Shown here piece after piece: positions 1-48,205 of a DNA stretch of 48,205 nt; position 1 is the first letter of the stretch, and every line of letters begins with the position of its first letter. Location: NCBI GenBank assembly GCA_027080725.1, contig JALWRC010000047.1, positions 15,573-63,777 on the forward strand. The letters are read 5' to 3'. The notes beneath the pieces are model-generated. The model saw only the letters and a list, made by a program, of their open reading frames with translations, was not told the origin of the DNA and searched no databases. Both the position numbers and the translations under genes were made by a program. This stretch comes from Saprospiraceae bacterium. Its GTDB lineage: Bacteria > Bacteroidota > Bacteroidia > Chitinophagales > Saprospiraceae.

Positions 1-150
1 AGTTTGTGTTCTGCACTAAAAGAGATATTTTCAGACCCTAAGTGGAATGAAAAAGTATTCGAGATTCTTGAGAGAGAAATATTTCCAAAGAACAATAAAA
101 CAGGCCGTCCGGGTATGGAGATTTGTGCCATATCTAATTTTATTTATTAG
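1..150 (+). pseudogene. ISNCY-type transposase N-terminal remnant (cut by window edge)
   Basis: An open frame enters from the left edge (frame 1) and ends at a TAG at 148-150. Its 49 residues include an F-x-I-L-E-R-E-I-F-P-K segment followed by the GRPGME motif. That order, a 'vF.iLe..i.P...nGRPGMelW' block, is what I know from the N-terminal part of ISNCY-family transposases of Bacteroidota. After GRPGME the expected 'LWkILV' continuation is lost and the frame stops within 11 codons, and no catalytic region follows. I read this as a decayed insertion-sequence scar rather than an active element. It borders an A+T-rich accessory patch. The family assignment is from memory of the motif and could be wrong. 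No terminal inverted repeats can be defined because the left end is outside the window. Confidence 0.5.
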
Positions 151-288
151 AATGGCGAAGTTCTTGATCTTTTGCAAAAGCATCGTGTGTGAGTTGCTAC
201 AAAAGTGGCACAAAATGAACCGATATCACTGGCACGGTTAGACCGAAATATCCAATAGTCTTTCCAGCGAACACTATATACCCATACA

Positions 289-1710
289 TTAATACTTGAA
301 ACTAATCTCGAAAACATTGCCAAACCCAAAACGATATAAGGGAGGAGTACAATAACCAAAATATTCGTTACCTAAATCCTTATAAAGTGTAAAATATTCA
401 TCTGAAATGTCGTTTAATTTTCCTATTCCCACACGATAATTAAATATCAAATTCTCTCTATAAATCGTAAAAAACTCAAAATCTCGCATTCTTATCTTCG
501 GCGTACTCCAACCTTTTTCGACAAGGTGATTCAACTCAATTTTATTGAAGGTTTGATCTAGCACTGCTACAGAAACATAAGGAACTACAACCTTACCGAT
601 ATGCTCGAATTTTTGTTTTTTCGGGTTCAATTCAATCTTCAATTTTCGATTGATAATTTCAGCATTTCTAAATCCGCCTATATAATACTTATCAATCAAC
701 TTTACCTCATCCCCTCCTACAAAAGCATTGTAATACATCAATATATCTTCATTCTCGCGGAGTATGTATGTATTATCCCAGAATATTTCCGTCAAATTGG
801 CATCTTCCGTAAAGCTCTCAATTACATTGTAGGTGCTGTCAATAGGGGAGCAATCTCTTAAACACTTTTCATTGCAATCGGTTGGATCTACATAATTCCT
901 ATAATGCATTTTTTCCCATGCCTTATACAAATCAAACATCACCCTTTTTTTTATGTAGTACAAGTTACTACCATCAGGAGATTTAAAACTTTGGGATAAA
1001 ATTTTGTCTTTGAGTTTACTCCATACTGCTGGGGTGTATTGAGGAAATAAAGAGGAAAGTGGTATTCCCTGAAAACTAGTAAGCTCACCTACATCTAAAA
1101 GGATATAATCTTCGCTAAACTTGACTACAAAAGAAAATTTTGTTGTTCTTCTCAATTGATGCAGTTTATCCTGATAGCCGGAATAATGATAACCGATATA
1201 ATAAGGACCTTGTTCGTCATTTCCTATCGGATCAATTGTTCGTGCATAGACCACAGGAGAAAGGTCAAATACATCCCAATCTACATCATAAAAAATATCG
1301 GGAAGCTTTATTGTAAGCATCTGGTCTTGCACCAACATTGTTTCGATAATGTTGCCTTGGTAGAATGGCCGAATCTCACTATCGATTTCATCCCGGATGT
1401 AATCCTGTAAGGTCTTACATCCATCGACGATATCGCCTTTGTGTAAAGCAAATACAATTTCATTAAAGAAATGGTCGGTTTTATCTCTCGAAATGCGTTG
1501 TAAATATTCTCTCAACTCAACATGTTTCATTGCCTTTGCCAACAACTTGGAAAAGGCCAATCTGTTGGTGAACAAATGCTTATTCCCCTCATCAATACCG
1601 TCAATTAACGTTGAGATATCCTGATAATCAAATGGCCGCGTAACATAGTGCTTACACGACGATAAACTCAGAACAAAAACAGCGATGAAGAACTTGAATG
1701 TGTGGTTCAT
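289..1710 (-). CDS. Hypothetical lipoprotein, paralogue of the next gene
   Basis: A 473-residue protein with a lipoprotein signal peptide: a short hydrophobic stretch ending in a lipobox LSSC with Cys19 as the predicted lipidated residue. It is therefore expected in the periplasm or the outer membrane. No known domain is recognised. The first ~170 residues match the neighbouring lipoprotein (1773-3308) in order: an F-S-(R/K)-x-L segment, a helical stretch with a charged L-x-x-(F/Y)-(I/L) pattern, then a 'LPDxFxDVDW...SPVVYA' segment against 'IPDKFANIIW...TPAVVYY'. The C-terminal halves diverge. The coding sequence is clearly richer in A+T than the housekeeping genes further right, and a transposase scar lies just beyond its 3' end. 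Function unknown. Confidence 0.8.
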   Translation of the reverse strand: MNHTFKFFIAVFVLSLSSCKHYVTRPFDYQDISTLIDGIDEGNKHLFTNRLAFSKLLAKAMKHVELREYLQRISRDKTDHFFNEIVFALHKGDIVDGCKTLQDYIRDEIDSEIRPFYQGNIIETMLVQDQMLTIKLPDIFYDVDWDVFDLSPVVYARTIDPIGNDEQGPYYIGYHYSGYQDKLHQLRRTTKFSFVVKFSEDYILLDVGELTSFQGIPLSSLFPQYTPAVWSKLKDKILSQSFKSPDGSNLYYIKKRVMFDLYKAWEKMHYRNYVDPTDCNEKCLRDCSPIDSTYNVIESFTEDANLTEIFWDNTYILRENEDILMYYNAFVGGDEVKLIDKYYIGGFRNAEIINRKLKIELNPKKQKFEHIGKVVVPYVSVAVLDQTFNKIELNHLVEKGWSTPKIRMRDFEFFTIYRENLIFNYRVGIGKLNDISDEYFTLYKDLGNEYFGYCTPPLYRFGFGNVFEISFKY

Positions 1711-1724
1711 TATACTGAATTTAA

Positions 1725-1757
1725 AATCAGCAAAATGGCTAAACCATTCTGCTGATT
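1725..1757 (-). terminator. Hairpin between the two lipoprotein genes
   Basis: The arms 1725-1738 and 1744-1757 pair at 13 of 14 positions (AATCAGCA / TGCTGATT ends) around a 5-nt loop. On the minus strand the stem is followed by a T-rich stretch (TTTTAAATTC). It lies between the stop of the 1773-3308 gene and the start of 289-1710, so it would separate their transcripts; it looks bidirectional. Confidence 0.5.
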
Positions 1758-1772
1758 ATTTAAGATACAAAA

Positions 1773-3308
1773 CTAATAATGCAATACATCAACCCCTGTT
1801 TTAACACTAAGTATATTCCCCCAAGCATAATTTAAATACTTTGACTCCTGATCACACCAGTCAATTGGCTCTTGCCCTATAGTAACGATACTTGCTCCTG
1901 TTATAGTTGTGGAAGATTGAACCTTTTTGGAATCTGTAAAACTCCATCCACCACCAGCGTTCACTTTTTCATAAAATGGCACAGAAAAATCTACTTTCAA
2001 AGTTGAACTTGTTGACACAGACGATCCATGTGTTGAAGATGTCGACACTTCATCTACCTCAACTATTTCCAACATAAAATACTTACCTACATCATCTAAG
2101 TACCACCTTGAGTCTGTAGCCTCAAAGAAATATCGACTATTTACAGGAATGGAATAATGTAAGACTTTACCGGGACTTACGAGCTCCCAATAGCCACAAC
2201 CATCAGTATTTCCGGAAAGAATGTCACGATCGTCACAATCACTTAGATCTGGCACCCATTTATATTTTGGCGGTTTATATAAATCAGTTACTCTTGCAAA
2301 ATAAGTTCGTTTGTGTGAAATCTTAGAACCATTCTTTGCATGAGCCCAAAAGAAAATAAAAGCAAAATATTTCTCTCCCCCAGGCTGATTATTTACATAA
2401 TCAACAGCATCAACTGACTGAAATCCAAATCCTTCATAGTAATTGTACGTATAATGTTGGTCATCTACATCACGAATTGGTTCTGTTAAGCAAAGTGGAG
2501 GTGTAGGAGGAGGGGAGGTGTCATCATCAAGGTCATTAATTTTCGAGCAACCGTTGATAATATCATACATCCTATGAACTTCAAAAATTACTCTATTACT
2601 GTATTTTTTACAATTATCAGTAATGGTATTTATATAATCATCAAATGACTGCTTGCATGAATCCGATAGATCACCAATGAAATCTTGAATTTTCAATCCG
2701 CCATTATTCAAAGTCCCGGAGTTCAAATCAAGTTCAAGATATCCTTCTGCTGGTGTCAGTTCCAAATAATATATTGTTTTATCTCTTGAGAAATATTCAG
2801 TTTGAATAATTGAACCATTAGCTGTGATTATTGTATCTGGAGTGTAATAGACAACTGCCGGCGTTTTTATAACCTCATTAATATTCCAAATAATATTTGC
2901 AAACTTATCAGGAATACGTACACTAAAAGTGGGTAATTGGGATAAGATATTAGATATAACTTCATTACTCCCTTGTCCGTTCGAATAATATCTCACCAAT
3001 GAATCTAAAGACTCTTCAAATGTAACTCCCAAACCAATTTCTTCCGACCTGATACAATTAATCAGCAACTCTTTAAATCCAACATTCTGATTGTCAATAG
3101 ATCTTTCCTTTATAAAGCTTCTTAAATACCTGTTTAGGACTAATCCCCTTGACAAGGCTCTAGAGAAAACGCTAATATCATCTAGAACATCATAATTACC
3201 TTCACGTAAAAGCGATTTAGACGAAATGTCAAACTTATTAACCCTGTCTTCTTTTGAGCATGAAATCGAAATGAACAGAATGATTATGTATAAAAATAAA
3301 TTTCTCAT
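1773..3308 (-). CDS. Hypothetical lipoprotein with DDDTSPPPTPP linker
   Basis: A 511-residue protein with a lipoprotein signal peptide ending in ISISC (Cys17). It shares an N-terminal region with the downstream lipoprotein 289-1710: an F-S-R-A-L segment near residue 48, a helical region, and 'SVRIPDKFANIIW' near residue 130. Around residue 267 it has a low-complexity linker, DDDTSPPPTPP, that separates this shared region from a unique, probably beta-rich C-terminal part. That part contains Ser/Thr runs (VSTSSTHGSS and similar) and several Cys residues. No catalytic motif is evident. Base composition is A+T-rich like its paralogue. It is probably an exported surface protein that arose by duplication; its function is not known. 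Confidence 0.8.
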   Translation of the reverse strand: MRNLFLYIIILFISISCSKEDRVNKFDISSKSLLREGNYDVLDDISVFSRALSRGLVLNRYLRSFIKERSIDNQNVGFKELLINCIRSEEIGLGVTFEESLDSLVRYYSNGQGSNEVISNILSQLPTFSVRIPDKFANIIWNINEVIKTPAVVYYTPDTIITANGSIIQTEYFSRDKTIYYLELTPAEGYLELDLNSGTLNNGGLKIQDFIGDLSDSCKQSFDDYINTITDNCKKYSNRVIFEVHRMYDIINGCSKINDLDDDTSPPPTPPLCLTEPIRDVDDQHYTYNYYEGFGFQSVDAVDYVNNQPGGEKYFAFIFFWAHAKNGSKISHKRTYFARVTDLYKPPKYKWVPDLSDCDDRDILSGNTDGCGYWELVSPGKVLHYSIPVNSRYFFEATDSRWYLDDVGKYFMLEIVEVDEVSTSSTHGSSVSTSSTLKVDFSVPFYEKVNAGGGWSFTDSKKVQSSTTITGASIVTIGQEPIDWCDQESKYLNYAWGNILSVKTGVDVLHY

Positions 3309-3322
3309 AATTATTAAGTTTT

Positions 3323-3352
3323 AAAATTTAGAAATCAAAAACATTCTTCCAA
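3323..3352 (-). promoter_or_regulatory. Candidate promoter of the 1773-3308 lipoprotein
   Basis: On the minus strand a TTG (complement of CAA 3350-3352) is followed after 19 nt by TAAATTTT (3330-3323), a 7 of 8 match to the Bacteroidota -7 element TAnnTTTG. It lies just upstream of the ATG at 3308, leaving a very short leader. Confidence 0.35.
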
Positions 3353-3454
3353 TTTTAAAACCCATTTAATAGTACGGCGGATTGGATGGGGTAAAATTCC
3401 AATCTGCCTGAGGCTGTTTTATTCGGTTTACATAATAATCGGAATATCCTTTTT

Positions 3455-3547
3455 GTAAGGTGTAAGGTGTAAGGTGTAAGGTGTAAGGTGTAAGGTGTAA
3501 GGTGTAAGGTGTAAGGTGTAAGGTGTAAGGTGTAAGGTGTAAGGTGT
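3455..3547. repeat. Heptamer tandem repeat, 13.3 copies of GTAAGGT
   Basis: Ninety-three bases of perfect head-to-tail repetition of a 7-bp unit (GTAAGGT, equivalently AAGGTGT), with no interruption. It lies in the 611-bp gap between the divergently transcribed lipoprotein gene and the aldolase gene, about 100 bp upstream of the candidate lipoprotein promoter and about 300 bp upstream of the aldolase promoter. It has no spacers, so it is not a CRISPR array. Copy-number change would alter the spacing of upstream sites but not any reading frame. Apart from this array and the promoters I see nothing else in 3309-3919. Confidence 0.97.
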
Positions 3548-3853
3548 CATATTAATTAAAATATTTATGGTGCTAAGATATGAAAACTTTTGATATCTTT
3601 AAAATTATACTTAAATAAAATTATAATATTGCAAACTTTAACATTTTAGCCATACAATATACTAATCTGTACATCTCTTTGCTTTCAAGGGGAAATTTTA
3701 TTTTGGCGAAACCATTTGTATTATAAACTGCACTTTTCATGACAACGCTTTTAGGGGATGGCCTCTTTCGCAGAGCGTTTTAAAGGACTAAAAGGCAGGA
3801 GAAATATCTACTCTTTTCATACCATTTTTTATTTATCGACGTTTAACGTATTA

Positions 3854-3880
3854 TTGCGGAGAAATATATGTGTATTTTTG
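3854..3880 (+). promoter_or_regulatory. Promoter of the fructose-bisphosphate aldolase gene
   Basis: TTG at 3854-3856, 16-nt spacer, and a perfect TAnnTTTG (TATTTTTG) at 3873-3880. This predicts a transcript start near 3887, inside a longer upstream open frame, and so supports the ATG at 3920 as the real start. Confidence 0.6.
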
Positions 3881-3919
3881 CCATCTGATAGCCAACAATT
3901 TCATGCAAAAACAAAAAAT

Positions 3920-4996
3920 ATGTCTAAAACCAAATTTCGACCCGGTGTATTATTTGGTGACGAACTGACCGAACTCTTTCGTTATGCCAATGAGAATAAC
4001 TTTGCGATCCCTGCCGCTAACGTGATCGGGACGGACTCCGTCAATGGGGTCATGGAAGCCGCCAAAGCGGTCAACTCTCCGGTAATTATCCAATTTTCCA
4101 ATGGGGGCGCATCCTTCTACGCGGGCAAAGGACTGGATAACACCGGCCAAAAGGCGGCAATCATGGGGGCCATTGCCGGTGCTACACATGTTCATACATT
4201 GGCCAAAGCCTATGGGGTGAGTGTGGTGCTGCATACGGATCATTGTTCGAAAAAACTATTACCCTGGATTGAGGGGCTGGTGTCTTTTGGTGAAAGTTTT
4301 TATGCCGCCAATGGACATCCCCTATTTAGTTCGCATATGTTGGACTTATCGGAGGAGGACCTGGAAGAGAATCTCGAAATTTCTGCGTCCTTTTTGAAGC
4401 GCATGTCCAAGATCGGTATGCTACTGGAGATAGAACTGGGTGTTACGGGCGGAGAAGAAGACGGCGTGGACAACACCGGCGTGGACAACGCCTTGCTATA
4501 CACTCAGCCGGAAGAGGTGGCACGGGCTTATGAGGTACTGTCGGAGATAAGTGACCGGTTTACCATTGCGGCTGCTTTTGGCAATGTGCATGGGGTCTAT
4601 AAACCGGGCAATGTCACTTTGACACCGGAGATATTGAAGAATTCGCAAGACTATATCCAGGAGAAATACAAGACCGGAGACAATCCAGTCAATTTTGTCT
4701 TCCATGGGGGGTCGGGTTCCAGCCGGGAGGATATACGCAAAGCGATCGAGTACGGAGCCATCAAAATGAACATTGATACCGATTTGCAATGGGCGTTTGC
4801 CAATGGAGTCCGCGGTTATTTTGACGAGTTTGCGCCTTATCTCCAATCCCAAATCGGCAATCCGGACGGAGACGACAAACCCAATAAAAAGTTCTATGAC
4901 CCTCGCAAATGGCTGAGGGTAGGAGAGGAGCATTTTGTCGCCCGTCTCAAAGAGGCCTTCGAAGACCTCAACTGCGTCAATCGCAATGCAGGGTAG
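3920..4996 (+). CDS. fbaA: Class II fructose-1,6-bisphosphate aldolase
   Basis: Cytosolic zinc enzyme of glycolysis and gluconeogenesis that cleaves fructose-1,6-bisphosphate to dihydroxyacetone phosphate and glyceraldehyde-3-phosphate. The 358 residues match the length of the E. coli FbaA-type (class IIA) enzyme. Visible motifs: HTDHC at 105-109 (catalytic Asp107 and zinc ligand His108), GVTGGEEDG near 174-182, GNVHG with ligand His224, FHGGSGS with ligand His262, and the substrate-binding NIDTD at 284-288. An in-frame open region extends upstream to 3758, but family length and the promoter at 3854-3880 favour the ATG at 3920. The gene stands alone and converges on a T9SS protein gene, with a hairpin between them. 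Confidence 0.97.
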   Translation: MSKTKFRPGVLFGDELTELFRYANENNFAIPAANVIGTDSVNGVMEAAKAVNSPVIIQFSNGGASFYAGKGLDNTGQKAAIMGAIAGATHVHTLAKAYGVSVVLHTDHCSKKLLPWIEGLVSFGESFYAANGHPLFSSHMLDLSEEDLEENLEISASFLKRMSKIGMLLEIELGVTGGEEDGVDNTGVDNALLYTQPEEVARAYEVLSEISDRFTIAAAFGNVHGVYKPGNVTLTPEILKNSQDYIQEKYKTGDNPVNFVFHGGSGSSREDIRKAIEYGAIKMNIDTDLQWAFANGVRGYFDEFAPYLQSQIGNPDGDDKPNKKFYDPRKWLRVGEEHFVARLKEAFEDLNCVNRNAG

Positions 4997-5075
4997 GGGG
5001 TGAAAGGGGAGGAATTGTTCAATTCCGTCGTAATTCCCCAGTTGTTTATATCCTTGTTACCTAAAGTATTAAAAA

Positions 5076-5111
5076 GGCAAAAGAGCAACGTGTCAATACT
5101 GCTCTTTTACC
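5076..5111 (-). terminator. Hairpin between convergent fbaA and the T9SS protein gene
   Basis: AAAAGAGCA (5079-5087) pairs perfectly with TGCTCTTTT (5100-5108), with two more G-C pairs below a mismatch. On the minus strand the stem runs into a T-run (GCCTTTTT), so it fits best as the terminator of 5114-6703. The plus side lacks a T-run. Confidence 0.6.
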
Positions 5112-5113
5112 TA

Positions 5114-6703
5114 TTAATGCAGGACCACTATTTTCTTAGTATCAAATTGTTTTGTACTCGATTGAGGCTGTATGAAATACTCCCCGGGCGGTAGCCCTTC
5201 TACACGGAGAACAGCGTCTTTAGTCCTGTCGAAAGTGTAGGTGCGAAGCTTCCCTCCCTGTACATCTGACAAGATGACTTTGCCGGAAAAAGACGTCCCG
5301 AACGATAATCGTATGCTCCCACTCGACACGGGGTTTTCCAGGATTTTGTAATCTTCAGAACTACTACTCGAAATATCCCCTGTCTTGGTTATCAACCCGA
5401 GGTCTTTGCCATCTATCCGGAGGATATTAATCTGGCGGAAGTCCGGATTCAGTAGGTCTTTACTCGGCTTATAATAGGCATGACAGACCAGTAAAAGATC
5501 TCCTCCATCCAGCGCATGTACGCTCTCTACTCTGACATTGGGATTGGGTGCCAGCATATCCAAGGTGCGTAGGTGGGAGATCTGACCTTGATAATCCGCC
5601 TTGTAGAATATCATCCTGGAAGGATTTGTAGTCGTAGTCACGTATAGGTATCCCGGCTCGTTTTTGAGCTTGGTGTATTGGGTGCGCGAAGTGTTAAACT
5701 CTGAAATCCAGGGGATTTTCCCTACAAGATTCCATCGGTGGTCAAAAAGTAAGTTGCTGTTATCCGTAGGACTTTCACCATCTACCCTTAAAATATTATA
5801 AAATTCGTCATCTGCGGAGATGAGGTAGAAGGTGGTAGCCGGCGCTACTTTATCCATGAGGTCAACGGTGCGCACGCGCTTCCAGTCCGTATCGTAATAA
5901 TGCGCTTGCAGGAGGAAGGAGTCTTCTACAAACCGATTGTTTTCATACTTGATATTGTGAAACAAAGTCACTAAGGAATCCGGGTGAATGCGGATAATTT
6001 GATTGGAGGAACCTCTAGTGTACTTCGTTTCCGGTGCTTGGTATAAAGTGTCGAGTAATTTAGTGCCATCCTCTTGCATGTAGATATTTCTAAAGTCTAC
6101 ACTTCCATAATTTAAAATGTATAGATAATTATTGGTGGGTATTGGGAGAATTCGTACAGAGGGCCAAATGGGGGACCAATATATGTGTGCTATGGTGGTG
6201 TCCATTTTATCCCCAAACCGGTAGTCGATGAGTTCTCCGGAAGCGGTATCGTAGGTTCGCTTTACAAAGGTCCCGTCTGACCAGAGGTATCCGGTAAAGC
6301 GAGGAGGTTTAGCGGCGCGAAACCCGAGTACTACGAGATGCCCATCATCATCGATGTAGTGCTCCTGGGGGATTTCCCTTTCATCTGTAGTCCGAAGGTC
6401 GTAGGGTGATGACCAGAGGGTATGCCCATCCAGGAGACTGACTTTTTCGACCAGTCCGCCCTGCCAGCTGTTTTTGTAATTGATGTAGGTCTTGTAAAAG
6501 GCATCTTTTGTGATGATGGTTTGGAGGATGGAACGGTCCAGGTGTTGGACTCCGTTGTATTCCGGGACACCGATATAGGTGGAGTCCACGACGATATGAT
6601 TCCATTTTGGAGTATAATCCTTAAAGCGCACGGCATGATCGGAGATTTGGCCGGTAATGTGCAAGGAACAAAGGAGTAAAGGGAGGAGTAACAATCTTTT
6701 CAT
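5114..6703 (-). CDS. T9SS-exported protein, probable beta-propeller-like repeats
   Basis: A 529-residue secreted protein. Residues 1-19 are a Sec signal peptide (hydrophobic LLLLPLLLCSL core, ending in TGQ). The last ~75 residues look like a type IX secretion sorting domain: an 'LENPVSSG' start, alternating beta strands, 'VEGLPPGEYFIQ' and a C-terminal 'KKIVVLH'. It should cross the outer membrane and be released or anchored at the surface. The middle is rich in short repeated beta segments with Asp, Trp and Tyr (for example LWSSPYD, RTYDTASGEL, LLFDHRWNLVGK), as in secreted propeller-type proteins, but no Pfam-level family can be named by eye. It lies downstream of the Cys-rich gene 6783-7655 on the same strand, with a hairpin between them. 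Confidence 0.85.
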   Translation of the reverse strand: MKRLLLLPLLLCSLHITGQISDHAVRFKDYTPKWNHIVVDSTYIGVPEYNGVQHLDRSILQTIITKDAFYKTYINYKNSWQGGLVEKVSLLDGHTLWSSPYDLRTTDEREIPQEHYIDDDGHLVVLGFRAAKPPRFTGYLWSDGTFVKRTYDTASGELIDYRFGDKMDTTIAHIYWSPIWPSVRILPIPTNNYLYILNYGSVDFRNIYMQEDGTKLLDTLYQAPETKYTRGSSNQIIRIHPDSLVTLFHNIKYENNRFVEDSFLLQAHYYDTDWKRVRTVDLMDKVAPATTFYLISADDEFYNILRVDGESPTDNSNLLFDHRWNLVGKIPWISEFNTSRTQYTKLKNEPGYLYVTTTTNPSRMIFYKADYQGQISHLRTLDMLAPNPNVRVESVHALDGGDLLLVCHAYYKPSKDLLNPDFRQINILRIDGKDLGLITKTGDISSSSSEDYKILENPVSSGSIRLSFGTSFSGKVILSDVQGGKLRTYTFDRTKDAVLRVEGLPPGEYFIQPQSSTKQFDTKKIVVLH

Positions 6704-6728
6704 GTTGAATGTGTTTTGAGTTATAAAT

Positions 6729-6763
6729 CGGCTTGTCCTCTCTATTTCTAAAAGGACAAGCCG
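6729..6763 (-). terminator. Intergenic hairpin downstream of the Cys-rich gene
   Basis: CGGCTTGTCCT (6729-6739) pairs perfectly with AGGACAAGCCG (6753-6763), an 11-bp stem with a 13-nt loop. It lies between two same-strand genes. No strong T-run follows on the minus strand, so it may act as a weak terminator or an mRNA-stability element. Confidence 0.5.
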
Positions 6764-6782
6764 GTGTGATTATGAATTATAA

Positions 6783-7655
6783 TTAGAAGCAATGAACAAA
6801 ACAGCCAATTGACGAATATCCTTCATCACAGTACATTCCGGGTCCGTTACAAGAAATTGAAGGTGTTTCTATATTAGGTTGTCCCTTTAGTACTTTTTGT
6901 TGCCCGACATCCCAACAGTATTGGGTGGTTCTTTTACAGCATGCTGTCCCACAGGCTATAATGTATGAGTCAAAAGGTAAAAACCTAATACAGAATCGTC
7001 CACAAGACGCTTCATAAAATTCTGCAACTGCAATATAATTTGGGTTTCCGCATTTAAATAGTGTTTGAAAGTCTGTTACAAAATCTTCCATTTCAAGCCA
7101 TTCAGATGCATCTCGGGCCTTTCTTCTGAAGTCCTCCATTGTATTAAGTAAAGTGGTAGTATCTCCATTATCTGCGAGATTTTTCCATGACAGGAGGAGT
7201 GAATCACATCCACCATCATCATTGGGCTCGGCATCAAAATTATCAAAAACAACATAAGATGTTAATACATTATTTACCGCCTTCGAGCATACCCACAGAT
7301 CATAAGTGACATGTGCCTTGCAGGCTCCACAACCGATATCGATGATCGTATCGACCTGTTTGACAAAGGCACAGTTGTCTTTACCTGTCGAGTCAAAACA
7401 TGGACTGGGAGTGGGAATTTGTCCTGAATTGTTGCCATAATAGGACTTGATGTCGTTGAGGAGACGATTAGCCGGCAGAACATCATTTGTGGTTGTTTGT
7501 TGCATCTGCTGATGATCGCCGATGATTTTTGAAGATTTTTCACACCGCCATAGCACAATGAAGGCAAAAAATGCTAAAAATAAAATTTTGCTTAAATGTC
7601 GATTTGCTGGGGGGGGGGGCGTCACGTGCCGAAAAAATGAAATTAAATTTTTCAT
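6783..7655 (-). CDS. Cys-rich exported protein with poly-G-encoded Pro tract
   Basis: A 290-residue protein of unknown function. Residues 1-22 contain a PPPP tract encoded by an 11-G run (7609-7619). A single hydrophobic segment (ILFLAFFAFIVLW) follows and then an Arg-Cys, so export as a membrane-anchored protein or lipoprotein is likely. The exported part holds 18 cysteines, including GCGAC, ACCKR and closely spaced Cys near the C-terminus, which suggests several disulfides. No domain is recognised. The hydrophobic segment sits unusually far from the start because of the tract. A change of one or two G would shift the frame and abolish the product, which makes this a candidate phase-variable gene. 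The start at 7655 is the first ATG in frame, and the region above it up to 7919 is non-coding. Confidence 0.65.
   Translation of the reverse strand: MKNLISFFRHVTPPPPANRHLSKILFLAFFAFIVLWRCEKSSKIIGDHQQMQQTTTNDVLPANRLLNDIKSYYGNNSGQIPTPSPCFDSTGKDNCAFVKQVDTIIDIGCGACKAHVTYDLWVCSKAVNNVLTSYVVFDNFDAEPNDDGGCDSLLLSWKNLADNGDTTTLLNTMEDFRRKARDASEWLEMEDFVTDFQTLFKCGNPNYIAVAEFYEASCGRFCIRFLPFDSYIIACGTACCKRTTQYCWDVGQQKVLKGQPNIETPSISCNGPGMYCDEGYSSIGCFVHCF
7609..7619. repeat. Homopolymeric tract of 11 G (C on the coding strand)
   Basis: Eleven consecutive G on the plus strand, inside codons of the first 20 residues of the 6783-7655 gene. Tracts of this length are prone to slipped-strand mispairing and to sequencing error. 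Confidence 0.95.
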
Positions 7656-7867
7656 AATGAATAAATTTAAAGAGGTTAGAGAATAAAATTCTGCTTAGCG
7701 AAATAGGAATACGGTGGGCTTGAAGCAAATATAGTGAAAATTTTTGTTTTTCATAATGAAATTTTCAATTATATCGTAAGCGCTCAATCCTAAAGTGGAT
7801 TGTACAAAGAGATCGTCCCCACTCCCCAAAACTCCCCCAATGTTAACTTTACATGAAGTTTTAATTT

Positions 7868-7902
7868 TTGCTATGTGGTCACCGATCCCGGTCATACCTT
7901 TG
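7868..7902 (+). promoter_or_regulatory. Candidate promoter of the phosphate transporter gene
   Basis: TACCTTTG at 7895-7902 is a perfect TAnnTTTG, with a TTG at 7868-7870. The spacer of 24 nt is slightly long. A start just after 7902 would exclude the upstream GTG at 7875 and leave a short leader to the ATG at 7920. Confidence 0.45.
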
Positions 7903-7919
7903 TGCAAAACTTAATTGGT

Positions 7920-10193
7920 ATGGACATTTATCTCGTTATTATTTTGCTATTAGGTGTATTAGCAGTTTCAGATTTAATTATTGGGGTATCCAATGACGCG
8001 GTCAATTTTCTTAACACTGCTGTTGGGACGAAGATTGCCACATTCAAGTGGATTTTGCTTGTGGCGAGTCTCGGGGTGATATTAGGCGCCGTGACGTCAA
8101 GCGGTATGATGGAAGTGGCACGCAAGGGGATATTTCACCCGCAATTATTCACATTTCATGAAATAGTATTGATTTTTCTGGCCGTTATGGTGACGGATAT
8201 CCTGCTTCTGGATGCCTTCAACACGCTGGGGATGCCGACATCGACTACGGTATCTATTGTTTTCGAATTGTTAGGGGCCGCTGTGGGTATGGCAGTAATA
8301 AAATCCTCCTATATCGGGTCCAACCTTTCCGTTATGGAGTACATTAACTCGGGCAAGGCTTTATTCATTATCTCAGGTATTTTGCTATCGGTGGTGGTGT
8401 CTTTTACCGTCGGGGCGATATTGCAATACATTAGCCGGCTCATTTTTTCATTTGATTACCAAAAGGTGCCCAAATGGGTGACGGCTTTGTGGTCTGCATT
8501 TGTGATGACCTCTATCAGCTACTTCGTGATAGTCAAAGGGCTCAAATCAGCTACTTTTCTCGATAAAAGCACCCGGGAGATGTTCTTGAGTCATCCCCTG
8601 CAGATAGGGAGCTATATCTTTGGGGCATGGATAGTACTATCCGGCATCCTTATCTATCTTACGCGGGTTAATATTTTTAAAGTCATCATTCTCTTTGGGA
8701 CGTTTGCCTTGGCTGTCGCCTTTTCAGGCAATGATTTGGTCAATTTTATCGGAGTTCCATTGGCGGGATATGCTTCCTACATGGACTTTACGGCACATGG
8801 TGGTGCCGATGCCCACTCTTATTTGATGGAGGGACTGACAGGGAAGGTGAAGACCCCTTTGTATTTGTTGATGTTGGCCGGAGTGGTAATGATGGTTACA
8901 TTGTATTTCTCATCCAAGGCCAAGGCGGTGATTAAGACCTCCGTGGACCTCGGAAGACAAGGGGGCGGGGATGAGAAATTTGGCTCTTCGAGTTTGTCGC
9001 GTGCGATTGTGCGCTTCACTGTAAAAGCGAGTCAACGCATCCAGCGGATTCTGCCGGCACCGGTGATCAGTTATGTTCAACGCAGATTTGACGATACCCC
9101 TTTTAAGAGAATGGCCAAGGAGTTAAAGGAACTGGCACCTGAGTTTGATGTTATCCGGGGGGGAGTTACCTTGATGGTTGCAAGTATTTTGATTTCCGTG
9201 GCCACCGGGATGAAGTTGCCTTTGTCCACGACGTATGTGACCTTTATGGTGGCCATGGGAACTTCCTTTGCCGATGGGGCCTGGGGGAGAGAAAGTGCGG
9301 TGTACCGTGTATCAGGTGTCTTTTCGGTAATTGGAGGGTGGTTCTTTACCGCATTTATCGCATTTACGATAGCTTTCATTATGGTCAACCTCTTCTATTT
9401 TGGAGGATGGATTGGTGTATTTGTTATCCTGGCATTGGTGGCTTATGCGCTATATCGTACGCATATTTACCATTCCGAGAAAACCAGGGCACAGGATGAT
9501 GACCCGATATTGGAACTGGTAAATGTCAATAGGCAGAGCTTATCGGACAAAGGATTGTCGAGAATCAAGCGAGTCAATTCGGAAATGACGGCCATCCTGA
9601 ATCCCACAATTCAGGCGTTAAAGACCGAGGATTTGGCGGAGCTTTCTGCCATCAAGAAAAAATTTAATGCGTTGAATCGCAGGACGAAGAAGTGGAAAGA
9701 CAACTTAGATGAGACCATCGGAAAACTACCGGACGATACGGTGGATATTGCATTTTACTATGTGCAGATTCTGGATTATCTCAGAGAGATAACCCACAGT
9801 ATCATGCACATCTTTGACCCGGCTTACAAACATGTTGGCAATAATCACAAGCCCTTGCAAGAGGATCAGGTACAACAACTCCTGCAAATGTCATCCGATA
9901 CTTCTGCCTTTTTTAATCGCTTCATTGAAGTCCTGGAGAGTAAGAGGTTTGATGCATATCCGGATTTACTGAAGGAACATGAGGCATTGATAAAACAGAA
10001 TAATACTTTGCGTAAACTACAAATCAAACGCATCAAGAAAGGAGCCGTCGGTACACGCAATAGCTTGTTATACTTCAATATTCTCGCCGAATTTAAAAAT
10101 CTGGCTATTTTTGGATTAAATCTATTTAAGTCACAAAGAGACATGATTCAAGCGATTCAAGACGATGCACAGGATGCCCCTGTGGGTGAGTAA
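7920..10193 (+). CDS. Inorganic phosphate transporter, PHO4/Pit family, with PhoU-like C-terminus
   Basis: Inner-membrane phosphate permease of 757 residues. The family signature G-x-x-N-D appears twice, as expected for the two inverted PHO4 repeats: GVSNDAVNF (Asn25-Asp26) and FSGNDLVNF (Asn271-Asp272). About a dozen hydrophobic segments follow. After the last one (near residue 520) comes a charged, helical ~220-residue cytoplasmic tail (KKKFNALNRRTKKWKD, then conserved-looking DYLREITHSIMHI) that resembles a PhoU-type helical bundle. E. coli PitA has about 500 residues and no such tail, so this is the longer variant known from Bacteroidota. A GTG at 7875 could extend it by 15 residues, but the promoter position argues against this. 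A strong terminator follows at 10263. Confidence 0.93.
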   Translation: MDIYLVIILLLGVLAVSDLIIGVSNDAVNFLNTAVGTKIATFKWILLVASLGVILGAVTSSGMMEVARKGIFHPQLFTFHEIVLIFLAVMVTDILLLDAFNTLGMPTSTTVSIVFELLGAAVGMAVIKSSYIGSNLSVMEYINSGKALFIISGILLSVVVSFTVGAILQYISRLIFSFDYQKVPKWVTALWSAFVMTSISYFVIVKGLKSATFLDKSTREMFLSHPLQIGSYIFGAWIVLSGILIYLTRVNIFKVIILFGTFALAVAFSGNDLVNFIGVPLAGYASYMDFTAHGGADAHSYLMEGLTGKVKTPLYLLMLAGVVMMVTLYFSSKAKAVIKTSVDLGRQGGGDEKFGSSSLSRAIVRFTVKASQRIQRILPAPVISYVQRRFDDTPFKRMAKELKELAPEFDVIRGGVTLMVASILISVATGMKLPLSTTYVTFMVAMGTSFADGAWGRESAVYRVSGVFSVIGGWFFTAFIAFTIAFIMVNLFYFGGWIGVFVILALVAYALYRTHIYHSEKTRAQDDDPILELVNVNRQSLSDKGLSRIKRVNSEMTAILNPTIQALKTEDLAELSAIKKKFNALNRRTKKWKDNLDETIGKLPDDTVDIAFYYVQILDYLREITHSIMHIFDPAYKHVGNNHKPLQEDQVQQLLQMSSDTSAFFNRFIEVLESKRFDAYPDLLKEHEALIKQNNTLRKLQIKRIKKGAVGTRNSLLYFNILAEFKNLAIFGLNLFKSQRDMIQAIQDDAQDAPVGE

Positions 10194-10262
10194 TTGTAGA
10201 GGAATATTTTTCTCAGATAAACATTCCTAAAATTGACCTTTTGTCGTCTACAAGATATAGCC

Positions 10263-10302
10263 AAGGGATGAGGTGGCTAAAGTTCGCCTCATCCCTTTTT
10301 TA
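10263..10302 (+). terminator. Rho-independent terminator of the phosphate transporter gene
   Basis: AAGGGATGAGG (10263-10273) pairs perfectly with CCTCATCCCTT (10287-10297), followed by a T-run. It separates the transporter gene from the methyltransferase gene. Confidence 0.85.
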
Positions 10303-10350
10303 TTGCATAGATTTGTGCTTTGAATCTTCCAACGTTTAATTCTTTTACTC

Positions 10351-11319
10351 ATGAGTTACTTGCAATCCACCTACGATCTCTATTCTTCTGCTGCTACCAC
10401 TCCGGATGTAGGACTTTGCTGTACTACTACACCGATTTGGCAACTACCTGGGCTGGATATCCCCGGCATCATGCTCGAGATGAATTACGGATGTGGAAGC
10501 ACTGTCCATCCTCGTGATTTGTCCGGAGAGCCGACCGTCCTCTACCTTGGGGTAGGAGGAGGTATGGAACTCTTGCAGTTTGCTTATTTTAGCCGTCAAC
10601 AGGGTAAGATTATTGGCGTCGATGCTGTGGATGATATGCTGGAGGTTTGTGCCAAGAATCTCAAATTGGCCGAAACCCGAAATTCTTGGTTCTATGCTAA
10701 CTTTGTCGATTTAAGAAAAGGCAATGCATTGTCATTACCCCTTGATGATGAGAGTGTGGACATCGTAGCGCAAAATTGTCTATTCAATATTTTTAAGCAA
10801 TCGGATTTGGATACAGCCTTGTCCGAAGCGTTTCGTGTCCTCAAGCCCCGTGGTCGCCTGGTCTTGTCCGATCCGATTTGTGAGCAGGATATGCCCGAAA
10901 CATTACGGGAAGATGCCGATTTACGCGCCCTTTGCCTCTCCGGGGCGATCCCCTTCGAATCTTATATTGAGCGCCTGACGAACGCGGGATTTGCCACCAT
11001 CGAAGTGCGTGCGAGACGCCCGTATCGTATTCTTCCGGCGCATAAGTACGACATCCAAGAGCATCTCTTTATCGAAAGTGTCGAGATTGCAGCTATTAAG
11101 GATCCTATGCCGGAAGATGGCCCATGCGTTTTTAGCGGCAAGACGGCAATCTACTTCGGAGAAGAACCTTATTTTGATGATAAAAAGGGCCATCTGCTGG
11201 TCAATAATATGCCTCTCGCGATCTGTGACAAAACAGCGGAACAACTTCAGTCCTTAGACATCAAACACTTGCATATTACCCCTTCTACCTACTTTTATGA
11301 CGGTGGGGGATGCTGTTGA
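10351..11319 (+). CDS. arsM: ArsM-type arsenite methyltransferase (arsenosugar pathway type)
   Basis: A SAM-dependent methyltransferase of 322 residues. Motif I for SAM is VLYLGVGGG (63-71), with an acidic residue at IIGVDAVDDML and later VDIVAQNCLFNIF and VLKPRGRLVLSDP. The N-terminus carries a GLCCTTTP Cys pair (Cys23-24) and a YGCG (Cys48), Cys143 lies in the core, and the protein ends in GGGCC. These paired Cys, together with the 'MSYL...TTPDVGLCCTTTP' opening, match what I know of the ArsM enzymes linked to arsenosugar synthesis, where thiols bind As(III) for stepwise methylation. The usual radical-SAM partner ArsS is not adjacent. The preceding gene is a phosphate permease, a class that also admits arsenate. 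The family call is strong; the substrate is inferred. Confidence 0.82.
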   Translation: MSYLQSTYDLYSSAATTPDVGLCCTTTPIWQLPGLDIPGIMLEMNYGCGSTVHPRDLSGEPTVLYLGVGGGMELLQFAYFSRQQGKIIGVDAVDDMLEVCAKNLKLAETRNSWFYANFVDLRKGNALSLPLDDESVDIVAQNCLFNIFKQSDLDTALSEAFRVLKPRGRLVLSDPICEQDMPETLREDADLRALCLSGAIPFESYIERLTNAGFATIEVRARRPYRILPAHKYDIQEHLFIESVEIAAIKDPMPEDGPCVFSGKTAIYFGEEPYFDDKKGHLLVNNMPLAICDKTAEQLQSLDIKHLHITPSTYFYDGGGCC

Positions 11320-11418
11320 TGTGGTGCTTATAAAAATACGAAGGTGCTGTGTATTTGGTGTGTAACAACATTTTAAGGTGATTTTCTGTTATTATTATGA
11401 ACCTACAACAGATTCATT

Positions 11419-11823
11419 ATGCAATACTCCTCTCGCAGTAACCCCATTGTAGGATTTATTCTTTTGGTGGGATTTTTGGTGCTTGCCTTTTATTTCATAC
11501 AAGGGATGTTCTTACTCCTGAAATGGATTACCCCGGTTCTACTCATCGCTACATTGATTATTAACCGTCAGGTCTTGATTAACTATGGCAAGTGGATATA
11601 TAACTTGCTGCGTACAAATGTGTTGGTCGGATTACTCTACACCGTCTTAACCATCGTGGGCTTTCCTTTTGTGGCCGGCTTTTTGTTTCTCAAAGCGATT
11701 GGCGGTAATTATATCAAAAAGATGGAGCGCAGAGTGATTCAGGAGAAGGAAGGTGTTTTGACGGATTATGAAATTGTGGACTCTGAAGTACAAGAGACCG
11801 ATTATTTGGAACTTGACCAATAA
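11419..11823 (+). CDS. Small membrane protein of unknown function
   Basis: A 134-residue protein with about three hydrophobic segments: residues ~10-32, ~35-48, and ~66-92 with a central Gly-Phe-Pro. A short basic stretch (KKMERR) and an acidic C-terminal tail (EVQETDYLELDQ) follow. It has no signal peptide cleavage site and no recognised domain. It lies 33 bp before the glycosyltransferase gene on the same strand, so the two may be co-transcribed; an accessory role in the membrane is possible but unproven. Confidence 0.7.
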   Translation: MQYSSRSNPIVGFILLVGFLVLAFYFIQGMFLLLKWITPVLLIATLIINRQVLINYGKWIYNLLRTNVLVGLLYTVLTIVGFPFVAGFLFLKAIGGNYIKKMERRVIQEKEGVLTDYEIVDSEVQETDYLELDQ

Positions 11824-11856
11824 TAGGGGTACTTAGAAATGTGCATGTATGAATAG

Positions 11857-13050
11857 ATGGATTCAATGTGGTTAATGTACCTTCTTTTTGGGGGATTTTC
11901 GATTCCATTGTGGTTAACTTTTTTTACGATTCTACTGTCTTTGTCCTATGCGTGCGTTTTATTATGGGTGTATTCCAATAATCGGACTGGACTTCACTCC
12001 TCTTTAACCGCTAACAAAGGATGCTCGACAGCCGGACCGGATTTCCCCGGTATTTCAGTAATCATTCCGGTGAGAAATGAAGCAAACCATCTTCCGGCCC
12101 TCTTGGGGGATATCGCGAGATTGCGGTACTCCGGTGAGTTTGAAGTGCTATTTGTAGACGACCACAGCACAGATTATTCTGTGTTAATCATTTCGGATTG
12201 TCCAATAAAGCAGGTGAAATGCCTTCCTTTGCCGGATGGATTGGAAGGGAAAAAATCGGCACTGGATTATGCCATTCGACGATGTTCCTATCCACTTATC
12301 GTCTGCACCGATGGGGATGTCCGATTACCCTCCGGGTGGTTGGTGAAGATCGGAGACAACTACTGCAGTGGGCAATGGGATTTTTGTGCGTTTCCGGTAT
12401 TTGTGCAGCAGGGAAGTAGTCCGATGTCCCACTTTCAATGGATGGAATACCTCGGGATGGCGGGCGTTACACGCGCGGGAATAGTCAGTTCGACCTTCTT
12501 TTTGGCCAATGGAGCCAATATGGCCTTTACACGTGCGGGGTATGAAATGGTGGATGGATTTTCTGGGAATGAACACCTTGCCTCCGGAGATGATGTTTTT
12601 CTCGTGAATAAATTTGCCACCATCCCCAACCTCAAGGTGGCTCATTCTGTCGAACCCGCCGTGCTGACAGAACCTGTAGAAAGGATATCGGAACTTTTCC
12701 GGCAACGAATGCGTTGGGGAGGGAAGAATGTTCAGCACACTTCATTTGTTTTTAAAATGCTCATATGGCTAACCGGGCTTGCCAACGTTTTTGTATTGCT
12801 GTCCGTCCTAACCTTACCTTGGTTAGATGGATATAGACGATGGATGATAACCGGAATCATTATTAAGCTTATAGCGGATTATGCCTACTTGAGAGGCCTT
12901 GCTAAAATTTTCAACCAAGCGTGGCCCGGGCTGTATCCCTTTGTCGTTGGATGGTTGGTCAATACCCTTTACATTACTTTTGTCGCTCCCTGGATCTTCT
13001 TCATCCCATCTACCACGTGGAAAAACCGAAGGGTGAAGACACACTGTTAG
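11857..13050 (+). CDS. Family 2 glycosyltransferase, membrane-bound
   Basis: A 397-residue inner-membrane GT-A enzyme. A transmembrane segment (residues ~8-38) precedes the catalytic domain. It opens with SVIIPVRNEA (67-76) for nucleotide-sugar binding, then has FVDDHSTD (99-106), the metal-binding TDGDV (151-155), and QRMRW at 283-287, which is the QxxRW acceptor/processivity motif. Two or three transmembrane segments close the protein (LANVFVLLSVL onwards). It transfers a sugar from an activated donor to a lipid or polysaccharide; donor and product cannot be told from sequence. No other polysaccharide genes flank it. The stretch GYEMVDG is encoded across a copy of the 16-bp motif GGTATGAAATGGTGGA (12539-12554) that recurs elsewhere in the window. 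Confidence 0.9.
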   Translation: MDSMWLMYLLFGGFSIPLWLTFFTILLSLSYACVLLWVYSNNRTGLHSSLTANKGCSTAGPDFPGISVIIPVRNEANHLPALLGDIARLRYSGEFEVLFVDDHSTDYSVLIISDCPIKQVKCLPLPDGLEGKKSALDYAIRRCSYPLIVCTDGDVRLPSGWLVKIGDNYCSGQWDFCAFPVFVQQGSSPMSHFQWMEYLGMAGVTRAGIVSSTFFLANGANMAFTRAGYEMVDGFSGNEHLASGDDVFLVNKFATIPNLKVAHSVEPAVLTEPVERISELFRQRMRWGGKNVQHTSFVFKMLIWLTGLANVFVLLSVLTLPWLDGYRRWMITGIIIKLIADYAYLRGLAKIFNQAWPGLYPFVVGWLVNTLYITFVAPWIFFIPSTTWKNRRVKTHC

Positions 13051-13126
13051 TGCGATGATGAAAACTCTTAGATGTTTAGTTATTTTTTGCGTGGGGCACT
13101 ACATTCAGAGAAAAATAGCTTCGGTT

Positions 13127-13160
13127 GCTATGTATATTTATTCCTTGCGCGGAGCACTAA
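13127..13160. repeat. Half of a dispersed palindromic element (GCGCGGAGCAC arm)
   Basis: Reading GCTATGTATATT, a short gap, then TTGCGCGGAGCACTAA, this matches the reverse complement of the insert in the RNase P RNA gene (37901-37935) over about 28 positions with few differences. It lies between the glycosyltransferase gene and the convergent gliding-motility-type gene. A weaker copy of the arm (GCGTGGGGCACTA) precedes it at 13090-13102. Confidence 0.6.
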
Positions 13161-13164
13161 TCCA

Positions 13165-14973
13165 CTAACGAATTAAAGTGACATCCCCTTGTAACGATGA
13201 ACTAAAATCACACTTTCCATTCATCTTGCCTTCATATAATAAGGTATATACATAAACACCTACCGGAACGGGTTTGCCCTTGTAGGTGCCGTCCCAACGC
13301 TCGTTGACATTCTCCGTAGCAAATACTTTTTCTCCCCAACGATTGAATATAGACAGTTGGAAGGTGCTAAAACTCAAAGTAGAGAATACCGTTGAGTCAG
13401 TTACTATCCCAAATTTGTCATTGACATTGTCGCCGTTGGGGGTGAAGGCCTTGGGGATGGTTAAATTCGGATCAGGGGTGTTGAAGACATATTTGGTGGA
13501 GTAGGTAATGGTTGACCCACAAAAATTAAACTGCTCGTTGATAACCGTCGTATCGCGTGTGATGGTTAGGGTAACTCCCCGTCTTTTGTCAAACACTTTA
13601 AGGACTTCGCCGGTGCAATGAAAGCTCGGTTCTTCGCCACTTTGCGGACTAATCTCACAAATAGTGGTATCCATGGTCTCTACATCGGAGAATTGGAAGG
13701 TGTCTGTTTTGAATAAATTGGTCATTATATTTTGCACGAGTAAAGTATCCTCCTTTGTGGGGAGTGTCTCAATAACGGTATCCTTTTGGATGTAAGAGAT
13801 AGAATTACATCCCATTCCCAAGAGAAATGCAGGCGTGGCGGTTTTGCCTACATAATGAAGAAATGTTGAATCATTGATGGCTGCCTGATTGGTGATGACC
13901 AGGTCCAGATTATCTCCCCCATTGGTATTTAAAACGGCAATAGGAGGTGTAGTAAGGGCGTAATCCAAGCTGTCGTCAAAGTCATCATAGGCAAATTGGG
14001 CATTGACTACTCCTGTTTCTCCTAATAGAGTAAATGAAAGAAAGTTGATCGTATCTTCCTTCAAAGAGTCATATTGGTAGTACAAAAGGGTATTCAGGTT
14101 ACCCAAAAGCGTGCCTTCTCCTTTTCCGGTGAACCGTTCTCCCGTATTGGTAATATTGCCATCGGTATCAAATTGAATCAAGCGTCTCGAAAAAGGCAAC
14201 CCGGAAGTGTCCTTTAGTTCGTTACTGCTGCCGACGATATAGTAAGAATTAAATGCAAACAACGGATTGGACACCATTTCATACTTCTGAGGGATGACTT
14301 TGGACCAGATTAGGCTTCCGTTGGCACTAAATTTACTAAGCAATGGGAATGTGTCTGCAAAACCCACTGTTAGTATATTTCCCCCTTCGACCAATGCCAG
14401 TTTGTCGAAATTTGAATAATCCTCATAGGTCTGGCGCCAAAGCAAATTGCCTGCGTTACTAAATTTGTACAAAGAAGATGCGTTTGCTGCAGTACCTGCC
14501 CCGGATTCATATGTGCTCAAATAGATATCCCCTGAGGTATTGATTTTTGTGTCAGTGATTTTTAGTAGGGCACTATGTGTATTGTAATGGAAAGCGCGAA
14601 GGACGGTCTGGTCTTCGCTGATAATTAGGACTGTCAACTGAGGCAAAGATGAGGCCTTGTCCGTTGACAGCCCTGCTACGTACATCGCATTTGTCTGATC
14701 CACAACAAGGTGTAAATCTTTGAATTCTTTTAGTAGGGAGTCGCTGTAACTGTGGTGCCATACTAATGTCCCACAGGTGTCGTATTTGATTAACTGAAAG
14801 AATGTAGAGTCACTATCCAACTCATTCATCACTAAGAATCCGCCTTCAGCCGTGGGAGCAATACTGACATTCCTTTTTTTAGCCGGATTTTTAATTTGCT
14901 TGAAGTAAAATTGTTGTCCTGAGAGGGATACTCCCATTAGTAAGCCTATGACAATCAGTAGAAAATTTCGCAT
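13165..14973 (-). CDS. T9SS type B protein with gliding-motility-associated C-terminal domain
   Basis: A 602-residue secreted protein. A signal peptide (LLIVIGLLMGVSLSGQ) is followed by ~480 residues of beta-rich repeats with the look of a low-complexity propeller or kelch-type domain (repeated 'YDTxG', 'KFSNAGNLLWRQTY', 'KFSANGSLIWSKV', 'FDTDGNITNTG'). The last ~90 residues are a clear CHU_C / gliding-motility C-terminal domain: 'IPKAFTPNGDNVNDKF', 'IFNRWGEKVF', 'WDGTYKGKPVPVGVYVY' and a terminal 'GDVTLIR'. This type B signal directs export by T9SS and, where studied, surface attachment by PorV/SprF-type partners. A TAnnTTTG-like element (TACCTTTA) lies on the minus strand at 15009-15002. 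The ligand is unknown. Confidence 0.92.
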   Translation of the reverse strand: MRNFLLIVIGLLMGVSLSGQQFYFKQIKNPAKKRNVSIAPTAEGGFLVMNELDSDSTFFQLIKYDTCGTLVWHHSYSDSLLKEFKDLHLVVDQTNAMYVAGLSTDKASSLPQLTVLIISEDQTVLRAFHYNTHSALLKITDTKINTSGDIYLSTYESGAGTAANASSLYKFSNAGNLLWRQTYEDYSNFDKLALVEGGNILTVGFADTFPLLSKFSANGSLIWSKVIPQKYEMVSNPLFAFNSYYIVGSSNELKDTSGLPFSRRLIQFDTDGNITNTGERFTGKGEGTLLGNLNTLLYYQYDSLKEDTINFLSFTLLGETGVVNAQFAYDDFDDSLDYALTTPPIAVLNTNGGDNLDLVITNQAAINDSTFLHYVGKTATPAFLLGMGCNSISYIQKDTVIETLPTKEDTLLVQNIMTNLFKTDTFQFSDVETMDTTICEISPQSGEEPSFHCTGEVLKVFDKRRGVTLTITRDTTVINEQFNFCGSTITYSTKYVFNTPDPNLTIPKAFTPNGDNVNDKFGIVTDSTVFSTLSFSTFQLSIFNRWGEKVFATENVNERWDGTYKGKPVPVGVYVYTLLYEGKMNGKCDFSSSLQGDVTLIR

Positions 14974-15065
14974 GTTGTGAATGGTTGTATGAAAGAGAAG
15001 ATAAAGGTACGCCTAATACTTGATTGGACACCAATACGCTCTACAAAAAATTGTTATAATGACCT

Positions 15066-15986
15066 TCACTTATTAACGAAATAGCGGATACCGAAATTGT
15101 ACGTATAGATTTTGGTATTTACAGTAGAATTGAAGAATCGAGTCCATATTACCTCTGCCAAAATGCGATGGGATAGGGCATATTTATACCCCAATCCATA
15201 CTGGTTGTAGGGCGAATAACCGGTAGTGCTTACGATGCCCCGTTCCTCAACTTCTTGGACGCTTGTACCCCACTGTGGGGCAGCGTTGATGAGCCAGTAT
15301 ATCGTGTGGGTACTGTTGGGGAAATAACTCAGGATAATAGAGACCGGTGTGCTGTATTGGTAGTATCCGACGGCTTTGCCAAACATGGCTTTGCCTATGT
15401 TTTCAATAATAAGATCGGATTCAACAAAAAGGGAAACCTTTGAAGAGACGTTGTGGTCGTAATACAATTGGGTGTGAAAGCTATACCAACTCCAATCCAG
15501 AAACCCATTGGTACTGCTTCCTTCCAAGTCAGATTTAGTTGGTATGTAAACGGTTTGTTGAATGGAGAAATTGGGAATGGAGGCAATGGGTGCCAGTTTC
15601 CATCGAAGCCCTATTGCGGTCCACCCTGAACGGGCATAACCAGTGGCCCCGGAAGTGTTAAAGCGACCTTTATTCGACCATTTCAAGGCCCTAAATGTAG
15701 GGTCTTTGGCTGCTAAGGTCTGAGCGACGCTACGCAACTTGATGTCGAGGCCAATATTGAGTTTTGTGGAGAGTCCGTAAAGAAACTGGAGGTCAGAGGT
15801 AAAGAAATCGTATCTCGAATTCAACCGTCCTAGCGCTTGACCTTGGGTGAAGTAGTTGTTGAAGAGATGCACCTCGTATCCTCCCCGGTCGTACAATTTT
15901 GAGGGGAGATAGCGCCCCCCTTCTTGTTGTGCAAATAGAGTGGAAGACATGAAAATAAAGAGTAGAAGAATACTTCGAGTAATCAT
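15066..15986 (-). CDS. Outer-membrane beta-barrel protein of unknown function
   Basis: A 306-residue exported protein. A signal peptide (ILLLFIFMSSTLFAQ, cleaved after AQ) precedes a mature chain of alternating hydrophobic and polar residues rich in Tyr, Trp, Phe and Gly (for example YGLGYKYALSHRILAEVIW). It ends in a strand with terminal aromatic and basic residues (NFGIRYFVNK), the usual pattern of small outer-membrane barrels. Twelve or so strands are plausible. No ligand or family beyond 'transporter-like barrel' is justified. It lies 92 bp upstream of the T9SS gene 13165-14973 on the same strand. The 585-bp region above it (15987-16571) has no gene, only the two palindromic repeats and the icd terminator. 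Confidence 0.78.
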   Translation of the reverse strand: MITRSILLLFIFMSSTLFAQQEGGRYLPSKLYDRGGYEVHLFNNYFTQGQALGRLNSRYDFFTSDLQFLYGLSTKLNIGLDIKLRSVAQTLAAKDPTFRALKWSNKGRFNTSGATGYARSGWTAIGLRWKLAPIASIPNFSIQQTVYIPTKSDLEGSSTNGFLDWSWYSFHTQLYYDHNVSSKVSLFVESDLIIENIGKAMFGKAVGYYQYSTPVSIILSYFPNSTHTIYWLINAAPQWGTSVQEVEERGIVSTTGYSPYNQYGLGYKYALSHRILAEVIWTRFFNSTVNTKIYTYNFGIRYFVNK

Positions 15987-16283
15987 TTTGGTTTCTTTTT
16001 AAAGAGGTTTAAAGTATTGCGATATTCCCCCTTTCACTACAAAACGGATCGCATTTCTTTGATTAGTTGTTAAGTGAAAGGGTGTATTTTTTAGGCTCAA
16101 AACTATCACAAAATGTGAATATACAGGAATAAAAAACAAAAGTCGTCGGATTCCTGACAGTCAATTTCGGCTTCTTGTGGAAATAGTAGTAATATGCATG
16201 TGTCATGGTTGCGCCGCTTGCTCCTTTGAGTATTTTAGGTGGTGCTTGCCAGAAGATACATCTCTAATTTTGAAGCGTTTTCT

Positions 16284-16312
16284 TGCAGGCACTAGTGCTT
16301 CAGCAACAAAGT
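16284..16312. repeat. Degenerate copy of the GCACTAGTGCTTCAG element
   Basis: GGCACTAGTGCTTCAGCAACAAAG shares the centre and right arm with the better-preserved palindrome at 16436-16477. Its left arm (TCTTGCA) has decayed. Confidence 0.6.
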
Positions 16313-16435
16313 TCATCCAGTATTAAGCGCAGCTATTTTTCTATGAATCGAGGCGCTCAAACGGGAGTTATGCCATAGCATAATGACGATTTGAGCAACA
16401 AAGAGTCAGAGGAAAAGAGCAAGCTTATACTATAT

Positions 16436-16477
16436 TTATTTTGTTCCTGACGCACTAGTGCTTCAGGAACAAAATAA
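16436..16477. repeat. 15-bp perfect inverted repeat with a palindromic loop
   Basis: The arms 16436-16450 and 16463-16477 are perfectly complementary (core TTTTGTTCCTGA / TCAGGAACAAAA). The 12-nt loop contains the 10-bp palindrome GCACTAGTGC. It lies immediately beyond the icd terminator hairpin. The loop-arm junction is repeated, decayed, at 16284-16312. Confidence 0.9.
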
Positions 16478-16511
16478 CCCCATATCGACACCTAATGGAG
16501 CGATATGGGGT
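16477..16511 (-). terminator. Terminator hairpin of isocitrate dehydrogenase gene
   Basis: ACCCCATATCG (16477-16487) pairs perfectly with CGATATGGGGT (16501-16511), 11 bp with a 13-nt loop. On the minus strand it is followed by a T-rich stretch (TTATTTTGTT). It sits 60 bp past the icd stop codon. Confidence 0.65.
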
Positions 16512-16571
16512 AAGTTTTCGCCTTATTCTCCCCTGGAGATTTCCTTTTGGGTTGCGTTTATTAGAGCAAAT

Positions 16572-17792
16572 TTACATGTTTTCTATTACAGCAGTAGCAA
16601 ATTCGGAGCACTTCAAGAGGGTCGCCCCTTCCATTAACCGTTCGAAATCATAGGTGACTTGCTTCGCTTGAATGGTTTTCTCCAGAGCAGTCTCTATCAG
16701 ATCTGCCGCTTCTGACCATTTCATATAATCCAACATCATTACTCCTGATAGGATGACGGAACTCGGATTGACCTTGTCCATTCCTGCGTACTTAGGGGCT
16801 GTGCCGTGCGTAGCTTCAAAGATGCCCACTCCGGTGAGGTAGTTGATGTTTGCTCCCGGTGCGATACCTATCCCTCCTACTTCTGCCGCTAATGCGTCGG
16901 AAATATAGTCCCCGTTGAGGTTAAGTGTGGCAATTACATCATAGGCTCTGGGGCGTAAGAGGATTTGTTGTAGGAAGTTGTCGGCAATGACATCTTTGAT
17001 GATGAGTTCCCGGCCATCTTTCTTAATTACTTGCCATGGTCCCCCTTCATAATCAACTGCACCATATTCCTTGATGGCCACTTCGTAACCCCAGTCGCGG
17101 AATTTGCCTTCGGTGAATTTCATGATATTCCCCTTGTGTACAAGGGTAAGTGATTTTCGTTTTTTGTCCAATGCATACTCTATGGCAGAACGCACAAGTC
17201 GCTCTGTGCCTTCTTTGGAGACCGGTTTTACTCCTATCGAAGCTGTTTCAGGAAATCGAATACTTGAGACCCCCATATCGTTAATCAAAAAGTTCAGTAT
17301 CTTCTTAGCCTCAGGTGTGCCCTCGAGAAATTCAATCCCGGCATAGATATCTTCCGTATTCTCCCTGAAGATAACCATATCAACATACTCGGGATGTTTT
17401 ACCGGACTGGGAACTCCCTTATACCATCTTACTGGCCGTACACAAGCATACAAATCCAGCTTTTGACGGAGTGCGACATTGAGGGAGCGGATACCACCAC
17501 CTACGGGAGTGGTAAGAGGTCCCTTGATTCCGACCAGATATTCTCGCATTGCGCTCAGCGTTGCTTCGGGAAGCCATTCTCCACATTTATTGAAGGCTTT
17601 TTCGCCTGCATATACCTCTTTCCATTGGATTTTTCGCTCCCCATTGTATGCTTTTGCGACGGCAGCGTCCAAGACTCTTGATGCTGCGGCCCAAATGTCT
17701 GCTCCAATGCCGTCTCCTTCAATAAATGGGATAATCGGTTCGTTGGGGACTTGGAGTACCCCATCTATTATTTTAATATGGTGTTTATACAT
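16572..17792 (-). CDS. icd: NADP-dependent isocitrate dehydrogenase
   Basis: Cytosolic TCA-cycle enzyme that oxidatively decarboxylates isocitrate to 2-oxoglutarate with NADP. The 406 residues align with E. coli Icd along their whole length. The substrate-site motif [13 protein letters not shown] (98-110) supplies Ser103, Asn105 and Arg109, and Arg119 follows in ACVRPVRW, each ten positions earlier than in the E. coli enzyme. [12 protein letters not shown], the metal-binding NLNGDYISD, and the nicotinamide-adenine region [14 protein letters not shown] are all present. The C-terminus TYDFERLM...LLKCSEF is nearly as in E. coli. Ser103 corresponds to the residue phosphorylated by AceK in enterobacteria; no aceK is seen here. 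The gene is monocistronic, with a promoter and a terminator of its own. Confidence 0.97.
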
Positions 17793-17866
17793 ATTATTAG
17801 TTTTGATTATTAATTAGTACGATGTCTTAACTTCAATATAGCGAATTAGTCCTATTTTTGAGGCGT

Positions 17867-17902
17867 CAAAGGTACTCATTTATTTGTAGTTTCGATTACA
17901 AA
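17867..17902 (-). promoter_or_regulatory. Candidate icd promoter
   Basis: On the minus strand TACCTTTG (17874-17867) is a perfect TAnnTTTG, preceded by TTTG (17902-17899) at a spacer of 24 nt, slightly long. It leaves a leader of roughly 65-70 nt to the icd ATG at 17792. Confidence 0.4.
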
Positions 17903-17978
17903 ATGAGAAGATGAATGTATGAAATGGTAGATTATTCGATGATAATATCAACTTTGTGTTTAAAAGAATTATGATGCT

Positions 17979-18596
17979 ATGAAAAGATACTTAATGTTTT
18001 TGGTTTTTTTGGTGATGGTTATGCTAAATTCCTGCAGTATTAGCCGTAAATCCCACAAAACGGTGGCCGGTAAGAATGGGGTGGAGGCAGCATCAAATTG
18101 TAGCCATTCTGCCGTTATTGAGCTATCTGAGAGCTGTGGTATTTTGCTGAATATTGAAGGAAAAGGAGCCTTTCAAGTAACTCAAATAGACGATCCGACC
18201 TTTTCTTTTGTGCCCGGGGCACACGTACAAGTGGATTTCGTAGAAGAAACGGGCATTGTCCCTTCCTGCGAGCAGGTTAAGGCTGCAGTACATGTGACCT
18301 GCGTAGATTTAATCCCAGAGCTAAATGTGCGCACAGATAGCTCGTGCCGGAATGTGAATGATGTTTTGGGGGTGAGTTGGATGAACCAAGTTATTGGGAA
18401 ATATAATCCCTCCGTGGTGGCCAAATACCAAAGAGGCGATGGTTGGGCCTATGCTTTCGAGGGGAAGTCGGGTAAGGTGATATATGATTGCAACGGCCAT
18501 TTACTTTGCAGGACGGATTACGGAGATAAGCAGGGGTGCACCGAAGTGTTGAAACAATTGGAAAATCGACAGGTTTTACTTAAAGTTGATTATTGA
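17979..18596 (+). CDS. Hypothetical lipoprotein with paired cysteines
   Basis: A 205-residue lipoprotein. A hydrophobic stretch (LMFLVFLVMVML) ends in lipobox LNSC with Cys19. The mature part opens with basic residues (SRKSHK) and contains a set of cysteines at fairly regular spacing (SNCSH, ESCGI, PSCEQ, VTCVD, SSCRN, YDCNG, LLCRT, QGCTE), which suggests disulfides in the periplasm. The central part reads like a small beta barrel (ILLNIEGKGAFQV, FVPGAHVQVDFVEETG). No family is recognised. It stands between icd (divergent) and ruvB (same strand, 103 bp downstream). Confidence 0.72.
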   Translation: MKRYLMFLVFLVMVMLNSCSISRKSHKTVAGKNGVEAASNCSHSAVIELSESCGILLNIEGKGAFQVTQIDDPTFSFVPGAHVQVDFVEETGIVPSCEQVKAAVHVTCVDLIPELNVRTDSSCRNVNDVLGVSWMNQVIGKYNPSVVAKYQRGDGWAYAFEGKSGKVIYDCNGHLLCRTDYGDKQGCTEVLKQLENRQVLLKVDY

Positions 18597-18654
18597 AAGT
18601 GTTTTGCCGGTTTTTCTGATAAAGGGACCATACCGCTATAAGGGGGGATTTCTT

Positions 18655-18670
18655 GGTATGAAATGGTTGA
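18655..18670 (+). repeat. Intergenic copy of the GGTATGAAATGGT motif
   Basis: GGTATGAAATGGTTGA lies between the lipoprotein gene and ruvB. It differs at one base from the 16-mer that forms the hairpin arms at 33277-33324. A further copy, GTATGAAATGGTAGA, is at 17917-17931 in the icd upstream region. Confidence 0.6.
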
Positions 18671-18699
18671 TATAATTAGGTGGGTAAAATAAAGTTTAT

Positions 18700-19725
18700 A
18701 TGATAAATCCGCATTTGGATGCGAGTGGTTCGCAGTTTGACAATGAAGAGAAGACAATCGAGCGTGCGCTGAGACCGACGACTATCGATGATTTTACGGG
18801 GCAGCCACAGTTGGTTGAGAACCTTAAGGTCTTTATAGAAGCGGCCAAACTGCGTGGCGAAGCCTTGGATCATGTGTTGCTTCATGGACCCCCGGGGCTT
18901 GGTAAGACAACTTTGGCCTATATCATCGCCAACGAATTAGGGTCCGACATAAAGATGACCTCCGGACCTGTACTTGAGAAGCCGGGAGATTTGGCGGGGC
19001 TGTTGACCAATTTAGAAGAAGGAGATGTACTTTTTATTGATGAGATTCATCGGTTGAATACCGTAGTGGAGGAGTACCTTTATTCGGCTATGGAAGATTA
19101 CCGGATTGATATCATGATTGATAGTGGCCCCAATGCCCGTAGCATTCAGCTGAGTATCCAGCCATTTACTTTGGTGGGGGCGACTACACGTATGGGACTC
19201 TTGACTGCTCCGATGCGGGCACGCTTTGGGATCAATAGTCACTTAGACTATTATGACGTGGCTACCCTTGAACAAATTATTAAGCGTTCATCCGGAATAT
19301 TGAATATTGAGATATCAAATGAAGGAGCCCATGTCATCGCCTCACGTAGCAGAGGTACTCCTAGAATTGCCAATGCTTTGTTGCGTAGAGTTCGAGATTT
19401 TGCACAAATTAAAGGAACGGGGAAAATAGATCAGAAAATATCAGACTTCGCTTTAGATGCTCTGAATGTGGATGAGTGTGGTCTTGATGAAATGGATAAC
19501 CGAATTCTAGATACGATCATTCGTAAGTTTCATGGCGGCCCGGTAGGGTTGACAACAATAGCAACTGCCGTAGGAGAGGAACCAGGCACCATAGAAGAGG
19601 TACACGAACCGTTTTTGATAATGGAAGGCTTTATTCATCGAACTCCAAGAGGTAGAGAAGCTACACCAAAAGCGTTCGAGCATTTGGGAGAGCCCTTTCA
19701 GGGTAGACAGGGGACTCTGTTTTAA
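18700..19725 (+). CDS. ruvB: Holliday junction branch-migration helicase RuvB
   Basis: Hexameric AAA+ motor that, with RuvA, drives branch migration of Holliday junctions in recombinational repair. The length of 341 residues is standard. Walker A is GPPGLGKTT (63-71), Walker B is LFIDEIH (111-117), and sensor 1 is in VGATTRMG. The RuvB-specific [11 protein letters not shown] (92-102) and ERALRP (21-26) are present, and the C-terminal winged-helix domain carries GGPVGL and the ending [12 protein letters not shown]. The ATG at 18700 gives the usual short N-terminus. As is common outside gammaproteobacteria, ruvA and ruvC are not adjacent. Confidence 0.98.
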
Positions 19726-19812
19726 TTAGTGAATCATACTCGCATTTAAGATGGCTTCATAGTCCTCATCCCTTAGGAAGAAATAATAGGGATCGGAGCA
19801 GTGAGTAACGCT

Positions 19813-20190
19813 TTAACCTCCAATGACAGCTCTCAATTGATTAATCTGCTCCTTCCAAAAATCCTTTTGCTCCTCCACTTCATCGGAATCTGCAAAATCG
19901 GTGATTTCCAGTACCGTTTCATTGGTGATAGGCGATTTGTACATCTTTACCTCCCAGTATTCATTTTCATTAGAGTCATCCCATTGGAAAACCAATTTCT
20001 CATCGTGAACGTCTTCTATCAAATTAGCGATCTCTTCACTGCCATCCCATTCAAAGGTGAATGTGTTATTTGTAATGTCCGCACTGTCGCAAAACCACCG
20101 AGTTAAGCCCGCCGGTGTCGTGAAAAATTGATAAAGCATCGCGGGAGAAGCTTTAAAGATAAATTCGAGGTTGAATTTTTCTCTTGTCAT
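19813..20190 (-). CDS. START-like (AHSA1/Bet v1-type) domain protein
   Basis: A 125-residue cytosolic protein with a helix-grip fold signature. It opens with FNLEFIFKASPAMLYQFFTTPAGLTRWFCD, the typical start of AHSA1/START-like proteins in which a helix carries the 'LYxFxTTPxGLxxWF' pattern. Later FTFEWDGSEE, LVFQWDDSNENEYWEVKM and VLEITDFADSDE supply the beta sheet, and a long C-terminal helix follows (EEQKDFWKEQINQLRAVIG). The cavity could bind a small hydrophobic ligand, but none is known for this Bacteroidota subgroup. It converges with ruvB, 87 bp apart. The 352-bp gap above (20191-20542) contains a small hairpin (ATAAAGGG / CCCCTTTAT near 20330-20352) and the promoter of the CBS gene, and nothing else that I can see. 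Confidence 0.85.
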   Translation of the reverse strand: MTREKFNLEFIFKASPAMLYQFFTTPAGLTRWFCDSADITNNTFTFEWDGSEEIANLIEDVHDEKLVFQWDDSNENEYWEVKMYKSPITNETVLEITDFADSDEVEEQKDFWKEQINQLRAVIGG

Positions 20191-20492
20191 TGTATAATTA
20201 AATTGTCTTTCTCAATGTTTAAGAATATACAGGGATTTCATTGTATTGCTGTATATGGAGTGGTGTCAGTATTGCTGCATTTGATTTGGCCTCAACTGTC
20301 CACTCAATGATGTGCCCTGCCATCAATAGTATAAAGGGATTATCCCCTTTATTGTTGTGTGAAAAACGGATTTCTTTCGGAATAGCCGCTTTTTCCTTGT
20401 CTCAAAATGAGGCCCCCTTTCCCAAGTTGACCTATTCTCCATAATTTATTCGCATTTGATCGTAAATAATAGTCGAGAATGCCAAAATTATT

Positions 20493-20500
20493 TATATTTG
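20493..20500 (+). promoter_or_regulatory. -7 element upstream of CBS-pair gene
   Basis: TATATTTG, a perfect TAnnTTTG, lies 42 bp before the ATG at 20543. No TTG is found at normal spacing upstream. Confidence 0.45.
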
Positions 20501-20542
20501 CACTAGATTTAGAGATTTTCAAATACCAAATGCTATAGTGTT

Positions 20543-20938
20543 ATGATGAACGAACCGATTAAGTCGATAATGATGACGGAATTGATGTCTATCGGCCCTG
20601 ATGAAACCTTGGGAAAAGCTAGAGAAATTCTCGGCACCTATAGAGTACATCATCTACCGATTGTAGAAGGAGAAAAGTTAGTCGGCTTAGTTACCACCTG
20701 GGATTTATTTAAGATGGATATGTCCCCAAAGGATTATGCCTCTATTCCAGTTAAGAATATCATGACCACGCATTTGGCGGTTTTGACTCCGGAAGATAAG
20801 GTGGGAAGCGCTGCTGAACTTTTTTTGGAACACATGTTTCAAGCCATTCCGGTTGTTGATAAGGATTATCATTTGAAAGGTATGGTTACCATGTTCGATG
20901 TAGTCCGATACTCATTTTATAAGGAGTACGATCATTAG
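20543..20938 (+). CDS. CBS-domain pair protein
   Basis: A 131-residue stand-alone CBS pair (Bateman module). The first CBS runs from residues ~5-58 (IKSIMMTELMSIGPDETLGKA, then HHLPIVEGEKLVGLVTTWDLF) and the second from ~70-125 (VKNIMTTHLAVLTPEDKVGSA, then QAIPVVDKDYHLKGMVTMFDV). Both halves have the canonical 'V.D....GMVT..D' strand-helix ending that binds adenine nucleotides. Such proteins sense AMP, ATP or related ligands and control a partner, which here is not identified since no enzyme or channel gene is adjacent. Either of two consecutive ATGs at 20543 and 20546 could be the start. Confidence 0.88.
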   Translation: MMNEPIKSIMMTELMSIGPDETLGKAREILGTYRVHHLPIVEGEKLVGLVTTWDLFKMDMSPKDYASIPVKNIMTTHLAVLTPEDKVGSAAELFLEHMFQAIPVVDKDYHLKGMVTMFDVVRYSFYKEYDH

Positions 20939-21490
20939 TTCATCATCTATTAGGCTCCGTAGTACAGAGAACTGGCAGCAAAATACAGCACGTTTGTTCC
21001 TCTATCCGGGTTAGCCATTTATTGCTGATAAGCCAAGGTTGAAAATCTGTTACATCGTCGTGTTATAGCTTGCAAAAGCATGGTGTTAAGTGTTAACCAT
21101 TTTTTATTTGATTTCCTCCTTTCTGGTTCCCGTTTTAATCTTTCTTAAGCATATTACTGTTAACAGAGAAAAGCAATATTGCCTGAAGCCCAGTACAGAA
21201 TGTGATAATTCAACTGATAAAGGGGCGAATTGATACGGTCTATAACCTCTTTTGGTGTGGCATGCTGTTTAGTTGAATGTGTGAAGAATGTAAATTACCT
21301 CATTACACTAGAAATACTTACTTATACTTACTGGACTCTTATTCTATTTCCTTACCAAAATCAATTTGAATAATTGAATTGTAGAACAAAATAGGGGTAT
21401 TTTGGCTGGTTTTGGGTATTCTTGTGTGTCTCAATTGTGTAAATATATAAATTATTTTTAATATATAATACATATTATAAATAAATGTAA
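20939..21490. other. Gene-free intergenic region
   Basis: About 550 bp, becoming very A+T-rich to the right. I see no open frame with coding character, no RNA gene and no clear repeat; the only interpretable site is the promoter element at its right end. Confidence 0.6.
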
Positions 21491-21498
21491 TATATTTG
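21491..21498 (+). promoter_or_regulatory. -7 element of the DUF6089 gene
   Basis: TATATTTG, a perfect TAnnTTTG, lies 12 bp before the ATG at 21510 in a very A+T-rich stretch. A transcript starting ~7 bp further would leave almost no leader, so the second ATG at 21534 might be the real start. Confidence 0.45.
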
Positions 21499-21509
21499 CC
21501 CTTGAATTT

Positions 21510-22364
21510 ATGAAAATACAAAAATCGATATTTATGAGATGGTTAGTTGTCTTATTGTTTTTACCCTTGGTGGGATACACGCAATTGTATGATATTAGCG
21601 CCGGTGTAGGGGGCGCCATGTACGCCGGAGATTTGACAGCCAACACTTTGGCATCGTATGCGCATCAGCTCAATCCGGCCGCAAATGTTAGTGCAGCGTT
21701 TTACTTTTCACCGGCGTACCGGGTGAGAGGGTATGCTCTGATAGCTAAGTTAAGTGGTAATGACGCTTATTCTGATTTGGACTGGCAAAGAGAGCGCAAT
21801 CTAAATTTTGAATCTAACATTCAAGAATTTGGCCTTCAGGTGGAAGCAGATTTAGGACGCTTTTTTAATTTGCCTCCTGTGCGTTCTTATCCCTATGCAT
21901 TTATTGGTGCCAGTGTTTTACATTTTAATCCATTGTCCGAGTTTAACGGCCGTATGGTCGCGTTACAGCCTCTCGGTACAGAAGGGCAGGGTATGCCGGG
22001 ATATGACCCGAAGTACCGTCTTATGACCACAGCGGTAAACTTCGGTTTTGGGTATAAATACCCATTGATGGATTTTGTTGACCTCGTGGTGACGGCTGCC
22101 TGGAGAAGAGCCAACACGGACTATCTGGATGATGTCAGCAAAAATTATGTTTCCAATGCAGAACTCGCTGAGAATAACGGTGAGTTGGCATCTTTGTTGG
22201 GAAATAAAATTGGTAGAGAGACCGGAAGAACCCGCGGTGGGAAATACAGTAACGACTGGTATGGAGTGGGACTTATTAGTCTCCGGTATTATTTTGGGAA
22301 AAGACGTAATATCATGAGCCGTCACAAATCCGGATATACAGGAAGATGTCCTTCTAAGTTTTAA
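21510..22364 (+). CDS. DUF6089-type outer-membrane barrel protein
   Basis: A 284-residue exported protein. The hydrophobic signal WLVVLLFLPLVGYTQ is preceded by MKIQKSIFMR; starting at the second Met (21534) would give a more standard signal peptide. The mature part opens with DISAGVGGAMYAGDL and goes on through RGYALIAKLSGNDAY, PYAFIGASVLHFNP and MTTAVNFGFGYKYPLMDFVDLVV to GVGLISLRYYFGKRR. This matches the DUF6089 family of Bacteroidota ('GGxxYxGDL', 'FGxGxKY', 'D.....YFGK'), predicted small outer-membrane barrels of unknown role. A strong terminator follows, so the gene is monocistronic. Confidence 0.85.
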   Translation: MKIQKSIFMRWLVVLLFLPLVGYTQLYDISAGVGGAMYAGDLTANTLASYAHQLNPAANVSAAFYFSPAYRVRGYALIAKLSGNDAYSDLDWQRERNLNFESNIQEFGLQVEADLGRFFNLPPVRSYPYAFIGASVLHFNPLSEFNGRMVALQPLGTEGQGMPGYDPKYRLMTTAVNFGFGYKYPLMDFVDLVVTAAWRRANTDYLDDVSKNYVSNAELAENNGELASLLGNKIGRETGRTRGGKYSNDWYGVGLISLRYYFGKRRNIMSRHKSGYTGRCPSKF

Positions 22365-22390
22365 GAGAGAGAAAAAAATAAGAAGCATAC

Positions 22391-22423
22391 AAAAAAGCCC
22401 TGCATCTTTTGCGGGGCTTTTTT
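22391..22423 (+). terminator. Rho-independent terminator after the DUF6089 gene
   Basis: AAAAAAGCCC (22391-22400) pairs with GGGCTTTTTT (22414-22423), extended inward by three more pairs, with a 7-nt loop and a T-run. Confidence 0.9.
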
Positions 22424-22542
22424 AGTGCCTTTTTGCAACTTATCTCAACTTCCTTAAGATTCGTGCGTTTCTTTATTTGAAAGTAAAGAGGGAATTATCC
22501 CCCTTTTCTTTTGGTGTTTAGCGAATTATAAGGTAAAGTGAA

Positions 22543-24009
22543 ATGGATATTCTATACGAACAATTGAGTGATAAGAGCTTATTGAAAACCGGTAATTTTA
22601 TTGCGGGGGAGTGGCTTCCTGCTACCGATGAAAATACACAGATACCTGTTATTAATCCGGCAGATGGCCAAGTAGTGGCCCGGGTGTTCAAAGCTTCAAA
22701 GCAGCTCTGTGAAAAAGCCATTGCATCCGCTAAAATCGCCTTTACAGACTGGCGAAATTCTTCTCCCAAGAAACGCACCAACGTGCTGCAGGCATGGAAT
22801 GCATTATTGCATCAACACAAGAGGGATCTCGCTCTGATAATGACAATGGAACAAGGGAAACCGCTTGGTGAAGCCGAAGGCGAAATCAAATATGCGGCTT
22901 CCTACCTGGAATACTATGCAGAGGAGGTCAAACGGATTAAAGGAGATATCCTCCCGGCACCCGATCGATCATCTAAGATTATTGTTGCCAAGGAGCCCGT
23001 CGGAGTGGTGGGGATTATCACTCCTTGGAATTTCCCGGTGGCTATGTTTGTCCGGAAGCTGGCACCTGCTTTGGCGGCAGGTTGTACCTGTATTGTCAAA
23101 CCGGATGAAAGGACCCCTTTAAGTGCACTGGCTGTAATGGAGCTCGGTCGAAGGGCGGGTATTCCCCCGGGTGTCGTCCAAATGATAACTGGAGATCCTC
23201 CTGAGATGGGTGCCTGCCTTGCCACCCATCCTGATGTCGCCAAACTGTCCTTTACCGGCTCGACTCGTGTCGGGAAACATTTAATGACCTTGGCAGCAAG
23301 TACGGTGAAACGGTTGAGTTTGGAACTCGGAGGCAATGCTCCATTCATCGTTTTTCCCGATGCCGATATTCCTGCAGCAGTGGAAGGACTCATCGCTTCA
23401 AAGTTTCGCAACACCGGACAAACTTGCGTGTGTGTAAACCGGGTATTTGTGCATGAAGATATACACGATGCCTTTGTCTCCATTTTAAAGGAAAAGGTCA
23501 AGGGGCTACGCGTAGGCAGTGGATTGGAGGGATGTGATGTCGGACCGATGATTGATGAACAGGCGATTCATAAGGTAGAGCGACTGGTACAAGATGCTTG
23601 CCATCGTGGAGCGGAGGTGTGTTGTGGAGGGCAGCGATTGCCTTTGGGACCACATTATTATGAACCTACCGTTTTGTCGGGTGTAACTCGAGAGATGGAC
23701 ATATTTAGGGAAGAGATATTTGGTCCGGTCGTCTCCATTACGTCCTTTGCGGAAACGGAGGAAGTCATCCGCATGGCCAATGATACTCCCTATGGATTGG
23801 CCTCTTATGTTTATAGTAAGGACGCCTCTGTTATTTGGCGGATAACTGAAGCGCTCGAATACGGGATGGTGGGGGTGAACACAGGAAGTATATCGACGGC
23901 ATGGGCTCCGTTTGGTGGCATCAAGCAGTCCGGTTTTGGAAGAGAAGGATCCGCATATGGGATGGATGAATATCTTCAGCTCAAGTATATCAACTGGAAG
24001 ACGGAATAA
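22543..24009 (+). CDS. gabD: NAD(P)-dependent succinate-semialdehyde dehydrogenase
   Basis: A 488-residue aldehyde dehydrogenase that oxidises succinate semialdehyde to succinate, linking GABA or related breakdown to the TCA cycle. Catalytic residues are in place: Asn163 in ITPWNFP, Glu261 in LELGGNAP and nucleophile Cys295 in NTGQTCVC. The CVC pair is typical of the GabD group, in which the two Cys can form a redox switch. SFTGSTRVGK (Rossmann loop) and the ending GGIKQSGFGREGS are also GabD-like, as is GEWLPATDE at the N-terminus. No gabT or GABA permease is adjacent, so the physiological aldehyde is inferred from family resemblance. Confidence 0.9.
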   Translation: MDILYEQLSDKSLLKTGNFIAGEWLPATDENTQIPVINPADGQVVARVFKASKQLCEKAIASAKIAFTDWRNSSPKKRTNVLQAWNALLHQHKRDLALIMTMEQGKPLGEAEGEIKYAASYLEYYAEEVKRIKGDILPAPDRSSKIIVAKEPVGVVGIITPWNFPVAMFVRKLAPALAAGCTCIVKPDERTPLSALAVMELGRRAGIPPGVVQMITGDPPEMGACLATHPDVAKLSFTGSTRVGKHLMTLAASTVKRLSLELGGNAPFIVFPDADIPAAVEGLIASKFRNTGQTCVCVNRVFVHEDIHDAFVSILKEKVKGLRVGSGLEGCDVGPMIDEQAIHKVERLVQDACHRGAEVCCGGQRLPLGPHYYEPTVLSGVTREMDIFREEIFGPVVSITSFAETEEVIRMANDTPYGLASYVYSKDASVIWRITEALEYGMVGVNTGSISTAWAPFGGIKQSGFGREGSAYGMDEYLQLKYINWKTE

Positions 24010-24050
24010 GAACTTTATTTTATCATAACCCAAGGGAACGCATTTCCTTG

Positions 24051-24170
24051 GAAATCTACTTGAAGTCATTACAGGACATAACCCTTATGTGTTCTCTGTG
24101 TCTTATGTGGTTCAAAACAAAGTTGTTGATTACCACATTAGGCACATAAGGTCACATTAGGAGTTAGGTA
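24051..24170 (+). repeat. Dispersed repeat, copy A
   Basis: About 120 bp running from GAAATCTACTTGAAGTCA through TATGTGGTTCAAAACAAAG to CACATTAGG and GAGTTAGGTA. It aligns throughout with copy C at 47921-48081 and, over the left two thirds, with copy B at 24228-24330. It is non-coding and follows the gabD stop codon. Confidence 0.85.
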
Positions 24171-24227
24171 AGGAAATAAATTCGATCCGTACGGTAAACA
24201 ATTAACAATTAACAATTGCAATTTGCC

Positions 24228-24330
24228 CTTCTGAATCGGTGTGTGGAAATCTATTTGAAGTCAGTAAAAGACATAAATCTTATGTGTCCTTTGTGCCTTT
24301 GTGGTTCAAAATAAAGTTGTTAATTACCAC
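24228..24330 (+). repeat. Dispersed repeat, copy B (right part missing)
   Basis: It starts CTTCTGAATCGGTGTGTGG like copy C, then runs colinearly through TTTGAAGTCAGTAAAAGACATAA, CCTTTGTGCCTTTGTGGTTC and TTACCAC, where similarity stops. The 'CACATTAGG' segment of copies A and C is replaced by the small palindromes at 24335-24387. Confidence 0.85.
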
Positions 24331-24334
24331 GACC

Positions 24335-24387
24335 TGTGACGCACCGGCGTTATTAGGACACAACTCGTGACGCCATGGCGTTATAAG
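24335..24387 (+). repeat. Two tandem copies of a small palindrome (GTGACGC-n4-GCGTTAT)
   Basis: GTGACGCACCGGCGTTATTAG (24336-24356) and GTGACGCCATGGCGTTATAAG (24367-24387) are near-identical ~21-bp units. The same unit is found in reverse (ATAACGCTGTAGCGTCACA) inside copy C of the larger repeat at 47986-48004. Confidence 0.8.
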
Positions 24388-24460
24388 AAGATATTTGCTG
24401 AAAAAACAACCTGCCCCATAGCCGCACGCAAATACGCCCTTCTTAAATCGGCGTTCGTTC

Positions 24461-24488
24461 ACCCCGTGGAATGCGTATTCTACGGGGT
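24461..24488. repeat. Hairpin ACCCCGTGGAAT / ATTCTACGGGGT
   Basis: Twelve-base arms with one mismatch around a 4-nt loop (GCGT), in gene-free DNA. It resembles the short C/G-capped palindromes that are scattered in many Bacteroidota genomes. Open frames across 24280-24714 on both strands have no coding character and I treat this whole 839-bp gap (24010-24848) as repeat-derived. Confidence 0.65.
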
Positions 24489-24800
24489 TAATCCTTGTTC
24501 GGTGTTCCTGGTTCCTCTGCATCCAGTGTGTGTTGTAAATAAAAATGAAGCGCAATGCAGTATTGTACTTTGTAGTACACACGAAGAGCTCTGTCCCATC
24601 CGGTATATTAGATTTCCGCTTATCTTTGCTCTCCATGACTGGATTCAGGATGAAAGGGGTTTGATTTATAATAGAAGTCCTCTAATCCGTGACATCTGTT
24701 TCCACGCTTTTTGAATGACATTTTTTTTGCGAGGATTATCGAGAAAGGGATTGCATATGATGGGGCTTTTACCGGCAGGAATTGGCAAACTTTATAGTAT

Positions 24801-24830
24801 TATTTGATAGAACAAAATTATTTGATAGAA
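24801..24830 (+). repeat. 12-bp direct repeat upstream of the chaN-like gene
   Basis: TATTTGATAGAA occurs at 24801-24812 and again at 24819-24830, just before the ATG at 24849. It may be a duplicated promoter or operator half; no full -7 consensus is seen. Confidence 0.5.
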
Positions 24831-24848
24831 AAAAATAACTCGAAATTT

Positions 24849-25721
24849 ATGAAACAAATAGCTGTTTTTTTATTGCTCTGGCTGACCTCCCCGGGGACTG
24901 CACTCTTGGGACAGAATACGCCGCCTGCCTATATGCTATATCATTCGGATGGGTCCAAGGCCGATTATAAGGGGATGATTGATCAAATGGCCAAGGCCGA
25001 TGTCACTTTGGTGGGCGAATTTCATAACAATCCCATCTGCCACTGGTTCGAATTGAAGATTGCACAGGATCTGTTTGGCAAAGATTCTCTATTGGATATT
25101 GGGATGGAGATGTTTGAGGCAGATGACCAGTTGGCGATAGATGAATTTATGGCCGGCCGTTTCAAGGCCTTCTATTTTAAAAATGCGGTGAAGCGTTGGA
25201 AGAACTTCAAAACGGACTACAAGCCCATCTTTGACTTGGCCAAAGACCATTCGGATAAAATCGGCTTTTATGCGACCAACGTACCCCGGCGCTATGCCGG
25301 AATTGTTTCTGCAAGGGGATTTGATGGTTTGAACGAATTGAGCCCCTTGGCTAAAAGCTATTTTGCACCTCTCCCTATCCGGTTTGATACTACCGCCCCC
25401 AATTATGAAGAGATGATGCAAATGGATATGGGGCACGGGTCAAACATCAATGTCACTAAAGCACAGGCGCTCAAAGATGCCACCATGGCTCATTTTATCC
25501 TTAAGAACAGAAGAAAGAGAGTGCCGTTCGTCCATTATCAGGGGGATTTTCACTCTAAAAATCACGGTGGCATTTATGTATATCTCAAATATGGCGATAA
25601 ATCCCTTAAAATCGTAACCCTGTCTCCGGTGGAGTCAGATTCGATGGATTTTAAGGAGGAGTACGGGCAATTGGGGGATTATATCTTAGTCATTCCCGAA
25701 TCCATGACCAAGACGTATTAG
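24849..25721 (+). CDS. ChaN-like, TIKI-superfamily exported protein
   Basis: A 290-residue protein with a signal peptide (KQIAVFLLLWLTSPGTALLGQ), so it acts in the periplasm or at the outer membrane. The domain is of the ChaN / haem-binding-uptake type within the TIKI/EreA superfamily: LVGEFHNNPICHWFE (Glu57, His59) is the first metal- or haem-site motif, 'DIGMEMFEADDQ' the second, and HYQGDFHSKNHGG near the C-terminus supplies further His. Campylobacter ChaN binds stacked haems in iron uptake; the Bacteroidota members are uncharacterised and could instead be hydrolases. It is first in an apparent operon, 22 bp before the oxidoreductase gene. An upstream in-frame TTG (24804) is less likely as start because it precedes the signal peptide by 15 polar residues. 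Confidence 0.85.
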   Translation: MKQIAVFLLLWLTSPGTALLGQNTPPAYMLYHSDGSKADYKGMIDQMAKADVTLVGEFHNNPICHWFELKIAQDLFGKDSLLDIGMEMFEADDQLAIDEFMAGRFKAFYFKNAVKRWKNFKTDYKPIFDLAKDHSDKIGFYATNVPRRYAGIVSARGFDGLNELSPLAKSYFAPLPIRFDTTAPNYEEMMQMDMGHGSNINVTKAQALKDATMAHFILKNRRKRVPFVHYQGDFHSKNHGGIYVYLKYGDKSLKIVTLSPVESDSMDFKEEYGQLGDYILVIPESMTKTY

Positions 25722-25743
25722 CGACAGGAATTGCTGACAAAAG

Positions 25744-26886
25744 ATGAGAAAGGACATCTCTATTTGGCAAGATGCGCTGCAATGGCAGAAGTGTGACCTG
25801 GCCATTATCGGTGCGGGCATTGTAGGTCTTTCAGCAGCTATTTATGCCAGGATACTGCGGCCGGATTGGCAGGTTGTTGTTTTTGAAAAGGCCTTATACC
25901 CGGATGGAGCAACTGTCCGCAATGCCGGATTTGCTTGCTTCGGAAGTCCTTCTGAGATTATTGGAGATTTGAAGATGATGGAAGAAGAAGCAGTGATTTC
26001 CATCATTCGAAAGAGATACCTGGGACTACAGGCTCTCTTTTCACTGGTGCCAAGGCAAGCCATGGATTTTGAGAACACCGGCTCTTTTGATGTCTTTTTT
26101 CGGGAAGATAGAGCACTATTTGAGCAAGTACAAGAGCAATTGGCCTTCCTCAACCAACTGGTGGAAGCCGCGACGGGGCTACAAGAAGTGTTCACCATCG
26201 CAGATGATAAAAGACCACATTTTGGTTTCAATAACGTCGATCATTTGGTGCAAAATCGATGGGAAGGAACCCTGCATTCAGGGAAGATGATGGCGGCCTT
26301 GCTGCGTAAAGCATACGACTTGGGTGTGCGGGTTTATTGGGGGTATGAAATGGTGGAATATAAGGCTCAAAAAACCGGAAAAATGGTCCTCCAATTCTCG
26401 AATAATGTACCATTTCATACCAAAAAACTCTTAATAGCCAACAATGGGTTTGCAAATCAATTGTTTCCGGAATTGGATGTATATCCCGTTCGAAATCAAG
26501 TGATGGTCACTTCTCCTATTCAAGGGTTGAATTGGAAGGGCGCCTTTCACAAAGAGGCCGGGTATGTGTACTTTCGCAATGTCGGCAACCGGGTGCTCAT
26601 TGGTGGCGCCAGGCATCTGGATTTTGAAGGGTCGGTTACCGGCGAACCGGGTGAAATACGGGAGATAACCTCTTATTTGAATTCCTTGCTCTCCAAACAT
26701 ATCTTGCCGGAGGCATCGTATGCGATAGAGTATTCATGGAATGGATTTCTCGGACTGGGCGCTACAAAAGAACCTATTGTTCAGCTTGTCGAAGACCAAA
26801 TCGGCGTCGCGGTGCGTTTAGGTGGCATGGGGGTCGCGATTGGAACTCTCGTCGGGAAAGAAGCGGCAGAAATGCTCTGTAAATAG
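25744..26886 (+). CDS. FAD-dependent oxidoreductase, DAO (D-amino-acid/glycine oxidase) family
   Basis: A 380-residue flavoenzyme with the dinucleotide-binding motif LAIIGAGIVGLSAA (19-32) and the ribose-binding Glu48 after VVVF. ATVRNAGFACFG is the flavin-contact region typical of DAO-fold enzymes, and the C-terminus has the second FAD motif EYSWNGFLGLG...VAVRLGGMGVAIG. It lacks a signal peptide and is cytosolic. The substrate is probably a secondary or primary amine, but it cannot be fixed from sequence. It lies 13 bp before the OstA-like gene and 22 bp after the ChaN-like gene. GYEMVEY is encoded across a copy of the 16-bp motif (26342-26357), with an inverted copy of its first 13-14 bases at 26408-26421. 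Confidence 0.88.
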   Translation: MRKDISIWQDALQWQKCDLAIIGAGIVGLSAAIYARILRPDWQVVVFEKALYPDGATVRNAGFACFGSPSEIIGDLKMMEEEAVISIIRKRYLGLQALFSLVPRQAMDFENTGSFDVFFREDRALFEQVQEQLAFLNQLVEAATGLQEVFTIADDKRPHFGFNNVDHLVQNRWEGTLHSGKMMAALLRKAYDLGVRVYWGYEMVEYKAQKTGKMVLQFSNNVPFHTKKLLIANNGFANQLFPELDVYPVRNQVMVTSPIQGLNWKGAFHKEAGYVYFRNVGNRVLIGGARHLDFEGSVTGEPGEIREITSYLNSLLSKHILPEASYAIEYSWNGFLGLGATKEPIVQLVEDQIGVAVRLGGMGVAIGTLVGKEAAEMLCK

Positions 26887-26899
26887 ATTCTAAAAAAAG

Positions 26900-28699
26900 A
26901 TGAACGGTAGTATGATGAAAGGTTTTGTTGCCGCAGTTTTCATGATGTTGGCAATGTCCAACTTAAGGGCGCAGAATACCGGCGAGGGGGGCTTGCCGGA
27001 TACCGGGACCATCGAAATATTACATTCGGACAATTTGTTTTATGAAAGCACCCCGGAGGGCATGTTACAGCGCTTGACCGGCCATGTTAAGCTGCTGCAT
27101 GACAGTACCTTTATGCTCTGTGATTCGGCTTTGATATTGGGGAAACAGGTGGATGCCAGAAGTCATGTGGTCATTATCCAGGGCGACTCTACCCGGATTT
27201 ATGCCGATACGACGGTCTATGATGGGGATAGGCATCAAGCGGATTTATATGGCAAAGTCGTATTGCAGGACAAAGGGCAGGAACTGTTTACCCGAAAATT
27301 GCATTACGATCTGAATACCAAAATCGCGCATTATGACTCTTCCGCCTTATTGACCGATGGGACGACTTATCTGAGGTCTAAGAAAGGAACCTATTATGTC
27401 GCTGAGGATTATGTGTATTTTGAGGATAGTGTGATTGTCGTGGATACGAGTTTTTTGCTTCAGGCGGATTCGTTGAAATACAATACCCGGGAAGACCGGG
27501 CCTATTTTGTTGGGCCAACCCTGATAGATACGGACAGTAGCAGCATCTATTGCGAGGGGGGATGGTTTGATTTCCTTACACGTGATGCACTTTTTACCGG
27601 ACATCCGGTCTATCAAAAGGCAGAGCAAAAGGCCGAAGCGGATTCCATCATGTATTTGCACGATGCAGGTATCATTACACTTACCCAAAATGCAGTAGTA
27701 GTGGAGCCGGAGAAACGGGCCACGGCTGATTGGATCCAATACAACCAACGGACGAAGGACATATGGATGAAGGGGGATGCACACTATCGAGCCCCAGGAA
27801 AGGAAGTGGATGCGGAGGAAATATTTTATAATTCTGAGACAGAGGTGCTCCGGACTCAAGGGCGTTCCGTTGTCATAGATGGTAGCCGGACCATCCGTGC
27901 CGAATCCATGGATTACGACAAAGGGACAGGGATGAGTATTGCCACCGGACACGTCATAATTGTAGATACCACCGATCATTACGAACTCCATTGTGACAGG
28001 GTGGTCCACGATAAAAAGACAGGGTTCATGAAAGCGACGGGTGAGCGCCCCTGGATGCTTCAGGTATCCGACGGAGACTCGCTTTTTATCGGGGCGGACA
28101 CCATCCTGTCCCGGCAAATCAGCGAGACCGATACCAGTAGAATTTTAAAAGCCTGGCATCATGTGAAGATGTATTCAGACGATTTCCAGGGGCTGTGTGA
28201 CAGCCTGGTGTGGTATGAACAGGACTCCTCTTTCGAGCTATTGCAAGACCCCGTCTTATGGTCGGATACTTCACAGTTTTTAGGCGATACGATTCGCATC
28301 TTTGTAGAGCACGACGCCATCCAACGGGTGCATCAAATCAAGCACGCCTTCATCATCAGCACGGAGGAGGAAGTCCTATTTAATCAACTCAAGGGCCGCG
28401 AGATACTGACCCATTTCGACCAAAACCAACCCAAACGCTCTCACATCACCGGCAATGCCGAAGTGGTCTATTATCTCGTAGATGACAATGGAGCCTACGT
28501 CGCAGGCAATAAAACAGAGTGCAGCGAGATGGTCATCGACTTTAAGGACAAGAAGGTGGATATGATCCGCTTCTACAAGCAGCCGAAAGGGCAGATGAAA
28601 CCACTCAAAGAGAAGGGCGTCAAGGAGTGGCGCCTCGAAGGCTTTCGGTGGCTTGTAAGTCGTCGCCCGACCTCGCCGGAGGATGTGATTTTGAAATAG
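26900..28699 (+). CDS. OstA-like (LptA/LptD-type) lipopolysaccharide-transport protein
   Basis: A 599-residue exported protein with a signal peptide (FVAAVFMMLAMSNLRAQ). It is a chain of OstA-type beta-jelly-roll repeats of the form 'LTGHVKLLHDSTFMLCDSALI', 'YGKVVLQDKGQELFTRKLHYD', 'YLRSKKGTYY', 'ATGHVIIVDTTDHYELHCDRV', 'ITGNAEVVYYLVDDNGAYVAGNKTEC', each with a 'G.V' then 'D...' beat. This is the Bacteroidota OstA_2 type. It should bind and pass LPS across the periplasm. No C-terminal LptD barrel is present. lpxB lies 2 kb away on the other strand. It is the last gene of the three-gene operon and converges with the LRR gene. Confidence 0.9.
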   Translation: MNGSMMKGFVAAVFMMLAMSNLRAQNTGEGGLPDTGTIEILHSDNLFYESTPEGMLQRLTGHVKLLHDSTFMLCDSALILGKQVDARSHVVIIQGDSTRIYADTTVYDGDRHQADLYGKVVLQDKGQELFTRKLHYDLNTKIAHYDSSALLTDGTTYLRSKKGTYYVAEDYVYFEDSVIVVDTSFLLQADSLKYNTREDRAYFVGPTLIDTDSSSIYCEGGWFDFLTRDALFTGHPVYQKAEQKAEADSIMYLHDAGIITLTQNAVVVEPEKRATADWIQYNQRTKDIWMKGDAHYRAPGKEVDAEEIFYNSETEVLRTQGRSVVIDGSRTIRAESMDYDKGTGMSIATGHVIIVDTTDHYELHCDRVVHDKKTGFMKATGERPWMLQVSDGDSLFIGADTILSRQISETDTSRILKAWHHVKMYSDDFQGLCDSLVWYEQDSSFELLQDPVLWSDTSQFLGDTIRIFVEHDAIQRVHQIKHAFIISTEEEVLFNQLKGREILTHFDQNQPKRSHITGNAEVVYYLVDDNGAYVAGNKTECSEMVIDFKDKKVDMIRFYKQPKGQMKPLKEKGVKEWRLEGFRWLVSRRPTSPEDVILK

Positions 28700-28734
28700 C
28701 TTTTATCGTGTGAGTTTTCGACACACCCTCTCCA

Positions 28735-30558
28735 CTACCGGACGACTACTTTTCTCGCAAAAAATCCCCCTTGCCCGTTGGCCCCTTGTAGCGTTACTAT
28801 GTACAAGCCTGGGGGAATTCCCGATAGATCAACTTCTATGTCCTCGCTCCCGGAGCGGATAGATATTTCTTTTGCCACCTTTCCCCAAATATCATAGAGC
28901 TCCAACCGTTCGAAATGATGCCCCGAGGGCAGGGTGATGCTCAAATGGTCATCGGCAGGATTGGGTGCAATGCGGATAGGAGACTTCCGTACCACCGGCT
29001 GTACCGCCGTAATCGAGTCACACTCGGCTTCACTCTCTACGAAATACTTAAAACGGCGCGGATAGACATGCGGAAGGTCGTCCTTGGAGTCCACAAAGAT
29101 GCAGTGCAAGTCCGGATTGCCATCGACGGTTAAGCTGGTCCAATTGTCTTTAAATTTTATATTGCGAAGGTCTAAGTATTTAAGAGCATTAGTGCTGAGC
29201 TCTATTTTCCTTATTTTTGTTAATCCAAAGGACAAGTCAAGGGTGTCCAACAACGTGTTAGAACAGCTCAGATCTGTTAGAGAATTGCACCCCTTTAGAT
29301 CTAGGGAATTGACGGGGTTTGATACGATTATTAATTCCTTAAAAGTATTATGATGAGGGAGATTCAACCATTTAAGATGGTTGTATTTGCAAGTGAGAAT
29401 ACTCAGCTCGGGACAGTTAGAGACATCCAACGAGTCGATATCCCCTTCATAGAATAAAATGGATGTGACTTTCGGATAACTAAACGTCAATCGTTTGGGA
29501 AATGAAGGTGAAAATGAAACTAGGTAAAGATAATGAAGGTCGTTTGCAGTGTCCGGGAAAATTACATCCTTTATACTAGGTATACTGAGAATTAGGGTAT
29601 AAAGATTTCTGTTTTGTGATAAATCTAGGGAAGCATTTGAGCCTTTGTTGAGTCTAAGAAATAAAGAGGTGAGATTGTGGTTGTTAGTTAGATTGCATTC
29701 TTGAAGTATGGATGAATCGCATTTCAAAAACTTGAGGTTCGTGTTTTGTGAAACATCTAAAGCTGTTGAATGAGTGACCGTTATATTTGTGAGCAACTTA
29801 TTGTGCGTAAGATCAAAGTTCCCAGTATAAGTGATTTTATCGAGTTTGAGATTGCTGGATATATCCAATATAGTACCGGGATGGATGTCAGCACAGTTTA
29901 AGACTTCAAGGTCCGGCGCTCTACTCAAATCGATATTTTTAAAGCTTTTATTAGCAGAACAATCTAGATTCTTGAGTTTACTCTCCTTAGGAAGCACGAT
30001 GGTTGAAAAAGAACCGTTTGTACAATTAAAGGTGCGTAATTCGTACATGTAAGAAACATCAAATGTGTCACTTTGATGAAAGTGAGAATAGGAGAAAACC
30101 TCCAGATTAGAGCAATCCTGTAGATTTGCAATCTCAGATATTGTTGAATCGGAAGGACTATAATCCAGCCTCTTAATTCTTGGATTCATATAGATAATTG
30201 GGGTGCTATTCAAGCGTTCAATTTTACAAGAACTAAGATTTGGCACAACTCTTAGTTCCAAAGTATCTATATGATTATGTTCGTTGCCAGAAAACTCGAA
30301 GTATTCCAATGAATTGAAATCTTCTAGGCCCCTAAGATTGTAGATGTCTTTTGGTAAATTTTGAGCAAACACTAAGACCCTCACCTTTTCCACATCTTTT
30401 GTCAGTACCCGGCCATCCAGCTTCCTTTCACTGTCAATTCCCTCCTGGATAAGGAAGGCCTCAAATCCCTCATCCGGTATTTGGGTGTATTGGGCAAGGC
30501 CTGTAGTAGTAAATAGTAAATAAAAGGAGAGCGATAAATAATAAATGTAAGTTTTCAT
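28735..30558 (-). CDS. T9SS-exported leucine-rich-repeat protein
   Basis: A 607-residue secreted protein. The signal peptide (LSLSFYLLFTTTGLAQ) is followed by an 'YTQIPDEGFEAFLIQEGIDSE' opening common to Bacteroidota LRR surface proteins. About fifteen leucine-rich repeats then run between residues ~60 and ~500 with the pattern 'L..LDLS.N..L..L' (LKNLDCSANKSFKNIDLSR, LTSLFLRLNKG, LSILTCKYNHLKWLNLP). The last ~80 residues are a type A T9SS sorting domain (NPADDHLSITLPSG, 'YDIWGKVAKEISI', 'LSGIPPGLYIVTLQG', 'KVVVR'). Such repeats usually form a curved protein-binding surface; the partner is unknown. Within the repeats the base composition becomes more A+T-rich than in the two ends. Confidence 0.93.
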   Translation of the reverse strand: MKTYIYYLSLSFYLLFTTTGLAQYTQIPDEGFEAFLIQEGIDSERKLDGRVLTKDVEKVRVLVFAQNLPKDIYNLRGLEDFNSLEYFEFSGNEHNHIDTLELRVVPNLSSCKIERLNSTPIIYMNPRIKRLDYSPSDSTISEIANLQDCSNLEVFSYSHFHQSDTFDVSYMYELRTFNCTNGSFSTIVLPKESKLKNLDCSANKSFKNIDLSRAPDLEVLNCADIHPGTILDISSNLKLDKITYTGNFDLTHNKLLTNITVTHSTALDVSQNTNLKFLKCDSSILQECNLTNNHNLTSLFLRLNKGSNASLDLSQNRNLYTLILSIPSIKDVIFPDTANDLHYLYLVSFSPSFPKRLTFSYPKVTSILFYEGDIDSLDVSNCPELSILTCKYNHLKWLNLPHHNTFKELIIVSNPVNSLDLKGCNSLTDLSCSNTLLDTLDLSFGLTKIRKIELSTNALKYLDLRNIKFKDNWTSLTVDGNPDLHCIFVDSKDDLPHVYPRRFKYFVESEAECDSITAVQPVVRKSPIRIAPNPADDHLSITLPSGHHFERLELYDIWGKVAKEISIRSGSEDIEVDLSGIPPGLYIVTLQGANGQGGFFARKVVVR

Positions 30559-30815
30559 GTCGTGCGTATTTAAAGTGTTGAGCGATGAAGATGAGTCGAA
30601 CTAACCACAAATGAGTAGTTCTCCCACAAAGAATGTAGAATTTAGTAAATGCGAAGGAGGGTGTTATTGCAGGGTAAATATAGGGAGTATTTTTGGATGG
30701 GCAAAATATTTTAACAATAAATTTAAGTACACGGATCTTAGCGAACGGTTTATATTATTGGGGATGGGGAGATGTGAAGTGGTTGGGGTATTTGAAGTGC
30801 AAGAAAAAATGCAAT

Positions 30816-31943
30816 TTAGTAGGGTACATGCCGGGAGCGAATGGAATGTAATACCCCTTCTGTGACCAAGGTTGAAGAGGAGTGGTTGCCCAGTTTTTGG
30901 GATAATTCCCGGTATAGATTCTGTTGTTTCCGGCTGGTTTGGTCGGCCAGAAGGGCGTCCACCTCTTGACGGAGCCGTCCGGGATGAAGCTGATTTTGTA
31001 TGAGCTCGGGGACCACGGGAGCGTCCATGATGAGATTGACGAGGGAGATATATCTGATTTTCAAGAAAGTCTTTGCGAGGAAATAGGTCAATGGGGAGGT
31101 CTTGTAACAGACGACTTGAGGCAAATCCATTAAGGCCGCCTCCAAGGTGCTCGTGCCGGAGGCGATTAGTCCGAGCCGGGCCGATCGCAAGATGGGGTAG
31201 GTGGCATCATACAGCACTTCGACAGATGTTCCGTTTGGATGCCGGTCGAGTATGGAGCGATATAAGGCCTCCGGAACGGTCCGGATGGCCGCCAGAACAA
31301 AGTGATAATCGGGATAATGTCCGGTTATATCGAGTAGGGTGGGGAGGATGCGCCGGACCTCTTGTGCCCTGCTGCCGGGTAAGAGGGCAATGATGGGTTT
31401 TTCGCGTGTGATCCGCTCGGGACAAGCATGGAGGTACTCCTTTATCTCTTCGACCAATGGATTGCCTACATAATGGGCTTCAATCCCGTACGGAAGATAA
31501 AATTCCGCTTCGAATGGTAAAATGACGTATAAATCATCGACGTATTTCTTGATGGCCTTTACCCGTTTTTTATTCCATGCCCAGAGCTTAGGGGAGATGT
31601 AATATTGGATGTTAAAACCCTTTTTGCTTGCCCACTCGGCAATGCGAAGATTGAACCCCGGAAAGTCGATTAGAATCAAGGCATCCGGTCGAAACTCCAA
31701 AAGGGAGGCTTTGCATTGCTTGAATTGAACACGCAGGTCGGATAAGTGCTTGAGGACTTCCCAAACACCCATGATGGAGAGCCGGTCGATGTGCATCTCC
31801 GGTTCCCGGCCAATGGCACGGGCCATCTTCTCCCCACCCCAAAACCGGAATTGGGCACGTGGGTCAACTTTTTGAAGTGCACGTGCCAAATAACTACCGT
31901 GCAAATCTCCCGATGCTTCTCCTGCGATGATAAAGTATTTCAT
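30816..31943 (-). CDS. lpxB: Lipid-A-disaccharide synthase
   Basis: Peripheral inner-membrane GT19 enzyme of 375 residues that joins UDP-diacylglucosamine and lipid X to form the lipid A disaccharide. Motifs: GEASGDLHG (8-16), IMGVWEVL (58-65), LIDFPGFNLR (91-100), SPKLWAWNKKR (117-127), VGNPLVEE (159-166) and LLPGSRAQEVRR. The UDP-binding C-terminal region is seen in SGTSTLEAAL and PQVVCYKTS. It is the third gene of a cluster with surE and a small membrane protein, the gaps being 35 and 87 bp. Confidence 0.97.
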   Translation of the reverse strand: MKYFIIAGEASGDLHGSYLARALQKVDPRAQFRFWGGEKMARAIGREPEMHIDRLSIMGVWEVLKHLSDLRVQFKQCKASLLEFRPDALILIDFPGFNLRIAEWASKKGFNIQYYISPKLWAWNKKRVKAIKKYVDDLYVILPFEAEFYLPYGIEAHYVGNPLVEEIKEYLHACPERITREKPIIALLPGSRAQEVRRILPTLLDITGHYPDYHFVLAAIRTVPEALYRSILDRHPNGTSVEVLYDATYPILRSARLGLIASGTSTLEAALMDLPQVVCYKTSPLTYFLAKTFLKIRYISLVNLIMDAPVVPELIQNQLHPGRLRQEVDALLADQTSRKQQNLYRELSQKLGNHSSSTLVTEGVLHSIRSRHVPY

Positions 31944-31978
31944 AATGGTGTTTTAGCTGTAAGGTTCAACTTGGTGAA

Positions 31979-32266
31979 CTACATGAGGGTGCTGTAAAAT
32001 TGCCACAGCCACAGACCGGCGTATACTAAGGTGGCCATTACGATACCGCGCACTGTCCGGGACAGGTATCGTTTATTCGCCCAATTAACGGCAGGAATAT
32101 TGCCTGCCAAGGCAAGGAGATAATGCGTAGAGGGTCTCAAAAGGATGAAGACATCCTTGTTGCCAAGCAGGACATCGATTATGGCCATAATTCCGTAGAT
32201 GAGGTAATATCCCACGATGGGAGCCCCAAATCCTATAAGGAGTCCGGTGATGAGTTTGTCTTTCAT
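31979..32266 (-). CDS. Small membrane protein of the surE-lpxB cluster
   Basis: A 95-residue protein with a hydrophobic N-terminal segment (LITGLLIGFGAPIVGYYLIYGIMAI), a middle hydrophobic stretch (HYLLALAGNIPAV) and a third near the C-terminus (GIVMATLVYAGLWLW). No known domain. Its place between surE and lpxB, 35 bp before the latter, is an arrangement I recall from other Bacteroidota and makes a link to envelope biogenesis likely, though untested. Confidence 0.75.
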   Translation of the reverse strand: MKDKLITGLLIGFGAPIVGYYLIYGIMAIIDVLLGNKDVFILLRPSTHYLLALAGNIPAVNWANKRYLSRTVRGIVMATLVYAGLWLWQFYSTLM

Positions 32267-32353
32267 ATTTTTGGTTTTATCTGCTGTTTAAAGTTAAGAA
32301 GGAATTCCTGTACAGACATTGTTGGCAGGGCGAAAGATATTCACAAGTATGTC

Positions 32354-33145
32354 CTACAATGCCATGCCTTCGATGCCTTTGTTGGAGGCCAATGCTTTTA
32401 CGTGGGTGAGGTCATGCCAAGAGGGGACGATGGATACATATCCGTCTTCCAATACTTTAAGGTCGGTATCCGTTCTGTTGTCTTCATTAACAAATTTTCC
32501 GGTGAGCCAGTAGTATTTGGTCCCTCGTGGATTGGTGCCTTCCTGAAACTCCTCGACCCAATTGCCCTTGGCTTGTCGTGCGATTTTGATTCCTTTGATT
32601 TGGTCGAAGGGCATGTCAGGAATATTCACATTCCAAAGCAATGCATCCTGCATCCCATTCTCCAGAACATACCGGACAATTTTGCCGGATATAGACTTGC
32701 CGGTAGACATATCCGCTTCATGGGAGTAGTTGAGAAAGGAAAACCCTATGGAAGGAATGCCCTCCAATGATGCTTCCATAGCTGCTGACATCGTCCCGGA
32801 GTACAAGATGTTGATGGATGCATTGGAGCCGTGATTGATCCCCGAGACGCAAAGGTCGGGTTTTCGCCCTTTGAGTAGCACATTGGTGGCGAGCTTGACA
32901 CAATCTACCGGAGTGCCGGTGCATTCATACGCTTCGACGCCGTCCCGGATATTGGCGGGACTGAGTTGTATTGGAGTTTCGATGGTGATCGCATGCCCCT
33001 GCCCGGATTGGGGAGAGTCCGGCGCCACAACCAATACTTCCCCTAGAGGAGCCACCGCCTCGATCAATGCCCTGATACCCGGTGCCAATATGCCGTCGTC
33101 ATTGGTGACCAGAATCAATGGTCTTTTTTGCTCTGTCATTTGCAT
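32354..33145 (-). CDS. surE: 5'/3'-nucleotidase SurE
   Basis: A 263-residue metal-dependent survival-protein phosphatase acting on nucleoside monophosphates and short polyphosphates in the cytosol. The signature TNDDGILAPGI holds metal ligands Asp16 and Asp17. Ser47 follows in PDSPQSGQG, Asn104 in CVSGINHGSN and the YSGT motif at 115-118, all in the expected order. The length is normal. It is the first gene of the minus-strand cluster with the small membrane protein and lpxB. Two possible starts (codons 1 and 3) exist and do not change the domain. Confidence 0.96.
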   Translation of the reverse strand: MQMTEQKRPLILVTNDDGILAPGIRALIEAVAPLGEVLVVAPDSPQSGQGHAITIETPIQLSPANIRDGVEAYECTGTPVDCVKLATNVLLKGRKPDLCVSGINHGSNASINILYSGTMSAAMEASLEGIPSIGFSFLNYSHEADMSTGKSISGKIVRYVLENGMQDALLWNVNIPDMPFDQIKGIKIARQAKGNWVEEFQEGTNPRGTKYYWLTGKFVNEDNRTDTDLKVLEDGYVSIVPSWHDLTHVKALASNKGIEGMAL

Positions 33146-33276
33146 GTCTGTTTTCCGGGGTAAAGATGAGAAAATACTCCTTTATCACTACCAATTATTC
33201 CCGATTCTTTGCTAAAGCAGTTTGCATATATTTTATAAGAAACGTCGGATGAGTGCATTTGTTGTCGTTATTATTT

Positions 33277-33324
33277 GGTATGAAATGGTGGACAGGCGGA
33301 GCACAGAATCCACCATTTCATACC
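33277..33324. repeat. Perfect 16-bp inverted repeat of GGTATGAAATGGTGGA
   Basis: GGTATGAAATGGTGGA (33277-33292) and its exact reverse complement (33309-33324) flank a 16-nt loop that reads CAGGCGGAGCACAGAA. It lies in the gap between surE and the M23 peptidase gene. The loop contains GCGGAGCAC, close to the arm of the palindromic family seen in the RNase P RNA gene. Confidence 0.92.
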
Positions 33325-33402
33325 CCAAAAAGTGTTATAAACAAAGAGAAGAAGATTTATGCCCCAGTGAGAAGTGTCAATTTGACTTGACAGTACATAA
33401 AA

Positions 33403-34713
33403 TTATTTCTGCGCCAAAACGGCCTGTCGGTCCTTTACGAAATGAATATCATCCAGCATTTTTACAATGGGTTTTGAGGTGCAGATGAATTCCTGCTTTT
33501 CGGCATCGGGTAGTGGCTTGGAGGCCGGGAAGTGCAACCTCAGATGATTGACCTGGCGCCCATTCTTCCAAAAACGAAAACATACGTGAGGCCCCGTACT
33601 GAGTCCGGTGGATCCGACATAACCGATGACTTGTCCCTGGCGCACATGTGTGCCCCGGTGAATGCCCTTGGCAAAGCGACTCATGTGTAAGTACTGTGTT
33701 TGATAGGTCTTGTCGTGTCTGATTTTGACATATCTCCCGTTGCCGCCTCTACGCGTTGCGATACTTACGACGCCATCGGCTACAGCGTAAATCGGAGTGC
33801 CGACCGGGGCGGCATAATCCGTTCCGAGATGTGGTCGCCTGCGTTTGAGGATAGGATGAAACCGGTGACGGTTATACCTTGAAGAAATTCGGGCAAATTT
33901 GACGGGAGCTTTGAGAAACCGGCTCTTAGCAGCGTGTCCGGTCAAGTCGTAGTATCCTTTGTAATTGTCATTGTCATACCAAAGGGAATAGTACTCCTGC
34001 CCTTTTGTCTTGTAATAGGCTCCCAATAGCCTGTTTATTCCGGCAGGTTTGCCATCGACATATTTGCGTTCGTAAACCAGTTTGTACATGTCTCCATCAC
34101 TGATATGGTAAAAGTCAACGGCCCATCCAAGTGCAGATTCCATCAGACTGATGAGTTCCCAACTGTTGCCGCCGGCATCCATACTTTGCCATAAGGAGCC
34201 TCTTACCACACCATTGGTGGTTTCGACTTTAATCGTCGTGGGCCGTGTAATCCGCTCAACTCTTGGAGTCTTAAGATCAAACTTGATGTAGTCGTAAATG
34301 GAAGGTTCATAGACGAGGCCAATAGGCGCCGCACAGGGGTCATCATACACCAAAGTGTATTCTTTGCCCGCCCGCAATGAGCGAATGTCAAACACGCCCT
34401 TGCATGCTTGGGTGATGGCATAGGATTTCTGTGGTGGTATTTCCGCATGCTCAAGAATGGCAGAGAAAAACTGGTTGGGTTTGATTTTTTCTCTGTAGAA
34501 GGTGTATTTGGATTTATCGTATCCGTATAGCGTTTGAGGGGGCGGTGCTTGTACATGAATCGGGGCATCCTCTTGTGATTTCGACTCTAATTGTCCCTCA
34601 AAAAGGTCAAATATTCCTCCTGCAAGATATACGTTTGTAGCTATTAACCCTACGATAAGCAAGCCTTGGAATGCCCTTAAAAAAAGGTTTTTGGAGTAGT
34701 TTTGTGCAGCCAT
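33403..34713 (-). CDS. M23-family (LytM-type) peptidoglycan peptidase, membrane-anchored
   Basis: A 436-residue protein with an N-terminal membrane anchor or uncleaved signal (FLRAFQGLLIVGLIATNVYLAGG). A linker and a beta-rich middle domain come before the LytM domain at ~285-395. The latter has HLGTDYAAPVG (His295, Asp299 as zinc ligands) and, in the last motif, GPHVCFRFWKNGRQV with His376. The second His of the usual H-x-H is Cys378 here, a change I recall in other Bacteroidota members. It probably cuts peptide cross-links of peptidoglycan in the periplasm. The open frame continues upstream to 34749, but the internal ATG at 34713 is favoured by the -7 element at 34740-34747. It follows the histidine kinase gene on the same strand. 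Confidence 0.9.
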   Translation of the reverse strand: MAAQNYSKNLFLRAFQGLLIVGLIATNVYLAGGIFDLFEGQLESKSQEDAPIHVQAPPPQTLYGYDKSKYTFYREKIKPNQFFSAILEHAEIPPQKSYAITQACKGVFDIRSLRAGKEYTLVYDDPCAAPIGLVYEPSIYDYIKFDLKTPRVERITRPTTIKVETTNGVVRGSLWQSMDAGGNSWELISLMESALGWAVDFYHISDGDMYKLVYERKYVDGKPAGINRLLGAYYKTKGQEYYSLWYDNDNYKGYYDLTGHAAKSRFLKAPVKFARISSRYNRHRFHPILKRRRPHLGTDYAAPVGTPIYAVADGVVSIATRRGGNGRYVKIRHDKTYQTQYLHMSRFAKGIHRGTHVRQGQVIGYVGSTGLSTGPHVCFRFWKNGRQVNHLRLHFPASKPLPDAEKQEFICTSKPIVKMLDDIHFVKDRQAVLAQK

Positions 34714-34739
34714 ATTAAATTGCTTGAAATGAGATGCGC

Positions 34740-34747
34740 AAAAGTAC
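34740..34747 (-). promoter_or_regulatory. -7 element of the M23 peptidase gene
   Basis: On the minus strand TACTTTTG (34747-34740), a perfect TAnnTTTG, lies 27 bp before the ATG at 34713. A TTG is not found at normal spacing. Confidence 0.4.
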
Positions 34748-34803
34748 ACAATTTCTTTTACATTAGATTCATTTTCAAAGGTGTAATTGTTTAGTGTTTC
34801 CTT

Positions 34804-37422
34804 TTACGTCAGCACCACGCGGTTTTCGTCCATATAATTGCCTTCGAGGCGCATCATTGGGATTTCTACGAAGAAGGTGGTGCCTTTGTTTGGGGTGGAT
34901 TTGAAGTAGATTTTGCCATTGAAGCCTTCGATCATATTGCGGCACATAGCCAAGCCCAGGCCTGTCCCGGAGGATTTGGTGGTGAAGTTGGGTTCGAAGA
35001 TCTTTGATTTCATCTCTTCCGGGATGCCTATGCCGTTGTCCTCAATAGATATCACTGCAAGTCCGTTGGACTTGTTGAGCCGGATGGTGATCTCTCCCTT
35101 TCGGTCCAATGGGATGGCCTGAATCGCGTTTTTGATTAGATTGTTCAAGATGCGCAACAGTTGCTCGCGGTCGGCGAAGACAAGGATGTCATCGATGGGG
35201 AGGTAGCATTGGATGTTCATATCCTCCCGCTTTCTAAACAGGTTGTGGACGGACACCACTACATCGTTGAGTACCGTTTTTTGATTGTTGGCATTGGGCA
35301 TCTTCGCAAAGTTCGAAAATTCGGTGGCGATACTCGATAGATTGTCTATCTGCTCGATGAGGGTATTGGCTACTTTTCGGACCATTTCATCCAAATTGCC
35401 GGAATGATTGTCCGCCGTCATTTTGAGATACTGGATGCTCAGTTTCATCGGCGTCAATGGTGTCTTTATCTCATGTGCCACTTGTTTGGCCATCTCCCGC
35501 CAGGCATTGTCCCGTTCTGTCTTGGCGAGCACTTCAGCGCTTTCGTGCAGCTTGGCAAGCATGAGGTTGTAGTTATTGATCAACTGACCGATTTCATCGT
35601 TGTCCGGCCACTCCAATGTCTCATTTTTTCTGTTGAGTCTTATTTCTCTCAAACGCTCTCCCAATACCTTCAGTGGCCAGGTGATAGAGCCGGACATGGC
35701 GATGACAATGGCATACGCAATTAAGAAAAGAAACACATAGACATTGATCAAATTGGTGAGTACTCCTTGCGAAAGGGTAGGGGCATGGGAACCGGTTTTC
35801 TCAATCCTGTAAAAATGTCCTTTTTTGTTGGACGGAATCAAGGCGCCCATTATATCACCGCTTCCCGGGGCGGTGATCCAGAACAGGTCTTTATGCCCCT
35901 TTGTCAACCATTTCATACCCTCTTTATACTTCTCCCCCGTCTCCTCCTTGTTCATCTCGTCCACGGCATATCCCAGTGGGCGGATGTATTGGTGTTGCCA
36001 ATCGGGGTGGAGGGCTTTGCCGGGGCTGCTTTTCAAGAGCAGTTGAATATAGTGGAGGTCCTTGGCCGTTGCGTTGTTGAGGATGTTGTGGGTGCGTTGA
36101 CGGAAGAAATACACGGAGGCGTAACCGATGATGACAAAGGACACGATAATCGTAGAGATGATGATGATTTGGATGCGCTCTTGCAAGGAGGAGCGGAGCC
36201 GGATGTGTAGCCGGATGGCCTCGGGCAGAAAGTGCAGCACACTGTTGACCAATGCTAAAAGCACCACTGTGACAAGCATGAAAATAAAGAAAAGGGAAAA
36301 TAGCGATATGCCGTTGGTTATACCCGGCGCCGGGTAGGCAAATAGGAGGGTGCGGTTGTTCTGGGATACTTTTTGTAGGGAGTATTTGCCGATCTTTTGG
36401 CGCCCGGATAAGTTGGACAACCGGAGTGACTGGGTGAATATGCCCTTTTTTTCTTTGATTTTACCCTTTTCAAGATAGATGTAGTTCGCATACTTCTGGC
36501 CCAACTCCTCAGGTTCTATCGACTGCGAAGAGGATGTGGCCTTTGCAAGATAGTGGGTCGATTGGAGCATGGTCGCAGAGGCGACACTGCTAAAGAAAAT
36601 GAGCCATATGATGAGCCAGACATAGCCATTTGCGGGCTTTTCACCATACAAATCCATCAGGAGGGTAAAAATGAATACTCCCAGATAAATGATTCCGAAG
36701 GGAAGCCCCGGATGCAGCACCCAACCGACTGGCGCCCAAATCAATGCCGCCAGTCCAAGGTGTTTTATACGCTCCTTGAGGTTGGGCGAAAGGGACTGGA
36801 GTAGCTTGGTCAACTTATGGCCTACGAGAAATAGAGTGGCCAACGCCAAAAAAAGGTGACCAAATAACATGAATTGCCCGATTTGAAAGCGATTGATGTC
36901 GGTTAAGTCATATAGGAAGGCGGTATGAAATTGTAAACCCAATGTCCATTGAAGCAGTACATTGGCCGCCAGAAAAAACGTCAGGTACGCCAGCGTACTC
37001 CACCATCGGACTTCCCTTCCCGTTGCTTTTGTGGAAAGGTGAATGTCGATACGATACACCTTTGCCATTAGCCAAAGCACCGCTATTTCAAAAAGGAAAA
37101 CATGCAAGGAAGAGAGCGAACCCCACTTAAATTTGGCATGAAAAAGATCGGTTTCTGACGGAAAGATGAAGTGCATTATAAGCGCCAATATGGGATATAA
37201 AAAGACCAATCCGGCAAGTATTCCACCTCTTTTAAGAAGGGAAAATGCCGGAGGTAATGCAATGCGGTCTATGCCATAGAGCCAAAGAAACATCCCCCCT
37301 ATCCCCCCTGCGTATTCCAAGGGGAGAGAAGGTGACATGCTAATGGTGGCTGTCAGTAATGCAATGGCCCCCACGAGTGACAAGACTCCTCTTGTGTCAG
37401 ATATGTTGAATCGATTCTTCAT
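34804..37422 (-). CDS. Orphan sensor histidine kinase, NtrY-like architecture
   Basis: An 872-residue inner-membrane kinase. The first ~300 residues carry several (about eight) hydrophobic segments, followed by a periplasmic stretch, another membrane pair around a ~140-residue sensor region (~415-570), a HAMP linker ([16 protein letters not shown], near 590), then the HisKA domain with the phospho-acceptor His650 in [14 protein letters not shown]. The ATPase domain shows the N box [10 protein letters not shown] (760-769), G1 DNGIGIP, F box IFEPNFTTK and G2 GTGLGLAM. It resembles NtrY-type kinases by the multi-TM N-terminus and H-box wording. No response regulator gene is adjacent. The signal and partner are unknown. 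Confidence 0.93.
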
Positions 37423-37599
37423 ATAATTAAGGCGTAAAAATAAGAAGAATATATATTATACAATAGTTTAATGTGTTTTTTATTGCAATTATTCAGGAGC
37501 AGTTTTTGCAAAGACGCTGTGGGGCGGCAAAAGGAAGGTATTTGCCGTATAATTTCCCTGTTTTGGGAACTTTCTGCCGGCGGCCATTGTTAGGTTCGT

Positions 37600-38018
37600 A
37601 CGTGATTGGCGGGTTATCGCGCAGCAATTTGCTGTGAGGAAAGTCCGGACAGCACAAAGCACCACACCGGCTGAAAGGCCGGGCATCCGGGTGACATTCA
37701 TTTCAAACCCGTTAAGGATGACAGAAAGTGCCACAGAAAACAAACCGCCGATGTTCTTATAGAGCAGGTAAGGGTGAAAACGTGCGGTAAGAGCGCACGG
37801 CTTCCGTTGGTGACAATGGATGCAGGTAAACCTTGTGGGCTGTAATGCCATGTATATTGCGAGTTAGGATTCGCTTGATCCTGTGCCGGTGCTTGCACTT
37901 AGTGCTCCGCGTAAGAACTAAATACACGGAGCACCTTGGCCCTCGCAAGGGGTAGGCAGCTTAGATAAATGATAACCACCCGTAATGGGGACAGAATCCG
38001 GCTTATAGCCAATCACGT
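37600..38018 (+). ncRNA. rnpB: RNase P RNA, bacterial class A
   Basis: Catalytic RNA that removes tRNA 5' leaders. The ends pair as P1 (ACGTGATTGGC 37600-37610 with GCCAATCACGT 38008-38018). The universal core is present: GAGGAAAGTCCGGAC (P4 5' strand, about 37635-37649), GACAGAAAGTGCCACAGAAAA, then GGGTGAAAACGTGCGGTAAG with AGCGCAC (P11/P12 region), GGTAAACC, GGTAGGCAGCTTAGATAAATG, and ACAGAATCCGGCTTATAG (P4 3' strand). The P3 hairpin is short. The P18 hairpin that follows GGCTGCTTG in E. coli is absent, and the P15-P17 region carries a 35-nt insert made of a dispersed palindromic repeat (37901-37935). It is followed by its own terminator. Confidence 0.97.
37901..37935. repeat. Palindromic repeat element inside rnpB
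   Basis: GTGCTCCG (37902-37909) and CGGAGCAC (37927-37934) pair across the 17-nt CGTAAGAACTAAATACA. The left part with its spacer matches the reverse complement of 13127-13160, and the right part resembles 47635-47654. It falls in the variable P15-P17 segment of the RNA, away from the conserved core. Confidence 0.75.
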
Positions 38019-38051
38019 AAAAAGGGGCCCTGTAGTCAGTGCCCCTTTTTT
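38019..38051 (+). terminator. Terminator of rnpB
   Basis: AAAAAGGGGC (38019-38028) pairs with GCCCCTTTTT (38041-38050), then T. It directly abuts the 3' strand of helix P1. Confidence 0.92.
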
Positions 38052-38187
38052 GTACTTCGATTTGTCGGGAGGCATACCAATCCTCCCGAACTATGGTGCT
38101 ATTGCGTTGTTAGATTCATCATACACTACAAAGTAACCTCTATCGGAATTCTGTCTTAAACGTCAATCTGATAATCCATTATTAACT

Positions 38188-38511
38188 ATGAAAAACATGT
38201 CCATAGCTGTTTCCCTCCTCTTTCTTCCACTATTGGGATATTGTCAGAGCGGTCATCCGCCTAAATTGGAATCCGTGTTTCGCCCCGCGCTGAAAGGAGT
38301 AAAAGAAAGCTTTCACTCGGGAGATTATGATAAAAAGTCCACTGTGTTGATACGGGAGAATGCAGTTTTTGTTAACTATGGAGTGTTTTGCAAAATGGAG
38401 GCGATTCGTCAGAGAAAACATCGCATTCCGGTATTTTTACGAGTGGGAGCCAAAGATTATGTCGATTATCTGGATGGGCATAATCCCGCATACCTTTTGA
38501 GGGGGAAGTGA
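38188..38511 (+). CDS. Small exported protein of unknown function
   Basis: A 107-residue protein with a signal peptide (MSIAVSLLFLPLLGYCQ, probably cleaved after CQ). About 87 mature residues follow with a central FHSGDYDKKSTVLIRENAVFVNYGVFCKMEAIRQ and a KDYVDYLDGHNPAYLL ending. It is too short for a T9SS domain and no family is recognised. It lies 137 bp beyond the rnpB terminator and 187 bp before the malic enzyme gene. Coding is supported by the good signal peptide and codon choice only. Confidence 0.55.
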   Translation: MKNMSIAVSLLFLPLLGYCQSGHPPKLESVFRPALKGVKESFHSGDYDKKSTVLIRENAVFVNYGVFCKMEAIRQRKHRIPVFLRVGAKDYVDYLDGHNPAYLLRGK

Positions 38512-38698
38512 TACTTTCTTTACTTTTCTTGCACTTTGGTTTGTTATTTGTATGTTTTAAACAAGGTTTAAAAACCGCTTCCCCGGATGCTTTGTTACAA
38601 AAGACCATGCAATAAGTCCTTTATTAACCGGAGATGTCCGCCCATTTAGGCTTGATGGAGGTTTAATTTAAACTTTTTGTTAATAAAAAGAAAACATC

Positions 38699-40996
38699 GT
38701 GAAATCCAATCTTTCTGAAGAGAATCTAAAAAGAGCGGCCTTGCTGTATCACTCTCAAGGGCGCAATGGTAAAATCGAGGTGGTGCCGACGAAGCCCTTT
38801 GATACCCAGCGCGATTTGTCTCTGGCATACACTCCGGGAGTGGCTTATCCGTGCCTTGAAATCGTAAAGGATGAGAAAAACGCGGCTCATTACACGGATC
38901 GCAGCAATCTCGTAGGGGTCATAACCAATGGATCGGCGGTGCTCGGACTGGGCAATATCGGTGCTTTGGCCGGCAAGCCGGTGATGGAAGGAAAGGCCAA
39001 TCTCTTCAAAAAATTTGCCGATATCGATGTGTTTGATATCGAACTCAATATCAGCGATCCTAAGGAGTTTGTCCGGGTCGTCAAGACGATGGAACCCACA
39101 TTTGGGGGAATCAACTTGGAAGACATAAAGGCGCCAGAATGCTTTTATATCGAAGAGAAGTTGAAAGAGCTAATGGATATCCCGGTCTTTCACGACGACC
39201 AGCACGGGACCGCTATAATATCCGGTGCCGGGTTGATTAATGGATTGCTATTGGTGGACAAAAAGATCGAAGAGGTAAAGATCGTCATCAGCGGTGCCGG
39301 AGCTGCAGGTATCGCGAGTGCACGGTTTTATGAAGCCTTGGGCGCCAATCGAGCCAATATCTTTATGGTAGATAGTAAGGGCGTTATGTGGAAGGGAAGG
39401 GGAGATGAAAAGAAAAATCCATATAAGACACCGTATTTTCACGATACAAAAGCCAGAACGCTCACCGATATCATTAGAGGAGCGGACGTTTTTGCCGGTT
39501 TCTCTGTCAAAGGAGTGCTCACCAAAGAGATGGTGAAGCTCATGAGTGACCGGCCTCTCATTTTTGCTTTGGCCAATCCGGATCCGGAAATCACTTATCC
39601 GGATGCCAGAGAAGCACGTCCGGATGCCATCGTGGCAACAGGCCGCAGCGATTATCCCAATCAAATTAACAATGTATTGGGGTTTCCCTATATTTTCAGA
39701 GGCGCACTGGATGTGATGAGCAAGACCATTAACATGGAAATGCAACTGGCTGCAGCCCACGCCCTGGCGGAGTTGGCTCGCCAGGAAGTGCCGGAGATCG
39801 TTAAGCGTATATATGAAAATAAAGATCTCACTTTCGGAGCCGATTATATCATACCAAAACCCTTTGATCCGCGTGTGCTTTCTGTGACGGCATCGGCCAT
39901 CGCCCAAGCAGCTATGGAAACCAAGGTGGCGAGGAAGTACATCGATATCGAAGCCTACCGCGAGCGCCTGAAAGCCAAGACCGATTGGACACGGGGTACG
40001 ATGCGCAATATCTTTAATACCGCCAAAAAACATCTTCGTACTATCCTTTTTCCCGAAGGCGATCACGCTCTTGTCAAATGGGCTGCGGTGCAAATAGTGG
40101 AAGAAAAATTGGCCAACCCGGTGCTCTTGGTGAAGAATATCGAACGCGCTAAGCTCGCATTTCAAGAGCTGGGGCATGATATTGCCGGAATCAAACTGTT
40201 GGAGTATAGAAATGCTGCGTTTAAGAGGGATTTGGTGGACGAATATTACCGTCTGCGCCAACGCAAAGGAGTGACCCTCCAACAAGCGGAAGAGGATATG
40301 TCCAACCGGTATATTTTTGCTTTTATGATGGTGCGGATGGGATATGGTCATGGGGTTGTTGCAGGAATAGATACCGATTACCCCTTTGTGTTAAAGTCCG
40401 CCTTGCAAATACTCGGGCCTCATGACGGAGAAGTTGTCTCCGGGATCCATTGGGTGCGACATAACAACAAAAGCCTCTTTATGACGGATACCGCTGTCAA
40501 TATCAAACCCGATGCCGACCAATTGACGAGCGTCGTATCCAATGCCATCACGGCAGTCCAACGCTTCGGTTTTAATCCGAAAGTTGCCATGCTTTCCTTT
40601 TCTAACTTTGGAGGAGTCAAAGGCGCAGATAACTCGATAATAGAAGATGCGATTGCTCGTATAAAGAAGTGCTACCCACATGTCAGCATAGATGGACCGA
40701 TGCAGGCCAATTATGCGTTGGATTACGAGCTGCTTATGGAGCACTACCCATTTACTCAGTTGGATAAAAAACCCAATTTGCTTGTCTTTCCGGACCTCAA
40801 TTCCGCTAACATCGCCGTAAAGATGCTGGAGAAGATGATCAATGCCAATATGATTGGACCGATCATGGAGGGATTCTCTCATCCGGTCCAGTTGTTGACC
40901 CGAAGCAGCTCGGTAAGGAATATTGTCAATTTATCCGCCTTGTGTGCGGTAGAGGCATTCAAGTCGGTTCGCCAGATAAAAGAACATTGTGTTTAG
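38699..40996 (+). CDS. maeB: NADP-dependent malic enzyme fused to phosphotransacetylase-like domain
   Basis: A 765-residue MaeB-type enzyme that converts malate to pyruvate and CO2 with NADP. The malic-enzyme part occupies residues 1-~430: LAYTPGVAYPCLEI, GLGNIGALAGKPVMEGK (with the catalytic Lys), DDQHGTAI, and the nucleotide-binding ISGAGAAGIASARF. The C-terminal ~330 residues have the fold and motifs of a phosphate acetyltransferase (LFPEGDHALVKWAAVQI, VDEYYRLRQRKGV, FSNFGGVKG, and the ending SVRNIVNLSALCAVEAF). In E. coli MaeB the latter domain is regulatory and binds acetyl-CoA. The start codon is GTG at 38699 and it has the normal family N-terminus. It stands alone between intergenic regions. 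Confidence 0.96.
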   Translation: MKSNLSEENLKRAALLYHSQGRNGKIEVVPTKPFDTQRDLSLAYTPGVAYPCLEIVKDEKNAAHYTDRSNLVGVITNGSAVLGLGNIGALAGKPVMEGKANLFKKFADIDVFDIELNISDPKEFVRVVKTMEPTFGGINLEDIKAPECFYIEEKLKELMDIPVFHDDQHGTAIISGAGLINGLLLVDKKIEEVKIVISGAGAAGIASARFYEALGANRANIFMVDSKGVMWKGRGDEKKNPYKTPYFHDTKARTLTDIIRGADVFAGFSVKGVLTKEMVKLMSDRPLIFALANPDPEITYPDAREARPDAIVATGRSDYPNQINNVLGFPYIFRGALDVMSKTINMEMQLAAAHALAELARQEVPEIVKRIYENKDLTFGADYIIPKPFDPRVLSVTASAIAQAAMETKVARKYIDIEAYRERLKAKTDWTRGTMRNIFNTAKKHLRTILFPEGDHALVKWAAVQIVEEKLANPVLLVKNIERAKLAFQELGHDIAGIKLLEYRNAAFKRDLVDEYYRLRQRKGVTLQQAEEDMSNRYIFAFMMVRMGYGHGVVAGIDTDYPFVLKSALQILGPHDGEVVSGIHWVRHNNKSLFMTDTAVNIKPDADQLTSVVSNAITAVQRFGFNPKVAMLSFSNFGGVKGADNSIIEDAIARIKKCYPHVSIDGPMQANYALDYELLMEHYPFTQLDKKPNLLVFPDLNSANIAVKMLEKMINANMIGPIMEGFSHPVQLLTRSSSVRNIVNLSALCAVEAFKSVRQIKEHCV

Positions 40997-41170
40997 TCCG
41001 TTTACTGCCATCCGACATGAAGGGGACGCATTTACATGTTGCCCCCCTGCATAATTGTATATTGCAATTAAAATTGTTTGAGTTGCATGCTTTTTTTGAA
41101 AACTTTTGGACGGTATAATCATTATTCTTCCTAATATTGCACTTTATTTTTAACTGAAAATTATATCAAC

Positions 41171-41524
41171 ATGGCCATATTAATCAATGAAGATTGCATC
41201 AATTGCGATGCTTGTAGACCCGAATGCCCGAACACTGCTATTTATGAGCCCGGTGAAGAATGGACTTATGCAGATGGAACGGAGTTGTCCGGTACGATTA
41301 CTTTGCCGGATGGCACAGAAGTAGATGCAGATGCTCCCCAGGAGCCCCTTTCGGATGAATTTTACTTTATCGTGACCTCTAAGTGTACGGAGTGTGTGGG
41401 TTTCTTCGATGAACCCCAATGTGCCGCTGTTTGTCCGGTAGATTCCTGTGTGCCGGATGAAGACCATGTCGAGTCTAAAGAAGAATTGGCCGCTAAAAAA
41501 GCCTTTTTACACGGAGAAGCTTAA
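41171..41524 (+). CDS. 2[4Fe-4S] ferredoxin
   Basis: A 117-residue cytosolic low-potential electron carrier. Cluster ligands are Cys9, 12, 15 and 19 ([13 protein letters not shown]) and a second set Cys72, 75, 84 and 88, with Cys93 ([23 protein letters not shown]). The 8-residue spacing between Cys75 and Cys84, and the C-terminal extension, put it in the Allochromatium (Alvin)-type group. An acidic loop of some 40 residues separates the two cluster motifs and is longer than in classical clostridial ferredoxin. It may serve pyruvate or 2-oxoglutarate:ferredoxin oxidoreductase; none is encoded here. It is monocistronic by spacing (174 bp after maeB). Confidence 0.95.
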
Positions 41525-41700
41525 TCGCCTGCTTACCTTTTAGGGTGGGGATACTTAATCATTCGGTGCGCGCTGTTGACCTCCTTCGCTTGGGGAGTCC
41601 CGCTGTCTGTTATGATTTACAATGGTCCCCTCTACAACGGCGATGGACAAAGATGGGCTTTGTTTTGCGCAATTGAGATAAATTTCACGGATTCTTTGCA

Positions 41701-41729
41701 TTGATATTGTAAAAAAGCTCTTATCTTTG
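41701..41729 (+). promoter_or_regulatory. Promoter of the L31 type B gene
   Basis: TTG at 41701-41703, spacer 18 nt, TATCTTTG (TAnnTTTG) at 41722-41729. This is the clearest Bacteroidota promoter in the window. The leader, about 47 nt, carries CCCCTTAAGGAGGG (41734-41747), a small palindrome that includes a Shine-Dalgarno-like AAGGAGG too far (37 nt) from the ATG at 41783 but 13 nt from an in-frame TTG at 41759. Confidence 0.75.
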
Positions 41730-41782
41730 CCGCCCCTTAAGGAGGGTATTAACATAAATTGTATTCTAAAAGAATAATAGCG

Positions 41783-42064
41783 ATGAAAAAAGGTATACAT
41801 CCGGAACAATATCGATTGGTGGTCTTCAAGGATTTTTCTTGTGACCATGCATTTCTAACCCGCTCTACCGCTAATACAAGAGACACGATTGTATGGGAAG
41901 ATGGCAATGAGTACCCCTTGGTCAAATTGGAAATCTCAAGTGCTTCCCATCCTTTTTATACCGGTAAAATGAAATTTGTGGATACAGCAGGGCGTATTGA
42001 TAAATTCAAGAAGAAATTTGGTAAAACAAGGTTTGTTACCAAAGAGACCAACGATGAAAATTAA
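41783..42064 (+). CDS. rpmE2: 50S ribosomal protein L31, type B (zinc-free)
   Basis: A 93-residue ribosomal protein of the large subunit, recognised from [20 protein letters not shown] near the start, [40 protein letters not shown] and [12 protein letters not shown]. It lacks the four zinc-binding Cys of type A L31, hence type B, which in many bacteria is the form made in zinc limitation; in Bacteroidota it is usually the only L31. The ATG at 41783 is the family start. An in-frame TTG eight codons upstream (41759) has a better-placed Shine-Dalgarno-like sequence and cannot be excluded. It has its own promoter and terminator. Confidence 0.97.
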
Positions 42065-42069
42065 TTGAG

Positions 42070-42096
42070 AAAGCTCCCGACGGGGAGCTTTTTTTT
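42070..42096 (+). terminator. Rho-independent terminator of rpmE2
   Basis: AAGCTCCC (42071-42078), GACG loop, GGGAGCTT (42083-42090), then six T. Perfect 8-bp stem. Confidence 0.93.
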
Positions 42097-42142
42097 GTGT
42101 TTTGTGTGGCGTAAACCGTATGGTTTGTGATAAAATACTTAT

Positions 42143-42174
42143 AAGAAAGGGGGGGGAGCTTACCCCCCTTTCTT
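42143..42174. terminator. Second hairpin with G/C-run arms between rpmE2 and the FG-GAP gene
   Basis: AAGAAAGGGGGG (42143-42154) pairs perfectly with CCCCCCTTTCTT (42163-42174), 8-nt loop. A 12-bp stem with strong base pairs and flanking A/T. It could be a backup terminator or a repeat. Confidence 0.55.
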
Positions 42175-42229
42175 GTGATTGTTACATTGTTTTCTATTCT
42201 ATCTTAAATAAATATATATATAATTTACC

Positions 42230-42237
42230 TATATTTG
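42230..42237 (+). promoter_or_regulatory. -7 element of the FG-GAP/UnbV gene
   Basis: TATATTTG, a perfect TAnnTTTG, 18 bp before the ATG at 42256, in A+T-rich DNA. No TTG at normal distance. Confidence 0.45.
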
Positions 42238-42255
42238 TATCCAAATATATAGGTC

Positions 42256-45120
42256 ATGCGAAACACGCTTTTTTTCTTATGCTTTATACTCTTTTCTCCA
42301 TTATTCGCTCAGAATATCTCCTTCGAAGAGAAGGCGGTTTTTCCCGATACGTTGCATCCCACATCTTTCATGTTCAATGGGGTCGTGGACTTTAATGATG
42401 ACCTGTTGGACGATGTCCTTACCATGCATAAAGGGTACGATTTCATACCCTATTATCAGAAAGCCGTGGATGCCTCCCTATCCGCAGGAAGACCGTTTAA
42501 TACCGGCGCCTTGCAGCACTGGACTTTTGCAGTTGCCGATTTGGATGGCGATGGGAGGAGAGATGTCGTGGTGCCCGGGTATAATGAACCACTCTCGATT
42601 TTATACCGGGATGGAGCCGGCTTCCGGGTGCACAACATCCGGCACCACCTGTATCCACAGGCCATGAGCATCCTCGACGTTAATGGGGATGGACATTTGG
42701 ATATTTTTGTGGCAGATGATGAAGGGCGCAATGTGGTATTCCTTTCTGACCGTGCCGGCGGATGGATTCAACGTGCCGATTATTTGGGGGAGTCGGAGGA
42801 CGCTCGAATTTCAGCGGGCAACTATGGGTGTACATGGACGGACTTTGACTTGGATGGCGACCTGGATTTGTACGTAGCCAAATGTTATGGTAAGTCCAAG
42901 GATCCCAAAGATCCTCGTCGCACTAACCGGCTTTTTATTCAGGATAGTCCCGGGCATTATGTGCAGGATTCTGCTAATACCTATGGTTTGGCGTTTGGTG
43001 CCCAATCCTGGACCTCCAGTTTCGGGGATTTGGACAATGATGGCGATATGGATATTCTGGTTACCCACCACGATAGCTTGGCTTATCTGCTGAGAAATGA
43101 TAAGGGGCACTATGTGCGGGTCGAGCAAATGGCCGGGGTAAGCATTAGCGGCTTCCCGTTGCAGTCCCTCTTTCGGGATTTGGACAACAACGGGTATCTG
43201 GATATACTGGTTGCCGGTGATCCGGCCTACCTGTATATGAATCAAGGGGGCTGGCATTTTGTCAAAAAGGCGTATCCTTTTGGGCTTTATTCGCCTCAAT
43301 CGGTAGCGGTTGGAGATTTGAATACCGACGGATTTTTGGATGTTTATGCGACCTACAAGGGGCTGAGTTCGAAGCGCAGCCAACCGGATAAGGTGTACTA
43401 TAATTCGGGCAAAGCCAACCATTTCATAGGCTTTCACCTCAATCAAGTGGGTATCAATACCGATGCGATAGGCGCCAAAGTCTTGCTATACCATAAATTG
43501 GACAACCAGCCGGTCAAACAAATCAGGGAAGTGGTCTCGGGAGAGAGTTACGGAATCATGAATACGCTGAAGGTGCATTTTGGCTTAGGCGCCACCACTC
43601 TTATCGACTCCATGGTGGTGGTCTGGCCGGATGGCGTACACGAGAAGTTTGATCGTGGCTTGATAGCAGATCAGTACTATTACGTACAACGCGGGCATTG
43701 TCTCACCCCGAGAGTAGAGGTAGTGCCGGACGGAGAGGTGGATATATGCCGGGGCGATACGTTTGATATAACATTGGATCCCTCCATCTTTAAGGATCAT
43801 ATCGTCTGGAATGACGGGACTGCCGGACGCACTCGCAGGATAACCCGTCCGGGGACCTATTCTGTCAAAGGACGCGATAGCAATGGGTGTATCCATTACG
43901 CCATCCCCTTTGAGGTGTTTCTGGAACGGCACCGGAAGCCGGAGATTGACTTCGTTAAGGGAGGCCCCTCTTCTTGTGCCGGCACTGCCGTCCTGCTTGC
44001 AGGAAGGGGTGTAGGTGGCATAAAATGGTGGGGGACGCGTCAAGGAGATACCTTGGCATTGACGGAAGACACACTGGTGTGGTGTGTGGATCATCAGCGC
44101 TGTGGGGATGTTTCTTCCGATACGATTGATCTGCATTTTATTGGGGATTCCACCGGGCCACATGTGCCGGATGCCCTCGTCAAGAAGGGCGAATCTGTTA
44201 CCTTGCATTCCGATGCTTCCGATACGTATTGGTATACCTCTGATACCGCTACCACCCCGGTTTTTATCGGGGCGGAGCTGCATCTGGAGTCGGTAGATAA
44301 AGATACGGTTTGGTGGGTATCCACCGCGGATTCGGCTAATTACGATACGGCGTATTGTGGCTTGAGCATCCGTAGACTTCACAAGAGAGGATACCACGTC
44401 GATCGCAAAAATGTGAAAGTGTATTTTAAGGTGGACCGGGACATTGTTCTATCTTCCGTCAATACGATGACAGATAGCATCGGGAGACGGACCATCGAAA
44501 TCTACAATCCGGATGGTGCGCGTCTTCTACGGCGGGACATAGTCCTGGAGAAAGGCATCAATCACCTCCCCCTCGGAGTGTTGTTGCCCGCCAGCGAAGG
44601 CGAATATTGGATAACGACGGACACCAAGACCAATCTAGAGGTGCTTGGCACCGTGAGTCCGAGACTCATACGCAACATTAGAAGTTTCGGATACCCCTAT
44701 CGCTGCAATCCCTATTTGGAGATCGTAAGACCTTCTTTCTCTCCTGATTCCTATTACTATTTTTACGATTGGGCGGTGAGTCCGGTACCCTTGTATTGCG
44801 AAAGTCCCCGGGTCCCTGTTCATGTCAAAGTGGATACGGTGTCACACACTCAATTCATAAGGCAGCCGGATGAATGGGCGGTCTTCCCCAATCCGGTTGG
44901 AGACAATCGTGTACAGTTGCATCTTCCTGTCGAATTCAGAAGCGGTCTATTGGATGTCAAGGTCCATTCAGTGACAGGATACAGCAGGGAATACCGGCTT
45001 CAAGCCAACAGAAGCGGAAAGGTCGTCCTCCCATTGACCGGTTTTTCCCCCGGAGTTGTTGGCGTGGTCGTTACAACAACGAGCGGAAGGCAGGCTTTCC
45101 TGAAGATTATCAAACTCTGA
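42256..45120 (+). CDS. T9SS-exported FG-GAP/VCBS-repeat protein with UnbV/ASPIC domain
   Basis: A 954-residue secreted protein. The signal peptide FFLCFILFSPLFAQ is followed by FG-GAP/VCBS repeats with calcium-binding DxDxDG loops: DLDGDGRRDVVV, DVNGDGHLDIFV, DLDGDLDLYV, DLDNDGDMDILV, DLDNNGYLDILV, DLNTDGFLDVY (six, residues ~90-370). Then comes a UnbV/ASPIC domain (IGAKVLLYHKLDNQ, VVSGESYGIMNTL, LKVHFGLGATTLIDSMVVVWPDG), a set of beta modules of Ig/PKD type (~480-820) and a C-terminal T9SS sorting domain (FPNPVGDNRVQLHLP, 'TGYSREYRLQANRSGKVVLPLTGFSPGVVGVVV'). The propeller may bind carbohydrate or protein. The next gene starts 6 bp after its stop, so they are co-transcribed. Confidence 0.94.
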   Translation: MRNTLFFLCFILFSPLFAQNISFEEKAVFPDTLHPTSFMFNGVVDFNDDLLDDVLTMHKGYDFIPYYQKAVDASLSAGRPFNTGALQHWTFAVADLDGDGRRDVVVPGYNEPLSILYRDGAGFRVHNIRHHLYPQAMSILDVNGDGHLDIFVADDEGRNVVFLSDRAGGWIQRADYLGESEDARISAGNYGCTWTDFDLDGDLDLYVAKCYGKSKDPKDPRRTNRLFIQDSPGHYVQDSANTYGLAFGAQSWTSSFGDLDNDGDMDILVTHHDSLAYLLRNDKGHYVRVEQMAGVSISGFPLQSLFRDLDNNGYLDILVAGDPAYLYMNQGGWHFVKKAYPFGLYSPQSVAVGDLNTDGFLDVYATYKGLSSKRSQPDKVYYNSGKANHFIGFHLNQVGINTDAIGAKVLLYHKLDNQPVKQIREVVSGESYGIMNTLKVHFGLGATTLIDSMVVVWPDGVHEKFDRGLIADQYYYVQRGHCLTPRVEVVPDGEVDICRGDTFDITLDPSIFKDHIVWNDGTAGRTRRITRPGTYSVKGRDSNGCIHYAIPFEVFLERHRKPEIDFVKGGPSSCAGTAVLLAGRGVGGIKWWGTRQGDTLALTEDTLVWCVDHQRCGDVSSDTIDLHFIGDSTGPHVPDALVKKGESVTLHSDASDTYWYTSDTATTPVFIGAELHLESVDKDTVWWVSTADSANYDTAYCGLSIRRLHKRGYHVDRKNVKVYFKVDRDIVLSSVNTMTDSIGRRTIEIYNPDGARLLRRDIVLEKGINHLPLGVLLPASEGEYWITTDTKTNLEVLGTVSPRLIRNIRSFGYPYRCNPYLEIVRPSFSPDSYYYFYDWAVSPVPLYCESPRVPVHVKVDTVSHTQFIRQPDEWAVFPNPVGDNRVQLHLPVEFRSGLLDVKVHSVTGYSREYRLQANRSGKVVLPLTGFSPGVVGVVVTTTSGRQAFLKIIKL

Positions 45121-45126
45121 TCCGGC

Positions 45127-45774
45127 GTGGAGCAAACGAAGAATTGGCTGATGATTTTCGGGCTTTTTATTGCTCTTTCTACCGGAGAGGCGAGGGAGTG
45201 TTGGGGGTATGTGGATTCGCTGGGACACTATAAGTGGCATAGCCGGAGGCGGGATAGTGTTTTTGTGGATGAGGCCGGTATGAAATGGCGGGTATGGAGT
45301 GGTGACAGTACCCGCTGGACTGCCGCCATGACGATTTATCGTGCCAATGTTAAAGCGCTCCTTTCATTGGGGTATGATACGGCCTTGGTGGAGAGACAAA
45401 TCCGCCTGTTTCCGGACAGTTCAGTATTGTTTGACAAATTGAGCCGCTGTCTGGAGCCGGAACACTTTGTAGGAACTTGGCGCCATGCTCTAAATAGTGC
45501 GGATATGACGTTTTCTTCTCGAAAGCATCCCTTGGCGGGTCATGGAGGAAAGTATGCGATAAAATGGTACCCTTACAAAGGAGGAATCTCCCATGCCAAT
45601 GGAATAGGACTGGTCAAATCCCACCTGTTAGCACATGTTGTGGAAGCCGTCCGCAGCAGATGTTTAATTTGGCGCGCGCGCGTGCTTTCTGCTATGGGAA
45701 AGGAAGAAAGCGCTTATAAAGCTTCTTCGTTCAATATTTATTTAATCAATGCAAGGGATTTTGGGACCAGCTGA
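45127..45774 (+). CDS. Unknown exported protein co-transcribed with the FG-GAP/UnbV gene
   Basis: A 215-residue protein that starts with GTG at 45127, 6 bp after the previous stop, and has a short hydrophobic N-terminus (LMIFGLFIALSTG) that could be a signal peptide. The mature region is Trp-, Arg- and Tyr-rich (WGYVDSLGHYKWHSRRRDS, GMKWRVWSGDSTRWTAAM, FPDSSVLFDKLSRCLEP, FVGTWRHALNS, KWYPYKGGISH). No domain is recognised. The C-terminal third (HLLAHVVEAVRSRCLIWRARVLSAMG) looks helical. Support for coding is the tight spacing and codon use in line with its neighbour. It contains a GC-alternating run at 45672-45681 and a copy of the 16-bp repeat motif (GGTATGAAATGGCGGG, 45277-45292). Confidence 0.6.
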   Translation: MEQTKNWLMIFGLFIALSTGEARECWGYVDSLGHYKWHSRRRDSVFVDEAGMKWRVWSGDSTRWTAAMTIYRANVKALLSLGYDTALVERQIRLFPDSSVLFDKLSRCLEPEHFVGTWRHALNSADMTFSSRKHPLAGHGGKYAIKWYPYKGGISHANGIGLVKSHLLAHVVEAVRSRCLIWRARVLSAMGKEESAYKASSFNIYLINARDFGTS

Positions 45775-45830
45775 ACCGGGAATGCAGAGAGACAGCCGGA
45801 TAGAGAAAGTAGAGAATCTCGGCAATATCT

Positions 45831-47552
45831 CTACCATTTCATAACCCAAACCACCTGATTGCTATTCTTTTTCTTATCCTCCACAATCTGGAGTGCGTAG
45901 ATGCCCTTCGATAGAGAGCCAATGGCTATTTTCCCGGTGTAACACCCCGCGTATAAAGGTCTCCCTTTGATGTCATAGAGGGTGTAATACACTGCTCCCG
46001 GATCGGGGACGATATGGATATAATTTGTGCCCGGATTGGGAGTGGTATGAAATCGTTGGCCTATATCCCATATAGGCACTGTGCTATTGCCGGAAGCGTA
46101 TTCATCCGCTCCGATGTCCACACGTTGATGTATGATGCGCGCTTCGCCATCCAGGTCTTTTTCGCCCGGTGCAGCGATATAAGATGGATTGCCTTGATCG
46201 ATAGCGGGAGAGCTATTGGTGAGATGAAAGTCGGGTAGGGGAGCATGGAGATCTTTGAAGGACGGATCACCAAAAATATCATGCCGGCCAAGGCCGGTTT
46301 GGCGGTAGAAAGAGGCCAATCCCTCGTAGTCTTTATTGTTGAAGGTGGCGAGGAGGTCTTGCCCGGAGCCATCGTCCAAGTAGAGGAGGTTGTAGTCCAT
46401 CTTCAGCCCGGTCTGACTCCGGTCGCTGTACATCCACACATGCGCCGGATTGTCCACATGAAAGATATTGTTGTGTATCGTCCCCCTTTCGAAAAGGCTA
46501 AAGAGCAATTCCCCGTTGTCGGTTTGCTTGGTGTCATTGGCGTAGAAGGTGTTTCCCGTCACGGTGAAGTCCCGGACAATACCCGTCGTGTTGGGGTCAT
46601 AACCTCCGATGTGCATCCCGGCCACTTCGTTTTTGTAGAAGATATTATTGCGAAAGGTAATCCGCTCCGTAGCGCCATTCTCTTCGCATCCGATCTCACC
46701 ACCGTAGCCATTGTGGTGAGAAATGTTATTCTCCACCACGATGTCCCGCCCACCGTCGATATATATACCCGCTGCATTCGAATAAGAGGCCACGTTGTTG
46801 TACACCAAATTGCCCCGGATGATAGCATGCCGCGCCTGGTCATACTCCGGTTGTGGGACCACCCGGTAGTGCCCTCCGAGATCGATTCCAATATTGGTAT
46901 TGTCGTGCACCGAGTTGCCTTCTATCAATACTTCGCTGAGATTGCCGCTTCCCGAAATGTTTTCGCTATAACCCGTTCGGTTGTCAAATACCTCATTGGA
47001 GAGGATGGAGATGTGGTGCATCGAATCCGGATAGGTGTCCGCCCACATGTTGATGGGGACGGCATTGGTATTGTAGGTCACCGGAGAATTGGGGTCTCTG
47101 GAAAAAGTGATTTGACTGACTCGGTTATTGCGGATGATGATATGATGCGCCGTGCCTTGCAATGCAATACCGGATGCGTAGTTGTGCTGATTGTTGGTGA
47201 AGTGAATGTTCTCAATCACCTGATATGCTGATTCTGTATAGAGGAGCGGAGTTTCATCCGGACTGTTGGCGCCGCTGATTTGAACCGCTTCCCCCGGGTA
47301 GCCTCTGAGGGTTATATAGGCACCGGGTGTTCCGGCAACATCAAAATCCACCTTTTCATAATAAGTGCCTTCCCGCAAATTGAGGGTGTCGCCAGGCACT
47401 AATGCTGCTATCCCGTGCCGGATGGTCTTCCACGGAGATTGGATACTTCCATCATTGGAATCATCTCCATTATTTGATATGAAATAGTTGACTTGCGCCT
47501 CAAGAGCCACTCCGGTCAACAGCAAAAAGAGTAGTGTGATAGAAAACTTCAT
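45831..47552 (-). CDS. T9SS-exported right-handed parallel beta-helix protein
   Basis: A 573-residue secreted protein. The signal peptide (FSITLLFLLLTGVALEAQ) precedes a DUF1565-like start (NYFISNNGDDSNDGSIQSPWKTI, LVPGDTLNLREGTYYE). The helix of repeated short coils continues from ~80 to ~440 (HHIIIRNNRVSQITF, VLIEGNSVHDNTNIGI, IVVENNISHHNGYGG, ITFRNNIFYKNEVAG, FTVTGNTFYANDTK), with the 'I..N.i..N' beat of PbH1 repeats seen in polysaccharide lyases and adhesins. An 'A..I..G' segment and a C-terminal T9SS domain (NPGTNYIHIVPDPGAVYYTLYDIKGRPL, 'LSKGIYALQIVED') follow. Catalysis cannot be shown. An upstream in-frame ATG (47609) is unlikely: a -7 element overlaps it and the signal peptide begins at 47552. 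Confidence 0.92.
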   Translation of the reverse strand: MKFSITLLFLLLTGVALEAQVNYFISNNGDDSNDGSIQSPWKTIRHGIAALVPGDTLNLREGTYYEKVDFDVAGTPGAYITLRGYPGEAVQISGANSPDETPLLYTESAYQVIENIHFTNNQHNYASGIALQGTAHHIIIRNNRVSQITFSRDPNSPVTYNTNAVPINMWADTYPDSMHHISILSNEVFDNRTGYSENISGSGNLSEVLIEGNSVHDNTNIGIDLGGHYRVVPQPEYDQARHAIIRGNLVYNNVASYSNAAGIYIDGGRDIVVENNISHHNGYGGEIGCEENGATERITFRNNIFYKNEVAGMHIGGYDPNTTGIVRDFTVTGNTFYANDTKQTDNGELLFSLFERGTIHNNIFHVDNPAHVWMYSDRSQTGLKMDYNLLYLDDGSGQDLLATFNNKDYEGLASFYRQTGLGRHDIFGDPSFKDLHAPLPDFHLTNSSPAIDQGNPSYIAAPGEKDLDGEARIIHQRVDIGADEYASGNSTVPIWDIGQRFHTTPNPGTNYIHIVPDPGAVYYTLYDIKGRPLYAGCYTGKIAIGSLSKGIYALQIVEDKKKNSNQVVWVMKW

Positions 47553-47598
47553 AATGCAGGATTTATTACGATGACTTGAAGGGCAATGATTGGTGTCA

Positions 47599-47606
47599 CA
47601 AATATA
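47599..47606 (-). promoter_or_regulatory. -7 element of the beta-helix gene
   Basis: On the minus strand TATATTTG (47606-47599) is a perfect TAnnTTTG, 46 bp before the ATG at 47552. Confidence 0.45.
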
Positions 47607-47634
47607 CAAAGAATTGGACGAAACTTGTGATTTT

Positions 47635-47654
47635 GCTCCGCGCTATGTGTATTA
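47635..47654. repeat. Dispersed palindromic element, left arm (copy 1 at right end)
   Basis: GCTCCGCGCTATGTGTATTA. The 16 bases CTCCGCGCTATGTGTA recur exactly at 47880-47895, and GCTCCGCG followed by TGTATT matches the family seen in rnpB and at 13127-13160. Confidence 0.65.
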
Positions 47655-47775
47655 CGAAATGCACAAAAGTGAGCCTACGCTTTGTTTTGTCACTATTTTT
47701 GCTGACGACACTTCTCATGTATTTACAATATTGCACTGGGCAAAAATATCGCCAAAACTGCGTTATGTGATATTA

Positions 47776-47834
47776 TAAACCCTGCACTTCGCTATCGCTC
47801 ATACAGGGCTACAAAGATGGCATCCCTACGGGAT
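47776..47834. repeat. Pair of short hairpins, CCCTG/CAGGG and ATCCC/GGGAT
   Basis: CCCTG (47780-47784) faces CAGGG (47804-47808) and, 13 bp later, ATCCCTACGGGAT (47822-47834) folds on a 3-nt loop. Read on the other strand it is AATCCCGTAGGGATGCCATC, a sequence like the short 'CCCGTAGGGA' repeats I recall as common in Bacteroidota. Non-coding. Confidence 0.55.
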
Positions 47835-47879
47835 TATTTCAGTTTCTCAAATCAAAAAAGTGCAGTTTGTTATACGCCC

Positions 47880-47900
47880 CTCCGCGCTATGTGTAGTATA
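47880..47900. repeat. Dispersed palindromic element, left arm (copy 2 at right end)
   Basis: CTCCGCGCTATGTGTAGTATA, 16 of the first 16 bases identical to 47636-47651. Together with the other repeats it makes the 653-bp stretch 47553-48205 a gene-free repeat mosaic. Confidence 0.65.
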
Positions 47901-47920
47901 GGCGCACGGTCGATTTGTTA

Positions 47921-48081
47921 CTTCTCAAATCGGCGTGTGGGATGCTACTTGAAGTCAGTACAGGACATAAGCCTGTTGTGTCCTTATAACGCTGTAGCGT
48001 CACAAGTTGTGCCTTTGTGGTTCAAATCAAAGTTGTTGATAACCACATTAGGCACATTAGGATACATTAGGGAGTTAGGTA
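47921..48081 (+). repeat. Dispersed repeat, copy C, with a nested small palindrome
   Basis: The longest copy: CTTCTCAAATCGGCGTGTGG, then TACTTGAAGTCAGTACAGGACATAA, TTGTGTCCTT, a 22-nt insert (47986-48007), TGTGCCTTTGTGGTTC, ACCACATTAGGCACATTAGG and GAGTTAGGTAG. Its left end is shared with copy B (24228) and its right end with copy A (24170). The 22-nt insert is the small palindrome family of 24335-24387 in reverse, placed between TCCTT and TGTGCC, which are adjacent in copy B. Confidence 0.85.
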
Positions 48082-48161
48082 GTGTCTGCCAGAAAACCTA
48101 TAAAAAGTTATAAATCAGCAATATATAGCTACAAATTATTTTGAATCTAATAGAGATTTAT

Positions 48162-48192
48162 TTGGTCAAAATAGATAAAGTGCTTACCTTTA
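48162..48192 (+). promoter_or_regulatory. Candidate promoter pointing out of the right edge
   Basis: TTG (48162-48164), spacer 20 nt, TACCTTTA (48185-48192), a 7 of 8 match to TAnnTTTG. The gene it would serve lies beyond the window. Confidence 0.3.
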
Positions 48193-48205
48193 AGGCGTTA
48201 AAGAG

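Follow-up and report, generated by a model that had tools for sequence, protein, structure and literature searches.

A hairpin probably derived from a dispersed MITE lies within the RNase P RNA gene of a Saprospiraceae bacterium

The RNase P RNA gene and its hairpin

The DNA analysed here is a stretch of 48,205 nucleotides from contig JALWRC010000047.1 of a Saprospiraceae bacterium (assembly GCA_027080725.1), hereafter the window. On its forward strand it carries rnpB, encoding a class A RNase P RNA, at 37601-38021. The gene matches the RF00010 model over its full length (model positions 1-367, 214.9 bits), such that the whole conserved core is present, and it is the sole rnpB match found in the source genome (G000). 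Within the P16/P17 region of this gene, on the same strand, lies the 33-nt sequence GTGCTCCGCGTAAGAACTAAATACACGGAGCAC at 37902-37934, the arms of which, GTGCTCCG and CGGAGCAC, are able to form a hairpin; the original prediction had recognised this structure, placing its limits one base further out on either side, at 37901-37935. When the insert is folded with two bases of each flank (37900-37936), the predicted free energy is -16.7 kcal/mol (z -6.7). The exact pattern GTGCTCCG-N10..35-CGGAGCAC occurs once in the whole genome, and a slightly looser one, TGCTCCG-N8..35-CGGAGCA, occurs once in the window, against an expectation of 0.01. The 33-nt form is represented by a single occurrence, so that no movement of its own was seen.

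The insert falls in the third arm of a module enclosed by the P16 stem (37857-37948, forward strand), which comprises an outer stem pairing 37857-37863 with 37942-37948, the P17 hairpin (37865-37883, forward strand) and the arm that follows it. These elements were delimited with RNAfold and by comparison with genus g69, in which the P16 letters are nearly identical, and the names P16, P17 and P6 are assignments made in this analysis. The P17 loop, GCUU (37873-37876), could pair with AAGC (37657-37660) as P6; the corresponding sequences in g69 are GCUG and CAGC, which we read as a compensatory change in this putative pairing. Local folding retains both P16 and P17 and leaves the insert as a separate stem. 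The hairpin also forms when the whole RNA is folded, in a centroid structure without P16 and P17.

Comparison with the rnpB of relatives

The region between P15 and a GGGTAGG motif was compared across the bacterial family. The nearest rnpB sequences found, from two species of g69, are 72-74% identical over the aligned part; they have almost letter for letter the same P16, followed by P17 and then by a plain third arm of 20 nt, so that the P16-P17 module spans 60 nt in g69 versus 99 nt in the window. The module is variable in general, with extra arms at this point in many relatives. A MITE tip of the kind described below was sought in 138 rnpB loci from this family and none was found, the best score being 17/26; this agrees with the check that the original prediction proposed, although the relatives compared are not close ones. 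These loci comprise 109 from the 115 other genomes with a match and 29 from a second search, some genomes being represented twice; 31 of the 138, in which the anchor was missing, were scanned across either a broader stretch or all of it. Among these loci GTGCTCCG was seen once, at L068, slightly beyond the rnpB match. From the one further genome of the genus that was searched (G001), neither rnpB nor MITE A was obtained, and a congeneric empty site could accordingly not be shown. With the closest rnpB no more than 72-74% identical, the g69 arm is at best a tentative guide to the ancestral form.

The rnpB genes of two further genera (G227, locus L254, and G196, locus L265) have long palindromic extra arms, which in G227 include a near-perfect 18-bp stem. 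It is possible that these are independent repeat insertions.

Related sequences in the window

A 26-nt tip consensus with degenerate letters, written from the genomic copies and not blind to the two sites concerned, matches the window at 37902-37927 on the forward strand and at 13132-13157 on the reverse strand, in each case at 25 of 26 positions; in 30 mononucleotide shuffles of the window the maxima were 17-19. Lower scores are found at 13074 (reverse strand, 21/26), at 16430 (reverse strand, 18/26) and at four sites with 17/26, among them the hairpin's own right arm in rnpB. When 66 nt around the hairpin were used as a BLAST query, the matches were to tips elsewhere in the genome, with a best E value, calculated per genome, of 1.1e-4.

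The second copy that the original prediction had placed at 13127-13160 is thus real, and forms part of a longer remnant (13074-13157, reverse strand) in which the subterminal sequence of family A is joined, over 13074-13131, to a tip of a second family, B (GTGCCCCACG..., 13074-13099; L029). The same junction between A and B was also read on contigs C95, C7 and C80. Three other proposed members do not belong to the repeat, as those at 47635-47654, 47880-47900 and 33293-33308 each match the tip at fewer than 17 of 26 positions: the first two only resemble each other, and the third has a lone 8-mer. What the first two share is CTCCGCGCTATGTGTA, a separate short repeat found at 47636-47651 and 47880-47895, within 250 bases, which is not a MITE A tip.

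The 16430 match is the end of a related MITE of 161 bp (16295-16455, forward strand) with variant tips (GTGCTTCAG...) and TA on both sides, which contains the conserved core discussed below at 16333-16414 (forward strand; covariance model R1, 93.4 bits, E 1.6e-17). Immediately upstream, at 16242-16292, is a 51-bp tip-to-tip piece, read directly, that resembles a third family, C (GTGCTTGCCAGAA...TTCTTGCAGGCAC), and is a short derivative. The interval 16242-16500 as a whole is a mosaic of terminal inverted repeat (TIR) elements joined at shared CTAG: the 51-bp pair, the 161-bp MITE and a further tip fragment. One end of a family C element (TAGTGTCTGCCAGAAAACC...) lies at 48081-48110, and on contigs C1, C43 and C80 pieces related to it are intermingled with copies of MITE A.

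A MITE family dispersed through the genome

The tip sequence GTGCTCCGCG is present at 43 sites in the 3.80-Mb genome, compared with five for the backward control, and seven pairs of these sites, on opposite strands, are 153-154 bases apart. In the 30 sites that were inspected with their flanks, many proved to be the ends of one element with inverted tips, others being truncated or diverging past the tip. A search with a whole copy, in which 40 of 131 first-look candidates were scored, found at least 42 places at 150 bits or more, some of them partial or variant-tipped. Twenty-four rows are full-length, at 162-164 bp; one belongs to family B and was left out, leaving 23 copies of family A. The repeating unit is therefore this inverted-tip element, rather than the composite of two arms around an asymmetric centre that had been drawn from the window.

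The ends of the element mostly read TA-GTGC...GCAC-TA. TA flanks both sides of 15 of the 23 full family A copies and at least one side of 20; of the eight copies lacking it on one or both sides, four share a surrounding repeat and may represent one event. Adjacent copies have one CTAG in common, copies nest in one another, and further tip families, B (GTGCCCCACG) and C (GTGTCTGCC), were read at the same loci. Being short, present in many copies, devoid of a transposase gene, and bounded by terminal inverted repeats and a target-site duplication, the repeat is a MITE with a TA (or CTAG) target duplication. Correia elements likewise duplicate TA.

On contig C17 (L267), a KilA-N domain frame adjoining a Y1 transposase gene is interrupted by a copy of MITE A. 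Removal of the element together with one TA restores a stop-free frame of 116 amino acids. A tblastn search with the rejoined frame matched 24 plasmid records, each covering 80% or more of the query at a single place. The five matches listed cover 91-100% of it in one piece, four of them being annotated as KilA-N; the best, from Haliscomenobacter, has 69.8% identity over 100% of the length. No family was named by Pfam or NCBIfam for the rejoined protein. This site fits duplication of TA and of CTAG equally; TA is favoured because some copies have TA but not CTAG. MITE A itself had no match in plasmid records.

Copies of MITE A lie at, or within approximately 150 bases of, the ends of contigs C10, C19, C33, C57, C81 and C93. 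For this reason the copy number is likely to be a lower bound, and a mobile partner may have been lost in assembly gaps.

A conserved core shared across genera

A DNA search with the whole MITE found matches in 16 of 199 genomes of the bacterial family, the source genome included; outside the source genome and G166 these mostly cover the centre of the element. Tips of the GTGCTCC type were also seen in G166 and G293 (genus g77) and in G249 (g27). A covariance model of the 82-nt core (E up to 1e-3) detected the core in 69 of the 112 genera, or 176 of the 398 genomes, at most 11 candidates being scored per genome. Around 16 cores for which the element could be measured, 12 elements are 159-176 bp long and four are 183-229 bp; around three further cores the element ran off the contig. 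The tips differ among genera and mostly begin at TA. Rfam searches of four MITE-bearing loci (E up to 1) gave no credible match, the one hit at E 0.15 being far below the cut-off and outside the MITE.

An alignment of 23 centres (A2) has 83 columns and 26 predicted pairs, 17 of which show two-sided changes. Its covariation score, 0.416, exceeds the 0.172 (sd 0.014) given by 500 shuffles, and slid controls did not go above 0.102. The rows, 18 from other genera and five from the source genome, were picked by hand from a set of 56 cores, for which the search expression itself required parts of helix 3 and its loop, and the covariation counts are inflated by related sequences, by the choice of rows and by a structure drawn from the same alignment; a further alignment, A3, was fitted to the model and leans to standard pairs.

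Wobble pairs in the core are biased towards one strand. On the modelled strand, G·U outnumbers A·C by 102 to 9 in 34 sequences from other genera (74 to 9 when a conserved G·U column is set aside) and by 111 to 7 in 35 sequences from the source genome. The arms outside the core show a smaller bias, of 52 versus 18 and 47 versus 26, counted over 25 elements each, with one locus from another genus (L303, G249) included under the source genome. A purely double-stranded palindrome should show no such bias, and these patterns therefore suggest that the core acts as a structured RNA or as single-stranded DNA.

Origin of the insert

The rnpB insert corresponds to the left tip of family A (37902-37927) and the last ten letters of the right tip (37925-37934, forward strand, CACGGAGCAC), with no MITE core. 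The right end ATACACGGAGCAC, found in five other copies (on contigs C7, C23, C43, C74 and C80), is the right-arm variant seen in the insert. The left flank of the insert carries TA, the right flank does not (TTA...CTT), and the right arm is only 10 nt long. Set beside the dispersed family, the TA flanks of its members with one copy elsewhere that can be cleanly removed, the variable length of the arm and the absence of the insert from the relatives examined, the tip match makes it probable that a family A MITE was inserted in the third, variable arm of the P16-P17 module and that the hairpin is what remains of it after loss of the interior. An element of approximately 163 bp, with inverted tips and duplicating TA, would have entered the arm at full length; a deletion between short repeats (ATA) may then have removed the interior, such that the two tips now constitute a self-contained stem-loop of 33 nt. 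Transcription of the hairpin, and its retention in mature RNase P RNA as a passive extension, are presumed on three grounds: it forms a stem by itself, it disturbs neither P16 and P17 nor the probable P6, and the genome yielded no other rnpB.

The main rival to internal deletion supposes that just the left end of a MITE, approximately 34 nt, was left at the site, and that its 3' half gradually came to match the complement of the 5' tip as selection favoured a stable stem. The whole insert does align without gaps to a single left end, at 28 of 34 positions counted by hand, and the BLAST alignments of the insert extend over 34-39 nt at 85%. However, the substitutions would have had to reproduce the complement of the tip exactly, and CACGGAGCAC already exists as a right-end variant in other copies, making this the unlikelier history.

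That the hairpin is instead an ancestral rnpB helix resembling the repeat by chance would suit a module known to vary and to bear extra arms in many relatives, but is very improbable given a tip match of 25/26 against a shuffle maximum of 19, the lack of any tip in the loci of 138 relatives, and the TA that precedes the hairpin as it does other copies.

Equally improbable is movement of the sequence as a REP element by a Y1 (RAYT) transposase, as the original 'REP-like' description implied. A short dispersed palindrome would be compatible with such an origin, and the sole Y1_Tnp match of the genome, on C17, begins approximately 220 bp from a MITE A copy, the nearest to it. Yet this copy is inside the separate KilA-N frame, and the short hairpin on the one visible side of the Y1 gene, which runs to the end of the contig, is unrelated (CTACCAGCT...AGCTGGTAG). 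The family is marked by terminal inverted repeats and flanking TA, and neither a GTAG nor a CGTC tag was seen at its ends. Membership of the REP/REPtron class was consequently rejected, there being neither a tag nor a Y1 (RAYT) gene seen to be flanked by the repeat, with one end of the Y1 gene lying beyond the contig. The proposal of a mobile element within rnpB fares better, as the insert represents a dispersed family and occupies a size-variable arm next to P17 in a gene that retains its full-length RF00010 match. The earlier observation is thus partly confirmed and its interpretation partly supported: transposon-derived sequence in an essential ribozyme, contributed by the tip hairpin of a MITE rather than by a REP.

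An autonomous partner for the MITE was sought with three transposase families, PF13358, PF01609 and PF01797. The source genome contains one match to PF13358, two to PF01609 and the one to Y1_Tnp; tips were found at both ends of none of these four, those on C53 and C17 being at contig ends. On C38 (L236, 1312-1562) a variant MITE core scoring 84.8 bits lies approximately 50 bp from a DDE_Tnp_1 fragment that spans 39 of the 200 positions of the profile; on C53, an IS630-type ORF is adjoined by a variant tip piece. These pieces are probably insertions beside transposase genes, although they could point to a link.

Discussion

In the open-licence literature, no description was found of rnpB carrying a mobile element, or of MITE A itself. 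A 1997 paper by Vioque (NAR 25:3471), judged from its title, reportedly concerns short tandem repeats (STRR) in the rnpB of heterocystous cyanobacteria; these too are repetitive DNA in an RNase P RNA gene, whereas the sequence described here is the tip hairpin of a TIR element. In PMC5771137, rnpB figures only as an annotated RNA.

Among known small elements, Correia elements are described in PMC10969869 as 100-200 bp long, with inverted tips, many copies and no transposase of their own. MITE A resembles them in size, inverted tips, abundance and lack of a transposase, but differs in tip and core, and is set apart by an 82-nt core spread over 69 genera with differing tips and by the one derivative in rnpB. 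MITECca01 of Cardinium, also a member of the Bacteroidota, is characterised in PMC9769881 as a MITE of approximately 240 bp derived from IS982, with a known parent IS; like MITE A it is an abundant small TIR element without a transposase, but it differs in size, the two being distinguished here by description. REPs, which PMC3733652 describes as linked to a RAYT and tagged with GTAG or CGTC, are short dispersed palindromes, some of which lie inside genes, as does the rnpB hairpin; MITE A, in contrast, was found with TIR and TA and without tag or RAYT link. The palindromic elements of Rickettsia, approximately 150 bp long and located in protein genes according to PMC10969869, are likewise tolerated within genes, although their hosts encode proteins, and the likeness is one of description. 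Finally, the palindromic candidate structured RNAs of Bacteroidetes outlined in PMC8040213, such as HMP2_4205, share with the MITE core a palindromic, structured nature and a bacterial group; by their descriptions, the two could overlap.

A more extensive reading, offered tentatively and rather doubtful as a whole, would treat these elements as a family-wide superfamily of MITEs built from two modules. The tips would be interchangeable and serve the transposase available in each genus, whereas the constant 82-nt core with tandem G·A motifs would be kept by selection as a folded RNA or a single-stranded DNA hairpin; in rnpB, the tip hairpin would have been domesticated as a permanent arm of the RNase P RNA.

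On good evidence, the insert represents sequence of transposon origin incorporated in an essential catalytic RNA. It also marks a place at which RNase P RNA can take insertions, the relatives showing that this arm is free to vary. The most interesting part of the element is the core, which the rnpB copy has lost: its base-pair covariation, its one-strand wobble bias and its presence across 69 genera make it testable whether some MITEs are more than substrates for a transposase and contain a component that functions as RNA or single-stranded DNA.
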